61,333 nt of DNA from a bacterium (GTDB lineage: Bacteria; Hinthialibacterota; Hinthialibacteria; Hinthialibacterales; Hinthialibacteraceae). The stretch is taken from the NCBI GenBank assembly GCA_016125385.1, contig WGLV01000017.1, positions 1-61,333 on the forward strand, written 5' to 3'. The notes under the pieces were generated by a model. The model made no database searches. It was not told the origin of the DNA and saw nothing but the letters and a program-made list of their open reading frames with translations. The position numbers and the translations under genes were made by a program. Each line of letters opens with the position of its first letter. Position 1 is the stretch's first letter. Below, piece by piece: positions 1 through 61,333 of this stretch.

Positions 1-315
1 ATCAGCATCATTTTGAATTAAGGAGCCAACCAATACGATACGAGTTCCATCGGGAGAATATTTCAAAAAGCGGAAATCTTCGATTAACATTTGATGCCGA
101 AGGAGTTCATGCGTTTCCGCACTAAGAACAAACAGCCCACGGTTGGTCAGCACGGCGATTTCATCACCGCCCGGCGAGTAAGCCGCGTCGTAGACGTAGC
201 CGGTTCCGAATTGTTTATGCCCATCCTCGGCGGTGAAAAACAGGGGGTCGCCCGCCTGCGCGAGCAGCGCCGTCCCGATGAATGCGATCCAGCAAACCAT
301 TGCTCTGACAAACAC
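1..315 (-). CDS. Secreted beta-propeller (WD40/PD40-like) protein, N-terminal part only
   Basis: The minus strand is open without a stop from a GTG at 315 to the window edge (105 codons). The first residues form a short hydrophobic signal peptide (FVRAMVCWIAFIGTALLAQA). The mature part has two propeller-type signatures: AYSPGGDEIAVL and, about 50 residues later, KYSPDGTRIVLVG. The SPDG..I turn is typical of PD40/WD40-like blades. The GTG start is preferred over the ATG at 300 because GGGAG lies nine bases upstream. The protein is probably exported, but the rest is outside the window and no function can be given. It is divergent from the membrane protein gene at 556. Confidence 0.7.
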   Translation of the reverse strand, partial: MFVRAMVCWIAFIGTALLAQAGDPLFFTAEDGHKQFGTGYVYDAAYSPGGDEIAVLTNRGLFVLSAETHELLRHQMLIEDFRFLKYSPDGTRIVLVGSLIQNDAD

Positions 316-555
316 GATATCCGTCTCCCTGCCGGACGCGTGAACGCGCCCTCAATTCGATGAGATCACTGAACCAACGCCAATTATCGACAGGAATACA
401 TAATCATACGCACAGGGAAATGACAAGCGGAAATTTCTCAGACGGCGGCGCCTGCGCCCCCACTCAGACGCTCGTACATTTGTATTTGCTGAAAGAACCT
501 TTATCCTGCAATGACTGATTTTTATTGATCTGAACTGACGAAGCGATAAAAGCCC

Positions 556-2160
556 ATGCCAAGTTCCATCAGCCATGAGCCGAATTCACGAGATTCTCTG
601 GGGCGTATCGTACTCATTTTACTCATCGCGGGAATCGTGCTCCGTGCGGTAAGCCTGTTTCTCCACCCGCTGGTTCCCGGTATTAATGGAGCCTATTACC
701 TCGTTCAGGCCCGCTCCATCCTGCGCGGCGGCGGCCTTGGCATTCCTGACTTTCCCTTGCTCTTTTACATTCAGGCGGGCGCCGGCGCGCTGTTCTCTTT
801 ATTCACCTCGCTGGAAAACGCCCTGCTGTTCACGGTAAAACTCAGCGATTCCATTTTCCCCGCCCTGATCCTGATTCCGGTTTATCTCTTCCTGTTGACG
901 TTTCAGCCGCGCATTCAGACTTCGTCTTCATGGCGGGGCGTCATGCTCTGGGCGGGGCTGTCGGTGATCGCGTCGACCAGCCTGCTTCGCATGATGGGCG
1001 ATTTTCAGAAAAACTCCTTCGCGCTGGTTCTATTTTTCTTCTATTCGTTTTTTCTGTATCGATCCGTGCTCATCCACCAGCGCAAATCGTATTGGCTGAC
1101 CCTGTTGTTCTTCACCCTGATCTGCCTCACTCATCTGGGCGCCACCAGCATGGCGCTTGTGTATACGGCTCTGTTTTTTCTGCTCTACTTTTATTTCAGC
1201 CCCCGCCGCAAGCAGGTATTGATTCTGCTGATCGCGTTGCCGTTTCTGCTCATTCTCGCCCTCGCGCTGGTCGATCGGTTCGATCCGGTGCGGATTGAGA
1301 AAATGCTGTACACCCTCAAAGATCCGCTCCGGCTTTTCGGCCGGCCGGCGTTGTTCGGTGTTCTGGCGGGCATGGGTAGACCTGGTGAAGCCACCGGGTA
1401 CGTGGTGGGTAACATCGCAGGCGTAGCGGGCCTGGTTATCGCGCGGCGCGAATGGGACCGGTTCGATCCCCCCACCCGCGTCCTGCTGATTACATGCAGC
1501 CTGTGCGCTCTTTTTCTGGCGTCTCCGCTGATTCACGGCGACCTGTCGAGCCGCCTCGTCCTGATGGCGTTCGTCCCAGCGTCGATTCCGCTGATCTTCT
1601 GGATGCTGACATCGAAGCGGGGGTATAACCTCGGCAGGATCGTAGTTCTATTGGCGGTAATTCAGGCGCCGTTTCTGCTCTTCTTCATGCCTGCTTCAAT
1701 ATCTCTCGCAGCCTATCAGGAGATGAAAAGTTGCAAGCCGCGGTTGCCCGAAAGCGACGTGTTGATCGTTGCGTCGCACGGGTATGAATGGTGGGCCGCA
1801 TGGACGATGGAGACCAAAATCGCCCAGAGCATGGTCATCGCCCTGAAAATATGGGATCAATACGACGCGGTCTATCAGCTGGAGGTCAAACGACCCATGT
1901 TTCCGGTTCCTCCCGGTCCCGGACCGGGGATGGACGGGCCGGGCGGATCAGGCAGGCCTTTTCCCCCGCCGCCAGGGATGTCTCACCCCGGCGGCCCCGC
2001 CGATCATGGTCAACCGGGGGGAGGCGAATCGTATTTCCCCCAATCGAAACGGCATGAGCCGCTGGAGAACGAAGCGCTTCCTGACAGCATCGAAAGAGAC
2101 GGAGTATTTTATGAGAGCGAAGATATCCGCATCACGCGGCTGAAGCGAGTCAGGGAGTAA
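556..2160 (+). CDS. Polytopic membrane protein, GT-C glycosyltransferase-like, with Pro/Gly-rich tail
   Basis: The 534-residue protein has a short polar N-terminus and then roughly ten hydrophobic segments through about residue 390. The first loop (GINGAYYLVQARSILRGG) resembles the early lumenal/periplasmic loop of GT-C (ArnT/PMT/OST-like) glycosyltransferases, where an acidic residue is usual; here the position is Asn-Gly. Those enzymes move sugars from polyprenyl-phosphate donors. After the last membrane segment there is a soluble tail. Around residues 448-495 it is very rich in Pro and Gly (for example VPPGPGPGMDGPGG), and it ends in a charged stretch. No strong ribosome site precedes the ATG. 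The GT-C assignment rests on topology and one loop, so a transporter or polymerase-like role is not excluded. Confidence 0.6.
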   Translation: MPSSISHEPNSRDSLGRIVLILLIAGIVLRAVSLFLHPLVPGINGAYYLVQARSILRGGGLGIPDFPLLFYIQAGAGALFSLFTSLENALLFTVKLSDSIFPALILIPVYLFLLTFQPRIQTSSSWRGVMLWAGLSVIASTSLLRMMGDFQKNSFALVLFFFYSFFLYRSVLIHQRKSYWLTLLFFTLICLTHLGATSMALVYTALFFLLYFYFSPRRKQVLILLIALPFLLILALALVDRFDPVRIEKMLYTLKDPLRLFGRPALFGVLAGMGRPGEATGYVVGNIAGVAGLVIARREWDRFDPPTRVLLITCSLCALFLASPLIHGDLSSRLVLMAFVPASIPLIFWMLTSKRGYNLGRIVVLLAVIQAPFLLFFMPASISLAAYQEMKSCKPRLPESDVLIVASHGYEWWAAWTMETKIAQSMVIALKIWDQYDAVYQLEVKRPMFPVPPGPGPGMDGPGGSGRPFPPPPGMSHPGGPADHGQPGGGESYFPQSKRHEPLENEALPDSIERDGVFYESEDIRITRLKRVRE

Positions 2161-2167
2161 GTGGTCA

Positions 2168-2186
2168 AAAACAAAGCGCGCCGAAC
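2168..2186 (+). repeat. att-like direct repeat, distal copy (tRNA-Arg 3' end)
   Basis: The sequence aaaacaaagcgcgccgaac is identical to 8369-8387, where it covers the last ten bases of tRNA-Arg(ACG) plus nine flanking bases. Here no tRNA body is attached. The two copies have the same orientation and bracket the AT-rich giant gene. This is the pattern left when an element integrates at the 3' end of a tRNA. Confidence 0.65.
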
Positions 2187-2593
2187 CACTTTTCGGAATA
2201 CGCCTTGCCTTTTTTATTCATAAAAGAATTTTTTTCTATTCGTCTGATTCCATTTCTCTCATTCCAATAATTTGCGCAAATTTTAAGAAACTTTTCCTGT
2301 CGATGCGTCCAAGCATTTGCGTCGTACGCACGCGCCATTCCGGTGGACCGTTGAATGTCCCTGTTTCATCAAACCATTGAGTGAATATCTTTTACAATTA
2401 AACGTCCGTATCTATTTCGTTGAGCGTCCTGGACAGCAAAACATTATGCCAAGCCGCATGAGCAGAGCATAAAAGGAGCAGATTTTATGTAAAATTTTTC
2501 TTGAAATGGCTCTGTACTTCTGTTAGCGTCGATTTAGAAAGATCGGATACCGCAAGAATGCCGCCGTAAAAAGAAAACGATTCCGGAGGAACA
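2187..2593. other. AT-rich non-coding leader upstream of the giant gene
   Basis: This stretch has no convincing coding frame, RNA fold or terminator that I can see. It is AT-rich like the gene after it and is likely to hold that gene's promoter, but I cannot point to confident -35/-10 boxes. Confidence 0.35.
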
Positions 2594-5500
2594 ATGGATT
2601 ATCTAAAATCATTATTTATCAGTATATTATGTCTGTTTTGTACTATTTCCGCTTATTCACAAGTAACGGTTACAGTGAACGGGGCCGCCGGTGAAGATTT
2701 TGATTCGAGGCCGGGCGAAGATACCGGGCTTCCAGAAGACGATCGGATATATGAGACGCTAGGTGCGGCTGTTTCAGACCTGGAGCAACATTTTAATGGT
2801 GGAAAAATCATCCTCGATTCTCCATCCAAAATTGATCCTTTTTTATATGACAGTATTCATTCTAACATCCAAATTGTTGGAATCACCGGGCGCAACAGGT
2901 TGGATTCGAACGGTATCATTGGAATCGAGGGAGGCGAAATCGATATTGATAACGTCATTTTAGATGAATCAAGAATTTATGTGTATGCCAATTCTAAAGT
3001 CAAGTTAGAGAACTGTTTTTTAACTGGGCTAGTGGACAATCAGGGTGGAATTCGAATTAAGGATAATAATACCCACATTGAGGTCAATAACACCATTTTT
3101 GAGAAATGCCGTCTTGCTGTTGAAGTGGCCGAATTTAGCGCTGATACCGTCATACATAATTCAACTTTCACCAATTGCACAAGTCACGCCATTGTCGACA
3201 AGCATTCGCAAGGAACATCAGAATTCGATTCATTATTCATTCAAGGCGGCGGAACAGGAATACAAATATCCAGCGGAGCTAAAACCGCAACAAATATCTT
3301 AAGTTCTACTATCGTTAATATGAATACGAATGGAATCGAATTAGTGGCCGCGGCCAATGTCAAAATCTCCAATTGCAACATCCAGAACGCCAGCAACCAG
3401 GGCGTCTATTTTGACCAGGTTTCAGACGCGACTTTGGAGCACTGTAAAATATCTCAATGCGGAGACAATTTACAAAATCTGCCTTTTGCGCTTCCCACTG
3501 CAGGAGGAATCGGCGGGAAGCGGATCGAGAATTTTTTATCTATAAAAAATTGCACTGTTTCCAACAATCCAGGGTCAGGTATTCACTTTCAATTCTCTAA
3601 TCAGATCGTTATTCAAGATTGTATTGTAAACAGCAATAAAAAAAGCGGTATCCGTATCGAAGATGTTACCAGCGCACAGTTAATTAACGATGTTGCGCGA
3701 GAAAATATTACTGGTCCGAATAATTTGCATGGAGGAGGGATTTGCCTTTTACGCGTCCACAACTCGCTCATTGAAAAAGCGACAATAGAACTCAACACAG
3801 CCAGCGTGGGGCATGGAGGGGGCGTCTATGCCAGCGAGACAAATGCAACATTCATAGACAATCAAATAATGCAAAATAAATCTCAAAACAATGGAGGCGG
3901 GTGCGCGTTAGAGAACCAGTGCGAATCCTCCTTTGAAAGCAATACATTCAGAGAAAATCAAGCGGGCCTAAATGGCGGGGGCTTATTCAATAATGGAGGA
4001 ATCATCCAGATAAAATCTTCCATTTTTACCCAAAACCATTGTGATAATAATGGAGGTGGAATTTGTTTGATTGACATGCATACGGCTCGCACGGACATAA
4101 TCGACAGCCAATATATTTCAAATACTTCCTTTCAAAATGGAGGCGGTATTTATGTCGGTGGGCAAAGTTCGAATGGCATTGTCATCGGTTCGAAAACCAA
4201 CAATTTGATAAAACAAAATAAAGCAAAGCGGAATGGCGGAGGCATCTGTTTTGAAAATGTTGAATCATCTAATGTCGGCGTTTTCATTAGCGCCGGCGAC
4301 AAAAAGACTGCAAGTCCTTTAAATTTTATCGGCAATGAAGCCGAAGGCGGAAGCGGAGGAGGCGTTTTTATCAATAAATGCAAATCAATTGATCTCGATG
4401 GCGGCAATAATTTCTATAAAAACAAAGCCAATGGCGATAGTCCTCTTATGGATAAATCAATCGCCCGTGCAGGGAATGGAGGTGGACTCGCGGTTGAAAA
4501 TTCGACAGATATTATCATAGGGAATTCTACTTTTGGCAACGATGACCAAAATCAAGGGAATGGCAATATCGCGAAAAATAACGGCGGAGGTTTTTATGTT
4601 TATCGCTCTACTATATTCTTTGGTGGCGGAGCGACTGGAGTGGGAGGGCCGGTTTGTGGAAATGAAGCAATGCTTGGTAATGGAGGAGGCATCGCGATTG
4701 TGGAATCCAGCGAGGCTCCTCTCGTCAACAATCAATTGGGATTGGTTTCAATTACGCTGCATGTCATCAAACAAAATAAAGCGACTGCTCCAATACCTCA
4801 AGGAATTCAAGCCTACCAATCTCATGTCGGCAATGGCGGGGGCATATCTATAACGGTAAATTCGAGCAACGTTGTTTTAGATGGCGGCCGTAACTTTCAA
4901 CTAATTATTGGCAGCGATCTTAGAGGAGGGAAAAATATCAATCTTGATGAAGGAAACCAGGCTTCCGCAAATGGCGGAGGAATATTCGTGGAAAGTTCAA
5001 ATCCCGTTATTAAAAATGCTTTTATATTCGCCAATATAAGCAAAAATGGATGCGGCGGCGGAATCGCATTCATGGGGAAAGTTCCATTTGATCTTCTTAT
5101 TCCTGATTATCCAAACGCCATTTTAAAAGACAGCATAATACAAGCGAATAAAGCGATAGCTGTGCGTCCCGCTGTCCCTGACACGCTTAGAACAGACTCT
5201 CTTGTTGGAAACGGGGGAGGAATAGCTTGTTTATTGAACGCCAATGATGTCATTATTGCAGGATGTTTAATCGGTCCCGCAACAGATGAAAAGGAGGATA
5301 TCCAACCAATAAAGGGCAACATGGCTGAAAATAATGGAGGAGGTATTTATACATTTTCGTCTTTGCCAACATTGTCGGCTTCTATTTCTACAAAAACAAC
5401 CGCTTTGGTTGTTCACCACAACAATGCGAAAGGTTCAGGCGGGGGCGTCGCAATCCGGGATGAAAGCAAAGACGCTGTTTTGCCATTAATTATAAAAGGA

Positions 5501-8083
5501 ACAATAATCACAAAAAATAGCGCTGAAGAATCTGGCGGGGGAGTCGCAATATTAGATGAAGCCAACGATGCAAATGTTGAAGAAGCGAATATAGAATCGA
5601 ATATCGCTCAGAAAGATGGAGGTGGAATTTATATACGACGATCTAACCCTGATTTAGGAAATTCTCAAAATTCTTTAAATTTTTTTCTACATGATACGAA
5701 ATTGGCTATACAGCAAAATCACTCAATCAATGGGGACGGGGGTGGGATTGCGATAGAAAATGACAGCGAAGATGACGAATCTTTTCTGGAAATACAAGGG
5801 GCTGTAATAAAGAACAATATTGCAGAAAATGGAAATGGAGGGGGCCTCGCCTTTCTTAATGGCAGTCACAATGTAAAACTGGAATATTGTCTCATCGGAA
5901 TTGATGAGAACGGGAATAAAGCAGGAAATGAAGCGATGAAAGGCGCTGGCGGAGGAATATATATAAACAATTCATTGCCTTTCATCGGAGGAGAAAGAAT
6001 CCCGCTACCTCCACTAGGGCGATTCCCCCGCATGTCCGTTAATACTATTTCTTTCAATTCCGCCCGAAATGGCGGCGGAATTGGTTTATCAAATGCCTTG
6101 GCTGGACGTATATTAGGCAATGATATAACAAAAAATCGAGCACTAAATATGGGAGGCGGCGTATATTGTTCCGCGGCATCTTCAATGATTGGTCCAGTGA
6201 ATCCACCCCCTCTTCCTTTTTCGGATTTTCTTCAGGGCGGTAATTTTATATCTGAAAATTCGGCCCAAATTGGCGGAGGCATTGCTTTGACGGATAGAGC
6301 AACTCCTCAAATTCGCTGGAATGTAATCAATAATAACACTGTAACCGGTGGGGCTGGAGCCACTGGAGGCATTTATACTACGGGTGAAGGCACAAATCCC
6401 GAAATCACAAATTGCGACATTCTCTCAAATGAGGATGATGGAATTCGATCAATCAACGGCAGCAAACCATTAATACAAAATAATATTATAGATTCAAACG
6501 GGGGATATGGTTTAACAGCATCTCTGCTCGATGTATTAAAGAATGGAGGAGATTTTGCCGGCAATTGCCTTCACAAAAATGGGAAAGGCGCATTTGGTCC
6601 TGATACAAAAAATATGCTCATGCCATTTAGCCAGGAGAAAGCGAATTTTGGGCAAGATCCTGTTTTTTTAAATCGGCCCCTTCAAGATTATCGATTAACA
6701 GAAAACTCCCCCTGTTCACCGGGGAATTCTCCTCCCGGAACAAAATTAATCGGCGCATGGCCGGGACCAATTGTCCAGATGCCAACTCAAGAATTAGCAA
6801 TTAACGCTCAATACCACGATGCGGATTTTGGAGATATCAATGGAGATGGATTAATCGATTTGGCCGTATCAACCACCGGCAAAGATTTCATTCTTTTGAA
6901 TTCAGGATTGAATAATTTTGAGGAAAGCATCCTCATTCAAATAACTCCCGACGCAGTCGATCACAGCCGAGCCATCGAACTGGGAGATATTGATGGAGAC
7001 GGCGATCTTGATGTTGTAATCGCTGATGCCGTCAAGGATATACTGGCCATCAATTCCGGAGATGAATTTATTGATGCTTCAGATTCTCTTGCATCTTCTG
7101 GATCATCAAATAATGTGAAAATGGCGGATATGAATAATTCAGGAGCATTGGATATTCTTTTCGCGAAAACGACCGAGAATGTACTGTATATTGGAGATGG
7201 AAAAGGTAATTTTACTTTGGCGTCCAGTAATCTTGGAAATGAATCCAGAAATACTAATGACATAGGCATAGGAGATCTCGATGCGGATGGAGATTTAGAT
7301 CTCTATATAGCCAATACCGGTCAAGATTCTGTTTTACTCAATGATGGCAATGGTTTTTTCACTGCTGGCCCAACTCCGCCTTACGCTTTGGAGAGCGAGT
7401 GCGTTACATTAGGAGATGTAGACGAAGATGGCGATCTAGACGTATTTGTGGCTGGTTCTATAGAAAAAGCGCTGCTCATCAATCAGGGCAATGCGACTTT
7501 CACGGACTTTTCCACGAACTTGCCCCAATTTCAAACGGAAATTATCGACGCTGATTTCGCTGATTTAAACAATGATGGCAAATTGGATATTCTGATCGCA
7601 TTGAGCCACGAAAGAGCTGTTTTTATAAACAACGGAGAGTTATCTTTTTCAGAAGATATTTCAAAATCCACATCCAGCGAGATGTACGTACAGTCTGATG
7701 CTGCTGATATTGATGGAGACGGAATTTTAAACTCTGTTTATGTTCATGAGACCGGACTTCAGTTTGTGGATTACTATTACTTGAGCCAAACGCATGAATT
7801 TCCTGTTATATTCACAGCACCTTACCAAGTTCCCTCGAGTGGTTTAATCAGTCTGACGAAAACAGGATATTTTCCGAGTATCCGTAATTCAGATATTAGA
7901 ATAGATGATCGTAACATAAAGAATTTTTTAGTAAACATTTCTCAATTGTCCGCAAAAATTCCGGACGGCTTCAGAAATGGAGAATATGTCATGGAATTAT
8001 TTAAAAATAATAAACGAACAGACTCTACAACAATCAGAGTAGGAGATCTGATTGTCAATGTCGATCAATGGTGGAAATACTGA
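2594..8083 (+). CDS. Giant secreted parallel beta-helix / FG-GAP (VCBS) repeat protein
   Basis: The 1829-residue product starts after a strong ribosome site (GGAGGAACA-ATG) with a signal peptide ending near residue 22 (TISAYS-Q). Residues ~40-1350 are a right-handed beta-helix region. About 25 turns carry xGGG[IVLF], mostly NGGGI, in the style of chlamydial Pmp and NosD-like proteins. Residues ~1355-1395 (DYRLTENSPC...IGAWPG) match the usual end cap of these helices. Residues ~1405-1725 contain seven calcium-binding FG-GAP/VCBS loops (DINGDGLIDL, DIDGDGDLDV, DLDADGDLDL, DVDEDGDLDV and others). The last ~100 residues look like an IPT/TIG-type beta-sandwich (AKIPDGFRNGEYVMEL). No membrane anchor, LPXTG motif or T9SS tail is obvious. 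Likely role: surface adhesion or carbohydrate interaction. Base composition is foreign to the neighbours and the gene sits alone within the tRNA-bounded segment. Confidence 0.85.
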   Translation: MDYLKSLFISILCLFCTISAYSQVTVTVNGAAGEDFDSRPGEDTGLPEDDRIYETLGAAVSDLEQHFNGGKIILDSPSKIDPFLYDSIHSNIQIVGITGRNRLDSNGIIGIEGGEIDIDNVILDESRIYVYANSKVKLENCFLTGLVDNQGGIRIKDNNTHIEVNNTIFEKCRLAVEVAEFSADTVIHNSTFTNCTSHAIVDKHSQGTSEFDSLFIQGGGTGIQISSGAKTATNILSSTIVNMNTNGIELVAAANVKISNCNIQNASNQGVYFDQVSDATLEHCKISQCGDNLQNLPFALPTAGGIGGKRIENFLSIKNCTVSNNPGSGIHFQFSNQIVIQDCIVNSNKKSGIRIEDVTSAQLINDVARENITGPNNLHGGGICLLRVHNSLIEKATIELNTASVGHGGGVYASETNATFIDNQIMQNKSQNNGGGCALENQCESSFESNTFRENQAGLNGGGLFNNGGIIQIKSSIFTQNHCDNNGGGICLIDMHTARTDIIDSQYISNTSFQNGGGIYVGGQSSNGIVIGSKTNNLIKQNKAKRNGGGICFENVESSNVGVFISAGDKKTASPLNFIGNEAEGGSGGGVFINKCKSIDLDGGNNFYKNKANGDSPLMDKSIARAGNGGGLAVENSTDIIIGNSTFGNDDQNQGNGNIAKNNGGGFYVYRSTIFFGGGATGVGGPVCGNEAMLGNGGGIAIVESSEAPLVNNQLGLVSITLHVIKQNKATAPIPQGIQAYQSHVGNGGGISITVNSSNVVLDGGRNFQLIIGSDLRGGKNINLDEGNQASANGGGIFVESSNPVIKNAFIFANISKNGCGGGIAFMGKVPFDLLIPDYPNAILKDSIIQANKAIAVRPAVPDTLRTDSLVGNGGGIACLLNANDVIIAGCLIGPATDEKEDIQPIKGNMAENNGGGIYTFSSLPTLSASISTKTTALVVHHNNAKGSGGGVAIRDESKDAVLPLIIKGTIITKNSAEESGGGVAILDEANDANVEEANIESNIAQKDGGGIYIRRSNPDLGNSQNSLNFFLHDTKLAIQQNHSINGDGGGIAIENDSEDDESFLEIQGAVIKNNIAENGNGGGLAFLNGSHNVKLEYCLIGIDENGNKAGNEAMKGAGGGIYINNSLPFIGGERIPLPPLGRFPRMSVNTISFNSARNGGGIGLSNALAGRILGNDITKNRALNMGGGVYCSAASSMIGPVNPPPLPFSDFLQGGNFISENSAQIGGGIALTDRATPQIRWNVINNNTVTGGAGATGGIYTTGEGTNPEITNCDILSNEDDGIRSINGSKPLIQNNIIDSNGGYGLTASLLDVLKNGGDFAGNCLHKNGKGAFGPDTKNMLMPFSQEKANFGQDPVFLNRPLQDYRLTENSPCSPGNSPPGTKLIGAWPGPIVQMPTQELAINAQYHDADFGDINGDGLIDLAVSTTGKDFILLNSGLNNFEESILIQITPDAVDHSRAIELGDIDGDGDLDVVIADAVKDILAINSGDEFIDASDSLASSGSSNNVKMADMNNSGALDILFAKTTENVLYIGDGKGNFTLASSNLGNESRNTNDIGIGDLDADGDLDLYIANTGQDSVLLNDGNGFFTAGPTPPYALESECVTLGDVDEDGDLDVFVAGSIEKALLINQGNATFTDFSTNLPQFQTEIIDADFADLNNDGKLDILIALSHERAVFINNGELSFSEDISKSTSSEMYVQSDAADIDGDGILNSVYVHETGLQFVDYYYLSQTHEFPVIFTAPYQVPSSGLISLTKTGYFPSIRNSDIRIDDRNIKNFLVNISQLSAKIPDGFRNGEYVMELFKNNKRTDSTTIRVGDLIVNVDQWWKY

Positions 8084-8117
8084 ATCATATTATTCCGGTT
8101 TCATGCAAAAATTTTCT

Positions 8118-8235
8118 GATCCAGTTGAAGTGAGAGTTCCAGCGTTGTTTTTATGCTTATGAATCGTGTGAATAAACGATTACGCTCGTTTCTTCAAACA
8201 TTTGAGGATACGCCCAAGGGTAGTCCAAGGAGCTC
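8118..8235 (+). repeat. Dispersed repeat, copy 1 (imperfect hairpin at 8170-8195)
   Basis: About 118 bases match 61213-61329 in the same orientation, starting with an identical 21-base block at gatccagttgaagtgagag. Over the first ~80 bases the copies differ at about 13 positions. A 10-bp stem (gaataaacga / tcgtttcttc) has one mismatch here and is perfect in the other copy. No reading frame is shared, so this is probably a small non-autonomous element or the end of an insertion sequence. Confidence 0.7.
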
Positions 8236-8368
8236 ATTGAATCACCTTGAACGATCCAGGAAGGTAGAATTTATATCTCGATAGAACTCGTCTCTGCTTA
8301 AGAATTCGCTTTTCATCTGTGTACAATTTTGTGTACACCCCAATTCCGCAAATCAGCTGACTCCAGAC

Positions 8369-8387
8369 AAAACAAAGCGCGCCGAAC
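8369..8387 (+). repeat. att-like direct repeat, tRNA-proximal copy
   Basis: The 19 bases are identical to 2168-2186. Bases 8378-8387 are the final ten bases of the tRNA-Arg gene read on the minus strand; the other nine lie just beyond its 3' end. Integration here would leave the tRNA intact, as is usual for tRNA-targeting recombinases. Confidence 0.65.
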
Positions 8388-8451
8388 AGGATTCGAACCT
8401 GTAACCTCCTGATCCGTAGTCAGGTGCTCTATCCAATTGAGCCATCGGCGC
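8378..8451 (-). tRNA. tRNA-Arg, anticodon ACG
   Basis: The minus strand folds as a standard 74-base tRNA. The acceptor stem is GCGCCGA/TCGGCGC with discriminator G. The D-arm is in GGCTCAATTGGATAGAGC. The anticodon arm is CCTGA-CTACGGA-TCAGG with ACG at the wobble-to-third positions. The variable region is AGGTT, and the T-arm is ACAGG-TTCGAAT-CCTGT. CCA is not encoded. ACG (read as ICG) decodes CGN arginine codons. Its 3' end overlaps the putative attachment repeat. Confidence 0.97.
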
Positions 8452-8621
8452 GTGTGTTTCCGTCTATGTACAGGATGAGAATTATATCCACCTGCCGCCC
8501 GCTCTCCAAGTGCCTCGCGCGTTTCCAGCCGGGTTTTTCAGGTTGAAATCATGCGCATGGCTCTTTGGTTCAGCCAGGCCCAAGAAACTACTCATTTCAT
8601 CCTCTAGTCGCTCGACTTAAA

Positions 8622-10733
8622 TTATTTCGGAGCATACTCGTTCATTCGCCCGATGGTAAACACGATCGGCTCGCCCGAATCACGCGCCGTCACCACGCTC
8701 AGAGCGTAATCCACCTTGTCGCTCAGCGGACCGGGATACCGCAACACTCCCGCGTCCACCGCCGGCAGGTCGAAACTTCGCCATGCGGAAAACGGCTCCG
8801 TATCCCCGGGCAAAAGATCGTTCCATACATACTCCTGATCGTATTGGCGAAGGGTCAGCGACATTGAGCGAACCTCGTTCCAGTTCGAGCATTTCATCGT
8901 CAATGTCAATACGAAATCGCTTACAACGATCAGATCCTTGCCATCCATCCGCGTCTGAATGACCGCCGATTGTGGATCGCCAGAAGGCTGGATGGCGAAC
9001 TCCAGTGTTTTTTCATCGGCTATCGCGGGCGCGGACGCCAGATTCGCGCGTAGCGTCCAACCGCCGGGTTCGAAATACGGATCGCCCTGAACGAAAGCCG
9101 CGGGCGCCGCATCGGTGATATAGACAGGGAGCGAGCGATCGCCCGCCGACAGCGGCGTCAGGCGCTGACCGATCACCGCCTCCAGACTGGGCGCGTCCAC
9201 AGGCGCCGCATCCGTCAATCGCACCCGCTGCGGCCGTTTGCGCAGCCAGGTTAACGCGGCGTATCCCGTGGGACCATGAGCGTAGCGCTGAAAGTAGACG
9301 TTGTGGTTAATGAACGGCTCCAGTTCATCCATCAATTGAAGCCGCGTCAGACGATCAAGCTGATGGACGGCGCGTTCCTGCTCAGCCGCCCGATCATCAA
9401 TGCGGTGATACCCCATGACCAGAGCCACCAGCAACGCGGCCGCCAGCGCGGGGGTAAAGAGCACCCGCAACGCAACCCGCCAGCGGAATCGCATCGAACG
9501 CCACGCGGCCCATCCCGGCAATACGAGACGTCCCGCCATCGCGCCAAGCACCCACGCCAGCGCCAGTTCACACGCGAGGGGATTCCCCTCGCCCAATAAC
9601 GCCGCTTTCCCCAGCGAAAACAGCATCCACGTCAACGGAACCGCCAGCGTCCGCCGCCAGGGCGAAACCCAAAGCAGTTGAATATACGCCGCCAACGCCA
9701 GCGAATACGCGTCCAGCACGGGGATCTCGTAATAACGGCTGGCGTGATAGATCCCCGTCATGGCGACGACGCCCACCGCGATGGCGAGATAACCTGCCAC
9801 GCGAGCACGAGTCAACGCGAGGGTCACGATCACGACGCCAATGCCCAAAAGCAAGCGGTGTCCAAACAGCAACCCCGCCGCATGGGCGAAATCATGCAAC
9901 AGAGCCTGTTGTGAAAGATAATCCGGATCGCCCGGCGTCAACGCCGCCGGGAGCCAACTGACAGGCGGCTGAAAGGCATCGCTCACGCCAAGAATCACGC
10001 CGATCAACACCAGACCGAAAAGAAAGTGAGCAACCCGGCTGAACGCAGAGCCTTCGCGGACGGAAAACGCTTCGGCCAGGTAGACGAATGGAAGCACGAA
10101 CAACGTTTTCCAGTCGGCGTAAGCAACCGCCGCGATCATCAGAAAAAACATGAACGAATTGCATAGCGAGTTCCGCTCAATCGCCTTGCGCAGGGTATAA
10201 AACGACGCCAGCGCGAAGAATACCGGACAGAGGAGGTTCAAAGCAGCCGGCTCGAGAAATACGCCCCGGCTGACCGGCAAGGCCATCAGCGCCAGAATCG
10301 CCAGCGCTCCGCCCGGGGCGGTTCCATCCCGCCGGTTCCATGCGAAGACGATCGCGGCGCAGGCGGCGAACCATAACGCCAGCGCCAGCCGGTGCATATA
10401 CGGATCGAGTCCGATGAGGCGATACTCGGCCCATGCCGCGAACCGCGTGGTCTGCATCAGTGAAACCTGATTGAATTTGCTCATGCAGACTGTGGGGAGA
10501 TCGACGAAGGTTTTCCAGGGCTGGTTATATGACTCCTGCGCTTCCCACAGGCGGTCCATCTCCCACCCGCTTAATTCGAAATGGAAGGTGCGCCCGGCGA
10601 ACAGCATCACGCAAAACAGCGCGACGCCAAGCCAGACGGCGTGCGAGGCGCGCCAGGGCGGCGTTTTGGGCTTGGGGGCGTATTCTTCGGAAAGCTGGCT
10701 CATTGAGGGCGGAGGCAGGGCGTCATTATTCAT
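8622..10733 (-). CDS. Polytopic membrane protein with C-terminal soluble domain, possible GT-C family
   Basis: The product is about 703 residues. A cytoplasmic Pro-rich N-terminus (ALPPPSMSQ) is followed by a first membrane segment near residues 30-50, then a periplasmic loop with acidic residues (ELSGWEMDRLWEAQ), and about ten more hydrophobic segments to residue ~440. The last ~260 residues are soluble and beta-rich (PYFEPGGWTLRANL onward). This plan, with multiple spans, an acidic first loop and a lumenal tail, resembles GT-C glycosyltransferases, but no signature is decisive. The ATG at 10733 is favoured because GGGGAA lies just upstream; an alternative ATG is at 10751. It lies 42 bases (24 with the longer start) after pgpA on the same strand and is probably the last gene of the rimO-pgpA transcript. 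Confidence 0.55.
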   Translation of the reverse strand: MNNDALPPPSMSQLSEEYAPKPKTPPWRASHAVWLGVALFCVMLFAGRTFHFELSGWEMDRLWEAQESYNQPWKTFVDLPTVCMSKFNQVSLMQTTRFAAWAEYRLIGLDPYMHRLALALWFAACAAIVFAWNRRDGTAPGGALAILALMALPVSRGVFLEPAALNLLCPVFFALASFYTLRKAIERNSLCNSFMFFLMIAAVAYADWKTLFVLPFVYLAEAFSVREGSAFSRVAHFLFGLVLIGVILGVSDAFQPPVSWLPAALTPGDPDYLSQQALLHDFAHAAGLLFGHRLLLGIGVVIVTLALTRARVAGYLAIAVGVVAMTGIYHASRYYEIPVLDAYSLALAAYIQLLWVSPWRRTLAVPLTWMLFSLGKAALLGEGNPLACELALAWVLGAMAGRLVLPGWAAWRSMRFRWRVALRVLFTPALAAALLVALVMGYHRIDDRAAEQERAVHQLDRLTRLQLMDELEPFINHNVYFQRYAHGPTGYAALTWLRKRPQRVRLTDAAPVDAPSLEAVIGQRLTPLSAGDRSLPVYITDAAPAAFVQGDPYFEPGGWTLRANLASAPAIADEKTLEFAIQPSGDPQSAVIQTRMDGKDLIVVSDFVLTLTMKCSNWNEVRSMSLTLRQYDQEYVWNDLLPGDTEPFSAWRSFDLPAVDAGVLRYPGPLSDKVDYALSVVTARDSGEPIVFTIGRMNEYAPK

Positions 10734-10775
10734 GATTCGCGGGTTCCCCATCGCGCGGTCGGCGCGTCGATACCG

Positions 10776-11318
10776 TCAGCCGGCGATCAGTTGGCGCAAC
10801 GCCTCTCCAAGGCCGAGATACGCGTAGACGTGCATGAGAGCGAGGGCGTACACGCTGGCGATCAGATCGTCGAGCATGATGCCGATTCCGCCGTGCAGCT
10901 CTTGCAGCGCATTGGCGGGCGGTGGTTTGAGAATATCGAAAAATCGCGCCAAAAGAAAGGCGGGGATGGAATACTCCAGACCGGCGGGAACAAACAGAAC
11001 CGCCAGCGCATACCCGGCGACTTCATCCACCGTGATGCGCGAGTCGTCTTTCACCCCAGTCATCCGTTCGATGATTTCAGAACAACCGGTTCCGATCAGA
11101 ATGATGACGGCGACGGTCAGCGCGGCCAGCGGCGCGTTTTGCCATGTAAACCAGTGTGGCAGAAAAAACGCGTGAACCGCCCACGCGACCAGCGCGCCCC
11201 ACGTGCCCGACGCGGGCAGCGATCCGGTATAAAAGGTGGATGCGATGAAATACGAAACGCGTTGCAACGGGCTAGCGCCCGTCAGATCGGGAGGAGATTT
11301 CCAGTAGCGGGATTTCAT
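10776..11318 (-). CDS. pgpA: Phosphatidylglycerophosphatase A
   Basis: The 180-residue membrane phosphatase removes the phosphate from phosphatidylglycerophosphate to give phosphatidylglycerol. Family hallmarks are present in order: the N-terminal STFYTGSLPASGTWGAL (G-PxSGT-G), the acidic ITVDEVAGYALA block, ARFFDILKPPPA, and the C-terminal GGIGIMLDDLIAS, which holds the catalytic acidic residues. Three or four hydrophobic segments fit an inner-membrane protein. The length is normal for PgpA. Its ATG overlaps the rimO stop as ATGA, so the two are translationally coupled. Confidence 0.92.
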   Translation of the reverse strand: MKSRYWKSPPDLTGASPLQRVSYFIASTFYTGSLPASGTWGALVAWAVHAFFLPHWFTWQNAPLAALTVAVIILIGTGCSEIIERMTGVKDDSRITVDEVAGYALAVLFVPAGLEYSIPAFLLARFFDILKPPPANALQELHGGIGIMLDDLIASVYALALMHVYAYLGLGEALRQLIAG

Positions 11319-12706
11319 GCCAGCGCTGAACCGTATTCTTTATTGACGTAACCGTACAGATTGTCTTCATCCGCTTCGCCAATGCGAACCGGCGCGAACT
11401 GGCCGACTTGAAGGCCCTGTCCACGGACGAACACCTGTCCGTCGACCTCGGGCGCCTGTCCGTAATAGCGTCCCCAATACCCCTCACCGTCTCCATTGCG
11501 CGCATCGATCAACACCGGCGTCACTTCGCCGATCAGCCGGGCGTTTTTATCACGCTGGCGCTGGCAGGCGAATTCGACGACGGTCTCATAGCGTTTTTCC
11601 TTGACGCGGTTTGAGACCTGCCCGTCGAGTTCGGCGGCGGGGGTTCCATCTTCGTTGGAGTATTTGAACACGCCGATCCGGTCGAAGTCGCATTCTTCAA
11701 GCATGCCCATCAGGTAATCGAAATGATGTTTTTTCTCACCAGGGAACCCGACGATTACGGTGGTGCGCGCCACCAGGTCGGACCGCACCTCGCGCAGACC
11801 CTGCATCGCCTTGCGGATATGCGTATCGGTCGAGCCGCGCTTCATGCGTTCGAGCATTTCGGGGTGCGCGTGCTGTATCGGCATATCGATATAGGGGACC
11901 AGTTTTTCGCTGTTGGCGAAGAAGCTGATCAGGCGGCGGTCGACCAGATGCGGATACAGGTACATCAGGCGAATCCATTCGACGCCTTCGATTTTTTCCA
12001 ATTCGGTCAGTAAATCGGTGATGGCGGGGCGCTTATACAGATCGATGCCATACGAGGTCGTATCCTGCGAAATCAATACAAGTTCTTTCGCGCCGCCCGC
12101 CGCCAGCGCACGCGCTTCGGCGACGTTCGCCTCGATCGTCCGAGAGCGTAACGTACCACGCATTTTAGGGATGGCGCAAAAACTGCATGTATGAAAACAG
12201 CCGTCTGAGATGCGCAGATACGCCATGTGAGGCGGCGTGGTGAGCAGTCGCGGTTTAAACGGAAAATGAGGCGGAAGGTTGTTTTCTGGACGCCGCCCCA
12301 GCGCGTTCCACGCCAGCCGGGTGAAGGTCTCGCGGTCCTGCACGCCGACGAAGGCGTCGACCTCGGGCAGCTCGGTCTGCATCTCGTTCCGGTAGCGCTC
12401 AACCATACAGCCCACCACCATGATGCGCTGCCACGGATTGCGCTTTTTGCTCTCGATCAGATCGAGAATGACGTCGACCCCTTCTTCTTTGGCGGGGTTG
12501 ATGAAACCGCAGGTGTTGACGATGAGCAGGTCGGCTTCATCCATGTCATAGACCATCACCATGCCCGAGATCGCCAGCTCGGCCATCATTTCTTCGCTCT
12601 CAACCAGATTTTTGGGGCATCCGAGCGACGTCATGTGATACTTCAACACCCGGTCGGTGGAAGAATTGGCGGCGGGCGATGAAGGTTCAGAACGAAAAGA
12701 GACCAT
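11315..12706 (-). CDS. rimO: Ribosomal protein S12 methylthiotransferase RimO
   Basis: This radical-SAM enzyme adds a methylthio group to the conserved aspartate of ribosomal protein S12. The N-terminal MTTase domain carries the extra-cluster cysteines (TSLGCPKN, VNTCGF, MVVGCM). The radical-SAM motif is C170-FHT-C174-SF-C177, followed by the family-typical AIPKMRGTLRSR. A TRAM-like domain occupies the end. RimO rather than MiaB is indicated by SLGCPKNLVESE and by the overall layout. The stretch before residue ~22 is low-complexity, so the true start could be slightly downstream of this ATG, which has no clear ribosome site. It is coupled to pgpA by a 4-base overlap. Confidence 0.93.
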   Translation of the reverse strand: MVSFRSEPSSPAANSSTDRVLKYHMTSLGCPKNLVESEEMMAELAISGMVMVYDMDEADLLIVNTCGFINPAKEEGVDVILDLIESKKRNPWQRIMVVGCMVERYRNEMQTELPEVDAFVGVQDRETFTRLAWNALGRRPENNLPPHFPFKPRLLTTPPHMAYLRISDGCFHTCSFCAIPKMRGTLRSRTIEANVAEARALAAGGAKELVLISQDTTSYGIDLYKRPAITDLLTELEKIEGVEWIRLMYLYPHLVDRRLISFFANSEKLVPYIDMPIQHAHPEMLERMKRGSTDTHIRKAMQGLREVRSDLVARTTVIVGFPGEKKHHFDYLMGMLEECDFDRIGVFKYSNEDGTPAAELDGQVSNRVKEKRYETVVEFACQRQRDKNARLIGEVTPVLIDARNGDGEGYWGRYYGQAPEVDGQVFVRGQGLQVGQFAPVRIGEADEDNLYGYVNKEYGSALA

Positions 12707-12921
12707 AAATAAACAAAATCGCTTTCACAATAAGGTTCGGCGGAGCCACAGCATCGCCGGGGTGGAATTATAGCAGCCGCGGGGAATGATTCCAGAGAAT
12801 TTCCCGCCGCCCTGTCGCGCCGTTGAAATTCAGGCTTATATTTGTATTGTATAAAGTCGAGTCAAGCGCTCAGGTTCCGGCGTTTTGCGGAACCAGTTCA
12901 AATGAAAAGAGTTTTACGGCG

Positions 12922-13755
12922 ATGCACGTCGTTGATGTTAAAATAAGAGAACACCGGTATATCGCCCGTTTTCGCGGCGAAGATATTCCCGAACTGCAAC
13001 CACGGACCCTCTGTCTGGTTGAATCGGAAGGCGACCTCGAGCTCGCCAAGATCAAGACCAGGCCCTACGAGTGGAACGACGAGTTGCCGCCCGAAGAGAC
13101 GGTTTATTATCACGGTCCGGTATCGGACGAAGACCTGAACGTCTATCGCGAGAACCACAAACTCGAGAAAGAGGCGTTTCAGTTCGCCTTGAACCGGGTG
13201 CGCGATCGTCAGCTCGATATGGCGCTGGCGGCGGTGGAGCGTTCGTTCGACTGTAAAAAACTGCGCTTTTTCTTCACCGCCGAACAGCGCATCGATTTTC
13301 GCGATCTGGTTAAAGACCTCGCATCCGAATATAAAACCCGGATCGAGATGCGCCAGATCGGCGTGCGCGACCGCTCCAAGAAGATCGGCGGATACGGCAT
13401 CTGCGGGCAGGAACTCTGCTGTTCGCGTTTTTTACGCAAGTTCGAGCCGATTACCATTCGCATGGCCAAAGAGCAGAACCTCGCCCTTAACCCGAGTAAA
13501 ATATCAGGGTTATGTGGACGCCTGATGTGTTGTCTGTCTTATGAGGTAAGCGATTACGCCAAAGCGCGCCGCGAGGCTCTGCCCTTAGGCGCGCGCGTTT
13601 CGACTCCCTTCGGCGAGGGCGTCACCACTGATTTCAATTATGTCCGAAACACGATGAACGTCCATCTTGATGACTCCAAGACGCTGCCGTTCCGGATCGA
13701 CGAGCTTGTACTTCTCTCCGACCCGCGCAAGAAGAAAAAAGAAAAAGAATCTTGA
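12922..13755 (+). CDS. PSP1 domain protein, RicT/YaaT-like
   Basis: The protein is about 277 residues if translation begins at MHVVDVKI; an in-frame ATG at 12823 adds 33 non-conserved residues. The PSP1 core is clear: GICGQELCCSRFLRKF then ISGLCGRLMCCLSYE, two cysteine clusters shared with Bacillus RicT/YaaT. In the Ric complex these cysteines help hold Fe-S clusters, and the complex affects RNase Y-dependent RNA processing. The C-terminus is a charged run (DPRKKKKEKES). It is divergent from rimO across about 215 bases. Family membership is clear; the exact cellular role outside Bacillus is not known. Confidence 0.88.
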   Translation: MHVVDVKIREHRYIARFRGEDIPELQPRTLCLVESEGDLELAKIKTRPYEWNDELPPEETVYYHGPVSDEDLNVYRENHKLEKEAFQFALNRVRDRQLDMALAAVERSFDCKKLRFFFTAEQRIDFRDLVKDLASEYKTRIEMRQIGVRDRSKKIGGYGICGQELCCSRFLRKFEPITIRMAKEQNLALNPSKISGLCGRLMCCLSYEVSDYAKARREALPLGARVSTPFGEGVTTDFNYVRNTMNVHLDDSKTLPFRIDELVLLSDPRKKKKEKES

Positions 13756-14021
13756 CCATGCGCGACATAAGCCATACTCCATCAATTGTTCGAGTCGATC
13801 TCGTTCCACTATATCTACGTTCACAAAAATCGATTGTCCGTTACCCTGAATCCGGTTTATCCGATAGAGGTGCGTTCATGCCGCGCCGGGACAAAATCGC
13901 AGGAATTCCGGCGAATTTTACCCTCTCGGCTTGAATAGTTCCTTACGTTCTAATAAATTACTGTATTATTTCCATTTATTTTGTTGCGATCCGATTTGGA
14001 GATAAAGGAGAACGCCGCAGA

Positions 14022-15950
14022 ATGGTGATTCAAGCTTCTTCCTCCACCGGCCTTTCGCCGAGAGGTTCTAATCGCGCCCAAACGGTGCAATCGGCGATTG
14101 AGGCTTCCCATCAATATTTTGAAGATATTCAAAAAAGCGCGGGATACTGGTGCTTCCCGCTGGAAGCGGATTCATCACTGGTTGCGGATTACGTCATGTT
14201 CGCCCACTACATCGGGCGAGTCGACGAAAAACTCCAGAAAAAAGCGGCCCGTTGGATACTCGACACCCAGTTGGAAGACGGCGGCTGGAATATCTATCAC
14301 GGCGGCCCCAGCGAACTGAACATCACGGTCAAATGCGCTTTCGCGCTGCAACTCGCCGGCGTCGATCATTCACATGAGGCCCTTGTGAAGGCGGAAGAAT
14401 GCCTGATCCGTCTAGGCGGTCTGTACAAGGTCAACAGTTACACGCGGTTTTATCTCGGCCTGTTCGGTCTGTATCCGTGGAACCAACTGGTGTCCATGCC
14501 GCCCGAGCTGATGTTTCTGCCCACGTCGTTCTACTTTAACATTTATGAAATCTCTTCCTGGTCGCGCGCGATCGTCGTACCCATGAGCATCATCTGGGCG
14601 CGCCAGCCGATTAAATCCGCGCCCGCTTGCGTCGATATCTCCCGCTGGTGGATCAAGGAAACGCCCAGCGCGTTTTCGTTGCGCGAGCGTTTTTCATGGA
14701 AGACCTTTTTCTTCACCATCGACGCGATCTACAAACGCTCTGACCGCTTCATCGCGCCCTTCACCCGCCGCGAGGCGTTGCGCCGGGCCGAAAACTGGAT
14801 GCTCGAACACATGAGCCGGGGCGGCGGCCTCGCCGCGATCTACCCCGCCATGCTGAACGCGGTGATCGCGCTGGACTGTCTGGGTTACGACCACGATCAC
14901 CCCACCTTTCAGGCGGCGTATAACGAATTCATGGGCCTGATGGTTGAAGAAGAAGACCGCCTCTGGTTTCAGCCCTGCTTCTCACCGGTGTGGGACACGG
15001 CCATCGCCGCCGCCGCGCTGGAACGCTCCGGCATGCCCGCCGATCATCCGGTGGTATCGAAGGCGGCGGAGTGGCTCATTAACCAGGAAATCACCATCCG
15101 CGGCGACTGGCAGATCAAAAACCCTTACGGCCCCGTCGGCGGTTGGGCGTTTGAATACAACAACGATTATTACCCCGACACCGATGACAGCGCGATGGTT
15201 TTGATGGCGCTGTTCGACGCGCGCATCCCTTACGATCAGCGCCGTGAAGCCTGCGTCAAACGCGGGCTGGAGTGGGTTCTCTCGATGCAGAGCTCCGACG
15301 GCGGATGGGGCGCGTTCGATGTCGATAACAACAAAGAAGTTCTCAACTTGATTCCCTTCGCCGATCACAACGCCCTGCTCGACCCCAGTTGCGCCGACGT
15401 CACCGGCCGCATTCTGGAGATGATGGGCTGTTTTGGTTATGACCTGACCTTCTCGCCCGCCGCGCGCGCTTTGAAGTATCTGCGCAAACAGCAGGAGCCC
15501 GACGGCGCGTGGTATGGCCGCTGGGGAGTCAATTACATCTATGGAACCTGGCAGGCGATCACCGGAATGACCAAAATCGGCGTTCCGGTCGACGACCCCG
15601 CCATTCAGCGCGGTGTACAGTGGCTTTTGAAATATCAGCATGACGACGGCGGCTGGGGCGAAACCTGCCGCACCTACGACGAACCCGCCCTGCGCGGACA
15701 GGGGCCCTCGACCCCCGAGCAGACCGCTTGGGCGGTGATGGGCCTGATCAACGGCGGCCTGATCGATCATGAAGCCGTCGAACTGGGCATCGACTATCTG
15801 CTCGAACATCAAAGAGAAACAGGCGACTGGGACGAAGTCGAGTTCACCGGAACCGGCTTTCCCAAGGTCTTTTATCTGCGCTACACCGGATACCGCAATT
15901 TCTTTCCCCTGATGGCGCTGGGGCTCTACCGCGAAGTGAAGGGCTACTGA
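14022..15950 (+). CDS. shc: Squalene-hopene cyclase
   Basis: The 642-residue enzyme cyclises squalene to hopene, the first committed step of hopanoid synthesis, as a monotopic membrane protein. The catalytic acid motif DTDD is at residues 386-389 (YPDTDDSAMVL). QW repeats that brace the double alpha-barrel are plain: QLEDGGWNIY, QSSDGGWGAF, QEPDGAWYGRW and QHDDGGWGE. The tail FYLRYTGYRNFFPLMAL is typical for the family, and the length is normal. AAAGGAG precedes the ATG by about 11 bases. hpnH follows on the same strand after 293 bases. Confidence 0.96.
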   Translation: MVIQASSSTGLSPRGSNRAQTVQSAIEASHQYFEDIQKSAGYWCFPLEADSSLVADYVMFAHYIGRVDEKLQKKAARWILDTQLEDGGWNIYHGGPSELNITVKCAFALQLAGVDHSHEALVKAEECLIRLGGLYKVNSYTRFYLGLFGLYPWNQLVSMPPELMFLPTSFYFNIYEISSWSRAIVVPMSIIWARQPIKSAPACVDISRWWIKETPSAFSLRERFSWKTFFFTIDAIYKRSDRFIAPFTRREALRRAENWMLEHMSRGGGLAAIYPAMLNAVIALDCLGYDHDHPTFQAAYNEFMGLMVEEEDRLWFQPCFSPVWDTAIAAAALERSGMPADHPVVSKAAEWLINQEITIRGDWQIKNPYGPVGGWAFEYNNDYYPDTDDSAMVLMALFDARIPYDQRREACVKRGLEWVLSMQSSDGGWGAFDVDNNKEVLNLIPFADHNALLDPSCADVTGRILEMMGCFGYDLTFSPAARALKYLRKQQEPDGAWYGRWGVNYIYGTWQAITGMTKIGVPVDDPAIQRGVQWLLKYQHDDGGWGETCRTYDEPALRGQGPSTPEQTAWAVMGLINGGLIDHEAVELGIDYLLEHQRETGDWDEVEFTGTGFPKVFYLRYTGYRNFFPLMALGLYREVKGY

Positions 15951-16243
15951 AACCCTCCGCTTCGGGTTCGCCCGAGACACCGCGCGATCGACCGGAGAAA
16001 AAACCACCCCGGAAGCCGACTGGCGCCGTGATTCCGCATGAAAGCGTCTGGGAGCTGGCGTCACACGAACACGGGCGCCGGCTCAAGCCGATTCGGAAGC
16101 GTCCGCGCCGTCGAGTTGCCGTTGCGCGAACCCGCCTGACGAGTTTCAATGCGTAAGTTTACAGCATTGGTCGAGTACCCTACCCCAAGCCGGACCGCCG
16201 CGCGTCTTCAACCAGCGGTCCCGATTTCCATGGAGGACGTAGC

Positions 16244-17254
16244 GTGAGATTTCCGTTGGTGTTGTTGACGTCGATGACGAAGTACCTGATTCAACAGAAA
16301 CTGAAAGGGAAAAAACATTTTCCCATCGTATTGATGCTCGAACCCACTCTGCGCTGTAACCTGGATTGCGTCGGTTGCGGCCGCATTGAAGAATATCACC
16401 GCGAAAAACCCAAAGACCTGACGGTGGAAGAATGTCTGAAAGCCGTCGATGACTCCGGCGCGCCCATCGTGTCGGTCTGTGGCGGCGAGCCGCTGGTCTA
16501 TAAAAAAGTCGATGAGTTGATTCAGGAACTCATTAAACGTAAAAAGTACGTCTACCTCTGCACCAACGGCATGTTCATGGATCGCTTCTGGGACCGCATT
16601 CCCCCCAACAAGCGTCTCGCGCTCAACATACACCTCGACGGCCTCGAAGAAACCCACGACTGGGCGGTCGATCAACCGGGCGTCTTCAAGAAAGTCTCTC
16701 AGATCATCGACGAAGCCAAGGCGCGCGGGTATCGCGTCAACACCAACACCACCGTCTTCAGTGGAACCAACCCCGACGAGATCATCGAAATGATGCAGTA
16801 CCTTCACCAGAAGGGCGTCGACGGCATGCTGATTTCGGGAGCGTACCCGCAGGAAGGCGAAAAGGGCAAGGCCGGCATGCGCCGCCAGCAGATGGAGGAA
16901 GTGTTCCGCACCATCTTCTCCGACCCCCAGCGCGTCAGCAAATACAAATTCAACAACACGCCGGTCTACACCGAATTTCTGCAGGGCAAGCGCGACCTGC
17001 CCTGCTCGCCCTGGGCGACGCCCAACATGACGGTGAAGGGATGGCAGGGCCCCTGCTACGTCCTGCGTGAAAAATATTACGAAACCTTCGACGAACTGAT
17101 CGAGAAAACCGACTGGGAAAACCTCGGCCCCGGCAAAGACCCGCGTTGCACCGACTGTAAGATGCACTCCGGCTTCGAGCCGTCTGTTTCGTTGGGCCGC
17201 AACATCACCATGCTTGACAACATGCGTGTATTTTCGTGGAGTTTTTTCGGCTGA
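16244..17254 (+). CDS. hpnH: Adenosyl-hopene synthase, radical SAM protein HpnH
   Basis: HpnH joins the 5'-deoxyadenosyl group of SAM to hopene (diploptene), starting the C35 side chain that leads to bacteriohopanetetrol. The cluster motif is C38-NLD-C42-VG-C45, inside the family-specific EPTLRCNLDCVGCGRI. SVCGGEPL is the GGEP SAM-contact motif, and CTNG follows. The C-terminus GPCYVLREKYYETFDEL plus CTDCKMHSGFEP is typical of HpnH. GTG is used as start, supported by GGAGG eight bases upstream. Together with shc this predicts extended hopanoids; the later genes (hpnG and others) are not in the window. Confidence 0.95.
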   Translation: MRFPLVLLTSMTKYLIQQKLKGKKHFPIVLMLEPTLRCNLDCVGCGRIEEYHREKPKDLTVEECLKAVDDSGAPIVSVCGGEPLVYKKVDELIQELIKRKKYVYLCTNGMFMDRFWDRIPPNKRLALNIHLDGLEETHDWAVDQPGVFKKVSQIIDEAKARGYRVNTNTTVFSGTNPDEIIEMMQYLHQKGVDGMLISGAYPQEGEKGKAGMRRQQMEEVFRTIFSDPQRVSKYKFNNTPVYTEFLQGKRDLPCSPWATPNMTVKGWQGPCYVLREKYYETFDELIEKTDWENLGPGKDPRCTDCKMHSGFEPSVSLGRNITMLDNMRVFSWSFFG

Positions 17255-17283
17255 TCGAATTGGAACCAACACACAGTAAACGA

Positions 17284-17317
17284 AAACGGGAAGCCGATCG
17301 GCTTCCCGTTTCTTTTT
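17284..17317. terminator. Perfect palindrome terminator between hpnH and the PHP-GT gene
   Basis: Bases 17284-17311 form a perfect 28-base palindrome (arms aaacgggaagccga / tcggcttcccgttt) followed by cttttt. T-rich DNA also follows on the other strand (gttttcgttt), so it can end both convergent transcripts. Confidence 0.85.
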
Positions 17318-17448
17318 GCTCTATATTTGTGGCCAAAGTTACTTTCAGATTAACCGTGCCGAAAATCACGTTTCCTTGTGATTTTCAGCGATTGTGCCAA
17401 GGCCCGATACGAACGTAATTCTGACAACCGCTATAAGACAAAAACCGA

Positions 17449-19866
17449 TCACGCGGTGAGCGGCACCACATTGGCTCGCGAACCCTGCTCAAAGCGGAAC
17501 TCGGCGTGACCGTTGGCGGGCTTTCCGGTGACGTCTTTCCAGAAGCCGGCGAAGATGCGATCCTCCGCGAAACGCTCGGCGGCGTAGCGAGCCGCTTTGC
17601 GGCTCATGTCACGGCGGCGTTGTTCGTTCACGATCAGTTTTTCAACCTCGGCGATGAACTGGCGCTCGCTGACCGCCACTACGCCGGTCCCCCCCGGCTC
17701 AACCAGTTCCTGCGGGCCGCCCTCGTTCATCACCACGCAGGGGAGCCCCGAAGCCTGCGCCTCAATCACCACGTTTCCGAACGTGTCGAGCAGACCGGGA
17801 TGAACGAACAGGTCCGCCGAAGCGTACGCCTTGCGCAATTCTTCGCCGAAGCGCGCCCCCGCCATGTGAAAACGCGCGAAGCCCGCCGTCTTCCGCCGCA
17901 TCTTGTCGTAGTAAGGGCCGTCGCCCACCACGTTAATGACGAAGTTGGGGTGTTTGGCTTCAAGTTCCTGATAGAGCTGAATCAGCAGATCGAGATTTTT
18001 GTCTTCGGAGATACGGCCCACAAAAAGAAGTTTGCATTTATCCGGCTCGCCCCAGTAGTGTTCATCGCGGTGCGAGGGATTAAAATCATCCGCGTCGACC
18101 CACCGTTCGAGGATTCGGGTACAGCCCGATTCGATCCCCAGGTTTTCGAGATCGTCAAGATACCAGCGTGAAGGTGAAAATACGCCGTCCACGTTGCGGT
18201 AAAACGCCTTGGTGAGCGAAAGAGCCGCTTCGCCGAACATCGGATCGCCCGAGACGCGCATGGCGATACGCGGCAGGTCGGTATGGTAAATACCATGCAC
18301 CGGAATCTTCATCAGTTTTCCGCACAGCATGCCGATCAGCCCCATGGGGCCGGGCGTGCTGACCACGATCGAGTCGAAGTCTTCGTCTTCGATGTATTTC
18401 AGCACTTTCAAGAACGAGGGCATGTAGAGCGTGACTTTTTCATAACCGGGCAGCGAAAACGGCCGCAACGGCTGGAAGTTTTTGACCTTGCCATCCACTT
18501 CAAGATCTTCAGGCGCGCAGGCCACCAGCGTCAGGTCTTTGCCCCGCGCCGCCGCCGCGCCCGCGAACATGCGGCAGGTTTTCGACACGCCGTCCATGTT
18601 GACGATCGAGTCGGTGAACCAGGCCACCTTGGGTTCGCGTTCTTCGCCCAGCCACGCCTCGGCGGTCTCGATCAGGTCTTTTTCGTTGTGCAGATTTTTG
18701 ATGCACATGATGTACGAAGTCGTGACGACCGGCGCGAGAAAGAGAAAATAGGGGATCAGGTTGGGCTTGCGGCAGACGCGATCGATCATCTCATCGAGGA
18801 TGTCGGACGACAGCGAGAAGACATTATGGTTAAACTCCTCGCGCGTCATGATGCCTTCTTCAAACAACGACTTGAACGACGTGTTGTTGATAATCACCTC
18901 GCGGATCTCTTCGATGAGGTGAATGCCCGTGCCTTTGGGCTTGCGGAAAAAACCGAGCACCTTGCGCACGGTTTTGCTGAACGTCCCGCCCGATGACACG
19001 GCGACGGGCTTACGCTCGAAGATGCGCCCCAACACCTGCAACAGTTCCTGCGAACTGGGGCCGATCTTGCTGCGGTAAAACCGGTAAGCGATGCTGTTGA
19101 CCTGGTGAGAGAGCGTCAGACAGCCGCCGCTCATCCCGCACGGGCGGGTATTCCCGCGCCGAATGCCTTCCAGCACGCCCTCGACGGTGGCTTCTTCCAC
19201 TTCAATTTCGGTATAGACCGTTCCGACGAATAAACCGCTGTGATCGTCGGTGCCCGAGGTGAAATACTTGATCCACGGTTTGTCGCCCCTCGGTTCGATG
19301 CCATGTTTTTTCGACAGTTCTTCGATGATTTCGGGGGTCAGGCTCATCAGCACGCGCTCGACCGCCTTGTTAAGGCGATACAACCGCGTGCCGTTCAGCG
19401 ACTCGAAGCGCTTGAAGAGCAGGATCAGTTTTTCAAAATGCTCCCACGTCAGTTTACCGTTCACCTTGTGCAGCGGGTGAGCGCAAACGTGGACGATGTT
19501 GTTTTCGTTCAGATAATCGACGAATTCATAGATGTCGCCGCGCACTTCGTTGATTTTGTCATGCTGCTCTGGAGTCAGCCCCAGGCACAGGACGTGAATC
19601 TTCACGTCGTTGGGGAAATAGGTGGTGACCTCATTGCCGACGATGACGTTGTCGTAATGCGCGATCTCAAGCGCGCCCGAGATGGTGTTGTGGTCGGTCA
19701 GGGTGACGAAATCCATGCCGCGGTGCATGGCGACTTCACGGACGCTTTCAGGCGATACGAAACTTTCGGGGCAACCCAGGCGCTGCATCAGCCACAGCGA
19801 GGGGCGGTCTGACGCCCATGAGTGGCAGTGCAGATCGACGCGAACAACGGTCGGGTTTTCTCTCAT
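17449..19866 (-). CDS. Fusion protein: PHP-domain hydrolase + family 4 glycosyltransferase
   Basis: The protein is about 805 residues. The N-terminal half is a PHP metal-dependent hydrolase: DLHCHSWASD at ~11-20, LTDHNTISG near 57-65, GNEVTTYF, HVCAHPLH and GTDDHSG supply the usual His/Asp ligands. The C-terminal ~380 residues are a GT-B fold glycosyltransferase: donor-domain start LLFVGRISEDKNLD, then VVGDGPYYD, and an EX7E-like motif written DTFGNVVIEAQASGLP, with Asp in place of the first Glu. Start choice is uncertain; an in-frame ATG at 19905 adds 13 residues. It converges on hpnH, so a role in making or trimming a glycolipid head group is possible but unproven. Confidence 0.85.
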   Translation of the reverse strand: MRENPTVVRVDLHCHSWASDRPSLWLMQRLGCPESFVSPESVREVAMHRGMDFVTLTDHNTISGALEIAHYDNVIVGNEVTTYFPNDVKIHVLCLGLTPEQHDKINEVRGDIYEFVDYLNENNIVHVCAHPLHKVNGKLTWEHFEKLILLFKRFESLNGTRLYRLNKAVERVLMSLTPEIIEELSKKHGIEPRGDKPWIKYFTSGTDDHSGLFVGTVYTEIEVEEATVEGVLEGIRRGNTRPCGMSGGCLTLSHQVNSIAYRFYRSKIGPSSQELLQVLGRIFERKPVAVSSGGTFSKTVRKVLGFFRKPKGTGIHLIEEIREVIINNTSFKSLFEEGIMTREEFNHNVFSLSSDILDEMIDRVCRKPNLIPYFLFLAPVVTTSYIMCIKNLHNEKDLIETAEAWLGEEREPKVAWFTDSIVNMDGVSKTCRMFAGAAAARGKDLTLVACAPEDLEVDGKVKNFQPLRPFSLPGYEKVTLYMPSFLKVLKYIEDEDFDSIVVSTPGPMGLIGMLCGKLMKIPVHGIYHTDLPRIAMRVSGDPMFGEAALSLTKAFYRNVDGVFSPSRWYLDDLENLGIESGCTRILERWVDADDFNPSHRDEHYWGEPDKCKLLFVGRISEDKNLDLLIQLYQELEAKHPNFVINVVGDGPYYDKMRRKTAGFARFHMAGARFGEELRKAYASADLFVHPGLLDTFGNVVIEAQASGLPCVVMNEGGPQELVEPGGTGVVAVSERQFIAEVEKLIVNEQRRRDMSRKAARYAAERFAEDRIFAGFWKDVTGKPANGHAEFRFEQGSRANVVPLTA

Positions 19867-20080
19867 TCCACCGGTTCCGTTTCTGGAAGTTATAGGTTCT
19901 ATCATTGGATTGAATTTAATTCCAATTTCGTAAGGGTATTGTTAAGATCAAATAAGAATCTGATTCAGCCTTGCAGCGTGGATACACCGCATGGTTCGTC
20001 TCACTCAGGCGCAAACCGCCTTCAATCTGATACGATTCGGTTTCACAAATCATTCATCACATCGTCCGGCGTGAAAGCGA

Positions 20081-20497
20081 TCAGATGAAATGGCGCTTGA
20101 TGTAGAGGCAGGCTTGTTCGAGGCCGGGTAATATTTTGGTGGAAAACCGCACCATCCACGGGCTGCAATCCTGGTAGGAGTAGGGCGAAAAGGACACGAC
20201 GAATTTACCGAGATCGTGCGCGGCGTAAAACACCTCCATCGCCGTACCGATGCTCGGTTTGTTGTAATTGACGAGAATGATGTCTGAATCGCGGATATCC
20301 TGAAGGTCGAATTCAACGATTTCATTCGCGCTGTCGACCTCGTTGTCTTTAAAGCTGCGCCGCATGGGATCGAGCAGATCGAATTGATCCTGCAGGCGGA
20401 TCACCGCTTCCTGACGCCACTGCACGGCCTCTCCGCCGACTTCGCCCATGATGGGGCCGGAGAGGTAGATGGTTTTGCGAGGTTTGGTTTCGTCCAT
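20081..20497 (-). CDS. Nucleoside 2-deoxyribosyltransferase-like protein
   Basis: The 138-residue protein begins with KTIYLSGPIMG, the YLAGP-type motif that opens this Rossmann-like family. DIRDSDIILVNYN marks the second conserved strand, and PSIGTAMEVFYA carries the Glu expected to be the catalytic nucleophile. Members exchange or hydrolyse N-glycosidic bonds of deoxynucleosides or nucleotides. The substrate here cannot be told from the sequence. The length is normal. No strong ribosome site precedes the ATG, and the gene seems to stand alone. Confidence 0.8.
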   Translation of the reverse strand: MDETKPRKTIYLSGPIMGEVGGEAVQWRQEAVIRLQDQFDLLDPMRRSFKDNEVDSANEIVEFDLQDIRDSDIILVNYNKPSIGTAMEVFYAAHDLGKFVVSFSPYSYQDCSPWMVRFSTKILPGLEQACLYIKRHFI

Positions 20498-20716
20498 AAC
20501 GGAATTACGCCGCTTTCAACGACAGGGTAACGCGCGGCGGAGCGGAAAATGAAAAACCGCGCCACGCGCGTGCTTCGCGCTCTGGTACGCGGGCTTACTT
20601 ATAATAAAATCAGGATACCGATTTCGTAAGCGCCTCACGGCGCCCGCGAACACGATCGCCAAAAATCCAGACGGCGCGCAACACCACGGCGCCGCACGAA
20701 ACGGTCGGCTATCCGT

Positions 20717-21127
20717 ATGAACCTTCCCGTATTGAATGAATCCGTCTGCAACCGCTGCGTCGGCCTCTGCTGTCAGTACGTCACCATCGAGATCGAAAAG
20801 CCGCGCGGAAAGCGGGCCAAAGACGACGCGCGCTGGTATGTGCTTCATGAGGGCGTCACCCTCATCATCGAAGAAGACCGCTGGCACGTCAAACTGCCTT
20901 CGCGCTGCACCAAGCTCAACGATGACAACACCTGCTCGATCTATCACGAGCGTCCCCAGACCTGCCGCGACTACTCGAACGATAATTGCGATTATTTCAG
21001 CGAATATGAGGGATGGGACCGGAACTACGTGGAGATCGAAACCCCGGAAGAGCTCGACAAATACTTCCTCTCGAAAAAACGCAAACCCGCGAAAAAATCA
21101 AAAACCGCCGCGAAGAAGAAAAAATAG
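20717..21127 (+). CDS. YkgJ-type cysteine cluster protein
   Basis: The 136-residue protein has C11-NR-C14-VGL-C18-C19 near the start, then SRCTKLNDDNTCSIYHERPQ and TCRDY, the CxxCxxxCC...C...C..RPxxC pattern of the YkgJ/CxxCxxCC family. These cysteines are presumed to bind zinc or an Fe-S cluster; the biochemical role is not known. The last ~18 residues are almost all Lys and Ala (KKSKTAAKKKK), which suggests nucleic-acid or membrane-surface contact. It is divergent from the deoxyribosyltransferase-like gene. Confidence 0.8.
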   Translation: MNLPVLNESVCNRCVGLCCQYVTIEIEKPRGKRAKDDARWYVLHEGVTLIIEEDRWHVKLPSRCTKLNDDNTCSIYHERPQTCRDYSNDNCDYFSEYEGWDRNYVEIETPEELDKYFLSKKRKPAKKSKTAAKKKK

Positions 21128-21151
21128 CGGCTTTATATTCCTGTTATTTCA

Positions 21152-21568
21152 TCAGAATCCAAGCAATTGCATGGAATTTTGATAATCGGTTTGAGAAACT
21201 TGTTGAAAAAACTTTCGATCCGCGGTAATCAATTTGGATTGATTTTCGATCGCCGTAGCGAGATACAGGCAATCATAAACAGGATGGTTTATTTCAGCGG
21301 CGATTTTCGTGGCACGATCGACAAGACCCACCAGAGGGTAAAAACGGTCGATCCCGCGCCGGATCAAAGTCAACACTCGCAAAGCCTCATCCCCACCAAT
21401 ATCTCCCCGCCTCATTTTTACCCAGCATACGTTCGCGCATTCAAGCATGAGAAAATCAGGGGCGCCCAGCAGATGGCCTTCCTCCAATATTCGCCGCGCC
21501 TCATTATGCAGCGGCTCTACAAACACCCATTTTATCGCTACGCTGGCATCAATAACGAAGTGTTGCAT
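21152..21568 (-). CDS. vapC: PIN-domain toxin, VapC family
   Basis: The 138-residue protein is a PIN nuclease with the expected acidic set: D7 (FVIDASV), E43 (MLECANV), D99 (PVYDCLYLA) and D117 (ITADRKFF). VapC toxins are Mg-dependent RNases that cut tRNA or rRNA. It starts 17 bases after the RHH-like antitoxin gene on the same strand, the usual order with antitoxin first. There is no sign of inactivation. Confidence 0.88.
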   Translation of the reverse strand: MQHFVIDASVAIKWVFVEPLHNEARRILEEGHLLGAPDFLMLECANVCWVKMRRGDIGGDEALRVLTLIRRGIDRFYPLVGLVDRATKIAAEINHPVYDCLYLATAIENQSKLITADRKFFQQVSQTDYQNSMQLLGF

Positions 21569-21585
21569 CGATCTCTCAATCGAAA

Positions 21586-21858
21586 TTAACCATCAGCGCG
21601 CTTACGATCTCGCCGATTCAGCCAATCGCGGTTTTCACGAATCAATTGCGTTGAGTCTTCATGAGAGGCTTTTTGGGAGCTCTGTTTAAACCGATCCATT
21701 TCAGCCAGCAACTCCACTTTGGCAGCCGCATTCTGTTCCAGCAATGTCTTGTGAAGAATATTTTTCACTTCATCGGCGGGACTAACCCCGCTTTTCGCGG
21801 CGGCGTCCGTCAATCTCTGGTACATGCCATCATCCAGTTCAAGCATCAGATGAGTCAT
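21586..21858 (-). CDS. vapB: Antitoxin of the VapBC pair, ribbon-helix-helix-like
   Basis: The 90-residue protein starts THLMLELDDGMYQRLTDAA, which reads as the short strand and first helix of an RHH DNA-binding domain, then SGVSPADEVKNILHKTL as the second helix. The rest is charged and likely disordered, as expected for the part that wraps the toxin. GAGGAAC lies upstream of the ATG. The pair lies directly downstream of the complex I operon but is separated from it by a strong terminator. Autoregulation is expected for the family. Confidence 0.75.
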   Translation of the reverse strand: MTHLMLELDDGMYQRLTDAAAKSGVSPADEVKNILHKTLLEQNAAAKVELLAEMDRFKQSSQKASHEDSTQLIRENRDWLNRRDRKRADG

Positions 21859-21922
21859 AATTCTGTTCCTCTATAAAGGAATCACTTCCCCTATTTTAGC
21901 ACCGATTTAAGACACAATAACA

Positions 21923-21960
21923 AAACGCCTCGCGGGATGAATCAATCCGGCGAGGCGTTT
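21923..21960 (-). terminator. Terminator of the nuo operon
   Basis: An 11-bp perfect stem (aaacgcctcgc / gcgaggcgttt) is followed, on the minus strand, by T-rich sequence (ttttgttattg). It lies 25 bases beyond the nuoM stop and before vapB. Confidence 0.85.
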
Positions 21961-21984
21961 GAGTTTTTCACAATAAAACGTCAA

Positions 21985-23532
21985 TCAGTGTTCAGTTCCT
22001 GTTTCGGCCTCGCTGTGGATCTCCTGAGCCTGGGCTTCATACCACGGCTCGCTCAGATAGGGCTTGACCGATTCGGTGATCTGTTGCGCCGTGGGCTCGA
22101 TCGTCTTGAGAATGGGCTGCGGGTACATGCCGATGATGAAGCAAGCGATCGCGATCGGCAGCAGAATGCTGAACTCGCGTTTATCGAGATCGCTCAGCCC
22201 TCTGTTTTCTTCCACGGTAATGGGGCCGAACATCATTCGCTTATAGAGACGAAGGAGATAGGCCGCGCCGAGTATCACGCCGGTGGCGGCCAGAACAGTC
22301 GCCGTGATATTGCTGCCCATCAGGCCGGCGAGAATGAGAAACTCGCCGACGAAACCGTTCAGCCCGGGCAGACCGATCGACGACAGCGCGAAGATCATGA
22401 AGAATGCGGCGTATACCGGCATCACTTTGGCGATCCCGCCGAATTGTTCCACGTCGCGGGTGTGGCGGCGGTCATAGATCATGCCGACGACCAGGAAAAG
22501 TCCGCCGGTCGACAACCCGTGATTGATCATCTGCAAAATGCCGCCCGACAGGCCCTGCACGTTCCACGCCAACAGCCCCGCCAATAACACGCCCATGTGG
22601 CTGACGGATGAATAGGCGACCAGCTTTTTGACGTCCTGCTGAACCATGGCCACCATCGCGCCGTAAATCACGCCAATCAGCGCCAGCGCCATCAGCCACG
22701 GGGTGAAATAAACCACCGCTTCAGGGAAGATCGGCACGGCGAAACGCAGGAAACCGTACACGCCCGTTTTAAGCAGCACGCCCGCCAGAATCACCGAACC
22801 CGCCGTGGGCGCTTCGGTATGGGCGTAAGGCAGCCAGGTATGGAACGGAAACAGCGGCATCTTGATCAGAAACGCCAGCACGAAGCCCACGAACAGCCAG
22901 CGCTGCACGGAAGCGTCCAGACCGAGATTAACGAAGTTCACATAGTTAAACGAAGGCGCGCCGCCATACAGCCGCCACGCCTGAAAGTACAGATAAAACA
23001 TCACCAGCAGCAGCAACACCGAACCGAAGGCGGTGTACAGGAAAAACTTGATGCTGGCGTAAACGCGCTCTTTGCCGCCCCAGACGCCGATGATGAAGTA
23101 CATCGGAACCAGCAGCAGCTCGAAGAAGAGATAAAACAGAAAGAGGTCCAGCGCCATGAACGAGCCCAGCATGCCCGTCTCAAGCACCAGCATGAAGAAG
23201 TAATACTCTTTCTGCATTTTTTCGATGGAACGGAACGACGCCGCGATGGAGAGCGTCGTCAGCAGCGTGGTCAGCACGATCAGGATCAGACTCATGCCGT
23301 CGATTCCAAGGCGGAAATCGACGCCCAGCGCGGGAATCCACGGGACCAGCACGCCCATCTGAAAATCGCTCTGGCCGTATTGAAACGCCATCAGCATCGG
23401 AACGCACAACGCCAGCGGGATCAGCGAGACGAACAGCGCGACGTGCTTGTGCGTCCCTTCGAAGGCGCGGGGAACCAGCAGCAGCAACAGCGCCCCGATC
23501 AGCGGCGTAAACAGAATCAGCGTCAGTAGCAT
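21985..23532 (-). CDS. nuoM: NADH-quinone oxidoreductase subunit M
   Basis: The 515-residue protein is one of the three antiporter-like proton-pumping subunits of complex I. About 14 membrane segments are visible. Family blocks include GIDGMSLILIVLTTLL, FELLLVPMYFIIG with its conserved Glu, KMPLFPFHTWLPYAHTEAP, KKLVAYSSVSHMG and GLPGLNGFVGEFL. The start overlaps the end of nuoL by ten bases, so translation is coupled. It is the last gene of this operon; in the standard order nuoN would follow it, but here nuoN lies before nuoL. Confidence 0.96.
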   Translation of the reverse strand: MLLTLILFTPLIGALLLLLVPRAFEGTHKHVALFVSLIPLALCVPMLMAFQYGQSDFQMGVLVPWIPALGVDFRLGIDGMSLILIVLTTLLTTLSIAASFRSIEKMQKEYYFFMLVLETGMLGSFMALDLFLFYLFFELLLVPMYFIIGVWGGKERVYASIKFFLYTAFGSVLLLLVMFYLYFQAWRLYGGAPSFNYVNFVNLGLDASVQRWLFVGFVLAFLIKMPLFPFHTWLPYAHTEAPTAGSVILAGVLLKTGVYGFLRFAVPIFPEAVVYFTPWLMALALIGVIYGAMVAMVQQDVKKLVAYSSVSHMGVLLAGLLAWNVQGLSGGILQMINHGLSTGGLFLVVGMIYDRRHTRDVEQFGGIAKVMPVYAAFFMIFALSSIGLPGLNGFVGEFLILAGLMGSNITATVLAATGVILGAAYLLRLYKRMMFGPITVEENRGLSDLDKREFSILLPIAIACFIIGMYPQPILKTIEPTAQQITESVKPYLSEPWYEAQAQEIHSEAETGTEH

Positions 23533-25469
23533 AATAAGAACACCACCACGAGAAAGACCATGCCCGCCAGCGTACCCAGCGCGTAATGCGGCGCCAGCCC
23601 CGTCTGAATCCGGCGCAGACGATCCGCCAGCCCGCGAACGGTGTTCGCCAGTCCGTTCAGCCCGGCGATAATCACCCGGTTGTCGAACCAGTTGGCGGCG
23701 CCGCAGCCGTTGAAATAGGTCTGAATAAAGCCGGCATGGTACATTTCGTCGACGTAATATTTATTGAACAGAATGGTATGAATGCTGGAGAAGGCCTCCC
23801 GCATCCGTTCAGGCATATTGGGAAACCAGACGTAAAACACGCGGGCGAATAAAATCGCGACCACGGCGACCACAACGGAAATACCCGCGAAGATCCATTC
23901 CAGCATGTGTTCAGACAAGAATGAAGACGCGAGAAACGCATTCTCCTCCACGGCTTCCGCGCCATGCGCGGCGCCGTGAGCAAAGACCGGGTGCAGAAAA
24001 TCATGAAACCCGGTGTATCCCAGCAGCGGCATGTTGACGCAGCCGATGCAGATCGAAAACGCCGCCAGAACCGCCAGTGGAAGCCACATCACCGCGGGCG
24101 ATTCATGAAGATGATGGCGCTGGTCCTCCGTCCCGCGAAATTCGCCGGAGAAGAGCAGGTTGTACAGGCGGAACATATAAAACGCCGTGCAGAACGCGGC
24201 GAGAATTCCAAGGAACCACAAAAACACCCGGCCCGCCGCGAAAGCCTCCCACAGGATTTCATCTTTCGACCAGAACCCCGCCAGAGGGGGAATGCCCGAT
24301 ATGGCGATGGTCGCGATCAGAAACGTGGCGCGCGTGTACGGCATGTACTTGCGAAGGCCGCCCGCTTCAAACACGTCGACGTCGGTATCGCGGTGAAAGG
24401 CGTGCAACACCGAACCCGCACCGAGGAAGAGGCAGGCTTTAAAGAAGGCGTGGGTCATCAGGTGAAAGATGGCGGCGATGTACGCGCCGCTGCCCAGCGC
24501 CAGAAACATGTAGCCCAACTGGCTGACGGTTGAATACGCGAGAATCTTTTTCGAGTCGCGCTGAACCAGCGCGATGCTGGCGGCGAACAGCGCGGTGAGT
24601 CCGCCGATGGTTCCCACCACCAGCAGGGTGACCGGCGCCATGCTGAACAGCGGATTAAGGCGCGCGATCATGTAGATGCCCGCCGTAACCATGGTGGCGG
24701 CGTGAATCAGCGCGCTGACCGGCGTGGGGCCGGCCATCGCGTCGGGAAGCCAGACATATAGCGGCAACTGCGCCGATTTGCCTGTGGCGCCGACGAACAA
24801 CAGCAGGGTGATGACCGTGATCACGGCTCCACCCGCCGTAAAGACGCCCGGCGCCGCTTCAAACAGTCCGGTGAACTTCAGCGAGCCGGTATACCAGAAC
24901 AACAACAGCATACCCAGCAGAAAACCGAAGTCGCCGATACGGTTGACGATAAACGCCTTCATGCCGGCGGCGGCGGCGTAGTCGCGGTCGTAGAAGTAGC
25001 CGATCAGCAGGTACGAGCACAGGCCCACGCCTTCCCACCCCACGAAAAGCAGCGGCAGCGAGTTGCCCATCACCAGCAGAAACATGAAGAAGGTGAAGAG
25101 CGGCAGATAGGTGAAAAAGCGCACGTAGCCCGGGTCGCCGTGCATATAGCCCGTGGCGTAGATGAAGATGACCGAGCCGACGAACGACACCACCATCATC
25201 ATCACCAGCGACAGCTGGTCGACATAGACGCCGAAGGGAATGTTCAATCCGCCCACGCCGATCCAGGTGAAGTAATCGATGTCAATGGGTTGAAACGCAT
25301 GCCCCGCGGTCAGCGCGGCGAACAGCGCCATCGACGAGATCGCCAGCGAGCCGAGCATGGCCAGCACGGCCAGATGGCCCGCCATGCGCCCGGTCGCTTT
25401 CGGCGCGAGTCCGTTCAACGCGGCCGCCAGTCCGGGAAGGATGGGGATCAGCCAGAAATACGCGTTCAT
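23523..25469 (-). CDS. nuoL: NADH-quinone oxidoreductase subunit L
   Basis: The 648-residue proton-pumping subunit of complex I carries the long lateral helix. Blocks include GVYVDQLSLVMMMVVSFVG, NSLPLLFVGWEGVGLCSYLL, AFIVNRIGDFGFLLG, KSAQLPLYVWLPDAMAGPTP and VSALIHAATMVTAG. The C-terminal ~100 residues fit the amphipathic helix and last span. The ATG at 25469 is chosen because MNAYFWLIPILPG is the family start and overlaps the nuoN stop (ATGA). The longer frame upstream lies inside nuoN. Confidence 0.96.
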   Translation of the reverse strand: MNAYFWLIPILPGLAAALNGLAPKATGRMAGHLAVLAMLGSLAISSMALFAALTAGHAFQPIDIDYFTWIGVGGLNIPFGVYVDQLSLVMMMVVSFVGSVIFIYATGYMHGDPGYVRFFTYLPLFTFFMFLLVMGNSLPLLFVGWEGVGLCSYLLIGYFYDRDYAAAAGMKAFIVNRIGDFGFLLGMLLLFWYTGSLKFTGLFEAAPGVFTAGGAVITVITLLLFVGATGKSAQLPLYVWLPDAMAGPTPVSALIHAATMVTAGIYMIARLNPLFSMAPVTLLVVGTIGGLTALFAASIALVQRDSKKILAYSTVSQLGYMFLALGSGAYIAAIFHLMTHAFFKACLFLGAGSVLHAFHRDTDVDVFEAGGLRKYMPYTRATFLIATIAISGIPPLAGFWSKDEILWEAFAAGRVFLWFLGILAAFCTAFYMFRLYNLLFSGEFRGTEDQRHHLHESPAVMWLPLAVLAAFSICIGCVNMPLLGYTGFHDFLHPVFAHGAAHGAEAVEENAFLASSFLSEHMLEWIFAGISVVVAVVAILFARVFYVWFPNMPERMREAFSSIHTILFNKYYVDEMYHAGFIQTYFNGCGAANWFDNRVIIAGLNGLANTVRGLADRLRRIQTGLAPHYALGTLAGMVFLVVVFLLCY

Positions 25470-26929
25470 ACCGCCCCCGTGCAGAGTCTGATCGTACTCC
25501 AGAGCAGGTTGGGGAAGACGCCCAGCCCGACCAAGCCCACAGCGCAAACCGTCAGCGCCAGCCCGTTGGAGAATGAATAGCGATTAAACAACAGCCGGTC
25601 GTCCGGCTCGTGTACGTACATATAAACGATCACCCGCAGGTAGTAATAAAACGACAGCAGCGTGGTTAACACGCCAATCAGCGCGAGGCTGTAATACTGA
25701 GCCTGAACCGCCGCGCCAAAGAGCCATAACTTGCCGACGAAGCCCGCCGTACCCGGCATGCCAGCCAGCGACAGCATAAAGATCGACATGGCGAACGCCA
25801 GCCAGGGACGCTGGCGGGCGAGGCCGGAGAGATCGGCGATTTTTTCGCATTCCTGCCCGCTTCGGCTGGCCGCGATGGCGACGCCGAACGCGCCCACCGT
25901 CATCAGCAGATACGCCGCCATATAAAACAGCGTCGCCTCGGCGCCGATGCGCGTGCCGGATGTAAACGCCATCGCGAGGTAACCGCCGTGAGCGATCGAC
26001 GAATACGCCAGCATGCGTTTGAGGTCGCTCTGCATCAGGGCGCCCGCGTTGCCAATAATCATGGTGATCAACGCCAGCCACCAGATTCCCGGCGTCCAGT
26101 AATCCGACAACGCGGCGAACGAAACGTCGGGCAGGGTGAAGACGCGCATCAGCGCGACAAAGCCCGCGATCTTCGAGCCGGTGGCGATCCAGGCGGTGGC
26201 CGGCGTGGGCGCGCCCTGGTAAACGTCAGGCGCCCACATGTGAAACGGCGCCAGCGAAATCTTGAAGCCCAGCCCGACCAGCAACAACGCAAAGCCCAAC
26301 ACCAGCAGCGGCGTGGCTTCGGCGTGGGCGGCGAGCGACTGACCGATCACGGTCAAGTTGGTGGTGCGGGTCACGCCAAAGATGAAGGCGATTCCATACA
26401 CCAGAAAGCCGGTCGAAAACGCGCCCAGCAGAAAATACTTGAGAGAGGCTTCGCCCGAGGCGAGGCGGTCTTTGTCGGAGCCCGCCAGCACGAACAGAGG
26501 CAGCGAGAGCAGCTCGATCCCCACGAACAGCGGGATCAGATCGGCGCTCATCGCGATGACCATCATGCCGATGGTGGCGAACAGCACCAGCGCGGTGAAC
26601 TCGGGGAACTGCCGCGGGTTGCGGCGCGCGTATTCATGGCCGATCCACGTCACCAGCATCGCCCCGGCCAGAAAGATCTGGTCGAGCAGGATGCTGAGCG
26701 AATCGCGAACCACCATGCCCGCGAAGATCGGCGTGGCCGAGGCTTCAAGCGACCGCGCGGTAAAGAACGCGATCAACAACCCCAGCGTCGCGGTCAGCGT
26801 AACGTTGACCCGCTGAACCGATTTCACGAACAGGTCGCTCGCCAGAACGCCCACCGCGGTCGCCAGAACGATCAGTTCCGGCAAGACCTGCCATAACGAA
26901 ATTTCAGGTACCTGGATCTGCATGCTCAA
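25466..26929 (-). CDS. nuoN: NADH-quinone oxidoreductase subunit N
   Basis: The 487-residue antiporter-like subunit of complex I is identified by GIELLSLPLFVLAG, GEASLKYFLLGAFSTG, KISLAPFHMWAPDVYQGAP, TGSKIAGFVALMRVF and KRMLAYSSIAHGGYL. It begins five bases after nuoK and overlaps nuoL by four, so it sits in the K-N-L-M order rather than K-L-M-N. The length is normal and no frameshift is seen. Confidence 0.95.
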   Translation of the reverse strand: MSMQIQVPEISLWQVLPELIVLATAVGVLASDLFVKSVQRVNVTLTATLGLLIAFFTARSLEASATPIFAGMVVRDSLSILLDQIFLAGAMLVTWIGHEYARRNPRQFPEFTALVLFATIGMMVIAMSADLIPLFVGIELLSLPLFVLAGSDKDRLASGEASLKYFLLGAFSTGFLVYGIAFIFGVTRTTNLTVIGQSLAAHAEATPLLVLGFALLLVGLGFKISLAPFHMWAPDVYQGAPTPATAWIATGSKIAGFVALMRVFTLPDVSFAALSDYWTPGIWWLALITMIIGNAGALMQSDLKRMLAYSSIAHGGYLAMAFTSGTRIGAEATLFYMAAYLLMTVGAFGVAIAASRSGQECEKIADLSGLARQRPWLAFAMSIFMLSLAGMPGTAGFVGKLWLFGAAVQAQYYSLALIGVLTTLLSFYYYLRVIVYMYVHEPDDRLLFNRYSFSNGLALTVCAVGLVGLGVFPNLLWSTIRLCTGAV

Positions 26930-26934
26930 TGCGC

Positions 26935-27279
26935 TCAGCCTTTCAGAGCGTTGGCTTCTTCAATGTTTACCGATTTCTTCTGCCGGTACAGGTTGATGAC
27001 GATCGCCAGACCAACGCCGACCTCGGCCGCCGCCACCGTCATCACCAGAAAGACCAGCGTCATGCCGTTGGTCATGGCGGCGTAGTCCTGCGCGTTGACG
27101 ATTCCGCCGTCGCCGAACATTGGATACCGGACGAAGGCGACCACCGCCAGATTGGCCGCGTTGAGCATCAGCTCAACCGCCATCAGCACCACCAGCGCGT
27201 TGCGTCTCAGCAGAACGCCCAGAACGCCCAGGCTGAACAGTACGCCGCTCAGTATAAGAAAATGATAGAGTCCGATCAT
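26935..27279 (-). CDS. nuoK: NADH-quinone oxidoreductase subunit K
   Basis: The 114-residue protein has three membrane spans. [21 protein letters not shown] carries the conserved Glu in span 2, and [20 protein letters not shown] has the second conserved Glu in span 3; both belong to the proton path linking the quinone site to the antiporter subunits. The ATG at 27279 overlaps the nuoJ stop (ATGA). A longer in-frame extension lies wholly inside nuoJ and is not coding. Confidence 0.95.
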
Positions 27280-27809
27280 GCGCCCGGTTCGCGCTCCTCG
27301 TTTTGTTCGGGCTTTCGCGCCACCACCACGGCGCCGATTACCGCCGCCGTCAGCAACACGCCCGCCAGTTGAACCACGATCATGTACCGCGTGAACAGGT
27401 CGATCGCAACGGTCTGCACCGAGCCCCAGTCGTCCGGAACGGGCGGTTTGGCCGGATGTCCCGCGCCGATCAGCGGATCGGCGTAGAGATAGACCAGAAA
27501 AGCCGCGATGAACATCGTCAGCGCCGCCATACCCCACCGCCGCGCGGCGGTGTAATCGATGGGTTCGTCTTTATCGAGATTCAACAGCGAGATCACGAAG
27601 ACGATCAACACCATCACCGCGCCGGTGTAAACGATCACAAGGATCCACGCCAGAAACTCGGCGTGAAGCGCGAGAAACAACCCGGCGATGGAAATCAACA
27701 CCGCCACCAGGCTGATCGCGCTGTGCATGGGATTGCGCGACGCGACCACGCCCACCCCGGCGAAAAACGCCGTAAAGGCGAATATCCAGAAGAAAAAGGC
27801 GCCTACCAT
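27276..27809 (-). CDS. nuoJ: NADH-quinone oxidoreductase subunit J
   Basis: The 177-residue membrane subunit has five spans. [40 protein letters not shown] (the pi-bulge helix region) and the polar stretch after LLNLDKDEP are family features. It starts 35 bases after nuoH, where nuoI would normally lie. It overlaps nuoK by four bases. The C-terminal tail is charged ([14 protein letters not shown]). Confidence 0.93.
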
Positions 27810-27844
27810 GATTTCATATTACGCCGCCCCCTCGGCGGACGTCC

Positions 27845-28903
27845 TCAAAACGATCCGGCGGCGATCAGACCGGCCGCCGCCAGTAGAATGTTGACCAGAG
27901 CCAGGGGAAGCAGAACCTTCCACCCGAAGTGCATCAGCTGATCGTAGCGGAAACGGGGCAAGGTCGCCCGGATCCAGATAAAGACGAACACCAGCGAAAA
28001 CACCTTCGCCAGAAACCAGATCACGCCCGGCACGGAAGTGAACGGCGCGAAGGGCAGCGGCGAATGCCACGCGCCCAGAAATAACGTGGTCGCGATCGAA
28101 CACACCGTAATGATATTGACGTATTCAGCCATGAAGAACATCGCGAACTTCATGCTGCTGTATTCCGTGTTATACCCCGAGACCAGCTCGGTCTCCGCTT
28201 CGGGCAGGTCGAACGGCAGGCGGTTGGTTTCGGCGAACGCCGAGATCAGATACAGAAAGAAACCGATCAGCCCGGGGATGAAATACCACTGCGTGCTGAA
28301 TATCCACCAGTTCCAGAAGCCGTCGCCCTGCGACTCGGCGATCTGACTCATACGGAGCGAACCGCACGCCATCAGGATCACGATGACCGAAAGCCCCAGC
28401 GTGAGTTCATAGCTGATCATCTGGGCCGATGAGCGCAACCCGCCGATCAGCGAATATTTATTGCCCGAACTCCAACCCGCCAGAAAGATGCCGTATACGC
28501 CCAGCGAGGTGATTCCAAAAATATAAAGCAGCCCGACGTTCACGTCGGCGATCTGCAGATAGCCGAAGTCGATGCCGAACAGCTCGAATCGCGGTCCGAA
28601 CGGAATCACCGCCATCGCCAGCAGCGCAGTGATCATCGAGATCAGCGGCGCGGCGATAAACAGCACGCGGTCGGCCTTGGTGGGGATGATGTCTTCTTTG
28701 AGAAACAGTTTTAATCCATCAGCGATGGGCTGCAACAAGCCCCAGGGGCCGACGCGGGTAGGGCCGACGCGCTGTTGAAAACGGCCCAGTAACTTTCGTT
28801 CAACCAGAACCAGATAGGCGACGACGCCGAGCAAAACGTGAAAAATCACCACCATTTTCAGCAGCGACGGGACCAGAACATTAAATAAATGGCTATCGGT
28901 CAT
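27845..28903 (-). CDS. nuoH: NADH-quinone oxidoreductase subunit H
   Basis: The 352-residue subunit anchors the hydrophilic arm and forms part of the quinone chamber. Signatures are VERKLLGRFQQRVGPTRVGP, LQPIADGLKLFLKEDIIP, GGLRSSAQMISYELTLG, FAETNRLPFDLPEAETELV and FFMAEYVNII. Eight spans are expected for the family. ATGA overlaps the nuoG stop. The NuoI ferredoxin subunit, which should contact it, is not encoded next to it. Confidence 0.96.
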   Translation of the reverse strand: MTDSHLFNVLVPSLLKMVVIFHVLLGVVAYLVLVERKLLGRFQQRVGPTRVGPWGLLQPIADGLKLFLKEDIIPTKADRVLFIAAPLISMITALLAMAVIPFGPRFELFGIDFGYLQIADVNVGLLYIFGITSLGVYGIFLAGWSSGNKYSLIGGLRSSAQMISYELTLGLSVIVILMACGSLRMSQIAESQGDGFWNWWIFSTQWYFIPGLIGFFLYLISAFAETNRLPFDLPEAETELVSGYNTEYSSMKFAMFFMAEYVNIITVCSIATTLFLGAWHSPLPFAPFTSVPGVIWFLAKVFSLVFVFIWIRATLPRFRYDQLMHFGWKVLLPLALVNILLAAAGLIAAGSF

Positions 28904-31434
28904 CGTTGAATATTCACCCAGGGAGTCTCCTCGGCCGCCAGAGCGTTCAAGGGAACGCCGTCATAATGGCCAAGCACCGTCACGCAGCCCGGCCGCGTAT
29001 TGGAACTGATTTTCACCGTCAGAGGCGCGGAACCCTTCTCGCCCCGAATCGTAATCGAATCGCCGTCGCTGAGCCCCAACTCTTTCGCGTCGCCAGGATG
29101 AATCTCAGCGGCGCAGGGCTCGCTGCGGTCGACCAGCGGCGGCGCGAATCGTTTCTCGCCCGCGCGGTCGAACAGGCGGCGGCCTCGAACCAGCCGGTAA
29201 GGGTAATCTCCCCCGGGCGATCCGTTAAGGGACGCCAGCGGCGCATCCGGCGCTGGCGCGGCGCCCGAAAACGCTTCATCAGGCGGAGCGGGAACGGTCA
29301 CCCCCTGCCCGCCGAGCGTATCCCACGACAGGCCGGCGTACTGTTTCACCGCCTGCGCGATAAACTCAAAAATACGCGGCGTGCGGATCTGACGCCAGCC
29401 CGCGCCCCATCGCTCGCCCAGCGCCAGCAGCAGCTGATAGGCCGCCAGCGTACCGTCGAGCTGAGGCAGCGCCCGTTGCGCCCGCTGAACGCGCCCGCCG
29501 AAATTGGTATAAGTTCCATCTTCCTCGCTGTACGCCGACAACGGAAGGAAGACGTGAGCCATATCGCCGGTTTCATACTTGAAGGCGTCCGCCACAATCA
29601 GCGTGGGCACGGCCTGAAGCGCCTTTTGCGCGAATTCGCGATCGGGGTATTCTTCCAGCAGATTCGTATTGAACAATACCAGCGCCTGAATTGAGCCGTC
29701 GATGCAGCCCCGAAGAATTTCCGTCGTATTTCTGCCCGGAGCCCCGACCGGCTCGTACCCGGGGCCGCGATGAGGATAGCACCCCACGTCGGCCGCGCCG
29801 CGCGCGTTAACCGGGGTGGGCAGCAGGCTGAGCGCCAGCGCGCCGTCATGGCGCGCGCCCAGCGTATCGAGAATCGCGGCGGCCAGCCTCACCGCTTCCA
29901 CGCCCCGGGGTCCGGCGAACGCGTCTTCACCCAGCATCAGCACGGGCCGTTCAGCGGCTACAAGCGCCTGGGCGAACCCGGCGGCTTTGGCTTCGTCGAT
30001 TTGAGCGATTTTGAGCGCGTCATCGCGGCCGGCCTGACCGAGCAGCGCGTTGACATCATCGCTCGCCCCGCCCTTCTCTTTCACGACGGCATGCAGCACG
30101 GCCGCCAGAAAGGCGGCGTCGCCGCCGGGATGATAGCGGAATACGCCGCATTCTTTATCCATGCGGGTCGGGCGGTTATACGCGAGAAGAATCTTCTTGC
30201 CCGCGCGGCTGTGTTCGCGCATCTGCAGGCGCAGAATGGGCAATTCGTTGGGCAGGTCGCTGCCCACCAGCGCGATGACGTCGGCGCGGCGCGCTTCTTC
30301 AAGCGGGCGATTGACCGCCCCCAGCGCCAGCGAAGTCAAAAAGCCGTCATCATTGGCCTTGATCTCGTGTTCGGTGCGGTGATCGATGTTCTGCGTCCCG
30401 ACGATTTCGCGCATGAACTGCTGAAACAGAAACAGCGCTTCATTGCTCTGGCGGGGGCCGATCAGGCCCGCCGCAGCCGCGCCGCCGTGCGATTCACGCA
30501 CCGCTTTGAGACGTTTGACCACCTCGCCGATCGCCTCGGCCCAGCCGGTTTCACGCCATTCGCCGTTCTCCCTGATTTCGGGGGCGCGGCGGCGTTCGGC
30601 GCTGTTGAACTGGTCGAATCCAAAGCGGCCCATGTCGCACAACCAGCGATGGTTGACGTCACTATTAAGCCGGGGGGTGATGCGAAGAATTTCATGCGTG
30701 CGGTTGCGATGCTGCAAGTTCACGTTGCAACCCACCGAACACATCGTGCAGACCGAAGGCGCGTCTTTCAGCTCCCACACACGCACGCGAAAGCGCGTCA
30801 CCTTGCTGGTCAGCGCGCCGACCGGGCAGAGATCGGTGATATTGCCGGTGAAATCGCCGCGCAGGGGCTTCTCCTGAAACGTGCCGATAAACGACCGGTT
30901 GCCGCGATTGATGACCGCGAGTTCGGCGTTTCCACCCTTTTCATCGAGAAAACGCACGCACCGGCTGCACAAAATGCAGCGATTGCGTTCAAGGTCGATA
31001 AAGGGGCCGATATCCGGTTTGGCGAAGGTGCGGCGCTTGAATCGGAAACGAGTATCGTCGTACCCGTGATTGCGGCTGTATTCCTGCAACTTGCACTCGC
31101 CGCCCTGATCGCAGACCGGGCAGTCAAGCGGGTGTTGAACCAGCAGAAACTCCATCTGCATCTTGCGGGCGTCGAGCACTTTTTCGCTCTGGGTGAAAAC
31201 CACCTGGCCATCGGCCGCCGGCGTCGAGCAGGAGGGTTGCAGCTTGGGCACCTTTTCGATCTCGACCAGGCACAAACGGCAGCTGGCGACGATCGACAGG
31301 TCGGGGTCATAGCAATAATGGGGAACGAAAACGCCGCCCTGACGCGCCGCTTCGATCAGCGTCGTGCCTTTAGGGACGGTGACTTCTTTACCGTCAATGG
31401 TCAGCGTTACCGTTTGAACGTCGGTTTGAGACAT
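28900..31434 (-). CDS. nuoG: NADH-quinone oxidoreductase subunit G
   Basis: The 844-residue iron-sulfur subunit carries electrons from NuoE/F toward the quinone arm. The N-terminal 2Fe-2S cluster uses C41, C52, C55 and C69. The next cluster has H101, C105, C108 and C114 (HPLDCPVCDQGGEC). A further 4Fe-4S set begins C153-IL-C156-SR-C159. CTMCSVGC near residue 230 is the molybdopterin-oxidoreductase-type motif retained in some NuoG. The rest is a molybdopterin-oxidoreductase-like fold that binds no cofactor in known NuoG, ending in a dinucleotide-binding-like domain. It lies 26 bases after nuoF and overlaps nuoH. Confidence 0.95.
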   Translation of the reverse strand: MSQTDVQTVTLTIDGKEVTVPKGTTLIEAARQGGVFVPHYCYDPDLSIVASCRLCLVEIEKVPKLQPSCSTPAADGQVVFTQSEKVLDARKMQMEFLLVQHPLDCPVCDQGGECKLQEYSRNHGYDDTRFRFKRRTFAKPDIGPFIDLERNRCILCSRCVRFLDEKGGNAELAVINRGNRSFIGTFQEKPLRGDFTGNITDLCPVGALTSKVTRFRVRVWELKDAPSVCTMCSVGCNVNLQHRNRTHEILRITPRLNSDVNHRWLCDMGRFGFDQFNSAERRRAPEIRENGEWRETGWAEAIGEVVKRLKAVRESHGGAAAAGLIGPRQSNEALFLFQQFMREIVGTQNIDHRTEHEIKANDDGFLTSLALGAVNRPLEEARRADVIALVGSDLPNELPILRLQMREHSRAGKKILLAYNRPTRMDKECGVFRYHPGGDAAFLAAVLHAVVKEKGGASDDVNALLGQAGRDDALKIAQIDEAKAAGFAQALVAAERPVLMLGEDAFAGPRGVEAVRLAAAILDTLGARHDGALALSLLPTPVNARGAADVGCYPHRGPGYEPVGAPGRNTTEILRGCIDGSIQALVLFNTNLLEEYPDREFAQKALQAVPTLIVADAFKYETGDMAHVFLPLSAYSEEDGTYTNFGGRVQRAQRALPQLDGTLAAYQLLLALGERWGAGWRQIRTPRIFEFIAQAVKQYAGLSWDTLGGQGVTVPAPPDEAFSGAAPAPDAPLASLNGSPGGDYPYRLVRGRRLFDRAGEKRFAPPLVDRSEPCAAEIHPGDAKELGLSDGDSITIRGEKGSAPLTVKISSNTRPGCVTVLGHYDGVPLNALAAEETPWVNIQR

Positions 31435-31460
31435 GGTTTCCTCAACGCGCGGCCGCGCGA

Positions 31461-32762
31461 TCAGCCCGCCATCGCCATCGCGGCCGGTTGGTCTTTCTTT
31501 CCGTATTTTCCGTTGCGGATCTTTTCTTCAAATTCTTCGCGGAACTTGGTGACGAACGCACGCACCGGCCACACCGCCGCCACCCACAACGGACAGATCG
31601 AAGTAAATTCAGACCGGCAGATATCCAACAGCAGATCGCAATCGCCGGGATGCCCCTCGCCTTTCAGAATGGCGTCGACCACCTGAACAAACCAGCGGGT
31701 TCCCTCACGGCAGGGAGTGCATTGCCCGCACGACTCATGTTCATAAAAATGAGCCAACAACAGGCACATCTCCACCATATCGACGGTCTCATCCATCACG
31801 ATGATGGCGCCCGAGCCCAATGACGAACCCGCCGCGTGAATGTCTTCATACGTCAGCTTGACGTCGAGGTCTTCATCGCGCATCACCGGCATCGACGATC
31901 CGCCGGGAATCACGCCCTTGATCTTGCGTCCGCCGGGAATGCCGCCGCCGAAATCCATAATGAATTCGCGCAACGTCATCTGCCCCAACACGACCTCGTA
32001 TACGCCGGGTTTGTTGACATGCCCCGAAAGGCAGAGCAGCTTGGTGCCGGTGCTCTTTTCAGAGCCCATCGATTTAAACCAGTCGCCGCCCCGTTCGATA
32101 ATCGAGGGCACGGCGGCCAGGGTTTCTACGTTATTGATAATCGTGGGAGAGTTATACAAACCGGAGATGGCGGGAAACGGCGGCTTGTTGCGCGGATAGC
32201 CTTTCTGCCCCTCCAGCGAGGTCAGCAGTCCGGTTTCTTCACCACAGATATACGCCCCCGCGCCGCGATAGACTTCGAGTTCGCAATCGAAGCCGCTGCC
32301 GAGGATGTTTTTGCCGATCAGACCTTCGCGCCGGGCCTCTTCAATGGCCATCATCAAAATCTGCGCGCCGCGGTGAAACTCGCCGCGGATATAAATGTAA
32401 CCCATGTGCGAACCGATGGCGAAACACGAGATCAGCATGCCTTCGATCAACAGATGGGGGTTTTCATCGATAATGACGCGGTCTTTGCAGGTGCCGGGTT
32501 CGCTTTCATCGGCGTTGCAGCACAGATAGACCGGTTTGGGTGAATTTTTGGGAATGAACGACCATTTCATCCCGGTGGGGAAAGCCGCGCCGCCACGCCC
32601 CTGCAGACTCGACTTTTTCACTTCTTCGATGATCCGCTCGGGGGTCATTTCTTTCAGCGCTTTTTCAAGCGACTGATAACCGCCCGCGGCACGGTAACCT
32701 TTGACCGTCAGCAGATCGGGCGTACCCAGTTTTTCGAGCAAGACGCGGGTTTCTTGAGCCAT
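31461..32762 (-). CDS. nuoF: NADH-quinone oxidoreductase subunit F
   Basis: The 433-residue flavoprotein accepts hydride from NADH onto FMN. GRGGAAFPTGMKW is the NADH-binding glycine motif and CNADESEPGTCKDR the FMN site. GAGAYICGEETGLL and YPRNKPPFPA are family blocks. The N3 4Fe-4S ligands are in ESCGQCTPCREGT with a fourth Cys in FTSICPLW. The context of that last Cys (PLWVAAVWPV) differs slightly from the common ALGDAAAWPV. GGAG precedes the ATG. It follows nuoE after 111 AT-rich bases. Confidence 0.96.
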   Translation of the reverse strand: MAQETRVLLEKLGTPDLLTVKGYRAAGGYQSLEKALKEMTPERIIEEVKKSSLQGRGGAAFPTGMKWSFIPKNSPKPVYLCCNADESEPGTCKDRVIIDENPHLLIEGMLISCFAIGSHMGYIYIRGEFHRGAQILMMAIEEARREGLIGKNILGSGFDCELEVYRGAGAYICGEETGLLTSLEGQKGYPRNKPPFPAISGLYNSPTIINNVETLAAVPSIIERGGDWFKSMGSEKSTGTKLLCLSGHVNKPGVYEVVLGQMTLREFIMDFGGGIPGGRKIKGVIPGGSSMPVMRDEDLDVKLTYEDIHAAGSSLGSGAIIVMDETVDMVEMCLLLAHFYEHESCGQCTPCREGTRWFVQVVDAILKGEGHPGDCDLLLDICRSEFTSICPLWVAAVWPVRAFVTKFREEFEEKIRNGKYGKKDQPAAMAMAG

Positions 32763-32873
32763 ATTCTCCGCTCGGTTCTCGATGAATTAGATAAATTTTC
32801 TACTAATAGTTCAATTGGAATTTTAACTAACTTAGGAGATCACGCAAGGAAAATCCAGACCCGCCGTTCGCTT

Positions 32874-33344
32874 TCAGTCGAGCGAATTCAGCAACTCATC
32901 CACATTTTCCGCCGTAACCTTCTGATATTCCTTGCCATTCACATGAAGACAGGGCGCCCACGCGCAGGCGGCGAGACACTCCACCGACTGTAATGAAAAG
33001 CGGCCGTCTTCGGTACGCTCGCCGCTTTTGATTCCCAACCGGTTTTCGAGGTGGCTCATCAGCGGTTGCGCGCCGACCAGGTGGCACGAAATATTGGTGC
33101 AGACTTCGATGTGGTGTTTGCCCAGCGGCTTGAGAGGGAACATGGTGTAGAAACTGGCGATGCCTTCCACGTCCGCGGGGGACGTGCCCAAAATCTCGGC
33201 AATCTCCTCCATGGCCTCCGGCGAAACGTAACCGTAGACCTCCCACGCCAGATACAGGAGGGGGATGGAGGCGGATTTGCGCTGCGGGAAACGCCGCAGG
33301 ATGTCTTCCACCTTTTCAGGACAGGTTTCTCTCATACTCGGCAT
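32874..33344 (-). CDS. nuoE: NADH-quinone oxidoreductase subunit E
   Basis: The 156-residue 2Fe-2S protein is the first gene of this operon. Ligands are C82-TNIS-C87 and C123-LAA-C127, with the thioredoxin-like fold preceded by a helical N-terminus (PLLYLAWEVYGYVSPEAM). Length and order fit NuoE. The 111-base gap to nuoF is the only sizeable one in the operon and is AT-rich; it might hold an internal promoter or processing site, though none is evident. Confidence 0.95.
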   Translation of the reverse strand: MPSMRETCPEKVEDILRRFPQRKSASIPLLYLAWEVYGYVSPEAMEEIAEILGTSPADVEGIASFYTMFPLKPLGKHHIEVCTNISCHLVGAQPLMSHLENRLGIKSGERTEDGRFSLQSVECLAACAWAPCLHVNGKEYQKVTAENVDELLNSLD

Positions 33345-33455
33345 AACGGTACTCCGCCGCGAATTTGACAGAAAAACATCTTACTCATGTTCAGGCTTTC
33401 GGGAAGGGCAAGACGACGCGCCCTCCCCGTTCGCGTGTTTATACACAGGAAACAA

Positions 33456-33478
33456 ACGGGGCGGAAAGCCCGCCCCGT
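33456..33478 (-). terminator. Terminator after the chemoreceptor gene
   Basis: A 9-bp GC-rich stem (acggggcgg / ccgccccgt) with a 5-base loop lies 26 bases past the chemoreceptor stop. On the minus strand it is followed by ttgtttcct, a modest T-rich tail. Confidence 0.7.
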
Positions 33479-33504
33479 CTTCGCTCCCGCCTTCCTGCAA
33501 CGGA

Positions 33505-36500
33505 TCAGTTAAACGATTCCTGCTTTTTCAGCCAGGGGCTGTAAGCCTGATCGCTTTTCAACACATGATTGACCAGCCAGTCTTTCAGAAACTGGACGAC
33601 CGCCAGAGACAACACGTCCTGACCCGACCGGAAGCGCCCCTGATAATCGAGCGCTTCAGAGGTGAATTTTTCATGAATCGCCTTGTGCTGGTCGAAATCG
33701 GGGTATTCAGCCTCCTGCATACGGCGTTCTTCCAATGAAAAGTGATCGGCGGCGTATTGAACCAGGCCTTCAAAGATTTTTCCCATCACATCCTTCGACC
33801 GGCGCTGTTGAATCGCGTCCTGCAGCTCGTTAATCATGTGGAACAGTTTCTGATGCTGGCCATCGATCTCCGTGTCATGCACGCTGTATTCCGGTTTCCA
33901 GATCAGGCGGCCCGGCGGGGTGGTTGCTTTCACCGCCGAAGCCGTCTTTTTGACATTCGCCGGAACCGGTTTCGCGGGCTTCATTCGAGACTCCAGAACC
34001 GGATGGCCGTGAAGAGGAGACGCGGGCCTGGAGGTCCCCGGCACGGAACGGAACTCATTGCTCAACCTTGTTCCGTTTGTTGAAGAAGCCAACCTGAATT
34101 GCGAGGTCATTTCCTGCAGTTGTTGCGCCTGCGCGGCCAGTTCTTCACTGGCGGAGGCTGACTCTTCGCTGGTCGCCGAGTTTTGTTGCGTCACCTGATC
34201 GAGCTGTTCGATGGCGGTCCGGATCTGATTGGCGCCGTTCGCCTGTTCTTCACACGACGCCGCGATTTCGTTCACCAGTTCAGCCGCATCGCGCACCGCC
34301 GGCACGACTTCGAGAATGAGCTTACCCGCGCCTTCCGCCTGATCGACGCTGTGCTGAGCCAGTTGACTGATCTCTTTGGCGGCGGATTGACTGCGCTCAG
34401 CCAGTTTGCGTACTTCAACCGCGACGACGGCGAAGCCCTTGCCCATCTCGCCCGCGCGCGCCGCCTCAATGGCCGCGTTCAACGCAAGCAGATTGGTCTG
34501 ATCGGCGATCTCATCAATGATATTAATCTGTTCGGCGATCCGTTTCATCGCCTCCACCGTCGCCACCACCGCCTTGCCGCCCCGATCGGCCTGGGTGGCG
34601 GCGTTACTCGCTTTTTCGCGCGTCTTCCGGGCGTTATCGGCGCTGGCGTCAATCGATGCGCTCAGTTCTTCAATCGACGCGGAGGTTTCTTCCAGGCTGG
34701 AGGCCTGTTCGGTGGCGCTGTTCGCCAGACTCTGGGCGGAAGCGGAGAGTTCTTCCGAACTGGCCGAAACCTGCTCGGCGGACTGTTGAATCGTCCCCAT
34801 GACGTTGTTCAACTTTGCCCGCATCTCATTCAGCGCATTCGCCAACACGCCGATTTCATCGGCGCGCGACACCTCGACCGAGCGCGACAGGTCGCCGTCC
34901 GCGATGGCTTTCGCGAAGCGCACTCCCTCCGCCAGTGGATCGGAGATGCTGCTCGCGATGAACAGCGCGGCGACCGCCACCGCGATCGCGATCAGGATCG
35001 CCACCAGCAGCGTCCAGCCCAATAATCCCAATCCGCCGCTGTAGGTATCCACGATCGCCAGCGGAGCAAAAACTTCAGCATTATCGATCTCAGCGAGAAT
35101 CGCCCAGTTCAACCCGTCGACTTCAATGGGCGCATAGGCTGAAAGAACCGGGTTGCCATTGTAATCGATGATGATCTTTTCACCGGCTTCACCTTTGAGC
35201 GCCGCCAGTGAGCCCTCGGTTTCAACCTTGCCTTTTTCGGGATTCCCGAAAGACGCCAAGACGCTGTGATTGGTTGGGTCGAGGAATGAATCGGACCGCA
35301 TCAGGCGATCGGGGCCAACCAGATAGGTCTCGCCGCTCTGGCCCATACCGCTGCGCTCCTGCATGATGGCGTTGATCGCTTCGAGCGAAATCTGCAGGCC
35401 GGCGATCAGCATCACCTTTCCCTCATGCACAACCGGAGCGGCGATAAAACAGGCGGGGTCGCCGTTGCTGGGCGCATACGGTTCAAAATCAACGATGCCA
35501 GGTTTTTGAGTATCGATCACCTGACGAATCAGCCGCCCCATGTTGCTGTCTTTATACTCTCCTGTTATGAAATTCGACTGATAGTCGGCCTCTTTGGCCA
35601 CCGTGTAAAACGCCTCTCCGTCCGGCTCGATCAAAAAGAGGTCGTAGTAGCCATAATCTTCGATGTAATGAGCGAAATAATCTTTATCACCCTCCCCTCC
35701 CTGATTCACAAGCATTTCATTGACTGAAACGGTTGTAACCAGCGCCCACTCGAGCCCGGCGGCCTTCACTGGGGTGTAGGCTTCGTATTCATAAGCCCCG
35801 GAATCTCCCCGCCGGCCATCAATCCCGGTTTCGCCAGCCATCGCCAGATCAACGCCGGGGCTGGCTATCGTATCGCCGGCTTTGCCCTGCTTGACCACGC
35901 GGTTGCTACGATAACTCGTCTCGCCGTTTGATCGGCCGGCCAGGTAACTTTCGCCTGATTCACCCAGAGCGACGCGGTTCGCGATGGTCTGTTGGATGCG
36001 ATCAGTGGAGACCCTCAGTGCGACGACCCCCATCGCTTGACCGTTCATCAGAATGGGCGCGGCGAGAAAAGCACAATATTCCCCGTTTAATGGAGCGTAG
36101 GCTTCAAAATCCTGAACGACGGGGCCGCCGGTTTCTTTCGCCCGTTGGACGGCTTTGCCCAATCCGCTGGATTTGTACGGTCCAGACAGCAAGTTGGTGT
36201 TGTAATCGGCTCCCTGCCTGGCGGAGTAAACGCACAACCCGTTTGAGTCGATTACGTAATAATCCTTGTATTCGGTGGATTGGATGAAACCATCGATTAT
36301 GGAGGCGTAGCGCAGGTATTCAGGCGATTTTTCACCGGTGTCCAGATAATTCTGATACGTTTCCATCCCTTTCGTACAGATGCTGCGGTCCTGTTGAGTG
36401 GATATGTCAAAAAGCCACTGTTCGATCAGCGACTGAACCGCCGCCGCCTTCTCGGCTTGAACCACGCCGAGTTTTTCACGGACTTTATCGTCAAGCGATT

Positions 36501-36732
36501 CGACGGTTCGGGCCAAGACGGAAATGTCGCCCATACGTTCGGCGAAAAAATTTTCGATCTGGTGCTTTTTGATTTCACGCGCCGCCTGCAACTGATTAAA
36601 CGACTGGCGATCTATGGTTCGGCTTGAATTCTGAAAACCGAGCCAGGAAGATAATCCGATTGAAATAACCCCAACGCAAAAGAACAATCCGACAAGTTTA
36701 GGCTTCATCCTGATATCGTTCAGACTTTTCAT
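33505..36732 (-). CDS. Methyl-accepting chemotaxis protein with tandem Cache domains and C-terminal hemerythrin
   Basis: The 1075-residue receptor has a first membrane span at ~12-33. A long periplasmic region contains two related Cache units: [20 protein letters not shown] near 150 and [20 protein letters not shown] near 365, each followed by APLNGE/APSNGD and AAP blocks. A second span is near 570-595, then HAMP and the signalling hairpin (tip [20 protein letters not shown]). Residues ~941-1075 are a bacteriohemerythrin with the full di-iron ligand set: H960, H997, E1001, H1016, H1020, H1056 and D1061. Family knowledge (DcrH-type) suggests oxygen or redox sensing. GGGAG lies seven bases before the ATG. 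No che genes are adjacent, so it is an orphan receptor. Confidence 0.93.
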
Positions 36733-36964
36733 GATCCATCTCCCAAAAACAAATTGTTAACAGACCTTGAAAGCCGAATGCAACCTTTATGCCATATAAA
36801 GTAGATCAAATTAAAGCATATACTTAACTGCAATTACCTGAATCGGTTCCAGACTTTGAAATTAAAATCATTATTTTTATTCACAAACCAGCGTTTCCAT
36901 GATGTAACCAGGCTGATTACTAACGTGTAAAAAACCAGTTACACATGCTCCGCCTGAGAGCATG

Positions 36965-36990
36965 AAAAAAGGCGGCTATCAGCCGCCTTT
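36965..36990 (-). terminator. Terminator after the small membrane protein gene
   Basis: A 7-bp stem (ggcggct / agccgcc) with a 3-base loop is flanked by aaaaaa on the left, which reads as a T-tract on the minus strand, 23 bases past the stop at 37013. Confidence 0.85.
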
Positions 36991-37012
36991 TCGGGTTTGC
37001 GGGAATCAACGA

Positions 37013-37438
37013 TCAGCCTTGTGGATTCATGGGAGGTTGGGGAGGCGGCCCGACTTGCGGCCCACCAGTGCGGAATAGCTGGTTGGTTTCTTCATTCAAC
37101 ATCGCCCACAGAGCGTATACGCCAATCAACGTCCCGATTGGGAAATTGATCAGCCCCAGCACCGACAGTACGATTACCAGAATCCGCGCCCAGTTGGCGT
37201 ATTTGAGTAATCCAACCCCCGCCACGACCGACGGCAGCGAGGTCAGAATCAGAAACCAGGTCAGAAAAAAGCCGACGATGGCGATGATCGGGACCGCGAT
37301 ATCAGCGTCACCCTGTCTCGCCACGCTGACGATGGAGGCGGCTCCGCCGAACACCACCATCAGCAGCAACCCCGCCAATAAACCCAGCGCGCCAAAAACA
37401 ATGTAGATAATCGCGATGATCTTCACGTGCGTGTCCAT
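37013..37438 (-). CDS. Small four-span membrane protein with Pro-rich tail
   Basis: The protein is 141 residues from the ATG at 37438, which has AGGAG at good spacing; an ATG 15 bases upstream is less likely. Hydrophobic segments lie at ~5-32, 45-65, 70-88 and 90-112. The order of Gly-rich spans (IYIVFGALGLLAGLLLMVV) resembles DUF4064-like and similar uncharacterised small membrane proteins. The tail is PQVGPPPQPPMNPQG. No function can be assigned. A terminator follows. Confidence 0.7.
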   Translation of the reverse strand: MDTHVKIIAIIYIVFGALGLLAGLLLMVVFGGAASIVSVARQGDADIAVPIIAIVGFFLTWFLILTSLPSVVAGVGLLKYANWARILVIVLSVLGLINFPIGTLIGVYALWAMLNEETNQLFRTGGPQVGPPPQPPMNPQG

Positions 37439-37660
37439 GGTTTCTCCTGTCATTTCAATGAAATTCAGCGTTCAGTCTCTCATGCTATACGATGAATCAG
37501 CTCTATTCTTTCACAGAGCCAATCATTATCGAAGCACATTCAGGCCGATCGAGAAAATAAAGTCCGGCGGTTATTATCACCACACCTTATCAAAAAAATG
37601 GGGTTAATCGTCTGTTTTCTGCTATAGTGCATTAATTACGTATATTTAGGAAATCATTAT

Positions 37661-38239
37661 ATGAATCGGAAACGCGCTTTTACCCTGATTGAATTGCTGA
37701 TCGTCGTGGCCATCATTGGAATTCTCGCCGCCATCGCCGTCCCCAACTTTCTCAACGCACAGATCCGGGCCAAGCTGGCCCGCGTACAGGGCGACTTCAA
37801 GGCGTATGGAACCGCGATCGAGACTTACACTCTGGATTCAGGCGCGGCGCCGTGGGACAACCCCTCGCCCGCCGGCGACCACGGCTGGGCCGCTTCGCTT
37901 TCACGCCTGACAACCCCGGTATCCTACATGAGTTCGCTGATTCCCGACGTGTTTCAGGCGAAGGACGTGATCGACGCGCTGACGCCGACGCACTTCGTGG
38001 GGAGCAAACTCTCCTACGATTACACCACCATTTATTTTAACGGCGGCGTGAACACCCCCAGCGCGATCTGGAAGCGGCTGTTCGGCCATTCGCTGTGGCG
38101 GCTCGCCAGCGCGGGGCCGGATAACGCGCTCATCAACGTCCCCGGACGCGAATGGCTGGCGCCGCCGTTCGACGCCTCCAACGGGTTGAACTCAGCGGGC
38201 GACATCGCGTATTCGCAACAAAGTTTTCTCAACAAATAA
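37661..38239 (+). CDS. Prepilin-type N-terminal methylation protein (type II secretion / type IV pilin-like)
   Basis: The 192-residue protein opens NRKRA-FTLIELLIVVAIIG, the class III signal peptide cut by prepilin peptidase, with Glu at +5. Ala instead of the usual Gly stands at -1. The hydrophobic helix is followed by an amphipathic stretch (NAQIRAKLARVQGDFKAYGT) and a pseudopilin-G-like globular part. Many uncultivated phyla carry dozens of such single genes in place of a compact pilin operon. No assembly ATPase or secretin gene lies near. It may be an inner-membrane pseudopilin or an exported filament protein. Confidence 0.85.
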   Translation: MNRKRAFTLIELLIVVAIIGILAAIAVPNFLNAQIRAKLARVQGDFKAYGTAIETYTLDSGAAPWDNPSPAGDHGWAASLSRLTTPVSYMSSLIPDVFQAKDVIDALTPTHFVGSKLSYDYTTIYFNGGVNTPSAIWKRLFGHSLWRLASAGPDNALINVPGREWLAPPFDASNGLNSAGDIAYSQQSFLNK

Positions 38240-38444
38240 ACGCCTTCCCTGCACCACGCGCCACCGGGCCGCGTCGCGAAATGCGGTCCGTCTTACCGCG
38301 CCGCCTTTTCACTACCTGTTCTGAAAGCGACCGTTCGTTTCCAAACGAACTGAAACCGCTTTCGATGCGATGAAAATGGGTTACAATGGCTGGAATTTTG
38401 GAACGGCCGCCTCACCGGCCCTGTGGAAAGGAACCTCGCCGGAC

Positions 38445-39461
38445 ATGCCGAACGCGTTGATCACCGGAATCACCGGACAGGACGGATCGTACCTCGCGGA
38501 ATTTCTGCTCGAAAAAGGCTATACCGTACATGGCCTGATCCGGCGCAGCAGCTCCGTCCGCATGGAACGCATCGAGCATCTTTGCGGCGAGCCGCAATCC
38601 GCCGATTCAAAACTGGTTCTGCATTACGGCGACCTCTGCGACGGCAACTCGCTCACCCGCGTCGTTCACGAAATACAGCCCGATGAGATTTACAATCTCG
38701 CGGCGCAGTCGCACGTGCGCGTTTCGTTCGATGAACCGGTTCATACCGTCGACGTCACCGGCCTGGGAACGGTCAGGCTGCTGGAGGCGATGCGCCAGTA
38801 CGCGGAGAGTTCGGGCAAGACGCCCCGGTTTTATCAGGCGTCGTCCAGCGAGATGTTCGGCCAGGTTCAGGAATCGCCGCAAAACGAAACCACTCCGTTT
38901 CACCCGCGTTCGCCCTACGGCTGCGCGAAACTCTTCTCTCACTGGCAGACGGTCAATTACCGCGAGGCTTACGGCTATTTCGCATGCAGCGGCATTCTCT
39001 TCAATCATGAATCGCCCCGACGAGGCGAGGCCTTCGTCACCCGCAAGATCACCCTCGCCGCCGCCCGCATCAAACTCGGCCTGCAAAACAAACTCTACCT
39101 GGGCAACCTCGACGCCCGCCGCGACTGGGGTTTCGCCGGCGATTACGTCGAAGCCATGTGGAAGATGATGCAACATGAAACGCCCGGCGATTACGTCATC
39201 GCCACCGGCGAAACCCACAGCGTACGCGAATTTCTCGAACACGCCTTCGGTTTTCACGGCCTCGACTACAACGACTTCGTCGAGATCGATCCCCGTTTCA
39301 TGCGCCCCTCTGAAGTTCACCTGCTGCAAGGCGACTGCACCCGCGCCCGCACCGTACTGGGCTGGAAGCCGCGAGTCGACTTCGCCGGACTGGTCAGACT
39401 GATGAGCGAAGCCGACCTCGATCGGGCCCAGCGCGAAAAAGCCTCTGGCGGCCGCGACTAA
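38445..39461 (+). CDS. gmd: GDP-mannose 4,6-dehydratase
   Basis: The 338-residue short-chain dehydrogenase-type enzyme converts GDP-mannose to GDP-4-keto-6-deoxymannose, a precursor of GDP-fucose, rhamnose or perosamine. The N-terminus is [19 protein letters not shown] (the TGxxGxxG NADP site). SSSEMFG supplies catalytic Ser/Glu, and Y158-GCA-K162 is the YxxxK motif. [17 protein letters not shown] and [18 protein letters not shown] are family blocks. The ATG at 38445 matches the conserved start; the open frame begins 75 bases upstream without similarity. No fucose synthase gene is adjacent. Confidence 0.95.
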
Positions 39462-39489
39462 TTCAATTCAACCAATCTGAAAACCAAAA

Positions 39490-39513
39490 GGGGAGGGTTT
39501 TGAACCCGCCCCT
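39490..39513. repeat. REP-like palindrome, copy A
   Basis: ggggagggttttgaacccgcccc-type inverted repeat between convergent gmd and thiC. It is related to the palindromes at 49088 and 49336. It may also act as a terminator, although a T-tract is lacking. Confidence 0.55.
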
Positions 39514-39585
39514 GCGATCGGCTAATTCTCTGAATTCATAATGCCGGCTCGCATCGCCCAAAGACTCGGCGGCGAGCGCCGCCCG

Positions 39586-41220
<1,635 letters not shown>

Positions 41221-41304
41221 CTTCACTATATTTTCAACCCCGCCGCTTTGTCAATCGCGGATGGAGAAAATCCGTTCACGCGCTCGGGAAACATCACATC
41301 ATGG

Positions 41305-41589
41305 TTATTTCATGGATGAAATCGTCAAACGGCGCTCGGCTTCTTCCAAACTTCCAAAATAGAGGACGTATGGATCGACGTCCGCGCCGGTCGGCCAGCA
41401 GAGGGTTCCTCCATCAATAAACATACGCTCGAACAGATTTGGATCATTTTTGATCGGCTCGAACACCTCTCCTTTCATAAAAGGAGTCAGGTCGATCTCT
41501 TTCTCCAGACCGTCATTAAACTTTACGCGAACGCAATATCTCCCCGTCACGATGGCTTCATGGATTTTTATTCGCATTCGTCTATTCAT
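41305..41589 (-). CDS. DUF2442-family small protein
   Basis: The 94-residue protein has EIVTGRYCVRVKF-like opening strands, then EKEIDLTPFMKGEVFEPIKN and CWPTGADVDPYVLYF, the conserved pattern of DUF2442 (D-L-x-P-x-x-x-G...W-x-G-A-D-x-x-P). Such proteins are often encoded beside DUF4160 proteins and have been linked to toxin-antitoxin-like pairs, but no DUF4160 gene is here. Its start overlaps the end of the metzincin gene by eight bases. An ATG four codons later is also possible. Confidence 0.75.
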   Translation of the reverse strand: MNRRMRIKIHEAIVTGRYCVRVKFNDGLEKEIDLTPFMKGEVFEPIKNDPNLFERMFIDGGTLCWPTGADVDPYVLYFGSLEEAERRLTISSMK

Positions 41590-42697
41590 CCCGCACTTTG
41601 AAATAGTTCCAGATTTGTTCGGAGGCGCCGTCGGCCGTATGAACGCGCACCCGGTACGCGAGGCACTCGTTCAACACGCGCGGCGCGAGCGTCCAGGCGA
41701 AGCCCTGATTCGCGCCGTCCTCAAAACGGTACGGTTCGGGCAACGGTTCAAACGCGCTCCACAAGCCGGTCTGAATTTCCGCACGGATCGACGCGACCTC
41801 GAACGAGGCGGGCAGCGAAGCGTAAATCGTTACCGGCTTCTTCGCTAAAGGCCGCAAGGGGACGTGCGAAACCGAAAACGTTGAAAACAGATCGTCGCGC
41901 CTGACCTGAGCGGGCGTCCAGCCCATCGCCTCTTTCTGATCGCCATCGATCCATGTGGCCTGAATCGAGTCGACATACTGCGCCAGCCCCATCACCGAAT
42001 CGTCGATCGGCTCGGGATGAGGCAGGCCGATGGCGTGACCGATGCCCTCGTGATACACCACGCAATCGGTTCCTTTGATCGGCACGCGCCAGCCGTCGGC
42101 GGTCACCAGCCCGAGGCCGATATGCTTTTCGGCCCAGTAGACCGAGCGCGCGCCACCGCAACGCGTACCGGGACGGTCTTCTCCGCTCGCGGTGACGTGA
42201 CCGGCGCACTCGGCGTGCGGCGGCTCGAGAAAGCAGCGTTCCGGGTCGCACACTCGCGTCCAGTCGTTATACCCCGGCGAGAAGTTGCAGTCGGCGAACA
42301 CCAGCAGAATCGGAAAGCGGCTCTCATCCCAGATCGCCGCGTCTGAATGCCAGACTTCATTCATGATTTTCCAGTAAAAGTTGTTCACGTCGTCACGAGG
42401 GAAATCATCCTGAACGTCTTTCGAGATAAACGGCTCGGCGTGGATGGTATAACTCAGGTCCGACCGACCGGCCAGTTCACGCTGATGAAACTCGCGGGCG
42501 CGTTCGAGGTGATATTCAAGGCGTTCACGCCAGTCAGGCAGCGGCGCCGCGCCTTTGGGCAGGTAATACACGGCACGCACGCCGATCCTGTCGATGGGGT
42601 CGTCTCCGCCGAAGGCGTGCATTTGCGCCTCGGCCCGCGCCGAGATGAACAGACAACAGGCGAACAGCAGCGTAACCAGTCGAGAGGCGTGATTCAT
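41582..42697 (-). CDS. Secreted metzincin-type zinc metallopeptidase
   Basis: The 371-residue protein has a signal peptide (LVTLLFACCLFISARAEA). The zinc site is H216-E-G-I-G-H221-A-I-G-L-P-H227, an exact HExxHxxGxxH metzincin signature, with a nearby Met (M236 in DDSVMGLAQ) that could form the Met-turn. Several Cys pairs (residues 137-180) suggest disulfides and export. The last ~90 residues look like a beta-sandwich domain. I cannot place it in a named metzincin family. It starts with a 4-base overlap with the DUF4416 gene, so the three minus-strand genes form an operon. Substrate unknown. Confidence 0.7.
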   Translation of the reverse strand: MNHASRLVTLLFACCLFISARAEAQMHAFGGDDPIDRIGVRAVYYLPKGAAPLPDWRERLEYHLERAREFHQRELAGRSDLSYTIHAEPFISKDVQDDFPRDDVNNFYWKIMNEVWHSDAAIWDESRFPILLVFADCNFSPGYNDWTRVCDPERCFLEPPHAECAGHVTASGEDRPGTRCGGARSVYWAEKHIGLGLVTADGWRVPIKGTDCVVYHEGIGHAIGLPHPEPIDDSVMGLAQYVDSIQATWIDGDQKEAMGWTPAQVRRDDLFSTFSVSHVPLRPLAKKPVTIYASLPASFEVASIRAEIQTGLWSAFEPLPEPYRFEDGANQGFAWTLAPRVLNECLAYRVRVHTADGASEQIWNYFKVRDE

Positions 42698-43230
42698 GAT
42701 GACGGGAGACCTTCTTTTTTGAGTTGTTCTTTATAGATTCGCCGGATGGCTTCAAAATCGTCGCGGTGGTTGTAATAGTCGGGGTAGGTCCAGGGAAGCG
42801 TGGTGAAGTCGCCGTTTTCGTAGCGCATGGTGACTTCGGCGTAGATTCCCCGCCCGATGTAGACGCGGTGGCTGAAGTCTTTGGTACTGGCCAGCGCCAG
42901 ATGCGAGCCACGAACGTATCCGGGATCGAGATTCAGGCGGCGGCGGCCGTCTTCGGCGAACTGGGTTTCCCACAGATTCGAAAGATGTTTCATGTGAATC
43001 AGCGCGTCGGGTTGCGCCAGGCGTTGCAGCGAAAAAAATCGGCGGGTCAGCCCCTCGCCCATTTCTTCATCATAGTAATCGCTCTCAACGAAGGGATGTT
43101 CGGGGCTGAAGTAGTCGGCGGGGCCGAAATGCGTTTCGATCAGTTGAACGGCTTTTGCCAGCAAGGCGCGATCGTGATACAGCGCGCCGAAGATCGGTTT
43201 GACGGGTTTGGGAAGCGTCGGTTCACCCAC
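42694..43230 (-). CDS. DUF4416-family protein
   Basis: The 178-residue protein matches the DUF4416 pattern: KPIFGALYHDRALLAKA, FGPADYFSPEHPFVESDYY, LNLDPGYVRGSHLALASTKD, SHRVYIGRGIYAEVTMRY and DFTTLPWTYPDYYN. The family is common in delta-proteobacteria-like and related groups; its role is unknown. GTG is the start, with GAGGA nine bases upstream. It is first in a three-gene operon with the metzincin and the DUF2442 protein. Confidence 0.8.
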   Translation of the reverse strand: MGEPTLPKPVKPIFGALYHDRALLAKAVQLIETHFGPADYFSPEHPFVESDYYDEEMGEGLTRRFFSLQRLAQPDALIHMKHLSNLWETQFAEDGRRRLNLDPGYVRGSHLALASTKDFSHRVYIGRGIYAEVTMRYENGDFTTLPWTYPDYYNHRDDFEAIRRIYKEQLKKEGLPSS

Positions 43231-43381
43231 GATGGTTGTTCCTCACGTACAGTCTGTTATACGGCCTATTGAGTCTACCTAAACCCGGTTTAAAACGGGA
43301 ACCCCGGAGCGCTTCCGCCCGGAGAAAGCCCTGCCATGCCGCATTTCATTGAACGCCAGTGGATTGATGATCGGCGGGCGC

Positions 43382-44854
43382 ATGATTTACAATCATTTCA
43401 TGCAACCTCAGGATTCGAACCGCCGTCTTGATTTACTGATCCTCGCGCAATTCACCATCGGGCTCGCCATCCTGTTCTACTGGGGATCCATGCGCGACGC
43501 CGTGCTGCGTTTCGCGCCCGACGACGCGTTTTTTTATATCCGCATCGCACTCAACTGGGCGGCGGGTCATCCCTCCACGTTTGATGGGCTGACCCTGACG
43601 AATGGATACCATCCGCTCTGGCAATGGCTGTTGATTCCCCTGGCCTGGGCGTGGCCCTCGCCTCACACGCTTTCACGCGTGGCGGTGATATTGGGGCTGC
43701 TTTTTTACGCCGCCGCCGCGCTCATCGTGCGCGCCCGCCTCATCAAACTCGGCAACCCGTATGCCTGGTTCGCGATCGTATGGACGGTCTCCGCGCTTTT
43801 GTTTTCGCCAGTGTATGGAATGGAGGGGCCGCTGTGCGTGCTGATTTTTACACTGCTGTTGAGTTGGACTTCAAACGGCGTCACGCCCGGCGCGGCGAAC
43901 GCTCTGTTCGGCGGGCTGTTAACCGCCGCGCTGGGTCTGGCGCGGCTCGATCATGTCGCCTGGGTCGCCGCGCTCGACGTCTGGCTCGTCATGCGCGCGC
44001 GCCGCGAACGATGGCCGATTCGTTTTATGGCGATATTCGCCCTGACGCAGGCTTTGCCGCTGTTTGCGTATTTTCTGTCGAACTATCTGATCTGGGGACA
44101 TTGGGAACCGATCAGCGCGGCGCTTAAACTGGCGCGCGGCGGATTTTTCAGTTTCAACATTCCATACAGTTTTCTGTATGCAATTTCATTGGCTTCGATT
44201 CCGCTCAGTCTGTGGGCCGGGTTCCGTAAAGATGAACTCGCGTGGATTGGCGGCGGCAACCTTCTGTACATGGCGTCGATTCTGGCGCGGGGCGGGCTTG
44301 AAACGTGGGACTGGTATTTCGCCCTGCCCGCGTTTTCGCTCGCGCTGCTGGCGCCGCGTTTCATTCATGAATCGCGCTCGATCGTCGCGCGATGGCGCGA
44401 ACCGGTGCTGGCGGTTCTTTCGATTCTGGCGATTTCGATGACCGCGGGCGAAATAGTCAACAACCGCAGCGAGTTCGTCTCATCGTATGACAAGGCGCTG
44501 CTGCTGGCCGAGTATCCCGAAGGCGAGTTCACCTTCGCCGCCTCCGACTGCGGCATCCTGGGATGTTTCTCTCGTCAGCACTGGCTCGACCTCGACGGTC
44601 TGACGCTCGATTACGATTTTCAGGATGCGCTGCGCGAAAAACGGCTGCCCGAATGGTTGCAGAAAAAAGGGATGAACGCGTACGTCGACTTTTCCGAGCC
44701 ACCCCTGTTGAAAGAAGCGATCCTGCGGGGATGGATCGGCATCGGTGGACATCACGACGAGGCGCGCGTTACGCTGGAGGCGTGGAAGCCGCTCGGCGAC
44801 AGCCACATGATCATGCGCGTCACCGGGATCGATCATCCGGATGAGGCGGAGTAG
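43382..44854 (+). CDS. GT-C-like membrane glycosyltransferase
   Basis: The product is about 490 residues; the start is unsure because several in-frame candidates (TTG 43349, ATG 43367, 43382, 43400) lack a clear ribosome site. After the first span the loop FAPDDAFFYIRIALNWAAGH carries the DD typical of the catalytic first loop of GT-C enzymes, followed by TLTNGYHPLWQW, a block seen in ArnT-like relatives. About nine spans follow, and a soluble tail of ~110 residues ends the protein. It likely moves a sugar from a polyprenyl-linked donor on the periplasmic face. The acceptor is unknown. Confidence 0.72.
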   Translation: MIYNHFMQPQDSNRRLDLLILAQFTIGLAILFYWGSMRDAVLRFAPDDAFFYIRIALNWAAGHPSTFDGLTLTNGYHPLWQWLLIPLAWAWPSPHTLSRVAVILGLLFYAAAALIVRARLIKLGNPYAWFAIVWTVSALLFSPVYGMEGPLCVLIFTLLLSWTSNGVTPGAANALFGGLLTAALGLARLDHVAWVAALDVWLVMRARRERWPIRFMAIFALTQALPLFAYFLSNYLIWGHWEPISAALKLARGGFFSFNIPYSFLYAISLASIPLSLWAGFRKDELAWIGGGNLLYMASILARGGLETWDWYFALPAFSLALLAPRFIHESRSIVARWREPVLAVLSILAISMTAGEIVNNRSEFVSSYDKALLLAEYPEGEFTFAASDCGILGCFSRQHWLDLDGLTLDYDFQDALREKRLPEWLQKKGMNAYVDFSEPPLLKEAILRGWIGIGGHHDEARVTLEAWKPLGDSHMIMRVTGIDHPDEAE

Positions 44855-44918
44855 AGACCTTCGGCATCACCGGGATGCGAACATTGAATCAATTTAAACA
44901 CAAGAGAGAGAAATCGCC

Positions 44919-46217
44919 ATGAAATTACGCCACCTCTGCATCATCCTCGCCGCACTTCTCCTATCATGGGTCTCCGTCACCGCTGACGAGTATCCGCTTC
45001 GCGACGCGCGGGAATGCTCAGTCCGCGACGGGTTACCGAATTTCTTCCAGAAATTAACCGAAGGAAAAGCAGTTCGGATCGCCTATCTGGGGGGAAGCAT
45101 CACGGCGCAGGCGGGTTGGCGTCCTCAGACCCTGCAATGGTTTCAGGATCAGTACCCTCAAGCCAAGGTATCGGAAATTAACGCCGCGATCGGCGGCACG
45201 GGCTCGGACCTCGGCGTTTTTCGATTGAAGCACGATGTTCTCGACCATGACCCGGACCTGCTGTTCGTCGAATTCGCCGTAAATGACGGCGGCGCGCCGC
45301 CACATCGCATCCATCAGGCGATGGAGGGAATCGTTCGCCAGGCGTATCGGAGCAACCCGATGATCGAAATCTGTTTCGTTTATACGCTGGTCGGCGATTG
45401 GACGCGGACATTGCGGGAGGGCAAGTTTCCTCAGGCGGCGTCGGCGATGGAAGCGGTCGCCGATCATTACGGCATTCCTTCGATTCACATGGGGATGGAA
45501 GCAGCGCGCCTGGAAGGCGAAGGGAAACTGATCTTCAAAGCGCAAAAACCAAAAACGCCTGAAGAAGAAAAAGAACTTGGCGACAAGATTCTTTTCTCGC
45601 CCGACAACGTTCACCCCTACCCCGACACGGGTCACAAGTTGTACACCGAAGCCGTTGTGAGAGGGATGGAGAAGATTCGCGCGATCACGGCGGCCCGCTC
45701 GCACATCCTCCCGCCGCCCCTGGTGGAAGACCACTGGGAAGCCGCGAAAATGATCCCGATCGGCCAGGCGGAACTGAGCCCGGAATGGAAAGCGCTCGAT
45801 CCCGAAAAAAACGATCTCGCCAAGCGCTTTCAGAATCGAACGGGAGTTTTGTATCACGCCAGCCAGGCAGGCGCTACGATCCGATTTGCATTTAAAGGGA
45901 CGGACCTGAGGATGTACGATCTACTCGGGCCGGATTGTGGACAGGTGGGCGTCACGCTGGATGACGAACCCGCGAAGACCGTCGCCCGTTTCGATTCGTA
46001 TTGCACCTATCACCGTCTTGGCTCTTTCACGGTGGGGGCCGGGCTGCCCAATGTTGTACATCAGGTCAAACTGGAGTTGCTCGCCGATCCGATGGACAAA
46101 GCGGAAATTTTAAGCCAACGGAACAATACGATCGACGATCCTGAACGCTACGCCGATCTGGCGTGGTATGTTGGCGCGATTCTGGTGGTGGGAGACATCG
46201 TCCCGCTCAACGAATAG
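44919..46217 (+). CDS. Secreted SGNH/GDSL-type hydrolase
   Basis: The 432-residue protein has a signal peptide (LCIILAALLLSWVSVTA-D). SGNH blocks are: I, AYLGGSIT with Ser60 as nucleophile; II, NAAIGGTGSD; III, FAVNDGG with Asn122; and V, PDNVHPYPDTGH with Asp229 and His232. A C-terminal domain (residues ~290-430) resembles the carbohydrate-esterase-type beta-sandwich that accompanies such enzymes. Likely activity is deacetylation or de-esterification of a polysaccharide. It stands alone between oppositely oriented csaA and the GT-C gene. Confidence 0.85.
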   Translation: MKLRHLCIILAALLLSWVSVTADEYPLRDARECSVRDGLPNFFQKLTEGKAVRIAYLGGSITAQAGWRPQTLQWFQDQYPQAKVSEINAAIGGTGSDLGVFRLKHDVLDHDPDLLFVEFAVNDGGAPPHRIHQAMEGIVRQAYRSNPMIEICFVYTLVGDWTRTLREGKFPQAASAMEAVADHYGIPSIHMGMEAARLEGEGKLIFKAQKPKTPEEEKELGDKILFSPDNVHPYPDTGHKLYTEAVVRGMEKIRAITAARSHILPPPLVEDHWEAAKMIPIGQAELSPEWKALDPEKNDLAKRFQNRTGVLYHASQAGATIRFAFKGTDLRMYDLLGPDCGQVGVTLDDEPAKTVARFDSYCTYHRLGSFTVGAGLPNVVHQVKLELLADPMDKAEILSQRNNTIDDPERYADLAWYVGAILVVGDIVPLNE

Positions 46218-46296
46218 ATATCCCGCTCGCCAGTCGCTAATGAATTGTGCTGTTTTAACGCGCTCACGCGGGACGATCGAAAAAAATTTTCTCCCG

Positions 46297-46638
46297 TTAC
46301 GCCAGTCGCGCACCGTTGGGGACTCCGCGCTCAGGCTGCGACAGCACCACTTCGCCATCGTCGAGCACGAACCCAGTCACCAGTACTTCTGAACGGAATC
46401 CCGCGACGCGCCTGGGTTCGAAATTAACCACACAGATTACCTGGCGGCCCAGCAGTTCGTCTTTGGAATACAGCCGGGTGATCTGTGCGCTCGACTGTTT
46501 GATTCCAATCTCCGGCCCCAGATCGACGCGCAGTTTATACGCTGGTTTGCGCGCCTCGGGGAAGTCATTCACTTCCACGATCGTCCCCGCCCGCAGATCG
46601 ACCTTGAGAAAGTCATCCCAGGTGATGGTTTCGTTCAT
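46297..46638 (-). CDS. csaA: CsaA-like tRNA-binding domain protein
   Basis: The 113-residue protein matches CsaA from end to end: [78 protein letters not shown] and [15 protein letters not shown]. It is an OB-fold domain of the EMAP/Arc1p tRNA-binding type; CsaA dimers have been described as export-related chaperones. The start at 46638 follows the conserved N-terminus. The open frame runs far upstream through a terminator and is not coding there. Confidence 0.92.
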
Positions 46639-46669
46639 CTTTCCATTCGCTTTCAAAAATGTCTTGCAT

Positions 46670-46698
46670 AAAAAAGGGCCGCGTGGCGGCCCTTTTTT
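46670..46698. terminator. Bidirectional-looking terminator between the MRJP-like gene and csaA
   Basis: Arms aaaaaagggccgc and gcggcccttttt enclose a short gtg loop and carry A- and T-tracts on each side. It lies 104 bases past the MRJP-like stop and 32 bases before the csaA start. Confidence 0.85.
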
Positions 46699-46801
46699 GC
46701 TCTCGAGAATAACCGGCTCGGTCGCGGCAGCAACCAACGGGAGCGATAAGCGCGAACAATGCAAAAGACTCGCCCCAGGCGCCGTCCGCCGGCACTGTCC
46801 G

Positions 46802-47986
46802 CTAGCGGCCCACCACACCGGGCGCCAGCGCCTTGAAGCGGATGATGTAATACGGCGGCTTGGCCACCATCTCGCCGGTGTGCATGCGGGGCGTCAGGTG
46901 AAGCTGATTGGCGACGATATACATATAGCCGTCGGGGCCGTAGCTCATGCCGTCGGGCCAGCGCACGATGTTGTCATCTTTGAACAACAGGTGAAACTCG
47001 CGATTGGGCGTGATGACGCCCACCGCGTTTTCGCTGACGCTGGTGAGATAGATGTTGCCGGCGTAATCGGTCCCCATGCCGTCGCTGATGGGCTTTTCGC
47101 TGTATCGCTCGACCTTCTTCGACAGCGCGCCGCTGCTGAGCGACTCGTCGAGCAGGTCGGCGACGCGTACGCGGTACATACTGTGTCCACTGAAGGGGCC
47201 GTAATACAGCCACTCATTTTTAGCGTCGAGCGCGAGCCCGTTCACCGGAACGCGCGGATACACCGCGTTGCCGTTTTCATCGATGCTGGCGCAACGGTAG
47301 CCGTCGATCACCAGATCGATATCTTCGGCCAGCATGCTTTTATGCCCTTCCAGCAGGCGGCGCGTCATGCCGGTGCGAATATCGACCACCAGCAGCGCGG
47401 CGCGTCCGGCGGCGGTGTCTGAGATAAAGATCTTGCCGTGAGTGGCGTCGACCGAAAGGTCGTTCAGAAACGAATCTTCATTGATGAGCGGCGGGCAGAT
47501 ATAGATGATCTTGTGCAGCCGGTTGTTGCGGGTATCCCAGCCGATCAGTTTGGGCATGGTCTTGCCGCGCTGGGCGTTGTCGAGAATCCACACGATCCCC
47601 ACCGGGTCGGACTGGATGCCGAGCGCGGTGTCGATGGAGAGAAAGTCTTTGGGGCCGCCGAGGCTCCACGCCTCATTGGGAAACGGAACCACTTTGCCGT
47701 CTTTCAGCTCGCCGGCGCGCAATTCGGTTTCAAAGAACTGCATGGTGCTGAACAACACGCGGCCGTCGGGCGTGACGGTGATGTTGCCGGGGGGTACGTC
47801 GAGCGAGGCGACGATTTCATACGGATACTTCCCCGGCTCAAACGGCGGCGGCGAGGTTTGGGGCCGCGCGGGCGTGGCTGCTTCCACCGCGGCGGGCGCG
47901 CTCTGTTCGGGCGTGGCGTTTTCCTGCGCGAACACGGCGATTGTGGACAGAAAGATCAAAGTAAGTCGAATTAGCGGTTTCATCAT
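46802..47986 (-). CDS. Secreted yellow/major royal jelly protein (MRJP)-like beta-propeller
   Basis: The protein is 394 residues from the ATG at 47986, chosen because GGGAG lies five bases upstream; an in-frame ATG at 48007 overlaps trpS. A signal peptide ([14 protein letters not shown]) is followed by an Ala/Pro-rich linker and a propeller with MRJP blocks: [75 protein letters not shown] and [19 protein letters not shown]. The bacterial relatives bind ligands or act as lactonase-like enzymes; no activity can be named here. It lies just behind trpS and ends at a repeat-like segment. Confidence 0.85.
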
Positions 47987-48006
47987 GGCTTCTCCCATTC
48001 GGCGCA

Positions 48007-49023
48007 TTAGCTCGCTGTAACGGATTGCTGACTGACGGCGTGAGATCCCAGACCCATGCGTTGTTTGACGCCGTCGACGGTTTCGCGGGCGATGGGACGG
48101 CAGCGTTTCGCGCCCTCCTGAAACGCCTCGTGAACCTCGGCGGGTTTGTTCTGCAATTCAGTATAACGGTCGCGGAACGGCGCGATGAACGGCTCGACGT
48201 GAGTCAGCAGCATCTTCTTGCAGTCGACGCAGCCGATGCCCGCCGTGCGGCATTCGCGGTTGACCGTCTCGACTTCCTCCGCGCTGGAGAAGATGTTGTG
48301 CAGCGCGAAGATGTTGCAGATATCGGGGTTTCCCGGGTCGCTGCGGCGCTTGCGGTTTTCGTCGGTGACGGCGGTGAGCACTTTCTTCTGAAGCACGTCG
48401 GGCTGTTCGAACAGCGAGATGTGGTTGCCCAGCGACTTGCTCATCTTGCTCTTGCCGTCGAGGCCCATCAGACGCGGCGTCTTCGACAAAATCGGCTCGG
48501 GGTCAGGGAAAAACTCGCCGTACTGATTATTGAACTTGCGCGTCAGATCGCGGGTCAGTTCGAGATGTTGAACCTGATCGTCGCCCACCGGCACCGCCTG
48601 CGCGCGGTAGACGATAATATCAGAGGCCATCAGCGCGGGGTATGACAGCAGGCCGAGGTTAATGTTTTCCGGCGACTGCTGCGATTTTTCCTTGAACTGC
48701 GTCATGCGTTCCATCTGGCCCAGCGGCGCGATGCACGAAAGCACCCACGCCAGCTCGGTATGCTCGGGAACGTCCGATTGCAGCATCAGCGAACAGTTTT
48801 CTGGCGAGAGCCCGATCGCGAGCAGCGACGCCATGCTGTTAAAGATGGTCAGGGGCATCTCTTTCGGATCAAACGGCGTGGTAATGGCGTGATAATCGAC
48901 CACGCTGTAGATGCACTCATAATTTTCAACCAGATCGACCCACGTGCGCAACGCGCCGAAGTAGTTGCCCAGGTGAAATTCGCCGGTGGGGCGAATGCCG
49001 GAAAATACCCGTTTTTTCGTCAT
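48007..49023 (-). CDS. trpS: Tryptophanyl-tRNA synthetase
   Basis: The 338-residue class I synthetase has the HIGH motif as H17LGN and KMSKS in GKSKMSKSLGN. VPVGDDQVQHLELTRDLTRK and LSYPALMASDIIVY are TrpS-specific. The C-terminus carries QRMGLG. The ATG at 49023 fits the family start; a TTG eight codons earlier is possible. The region behind it (49060-49757) is repeat-rich and non-coding. Confidence 0.95.
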   Translation of the reverse strand: MTKKRVFSGIRPTGEFHLGNYFGALRTWVDLVENYECIYSVVDYHAITTPFDPKEMPLTIFNSMASLLAIGLSPENCSLMLQSDVPEHTELAWVLSCIAPLGQMERMTQFKEKSQQSPENINLGLLSYPALMASDIIVYRAQAVPVGDDQVQHLELTRDLTRKFNNQYGEFFPDPEPILSKTPRLMGLDGKSKMSKSLGNHISLFEQPDVLQKKVLTAVTDENRKRRSDPGNPDICNIFALHNIFSSAEEVETVNRECRTAGIGCVDCKKMLLTHVEPFIAPFRDRYTELQNKPAEVHEAFQEGAKRCRPIARETVDGVKQRMGLGSHAVSQQSVTAS

Positions 49024-49087
49024 CAACCCGTTCCATCCATCCTTCAAAAATTGAGATAGCGCATGTCGTTTTCATTCTCGGTTCCAC

Positions 49088-49118
49088 TGCAGGGACGGGT
49101 TCGAAACCCGCCCCTGCA
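49088..49118. repeat. REP-like palindrome, copy B
   Basis: tgcagggacgggttcg / aaacccgcccctgca inverted repeat; related to copies at 39490 and 49336. Confidence 0.6.
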
Positions 49119-49335
49119 ACCGATCGTGTCTCTCTTAACAATACGCCGGATGATGCAAACAAATCTCCTTTACTCAAAATCCGGCGGTGTAATGATATTA
49201 GTTTACCTCGGCAACCAGCAGGCGCGCTTGATTCGCATAATCCAAAAGACCGGGTGAGCGCCACGCACAGCCATCGCGATTTATCGGACACCCCCCTCCT
49301 TGAATGACCGGGCGTATGACGGACTGATCGCACCA

Positions 49336-49363
49336 TAGGGGGCAGGTTTCAAACCTGCCCCTA
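49336..49363. repeat. REP-like palindrome, copy C
   Basis: aggggGcaggtttc / aaacctgcccct inverted repeat directly before the 109-bp tandem array; related to copies at 39490 and 49088. Confidence 0.6.
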
Positions 49364-49364
49364 C

Positions 49365-49645
49365 ATCCCGCTCGCTTCAGTGACCAGCGGGAGCGCTAAA
49401 CGCGCATAGCCCAAAGACTAGGCAGCCAACACTTTCGGCCTCCCCCAAACTTTGGGGGAGGAAACGTTGGTCGATCCCGCTCACCTCAGTGACCAGCGGG
49501 AGCGCTAAACGCGCATAGCCCAAAGACTCGGCAGCCAACACTTTCGGCCTCCCCCAAACTTTGGGGGAGGAAACGTTGGTCGATCCCGCTCACCTCAGTG
49601 ACCAGCGGGAGCGCTAAACACGCATAGCCCAAAGACTCGGCAGCC
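49365..49645. repeat. 109-bp tandem repeat, 2.6 copies
   Basis: Units begin with atcccgctc at 49365, 49474 and 49583, exactly 109 bases apart; the third is cut after about 63 bases. The first two differ at only a few positions. Each full unit contains a perfect palindrome (cctcccccaaa-c-tttgggggagg) and a second stem around cccgct...agcggg. Related partial sequences occur near 39546, 46738, 49217 and 49662. Confidence 0.85.
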
Positions 49646-49757
49646 GGCACTGCCGGCCAGCGGGAGCGCTTGATTCGCATAACCCAAATACTCGCCCCAG
49701 GCGCTGCCTGCTATTGTATTGGAACGGGGGCGCGGGTCACGGGCCGTGAGCGCGCGA

Positions 49758-51833
49758 TCAATCGAAACCGGTGCGCTTGAACAGACGGCGCAGGTCGCCG
49801 TCGCCCACGTATAACACCGCCGGGCGGCCATGCGGGCAGACGTTACGGCGCGGGATCGACTCCAGCCCGCGCACGATGCCGGTCATTTCTTCGGGGGTGA
49901 GGCGGTCGCCGAACTTCACCGCCGCGCGGCAGGCCATGGTGTGCAGCGCGCGTTCCTGTTTTTCGGCGGCGCTGCCCTCGTGGCGAATTTCGCCCAACAG
50001 GTCTTTGATGAAGGTCTCGGCCTGCCCGGCGTCGACATGAGCGGGCATGGCGCGCAACACAAAAGTCTGCGGGCCGAACGGCTCGATCTCGAAGCCCAGC
50101 CGGTTTAACACCTCCTGCTGTTCTTCGAGCAGCACCGCTTCATCGGTGGTGACATCGAGCGTCAGCGGAAACAACATCGCCTGGCTGGCCAGTGAGGCTT
50201 TTTGCGACTGCACCAGAAATTTTTCGAACATCAGGCGTTCGTGAGCGGCGTGCTGGTCGATGATATAGAGGCCTTTTTTCGATTCAGCGAGAATGTAACA
50301 GTCGAGCAGCTGCCCCACCACAATCAGCGGTTCGACGCCTTCAAGCGATTCCGCCGAGAATAGATCGTCCAGTTTTTTGGTAACGCGCCCCAGATCGCTG
50401 AAGCCGTCGCCTTGCGGCGCAGCGGACGGCGCGGGGCTTACGCCGGGCGCGCCCAACGGCTGGCGGTTGAGGCGCTCGATCTCGCCTCTAGTGGCTTCGG
50501 GCGATTCGTTGAGCGTGGGCGCGCCGTCCGGCGTTTCATGCGTGGGAGGCGCGTTTACTGGCCGCTTTGCGTAAGGCGGTTCGGCGGCCGGCGCGGACGG
50601 TTGCACGGCTTCACGCGGCGCCGTCTCGCTCTCATCGGGCGGAGCCGAAACGCCGGGCTGCGGAGTATACGCGCCATGCGCTTCCGAGGGCGCGTTGGTT
50701 TGTTGCGGCGGCTGAACCGGCGGCGCGGCGGGACGCGCGTTTTGGGCGGGCGGGCTGGCCTGCCCACCCAGTTCGCTGAAGATGCCATCGACCTCGCGGC
50801 GCGCTTCTTCGCGCTTGTCCCACGCCTGACGGATGGCGCCGTACACGGCGGAAAACACCGCGTCCTCGCGTGAAAATTTGATCTCCTGCTTGGTGGGGTG
50901 AACGTTGACGTCGATCTCATCCGGCGGAATCTCCAGAAAGAGGAAGACGACCGGATAACGCCCGTGCGGGATGAGGTTGCGGTATCCGTTCATCACAGCG
51001 CGATGCAGCAGGCGGTCTTTGATGAAGCGGTCGTTGACGAAAAAGAACAGATGCTGCGCGCCGTTGCGGTTGAGCGTGGGCCGCGAGACCAGCCCCGAGA
51101 TCGACAGGATCGGCGAATCGAACTGCACCGGGATCAGCTCGTCGAGAATGTCGGCGTTGAAAATCTGTTGAATGCGCGCGGGCCGGTTGGGCGCGGCGGG
51201 CAGATCGATCGAACGGCTCTGGTTGTTGGTGAAGGTGAAATGGATGTTCTCATGCGCGAGGGCGTGGTAATTCACCTGCGCGATCAGGTGACCGAGTTCG
51301 GTGGCGGGCTTTTTGAGAAATTTCCGCCGCGCCGGTGTGTTGAAAAACAGGTCGGCCACCGTCACCGTGGTCCCCACCGGAGCGCCCGTCATGCCGGGTT
51401 CCTGTTCGAGGCCGCCCTCCACCGTCATGCGCGCGGCCAGATCGTCATCGGCGCGGCGCGAGACCACTTCAAAGCGCGAGACCGAGGCGATCGCCGCCAG
51501 CGCCTCGCCGCGAAACCCCTTGGTGGCGATGGCGTCGAGATCGTGTGGCGTGCGGATCTTGCTGGTCGCATGGCGTTTGACGCACAACCGCACGTCTTCG
51601 GGCGCCATGCCGCAGCCGTTATCGGCGACGCGGATCAGTTTCAGCCCGCCGTCGCGCACCTCCACATCGACGCGCGTGGCGCCGGCGTCGATGGCGTTAT
51701 CGATCAGCTCACGGACCACCGAAGCGGGGCGCTCGACCACCTCGCCCGCCGCGATGCGGTTGGCGAGTTCGGGAGGGAGAATCTGGATGCCGCCGCGGGT
51801 GGAAATCGGCCGGGTTTCACTGGAAGCGCTCAT
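49758..51833 (-). CDS. mutL: DNA mismatch repair protein MutL
   Basis: The protein is about 691 residues. GHKL ATPase motifs are intact: VVRELIDNAIDAGA, ADNGCGM, KGFRGEALAAI and GTTVTVADLFFNTPARRKFL. A long Pro/Ala-rich linker (~345-480) joins the C-terminal domain. That domain has the metal-binding endonuclease motif DQHAAHERLMFE (DQHAx2Ex4E), ACRAAVK and CPHGRPA, so this MutL should nick DNA itself, as in bacteria without MutH. The ATG at 51833 suits the family; a GTG 27 bases earlier is also open. No mutS is adjacent. Confidence 0.95.
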   Translation of the reverse strand: MSASSETRPISTRGGIQILPPELANRIAAGEVVERPASVVRELIDNAIDAGATRVDVEVRDGGLKLIRVADNGCGMAPEDVRLCVKRHATSKIRTPHDLDAIATKGFRGEALAAIASVSRFEVVSRRADDDLAARMTVEGGLEQEPGMTGAPVGTTVTVADLFFNTPARRKFLKKPATELGHLIAQVNYHALAHENIHFTFTNNQSRSIDLPAAPNRPARIQQIFNADILDELIPVQFDSPILSISGLVSRPTLNRNGAQHLFFFVNDRFIKDRLLHRAVMNGYRNLIPHGRYPVVFLFLEIPPDEIDVNVHPTKQEIKFSREDAVFSAVYGAIRQAWDKREEARREVDGIFSELGGQASPPAQNARPAAPPVQPPQQTNAPSEAHGAYTPQPGVSAPPDESETAPREAVQPSAPAAEPPYAKRPVNAPPTHETPDGAPTLNESPEATRGEIERLNRQPLGAPGVSPAPSAAPQGDGFSDLGRVTKKLDDLFSAESLEGVEPLIVVGQLLDCYILAESKKGLYIIDQHAAHERLMFEKFLVQSQKASLASQAMLFPLTLDVTTDEAVLLEEQQEVLNRLGFEIEPFGPQTFVLRAMPAHVDAGQAETFIKDLLGEIRHEGSAAEKQERALHTMACRAAVKFGDRLTPEEMTGIVRGLESIPRRNVCPHGRPAVLYVGDGDLRRLFKRTGFD

Positions 51834-52005
51834 AGCCTGAATTATGACGGAAAGCCCCACCCTGTCTACCCGGCATTTGACGGGAGAGCGGGCGATATCC
51901 AGCCGGACATCGAAATAATCGCGTCTGGGGTTCGTATTGTTGTAATGAATCGGTATCGTTTCATCAGGGCGGCGGGAGAACGAAGTATTCGGGGGGGATC
52001 AAACC

Positions 52006-52194
52006 ATGCGAGACGATATGGAACGGCTGACGCGGGAGGAATACCGCGCGATCGTACGTCAGCGGATGCTGCGTTACGGCTTCACGGTGAGCCTGATCGG
52101 CCTCCCGATCGGGATTTTAATGAACCAGCCAGTGGTCTGGGGCCTGGCCCTCGCCGGCATCCTCGTCGGCGGAGCGAAATTGATGTGGGGGTAG
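52006..52194 (+). CDS. Small membrane protein, unknown
   Basis: The 62-residue protein has a charged N-terminus (MRDDMERLTREEYRAIVRQRM) and two short hydrophobic stretches (GFTVSLIGLPIGILM and VVWGLALAGILVGGAKL). A G-rich stretch precedes the ATG by about 11 bases. Composition matches the neighbours. It is divergent from mutL. No family recognised. Confidence 0.5.
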   Translation: MRDDMERLTREEYRAIVRQRMLRYGFTVSLIGLPIGILMNQPVVWGLALAGILVGGAKLMWG

Positions 52195-52256
52195 GAGGTG
52201 AGTTATAACGAAGCAACTTTGCTTTCAGGATTTAATCTACAGCAAATAGACAGGTT

Positions 52257-53027
52257 TCATTTACCGTCATAGTCACTATTACTTCTCTCCGGCAATTCAT
52301 CCCAAAAAGAAAGCAAGGCTTTGACATATTCTTGAAGTGTATTCTCATCTATTTGAAGAGTTTCTTTCAATAAAGTTGTTTTATAGCTTGTCATGTAATC
52401 GACGTTGTTATTAACAATAAAAAGAGAAGGATTCAATTCGCGCAGATTTTTTGCAGAATTTCCATCCCCATGTTTGATAACATTGCAAAGCGTTTTTAAC
52501 TCCTCTATTTTTCCCCAGCAAGGAAAGAGCGAAACCTTAACGTTGTGGGTACAAAACACCTTCTTTATATTTCTTAAATTCGTGCAAAATTCTGGAAACT
52601 TAATCGAACAAGATCCGTTCATCTCTGTGTATAAAAATTTTCGCAATTGCTGTTCAAAAAGTTCATAAAGAGTTGCATGCCATGCGGCAGTTAATGTATA
52701 TTTTCCAAGCCTCAATGTTTGAAAGAGAGCATCGCCACGCCCGATTGCATTCTCCGCAATTTCATCTGCGCAGTAAAAATCTTCAGTATTTGTACTGCGC
52801 ATCTTGGAATTATAGTGATTATTTGCCTCATCTTCTGCTTCTTTTTCTATTTCTTCAAAAACAGGCCGCAGTTTTTTTCTATAAATTAAAACGAAGTCGC
52901 TGATTTGATTTTTGTAGCGATCACGTTCTGTTGGTGGTAAATATAGTTGACTCATAATGCTTTTCTCAAAGTGTTGCAATTCGCTTTCTCTCTGCACACT
53001 TCGTATAATTGAAATTTGGATCATCAT
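52257..53027 (-). CDS. AT-rich orphan protein, possibly HEPN-like
   Basis: The 256-residue, mainly helical protein has no signal peptide or membrane span. GGGGTG sits four bases before the ATG. The DNA is much poorer in G+C than its neighbours (52561-52620 has 18 G+C of 60), which points to recent acquisition. The middle part (AAWHATLYELFEQQLRKFLY) and the later CNVIKHGDGNSAKNLREL, with the substrate-site-like N-x-x-K-H, recall uncharacterised HEPN-type proteins of defence islands, but the canonical R-x4-6-H is not clear. It diverges from the HigA-like regulator, with a dyad between them. Confidence 0.6.
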   Translation of the reverse strand: MMIQISIIRSVQRESELQHFEKSIMSQLYLPPTERDRYKNQISDFVLIYRKKLRPVFEEIEKEAEDEANNHYNSKMRSTNTEDFYCADEIAENAIGRGDALFQTLRLGKYTLTAAWHATLYELFEQQLRKFLYTEMNGSCSIKFPEFCTNLRNIKKVFCTHNVKVSLFPCWGKIEELKTLCNVIKHGDGNSAKNLRELNPSLFIVNNNVDYMTSYKTTLLKETLQIDENTLQEYVKALLSFWDELPERSNSDYDGK

Positions 53028-53085
53028 ATTTCACCCCATAAATCCCGTTGTGTCAATTCCGAATTTCAAAACCCGCTTGACGGGC

Positions 53086-53103
53086 TATCGCATTTTTGCG
53101 ATA
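53086..53103. promoter_or_regulatory. Operator-like dyad between the orphan gene and the XRE regulator
   Basis: Perfect arms tatcgca / tgcgata around tttt, 46 bases before the ATG at 53150 and 58 bases before the divergent start at 53027. Antitoxins of this family usually bind such dyads at their own promoter. Binding is inferred. Confidence 0.4.
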
Positions 53104-53149
53104 AAAACAAAAAGCGTTATCCTCACGCGGATTCATCAGGATATGAGTT

Positions 53150-53467
53150 ATGAAGCAGGTTAGGAAAATGGACGCGCTTTCGACTATCCGGCGGAAATTC
53201 GGAAATTACCCCGGCTTTGAAGAAGGAGTCGATCAGGCCAGGACGGATTTAGTCATCGGCCAGTTGATTTACGACGCGCGGATGGAGGCGGGGCTGTCGC
53301 AGGCCGAGCTCGCCAAGCGCGTGGGGACGACTCAGTCCGTCATCTCGCGGCTGGAAGAGGCCGACTATGAAGGCCATTCGCTCAGCATGCTGCAGCGGGT
53401 GGCGGCGGCGCTGAACAAGCGGGTGCGCATCGAGTTCGAACCCGCCGAGCCTTCCTCGGGAGGTTGA
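53150..53467 (+). CDS. HigA/XRE-family antitoxin-like transcriptional regulator
   Basis: The 105-residue protein has an N-terminal extension (RKFGNYPGFEEGVDQARTD) and an XRE helix-turn-helix: LIYDARMEAGLSQAELAKRV, GTTQSVISRLEEADYEGHSL, SMLQRVAAALNKRVRIEF. This layout is that of HigA antitoxins whose HigB toxin normally lies just upstream. Here there is no HigB; the upstream neighbour is the divergent AT-rich gene. It is either an orphan regulator or the partner of that gene. AGGA sits eight bases before the ATG. Confidence 0.8.
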   Translation: MKQVRKMDALSTIRRKFGNYPGFEEGVDQARTDLVIGQLIYDARMEAGLSQAELAKRVGTTQSVISRLEEADYEGHSLSMLQRVAAALNKRVRIEFEPAEPSSGG

Positions 53468-54115
53468 TTTCCGCGTTACGAATGATTCAGGCTTTCTCCT
53501 ACCCCTCCCCGCCGCGTGACGCGCGCATGGGCGGATCGTTAATCATGGTGTCACAAATGGAACAAAACGGTCGCGAATGCGCGACGCACTTCAAAGAGGC
53601 GCGAGTTTCTTTTCCGCACTCAGTCCGTCCGGGGGAAGACGGTGGAATCGCGTAAAACGCCCGCGCGGCGGGCGCGATCGGCGGCGCGGTCCGGTTTTGT
53701 ACAGTTTATCAAGCAGAATAATTGTTAACGAGAATCGAACAAATTATCTCGCATGATACTTGCAACGTTTTATTTCGAAACGAAATTTCAGGGTTTCATC
53801 GAGACAAAAAAGTATTATGATTTTTTTGTTGAAAAGCGTTACGGTTTGCATGATAATCTACAAAGATTTACAAAAAGGCTTAAGTAATCACGTAGAAGGC
53901 CGAAGAATAACGTTACTCATAAACAAGCTCGGCAAGCGCACGACGCACCCGGCCATCCCCGCCGCTCGCGCCGCTTTCACCCGAACCGGTTTCTGAAAAC
54001 CCGACGCAACGCTTCGGCCAACCATCTTACAAAGCGCAATCATGAGGTTTTTGGAGAGGTTCTTCTTCAGCCGTACCTGCTTTGTTATGTGAAGCTCTGA
54101 AGGAGACAAGGAATA
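53468..54115. other. Intergenic, no gene recognised
   Basis: About 650 bases with a G+C-rich first part and a more AT-rich middle (53700-53900). Short open frames have no signal peptide, domain or ribosome site that supports them. The end holds the ribosome site of the following lipoprotein gene. Confidence 0.5.
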
Positions 54116-54730
54116 ATGAATCGCACACGAATCACGGCATCATCCATACTCGCGTTACTCATTATCGCGGCTTGCGCGTCAACCTGGGCTGAAGAGGTCT
54201 ACATCAACCCCGACGCCCTCGACATCGACAAGATCCGCGACGAAGAACAACTGAGCGACAACGTCAAACTCAACCGCGTCTATATGTTTCTCGCCGTGCT
54301 GACCGGCGAAGGCTATGAAACCTACGCCGCCGACGGCGAAAAAGACAACGACGGCGATGGAACCAAAGCCATCGAAGAACCCAACGATGTGAGTGAATAC
54401 ACCGAGGTCGGCTCGTTCGACCAGGTGCTCAACATCGCCAATTCCATTCATATCTGCTATATCTCATCGCTGCCCCAATACAACGAACTGTTTCCCAATC
54501 AGCAGGACCCCGTTGAAAAAGAGGGCGGCATGGTCGAGGTGGTCACCGAAGAGTCAGACGATCAGGGCGACTCAACCCGTCACCTGATCGGAACCAAGAC
54601 GCTGCCCATCATCAATGAATACGGCGATCATATCGGCATCGAGCGTTTCATCGCGTTTTATAACGCGGGCGATGACAATAAGGTGAAGTCATACGGCTTT
54701 ATCGGGCTTCATTTTGAAGAAGAAAAATAA
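54116..54730 (+). CDS. Putative lipoprotein with EF-hand-like calcium loop
   Basis: The 204-residue protein follows AAGGAGACAAGG. The N-terminus ends in LLIIAAC20, which fits a lipobox ([LVI][ASTVI][GAS]C); a type I site after TWA is also possible. Residues 77-88 read DNDGDGTKAIEE, which matches an EF-hand loop (acidic at 1, 3, 5; Gly at 6; Glu at 12). The rest is acidic and soluble and is not recognised. It is probably exported; role unknown. Confidence 0.65.
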   Translation: MNRTRITASSILALLIIAACASTWAEEVYINPDALDIDKIRDEEQLSDNVKLNRVYMFLAVLTGEGYETYAADGEKDNDGDGTKAIEEPNDVSEYTEVGSFDQVLNIANSIHICYISSLPQYNELFPNQQDPVEKEGGMVEVVTEESDDQGDSTRHLIGTKTLPIINEYGDHIGIERFIAFYNAGDDNKVKSYGFIGLHFEEEK

Positions 54731-54821
54731 TCGGCAATAATCGGCGCCCAGACTGAATTCCGGCTGCCATTCAACGCCCGCTCGTGATAGCATGGCTTTC
54801 TTCACACTGAGGAGGAAAGCC

Positions 54822-56621
54822 ATGTTTTGCGTTTGGTCCATCGCTCTGGCGCTCTTCATCGCCGCGCCCGTTTTCGCCCAGCCCGGTTTTTCGCTTGAAT
54901 CGCTCGCGCAACCCGCCGATTACCAGACCGGCCGCGTCTCCAGCTTCGATCGAAGCGGCGGCAACAACGACCGAATCTCCATCCAGCCCGGTGAAACCGT
55001 CACCCTCGCCGAAATCGAAGGCCCCGGCGCCATCACCCACATCTGGAACACCATCTCCGCCGAAAAATACTACCCGCGCATGCTCATTCTGCGTATTTAC
55101 TGGGACGGGCAGGACGTCCCGTCGGTCGAGGCGCCGCTGGGCGATTTTTTCGGCGTGGGCCACGGGCTTGAGCGCCCCTTTCAAAGCGCGGTGGAGGCGG
55201 TTTCATCCGAAGGCCGCGCGCGTAACTGTTACTGGTACATGCCCTTCGCCAGGTCGGCGCGCGTGACGCTCACTCACGAGGGTTTTGACGAGGTCCGGGC
55301 GTTTTATTACGCGATCGAATACCGCCAGTTCGCTCAGCCCCAGCCCGGCGCGCTGTATTTTCACGCCCAATACCGCCAGGCCGCGCCCAACTCCGGCGCC
55401 GGTCTCGGCGAAACCAACCTCGACGGCGCGAACAACTACCTGATTCTCGATACGAAGGGACGTGGTCAATACGTGGGGACGGTGCTCTCCGCACAAGCGA
55501 ATCAGGACGGCTGGTTCGGCGAGGGAGACGATATGTTTTATATCGACGGCTCCAAATCGCCCACCATGACCGGCACCGGCACGGAAGACTATTTCAACGA
55601 CGCATGGGGCTTTCGCGAATTCTGTTACCCGTTTTACGGCGTCACCCTGTGGGAAGGCTCTCACAAGGGCGATCGGACCACCGCCTACCGCTGGCATATC
55701 GCCGATCCGGTTTCGTTTCACGATTCGCTTCGCGTCAGCATCGAACACGGCCACGCCAACGACCGTCAAGACGATTTTTGCAGCGTCGCCTTCTGGTATC
55801 AGACGCTGCCCAGCCCGGCGCCGCCCGTGATGGCGAACGTGATGGACCGCCTGCCCGATGAGGGAATTCTGTACGCCAAACGCCGCTTTCTGCAGAAGCA
55901 GATCGCCGTCCACCGCAATCAGGGGCGGCTCGAAGCCGCGCTTGAAGCCGCCGAACAGTTCAATCAAGACAACCCCGGCGCGGATGAATACGGATATCTC
56001 TCGTTGCGGCGAGGTCTGCTCGAGCAGGAGATGGGCGAGCGCGACAAGGCGATCGGCTTTCTGCAAACCGCCGCCAGCCTCGCCGACAAGCCCGATCCGC
56101 ACGGCGAGCAGGACGCCCAGCTGATTAAAAAAACCGCCGAGCGCGAACTGCAAACCCTGAGAGAGGGCCGCCCCGCCTGGGCCTATATCGCGGGGGCTGA
56201 CTCATTCGAACTCTACTGGAACGGCGAAAAAATCGGCGAAGGAAACTCGTGGGTCAACCTCGACGGCGTCGAAGTGAAAAACCCGCGCGGCGGCGATGTC
56301 GTGATCGGCTTGCGCTGTAAACTCTCACCCGACCGCCCCGGCGTCGCGTTTCACATGGGGTATCAGACCGGCGTCATCAGCGCAGGCGAAGACTGGAAAT
56401 TCTCTTACCAGGAGCAGGAAGGCTGGGCGTCGCCAAAGTTTGACGACTCGCGTTGGGCTAACGCTTCCATCGTGGGCCAGTTGGGCGAGGGCGCGTGGTC
56501 TTCCATCCGGCCCGTCTATTCATTTATGTCTCCGATTTTAACAGGGAAGGTCATGGGGCCTCCCGAACCCGCGCAACAATCCGTGTGGGCGTATTTTCGT
56601 GGAAAATTCCGCCTGCGATGA
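54822..56621 (+). CDS. DUF2961 / GH172-family secreted glycosidase-like protein
   Basis: The 599-residue protein starts at 54822, where GAGGAGG lies six bases upstream, with a signal peptide (SIALALFIAAPVFA-Q). DUF2961 (now glycoside hydrolase family 172; known members act on fructofuranosides and arabinofuranosides) is shown by GRVSSFDRSGGNNDR, GPGAITHIWNTI, VPSVEAPLGDFFGVGHG and the core TGTGTEDYFNDAWG, with E255 in the motif. After ~residue 350 a helical, TPR-like segment (LEAALEAAEQFNQDNPG) leads to a C-terminal beta-sandwich (DWKFSYQEQEGWASPKFDDS) like those in glycosidases. Substrate not predictable. Confidence 0.85.
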   Translation: MFCVWSIALALFIAAPVFAQPGFSLESLAQPADYQTGRVSSFDRSGGNNDRISIQPGETVTLAEIEGPGAITHIWNTISAEKYYPRMLILRIYWDGQDVPSVEAPLGDFFGVGHGLERPFQSAVEAVSSEGRARNCYWYMPFARSARVTLTHEGFDEVRAFYYAIEYRQFAQPQPGALYFHAQYRQAAPNSGAGLGETNLDGANNYLILDTKGRGQYVGTVLSAQANQDGWFGEGDDMFYIDGSKSPTMTGTGTEDYFNDAWGFREFCYPFYGVTLWEGSHKGDRTTAYRWHIADPVSFHDSLRVSIEHGHANDRQDDFCSVAFWYQTLPSPAPPVMANVMDRLPDEGILYAKRRFLQKQIAVHRNQGRLEAALEAAEQFNQDNPGADEYGYLSLRRGLLEQEMGERDKAIGFLQTAASLADKPDPHGEQDAQLIKKTAERELQTLREGRPAWAYIAGADSFELYWNGEKIGEGNSWVNLDGVEVKNPRGGDVVIGLRCKLSPDRPGVAFHMGYQTGVISAGEDWKFSYQEQEGWASPKFDDSRWANASIVGQLGEGAWSSIRPVYSFMSPILTGKVMGPPEPAQQSVWAYFRGKFRLR

Positions 56622-56876
56622 CGAAAGATGCTTTCCTTTCGTTAAGTTAAATAATCCTAGTTAATTAAAATCTGAAAATTTTTCTGGCTATCCCCCTTTT
56701 TTATCTTCCATTACTATTATTAATGTGATAGTGTGGTCTATTGGACATTTGATTCTTTTGATTTTTTAAGGGAGGTGATGCCACGAAAAACCACGAAATA
56801 CCCCTGCCTTTTACTCGATTTTCCGAATGATCTTTTTTGGTTTTCAATCACATTACAGTGGGAGGTCTTATCTAAG

Positions 56877-58607
56877 ATGAAAAAAACTATTCTCGTACTT
56901 GCAATGCTGGCAATTGCTCCATTGGCGTTTTCGCAAGTAGGCGTCTTTACCGGCGAAGCAACCGTCGGTGACGATGGCGGCGCCGGTCAGGCTTCGTTCA
57001 GCGGCGGCGTTTACACGATCGACGGCAGCGGAAACGACATCTGGAACCAAAGCGACGGTTTTTACTGGGTATACAAAGAGGTTACCGGCTCGTTTTCGGC
57101 GACGGTTTCTCTGGCCTGGAACGAAGCGGGCGCGATTCGCGGCGCGGCGGTGAACGACTGGCGCAAAATGGGCTTCATGGTTCGCCCGGAGCCCGACAAC
57201 ATCGCCGGTATGCACGTGGCCGCGATTTTGAACAACGCATTGAACGCCGACCTCGCCTGGCGAGACGCGAATAACACCAATGCCGCTGACGCGGGTGAAA
57301 ACGGCAAAACCGCCAACGACACCGACACTATTCGTCTGGTTCGCGTTTTTAACAATTTCTCCCTGCTGCGCAAGCAGACCGACGGCTCGTTCCGCACCAT
57401 CGCCAGCCATACGGTGGATATGCCTGATAAAGTCCTGCTCGGCCTCGCGGTGACCGCGCACGACGTCTCCAACATCGAGTCGGCCAAGTTCTCCGGCCTG
57501 CAGATCGACCCGATCGCCACAGCGGTTGAAGCCACCCGCACGGTTCCCCAACCGACCTACACCGGCGGCTCGCTGATCAGCGGATTCGTCATCGACGTAA
57601 CGGTTGAAACCGGCAAAACCGCCGACCTCACCATCAGCGAAGTTCTTCCCGAAGGATGGACGCTGGCCAGTTCGACGCCCACCGGCACGGTCGCCAATGG
57701 CGTCGTGACATGGACTCTGGCGGGCGCTTCGGGCAAAAAGCAGATCAAATACAATCTGAAGGCCGCATCGGGCATGGGTCTTGAAGGCGTTCTGTTCTCC
57801 GGCTCGGTTGTCGCGGCGGGTACTACCTTCGGCATCGGCGGAAACGCCGGAATGGATCTGGAAGGCGCGGATCGCGCGTACGCTCCGTTCCTGTCGGGCA
57901 AGTCGACCACGCTGGACGGTGAACTGAAAGCCGGTGAATACGACGGCTCTTATGTCTTCACCTTCGATCGCACGAACGATCGCGCCCCCGGCGTCCTGCT
58001 CGCGGGCGCATCGTTTGCTCACGATAAGTCAAACCTGACGGTTCATGTCTTCCATAACGCCGGCTTCATCAACGTTGGTCTCGATATGATCGACCCCAGC
58101 GTCAGCTTCTCGTCACACGCCACCGACGCATGGCAGAACGACTCGTGCGAGTTGTATATGGACGGCGACAACAGCCGCAAAGCCACCAAAGACGGCAACC
58201 AGTTCGGCTTCCAGGCGACGGTCACCGGTAACGGCTCGCTGATCGGTGGCAACGACGCTCCCGGCACCGCCGTCGATACGGCGAATGGCGGCCGCGCCTC
58301 GACCGATGGCTTGTACTGGAACTGGGGCGCCAAACCCAAAGCGGATGGAAGCGGTTTCGTTATTGAGTATCAGGTTGAAAAGGCCATGATTCTCGAACCC
58401 CTCGACGTCGACCATATCGGCTTTGATATCGGCGTAAACGACGTCAACCAGGGCGACACCGGCCGTACCGGCAAGTGGGCGTGGTGGCACTTTGACGCCG
58501 ACACCGGCAAACGCAAGGACGCGTGGGACGACGAACGCGGCTGGGGCATTCTTGAGCTGCTCAAGACCGCTCAGCTTCCCGGCGTTCCCGACTGGGCTCT
58601 GTATTAA
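56877..58607 (+). CDS. Secreted multidomain protein with C-terminal CBM9-like domain
   Basis: The protein is 576 residues from MKKTILVLAMLAIAPLAFS-Q, a clear signal peptide; GGGAGG lies about 12 bases upstream. Residues ~20-215 form a concanavalin-type beta-sandwich (GGVYTIDGSGNDIW, FRTIASHTVDMPDKVLLGLA). Residues ~225-330 resemble a DUF11/BACON-like repeat (TADLTISEVLPEGWTLASS). Residues ~345-576 look like a CBM9-type carbohydrate-binding domain (TLDGELKAGEY, DAWQNDSCELYMDGDN, DVDHIGFDIGVNDVN). Upstream in-frame start codons exist, one overlapping AAGGGAGGTG at 56768, but they would bury the signal peptide. It follows the GH172 gene and ends at a strong terminator. Confidence 0.78.
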   Translation: MKKTILVLAMLAIAPLAFSQVGVFTGEATVGDDGGAGQASFSGGVYTIDGSGNDIWNQSDGFYWVYKEVTGSFSATVSLAWNEAGAIRGAAVNDWRKMGFMVRPEPDNIAGMHVAAILNNALNADLAWRDANNTNAADAGENGKTANDTDTIRLVRVFNNFSLLRKQTDGSFRTIASHTVDMPDKVLLGLAVTAHDVSNIESAKFSGLQIDPIATAVEATRTVPQPTYTGGSLISGFVIDVTVETGKTADLTISEVLPEGWTLASSTPTGTVANGVVTWTLAGASGKKQIKYNLKAASGMGLEGVLFSGSVVAAGTTFGIGGNAGMDLEGADRAYAPFLSGKSTTLDGELKAGEYDGSYVFTFDRTNDRAPGVLLAGASFAHDKSNLTVHVFHNAGFINVGLDMIDPSVSFSSHATDAWQNDSCELYMDGDNSRKATKDGNQFGFQATVTGNGSLIGGNDAPGTAVDTANGGRASTDGLYWNWGAKPKADGSGFVIEYQVEKAMILEPLDVDHIGFDIGVNDVNQGDTGRTGKWAWWHFDADTGKRKDAWDDERGWGILELLKTAQLPGVPDWALY

Positions 58608-58642
58608 TCAGAATCATTGCCATTCAATCACCCTGACATGCG

Positions 58643-58674
58643 AAGGGGGCGGAAATTTTCCGCCCCCTTTTTTA
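58643..58674 (+). terminator. Terminator after the CBM9-like gene
   Basis: A stem of gggggcggaaa / tttccgccccc followed by tttttta, 36 bases past the stop. Strong intrinsic form on the plus strand. Confidence 0.92.
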
Positions 58675-58714
58675 TCGCCTCGGCATGTGGATTAACATTT
58701 CAATCCCGCGATCT

Positions 58715-61129
58715 TCAGGGCAACAGAGCCGTTCGTTCTTTCACGTATGGCTCGACCGCCGCGCGGCTGAGCGGCGCGGGGTGGGTCTCGCCGCTTTGCC
58801 ACATCGACAGCGTCGCGGTGTAGTAAGGGCTGGCGGTATGTTCCGTATCGCCGACAGGCAACAGCGACCGCGCCGAGTCGACTTCGTCCAACGGAACCCA
58901 CTGGGTGTACGATTGCGACATCTGAGAAAAGATGGTTCCGCCGTCGAGGTCGCGCAACGCGGGCACGGGCAGGTTGCGCCCGCGATCGAGCGACCCGAAT
59001 CCATCGAGCGTATCCATATACTCCAGCGAGCGTTTTTGAACTTGCGCGGCGGCGGCCTGATTCCATTGAGCGGGGTCTTCCCCATACTGCGCCACCGTCC
59101 GCCGCCAGGCGTTCGACACAACCTGATCGATGTATTCAGCGACCTCGCCGCCCAGGTCGGCCTTGGGGTCGCTCGCGATCTTCTTTTCCATCGATTTCAG
59201 AAAATGCGTCAGGCCGGTCTCGCCGCCGCCGTATTGAGCGGCCAGCGTGGTCTGCAGAATACGGAACATGGTGTTGATGTTTTCAGCCAGCGCCGCGCCG
59301 GGACAATCCCACTCAGACCGCGCGCCCGCCTTCAGCCAGTCGCTGAGCTCGCCCAGCGCGAAAATCGAATCGTCTGACAAGCGGGCGGGGCTGACCGACA
59401 GCAGGTGAACCCCCACTTCGGCCAGCGCCTTGCGCGCGGGATTAACCGTGTCGTAATGAATCTCTCTAACCTTCTCCGGCGTCAGCAGGCCCGCGTCTTC
59501 GATGCGCTGGCGCAACCGCCAGGACCGCGTCGTATCGCCGCCCGAGCCCGTACCCAGCCCCATCGGCGCGGGGTAAAACGACGCAATGGGCCGGTGGTTG
59601 CCGCTGAAGGCGTATCCGCGATCCGGATCGAGAACGTGAGGCAGCAGGTTGAACGGCACATAGCCGCGCCAGTCGTATTTTGATTCGGTTCCGTCATGCG
59701 CGGCGGCGCCGCCGTCGATGGCGAGCGGCGAGCGCAGCGGCACGGCGCAGGCCACGCTGTAGCCCACCTTACCCGCCGAATCGGCGAATACCACGTTCGC
59801 GCTGGGAAAACGCCACCCCGACAGCGCGTCGTAGAACGACTCGATATCATGGCTGCGCATCATCGCCAGCGCGGCGGGAAACGTCTCGCGCTCGGGCTCG
59901 CACGCCGGCACGCGTTTGAGCGCGAAGTGATCGCCGGGTTCGAGGCCGTTGGCGATCGCGTCGACCACGGGACCAAAGCGCGTTTCGCGCAGCGTGATGG
60001 TTATGTCGCGCCCCCCGCGCACCTTGATGGTTTCGTTCCACACCGTCATATCGTGCCATTCACCGTCGAACCAGTATTGATCGGGATGATCGTCGTCCAT
60101 CTTCAGTTTGAACTGATCGGCCTGATCGGCGCCCAGCGCGGTCATGCCCCAGGCGACGTGTTCGTTCCAGCCGATGAGAATCACGGGCGAACCGGGCACG
60201 CCCACGCCGCGCGCGTTGAAGGTCGCGCCCTTGACATGAAACTCGTACAGCAGCGACGGAACGCGCACCGGGGTCTGTGGATCGCTCACCAGCGCGGCGG
60301 TTCCCTCGCTCATCTTTTTCTTCCCCACCGCCCAGGCGTGGCTGAATTTGGGCGTTTCTTCCTCTTCCACAGCGTCTTCGGCGAAGCCGTGTTCGGCGAG
60401 AAAATCATGCACCTGTTCAATCCATTCATCGCTCACGTCGCCGCGTTGCACCACCGCCGCCGAGTCGTCGACGACGCGGCCCGCCTTTTCGGCGCGTTCA
60501 AGAAGGGCCTTCATCTGTTCGGCGGAGAGGCCGCCCCGCCCGCGCGCGGCGGGTTGAAGCCGGTCTCTGTTTTTTCGCTGGTTATACACCATCGAGTCAT
60601 GCAGCCCCTCGCCGGCGAAAAAGCGCGCGAGGTTCCACCACGAGGCGATGCAGTCGGCGGGCGTCCACGGCTCGGGGTCGAGTTCATATTGTTCGAACAG
60701 GTCGAGCAACTCGCCGCGGTGGGCCTTGATGTAATCGTTCACGCCCCGGCTGTAGGCCTTGAGCAGGGCGAGGTCGTCCTCACTGAGATTTTCGGCGGCT
60801 TTTTGCGCGGCGCGGTAAAAGCCCATGATGCGCATCTTTTCATCGAACTCAGGCGCGGAATATTTGCGCGAGCCCTCATCGCCAAGCAGCTCGGCCAGGC
60901 GGCCCTGAATGGTGCGCAGGTTGAAGTACATCTGAAATGCGCGATCCTCGGCGCAGGCCCAGCCGAGGCCGTACATCGCGGCTTCGTCGGTCTCCGCGAA
61001 GACGTGCGGCACGCCCCACTGGTCGCGCAGCAGATCGGCGCGGCCGGCTGATGAGCCATCCCCGGCGGCGAACACGCCCAGAGTGAAAATCAACAATGCG
61101 AAACAGGCGGTGAAAATGCGTGACATCAT
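58715..61129 (-). CDS. Penicillin acylase family Ntn-hydrolase
   Basis: The 804-residue precursor has a signal peptide (TACFALLIFTLGVFAAG). The alpha-chain motif RDQWGVPHVFAETD and the YSRGVNDYI block are typical. The beta chain would begin at Ser263 (KFSHAWAVGKKKMSEG), the autocatalytic nucleophile, and continues with ALVSDPQTPVRVPSLLYE, VPGSPVILIGWNEHVAWGMT and RFGPVVD. Members cleave amides such as beta-lactams and acyl-homoserine lactones. The true substrate cannot be told. GGAGG lies four bases before the ATG. It converges on the CBM9-like gene. Confidence 0.9.
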   Translation of the reverse strand: MMSRIFTACFALLIFTLGVFAAGDGSSAGRADLLRDQWGVPHVFAETDEAAMYGLGWACAEDRAFQMYFNLRTIQGRLAELLGDEGSRKYSAPEFDEKMRIMGFYRAAQKAAENLSEDDLALLKAYSRGVNDYIKAHRGELLDLFEQYELDPEPWTPADCIASWWNLARFFAGEGLHDSMVYNQRKNRDRLQPAARGRGGLSAEQMKALLERAEKAGRVVDDSAAVVQRGDVSDEWIEQVHDFLAEHGFAEDAVEEEETPKFSHAWAVGKKKMSEGTAALVSDPQTPVRVPSLLYEFHVKGATFNARGVGVPGSPVILIGWNEHVAWGMTALGADQADQFKLKMDDDHPDQYWFDGEWHDMTVWNETIKVRGGRDITITLRETRFGPVVDAIANGLEPGDHFALKRVPACEPERETFPAALAMMRSHDIESFYDALSGWRFPSANVVFADSAGKVGYSVACAVPLRSPLAIDGGAAAHDGTESKYDWRGYVPFNLLPHVLDPDRGYAFSGNHRPIASFYPAPMGLGTGSGGDTTRSWRLRQRIEDAGLLTPEKVREIHYDTVNPARKALAEVGVHLLSVSPARLSDDSIFALGELSDWLKAGARSEWDCPGAALAENINTMFRILQTTLAAQYGGGETGLTHFLKSMEKKIASDPKADLGGEVAEYIDQVVSNAWRRTVAQYGEDPAQWNQAAAAQVQKRSLEYMDTLDGFGSLDRGRNLPVPALRDLDGGTIFSQMSQSYTQWVPLDEVDSARSLLPVGDTEHTASPYYTATLSMWQSGETHPAPLSRAAVEPYVKERTALLP

Positions 61130-61212
61130 TCATCCTCCGGTGGCGGAAAAATGGGTGGAATCATCCATCATAATGCGAGTAAACCAATACCCCTGTCTAG
61201 CCCCGTTTTTTT

Positions 61213-61329
61213 GATCCAGTTGAAGTGAGAGTTTTTGCGTTGTTCTTATGCTTGTGAATCCTGTGAGGAAACGAGCGCGCTCGTTTCCTCAAGCGGCTGT
61301 GGACAAACCGGAGGCTTGTCCAAGGGACT
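61213..61329 (+). repeat. Dispersed repeat, copy 2, with perfect 26-base palindrome
   Basis: Matches 8118-8235 in the same orientation. Bases 61265-61290 are a perfect palindrome (gaggaaacgagcg / cgctcgtttcctc); a second stem ggacaa / ttgtcc follows. It runs to the window edge, so its right boundary is not seen. Confidence 0.72.
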
Positions 61330-61333
61330 CGTG

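Follow-up and report, generated by a model that had tools for sequence, protein, structure and literature searches.

A probable immobilised remnant of an integrated element, with a foreign AT-rich gene, at the 3' end of tRNA-Arg(ACG) in a Hinthialibacterota bacterium

Cis-mobilizable elements (CIMEs) are decayed elements that are bounded by attachment sites, have no recombination genes and bear cargo (PMC7563491). They descend from conjugative or mobilisable elements; classical CIMEs span 1.2-13 kb, and solitary ones are expected and hard to find (PMC7563491). The tDNA islands defined by Islander consist of a tDNA and a displaced 3' fragment separated by 2-200 kb, with an integrase gene as a requirement, and the junction of the T and acceptor stems is one of their listed crossover sub-sites (PMC4383910). 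Phage satellites include the Gram-negative PICIs and the P4-like elements (PMC6092414). The ssrA islands of Dehalococcoides lie at one tmRNA gene, have no integration modules, carry cargo and are possible cis-mobilizable elements (PMC3146451).

We compared these systems with a segment (positions 2168-8387) of a 61,333-nucleotide stretch of bacterial DNA, here called the window. As in an Islander island, an intact tDNA is followed downstream by a 3' fragment of like orientation, the 6.2 kb between them fall within 2-200 kb, and the fragment lies outside conserved protein domains, but the segment contains no integrase gene. Like the Dehalococcoides ssrA islands it is integrase-less and cargo-bearing, whereas those islands have a serine recombinase and tandem partners (PMC3146451) and the segment has no adjoining partner. 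It differs from PICIs and P4-like elements in having neither an integrase nor an AlpA-like regulator nor a replication module; the likeness to such satellites belongs to 7.6-8.4-kb elements at tRNA genes of related genera, and the segment is tied to these by its location and by weak flank similarity next to the tRNA, and by nothing else. The closest match is a solitary CIME: the segment has no recombination or transfer genes, carries cargo and is bounded by attachment sites, and we regard it as best described as a CIME-like relic. Its core repeats are perfect, with arm sites on the tRNA side only. CIMEs arise when deletions reduce an ICE or IME; the segment bears marks of decay (a broken frame and a transposon relic). 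In contrast to CIMEs, the tRNA-associated elements of this phylum look more phage-satellite-like.

A first-pass annotation of the window had proposed an AT-rich island, inserted at the 3' end of tRNA-Arg(ACG) and bracketed by an exact 19-bp direct repeat unlikely to arise by chance, whose right copy would be the last ten bases of the tRNA plus nine flanking bases. Indeed, we found the repeat, AAAACAAAGCGCGCCGAAC, in identical copies at 2168-2186 and 8369-8387. The intact target gene, the only one with anticodon ACG among the 44 tRNA genes of the genome, is located on the reverse strand at 8377/8378-8451 (ARAGORN; 8378-8451 in Rfam, 70.9 bits), and this position confirms the proposed make-up of the right copy, the tRNA-side attachment site (8369-8387, forward strand). 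The left copy (2168-2186, forward strand) is intergenic and represents the displaced 3' fragment. It begins at the T-stem/acceptor-stem junction of the tRNA, is found on the correct side of tRNA-Arg(ACG) in the same orientation, and has its far edge 7 nt beyond the stop codon of the 556-2160 gene. Many unrelated copies of the motif would have spoken against an insertion; a second-site search allowing up to two mismatches found a unique pair in the 5.53-Mb genome and no third copy. As a control, we took the 44 tRNA genes with an available 3' flank and scanned the following 15 kb, or as much of it as the contig offered, for a copy of the 3' part. No downstream 3'-end copy longer than 13 bp was present for 42 of them, the two outliers being tRNA-Arg(ACG), with 19 bp at 6.2 kb, and tRNA-Asn, with 30 bp. 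Over all 44 tRNAs, we put the probability that 19 bp of a tRNA 3' end recur by chance within 15 kb at about 1e-4, and the control tRNAs otherwise show nothing comparable.

The base composition also drops as sharply as had been noted, from 52-58% GC outside to 40-43% inside the segment, and the best two-breakpoint segmentation by likelihood places the AT-rich part at 2210-8330. The sole large open reading frame of the segment is an intact gene of 1,829 aa (2594-8083, forward strand), preceded by a good Shine-Dalgarno sequence, GGAGGA. Its product has a signal-peptide-like stretch at the N terminus, a long stretch of right-handed beta-helix in which NGGGI motifs recur, and FG-GAP repeats at about 1400-1690, near the C terminus. 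Judged from these domain types, it is a predicted secreted beta-helix/FG-GAP protein that probably serves as a surface adhesin or in glycan binding; a check for a defence role found none. Close relatives were absent from GTDB contigs, IMG/VR, plasmids and phages, and for lack of relatives structure prediction was poor, with AlphaFold models from the single sequence reaching pLDDT values of 31 and 41, too low for use. The GC content at third codon positions (GC3) is 0.36, versus 0.69-0.74 (about 0.70) in neighbouring genes. In this genome, seven further FG-GAP genes have GC3 values of 0.57-0.75, from which the giant gene stands out; the FG-GAP family is thus at home in this genome and the giant gene foreign to it.

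In 10 of 14 genomes from this phylum, many tRNA genes (for Arg, Trp, Glu, Pro, Thr and Lys) have a GATTTTANTRGACTTACG-like box about 4 nt past their 3' end, mostly followed 27-30 nt beyond the box by an element-specific direct-repeat pair with units of 7-12 nt, 11 bp apart. The box on the tRNA side roughly matches in position the place where IHF binds in lambda attP. Two complete elements were found, one of 7.6 kb at tRNA-Arg(TCG) in genome G003, with a 70-bp terminal copy that starts in the anticodon loop and the repeat pair GTGCTAGCA at both ends, and one of 8.4 kb at tRNA-Pro(TGG) in genome G004, with AAGTCAACAC repeats at both ends. Since the same pair recurs at both ends of each element, we take the repeat pairs to be integrase arm-type sites. 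Both elements encode a P4-family integrase, a small HTH (AlpA-like) protein and a DUF3987 or DnaB-like helicase/primase, with a terminase small subunit gene in the G003 element, and from this gene content they look phage-satellite-like. The cargo in G004 is an AT-rich (36% GC) gene for a secreted FGE-sulfatase/CarboxypepD_reg protein, and apiosidase and esterase genes lie close to the end of an element in G002. In the related genera, tRNA genes are integration sites of satellite-like elements able to carry secreted-protein cargo. The loci of this family are L066:2064-9830, L118:10963-19459, L054:5861-7242, L121:7067-8557, L130, L131, L135 and L198, and the box with element-specific arms is common to mutually dissimilar integrases (the L066/L118 type and the C66/L121 type). 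About 45 box matches in genome G005 belong to dispersed MITE-like repeats and were hence rejected as attachment sites; these repeats, for example L097-L114, have GAGCCTCTTGCAAAATTC-like inverted ends and contain an 18-mer, GATTTTAATGGACTTACG, that is also found in the tRNA-side box. A tentative and rather unlikely extension of these observations is that one system spans the phylum: satellite-like elements whose integrases are unrelated would share one attachment-site architecture (the conserved GATTTTANTRGACTTACG box just after the tRNA, then an interchangeable arm pair 11 bp apart) and would carry genes for large secreted proteins, of surface or glycan-active type, from one tRNA site to another, our segment being one outcome.

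We next to the tRNA of the window located a putative integrase arm-type repeat pair, TGTACAC-N5-TGTACAC (8319-8337, reverse strand). With 3-6 nt allowed between the units, the pair occurs three times in the 14 genomes, and all three occurrences adjoin a tRNA 3' end or 3' fragment. As about two random matches are expected from base frequency in these genomes, it is the placement of the pairs and not their number that counts as evidence. In genome G001, the pair has tRNA-Gly(CCC) on one side and an intact tyrosine integrase gene on the other, in an element that is likewise AT-rich (36-43% GC). The remaining pair is located on contig C6 of the window's own genome (L203:595-722), 55 nt before a 3' fragment of tRNA-Gly(CCC); this site is the far end of another island, and a full tRNA-Gly(CCC) gene is absent among the 44 tRNAs found in this genome. 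The window's pair, which is nearly palindromic, is oriented opposite to those in G001 and C6 relative to the tRNA. By their anatomy, the TGTACAC pairs are putative arm-type sites, and a search for TGTACAC sites at the far (left) end of the segment found none. A diverged P' flank (8351-8375, reverse strand) is identical in 20 of 25 positions to the 3' flank of tRNA-Arg(TCG) on contig C66, the best match among 946 tRNA-flank pairs within the genome. C66 harbors the second tRNA-Arg island of this genome, with an integrase gene that converges on its tRNA. Scored against the general P' consensus of the relatives, the window flank ranks 7th of 44, and in a scan of about 122,000 window positions with a simple profile of their box, the window site comes 64th; given these ranks, the case for an island leans on the arm pair and on the likeness to C66 rather than on the box. 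The tDNA and its 3' fragment in correct order and orientation, together with the TGTACAC arms in the flank, support the proposed insertion at the tRNA 3' end.

The first-pass annotation had noted the absence of an integrase, and we found neither an integrase nor a recognisable integrase remnant anywhere in 2168-8387. Its further suggestion, that the island relies on the enzyme of another element, did not gain support, and a decayed segment that no longer moves accounts for more of the observations. A genome-wide search identified five tyrosine recombinases, all on other contigs (XerC-like, XerD-like, and those of C66, C36 and C77); none is like the TGTACAC-type integrase, save weakly that of C66, and none is cognate to TGTACAC arms. 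The C66 integrase was considered as an enzyme acting in trans, given its similar tRNA-Arg site, and was rejected, as the arm repeats of its own element, TTGCAC/GTGCAATC, are unlike TGTACAC. All genomes are draft assemblies in which several contigs end inside elements, and as the window's genome is 95.8% complete, its assembly may lack a cognate integrase. We consider it unlikely that the segment can still be mobilised as a cargo or satellite island, behaving like a CIME or satellite and being excised or accreted by an arriving or resident cognate integrase. Perfect 19-bp copies, an arm pair intact at one end, and the attachment-site end left on C6 by an element of the same arm specificity would all suit such an island; the lack of a cognate enzyme among the five recombinases, the deviating C66 arms and the missing arm sites at the far end speak against it, as does the core at C6, which is an anticodon-loop core and differs from the 19-bp core.

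The giant gene is flanked by decayed sequence on both sides. The reading frame at 2239-2568 (reverse strand) is interrupted by three TAA codons and is probably a decayed gene, and a search of the phylum gave best matches with E values of 0.07 or worse and no credible homologue. On the tRNA side, a dispersed repeat has left a relic (8112-8230, forward strand) that shares 79% identity over 119 nt with intact copies at four contig ends, among them the right end of its own contig (61207-61325); the repeat is probably a transposon end, and relic and intact end together explain a 22-bp match between 8117 and 61212 in the window. The probable transposon end, TGTCTAGCCCCGTTTTTT..., is found at 61207-61325 of the window and, in the same genome (G000), at C66:49955-50073, C65:9-127, C3:9-127 and C4:43320-43387. 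Its location at several contig ends indicates that a multi-copy transposon interrupts the assembly, one of the breaks being the right edge of the window. The segment might alternatively combine two histories, an old attachment-site scar and an AT-rich gene that arrived later by homologous or transposon-mediated recombination. The diverged transposon end does separate the giant gene from the arm pair, and element ends that lack adjoining element genes are seen at many tRNA flanks of the phylum; we nevertheless regard this scenario as quite improbable, given that the composition shift falls at the repeats themselves, that the left side has no transposon end, and that comparable secreted cargo is present in other elements.

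Outside the island, the left flanking gene (556-2160, forward strand, 534 aa) has a host-like GC3 of 0.69, and no credible relatives of the left flank were found within the family. The right flanking gene (8622-10751, reverse strand) stands in a block with PgpA, RimO-like and PSP1 genes. These three genes are kept on the 5' side of tRNA-Arg(ACG) in genomes G001, G002 and G003, with a counterpart of the 8622-10751 gene at this locus in G001 only and not in G002 or G003. The 3' side holds AbiE genes (a type IV toxin-antitoxin system) and a zeta-like gene in G001, a primase gene and, further on, CRISPR-type genes in G002, and yet other genes in G003. As its content differs in each genome, the 3' side of this tRNA is variable ground, and G001 and G002 have islands of other kinds after the same tRNA-Arg(ACG).

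Taken together, the segment is probably what remains, now immobile, of an element with a tyrosine integrase that entered the 3' end of tRNA-Arg(ACG), and it has kept a foreign AT-rich cargo gene. The locus itself presents a repeat, a P'-like arm pair, foreign composition and broken neighbours, and neither an integrase nor P arms. We infer an order of events from this arrangement, in which a crossover in the 3' part of the tRNA-Arg(ACG) gene would have integrated the element, regenerating the tRNA with the P' end of the element on one side and displacing the 3' fragment 6.2 kb away. A later deletion may have stripped the element of its integrase, its remaining core genes and the arm sites of the far (P) end, with the broken frame as a leftover, and a transposon would have arrived in the segment and then decayed. 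The cargo gene would have stayed open, with a secreted beta-helix/FG-GAP product that may still be in use. This remnant reading is supported by the coincidence of the composition limits with the repeats, by the arm pair, by the C66-like P' flank and by the marks of decay, and also by secreted cargo of a like kind in the G004 and G002 elements. Against it count the opposite direction of the arm pair, the box rank of 7th of 44, the cargo without a close relative, and the length of the displaced fragment, which in the complete relatives is about 43 nt, starting from the anticodon loop, compared with only 10 tRNA bases here. The short fragment may reflect either a crossover at the T/acceptor junction or trimming of a longer fragment. 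A repeat that arose by chance or through accidental copying of the tRNA end, beside an ordinary resident gene of unusual composition, would fit the mere 10 tRNA bases in the displaced copy, but is highly improbable in view of the estimate of about 1e-4 over all tRNAs, the control tRNAs with nothing comparable, the TGTACAC arm pair, and a GC3 of 0.36 against 0.57-0.75 in host FG-GAP genes. Taken by itself, the segment is only modestly interesting; as an immobilised remnant, it provides a clear case, in a poorly studied phylum, of cargo that outlives its mobile element, and the satellite-like family with its common box and specific arms makes the pairing of integrases with arm sites, and the choice of cargo, testable by sequence.

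We also noted several smaller features in this genome. At the control outlier tRNA-Asn(GTT) (L150:33-470; G000:C48, about 22232-22669), an exact 30-bp copy of the 3' end is located about 306-334 bp downstream, and the small open reading frame in between reads as a complete GIY-YIG nuclease; from its sequence, the locus reads like a very compact attachment-site-flanked nuclease insert. The 3' flanks of tRNA-Trp(CCA) (L151) and tRNA-Gln(CTG) (L159) are box-like (CACTTACGG and ATTTACTGAAGTTATTGCAC, respectively), the DNA beyond them is AT-rich (41% and 46% GC), and both flanks are possible further relics. Besides the 19-bp repeat, the window has two long repeats, the 22-bp match described above and, at positions 49365-49645, an intergenic tandem array of 2.6 copies of a 109-bp unit with 97% identity and a CCCCCAAACTTTGGGGG palindrome inside. 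A second AT-rich patch (52257-53467, 41% GC) contains a 256-aa open reading frame without a Pfam match, adjoined on the opposite strand by a small HTH_3 gene; this patch could be a toxin-antitoxin-like locus or a mobile remnant.
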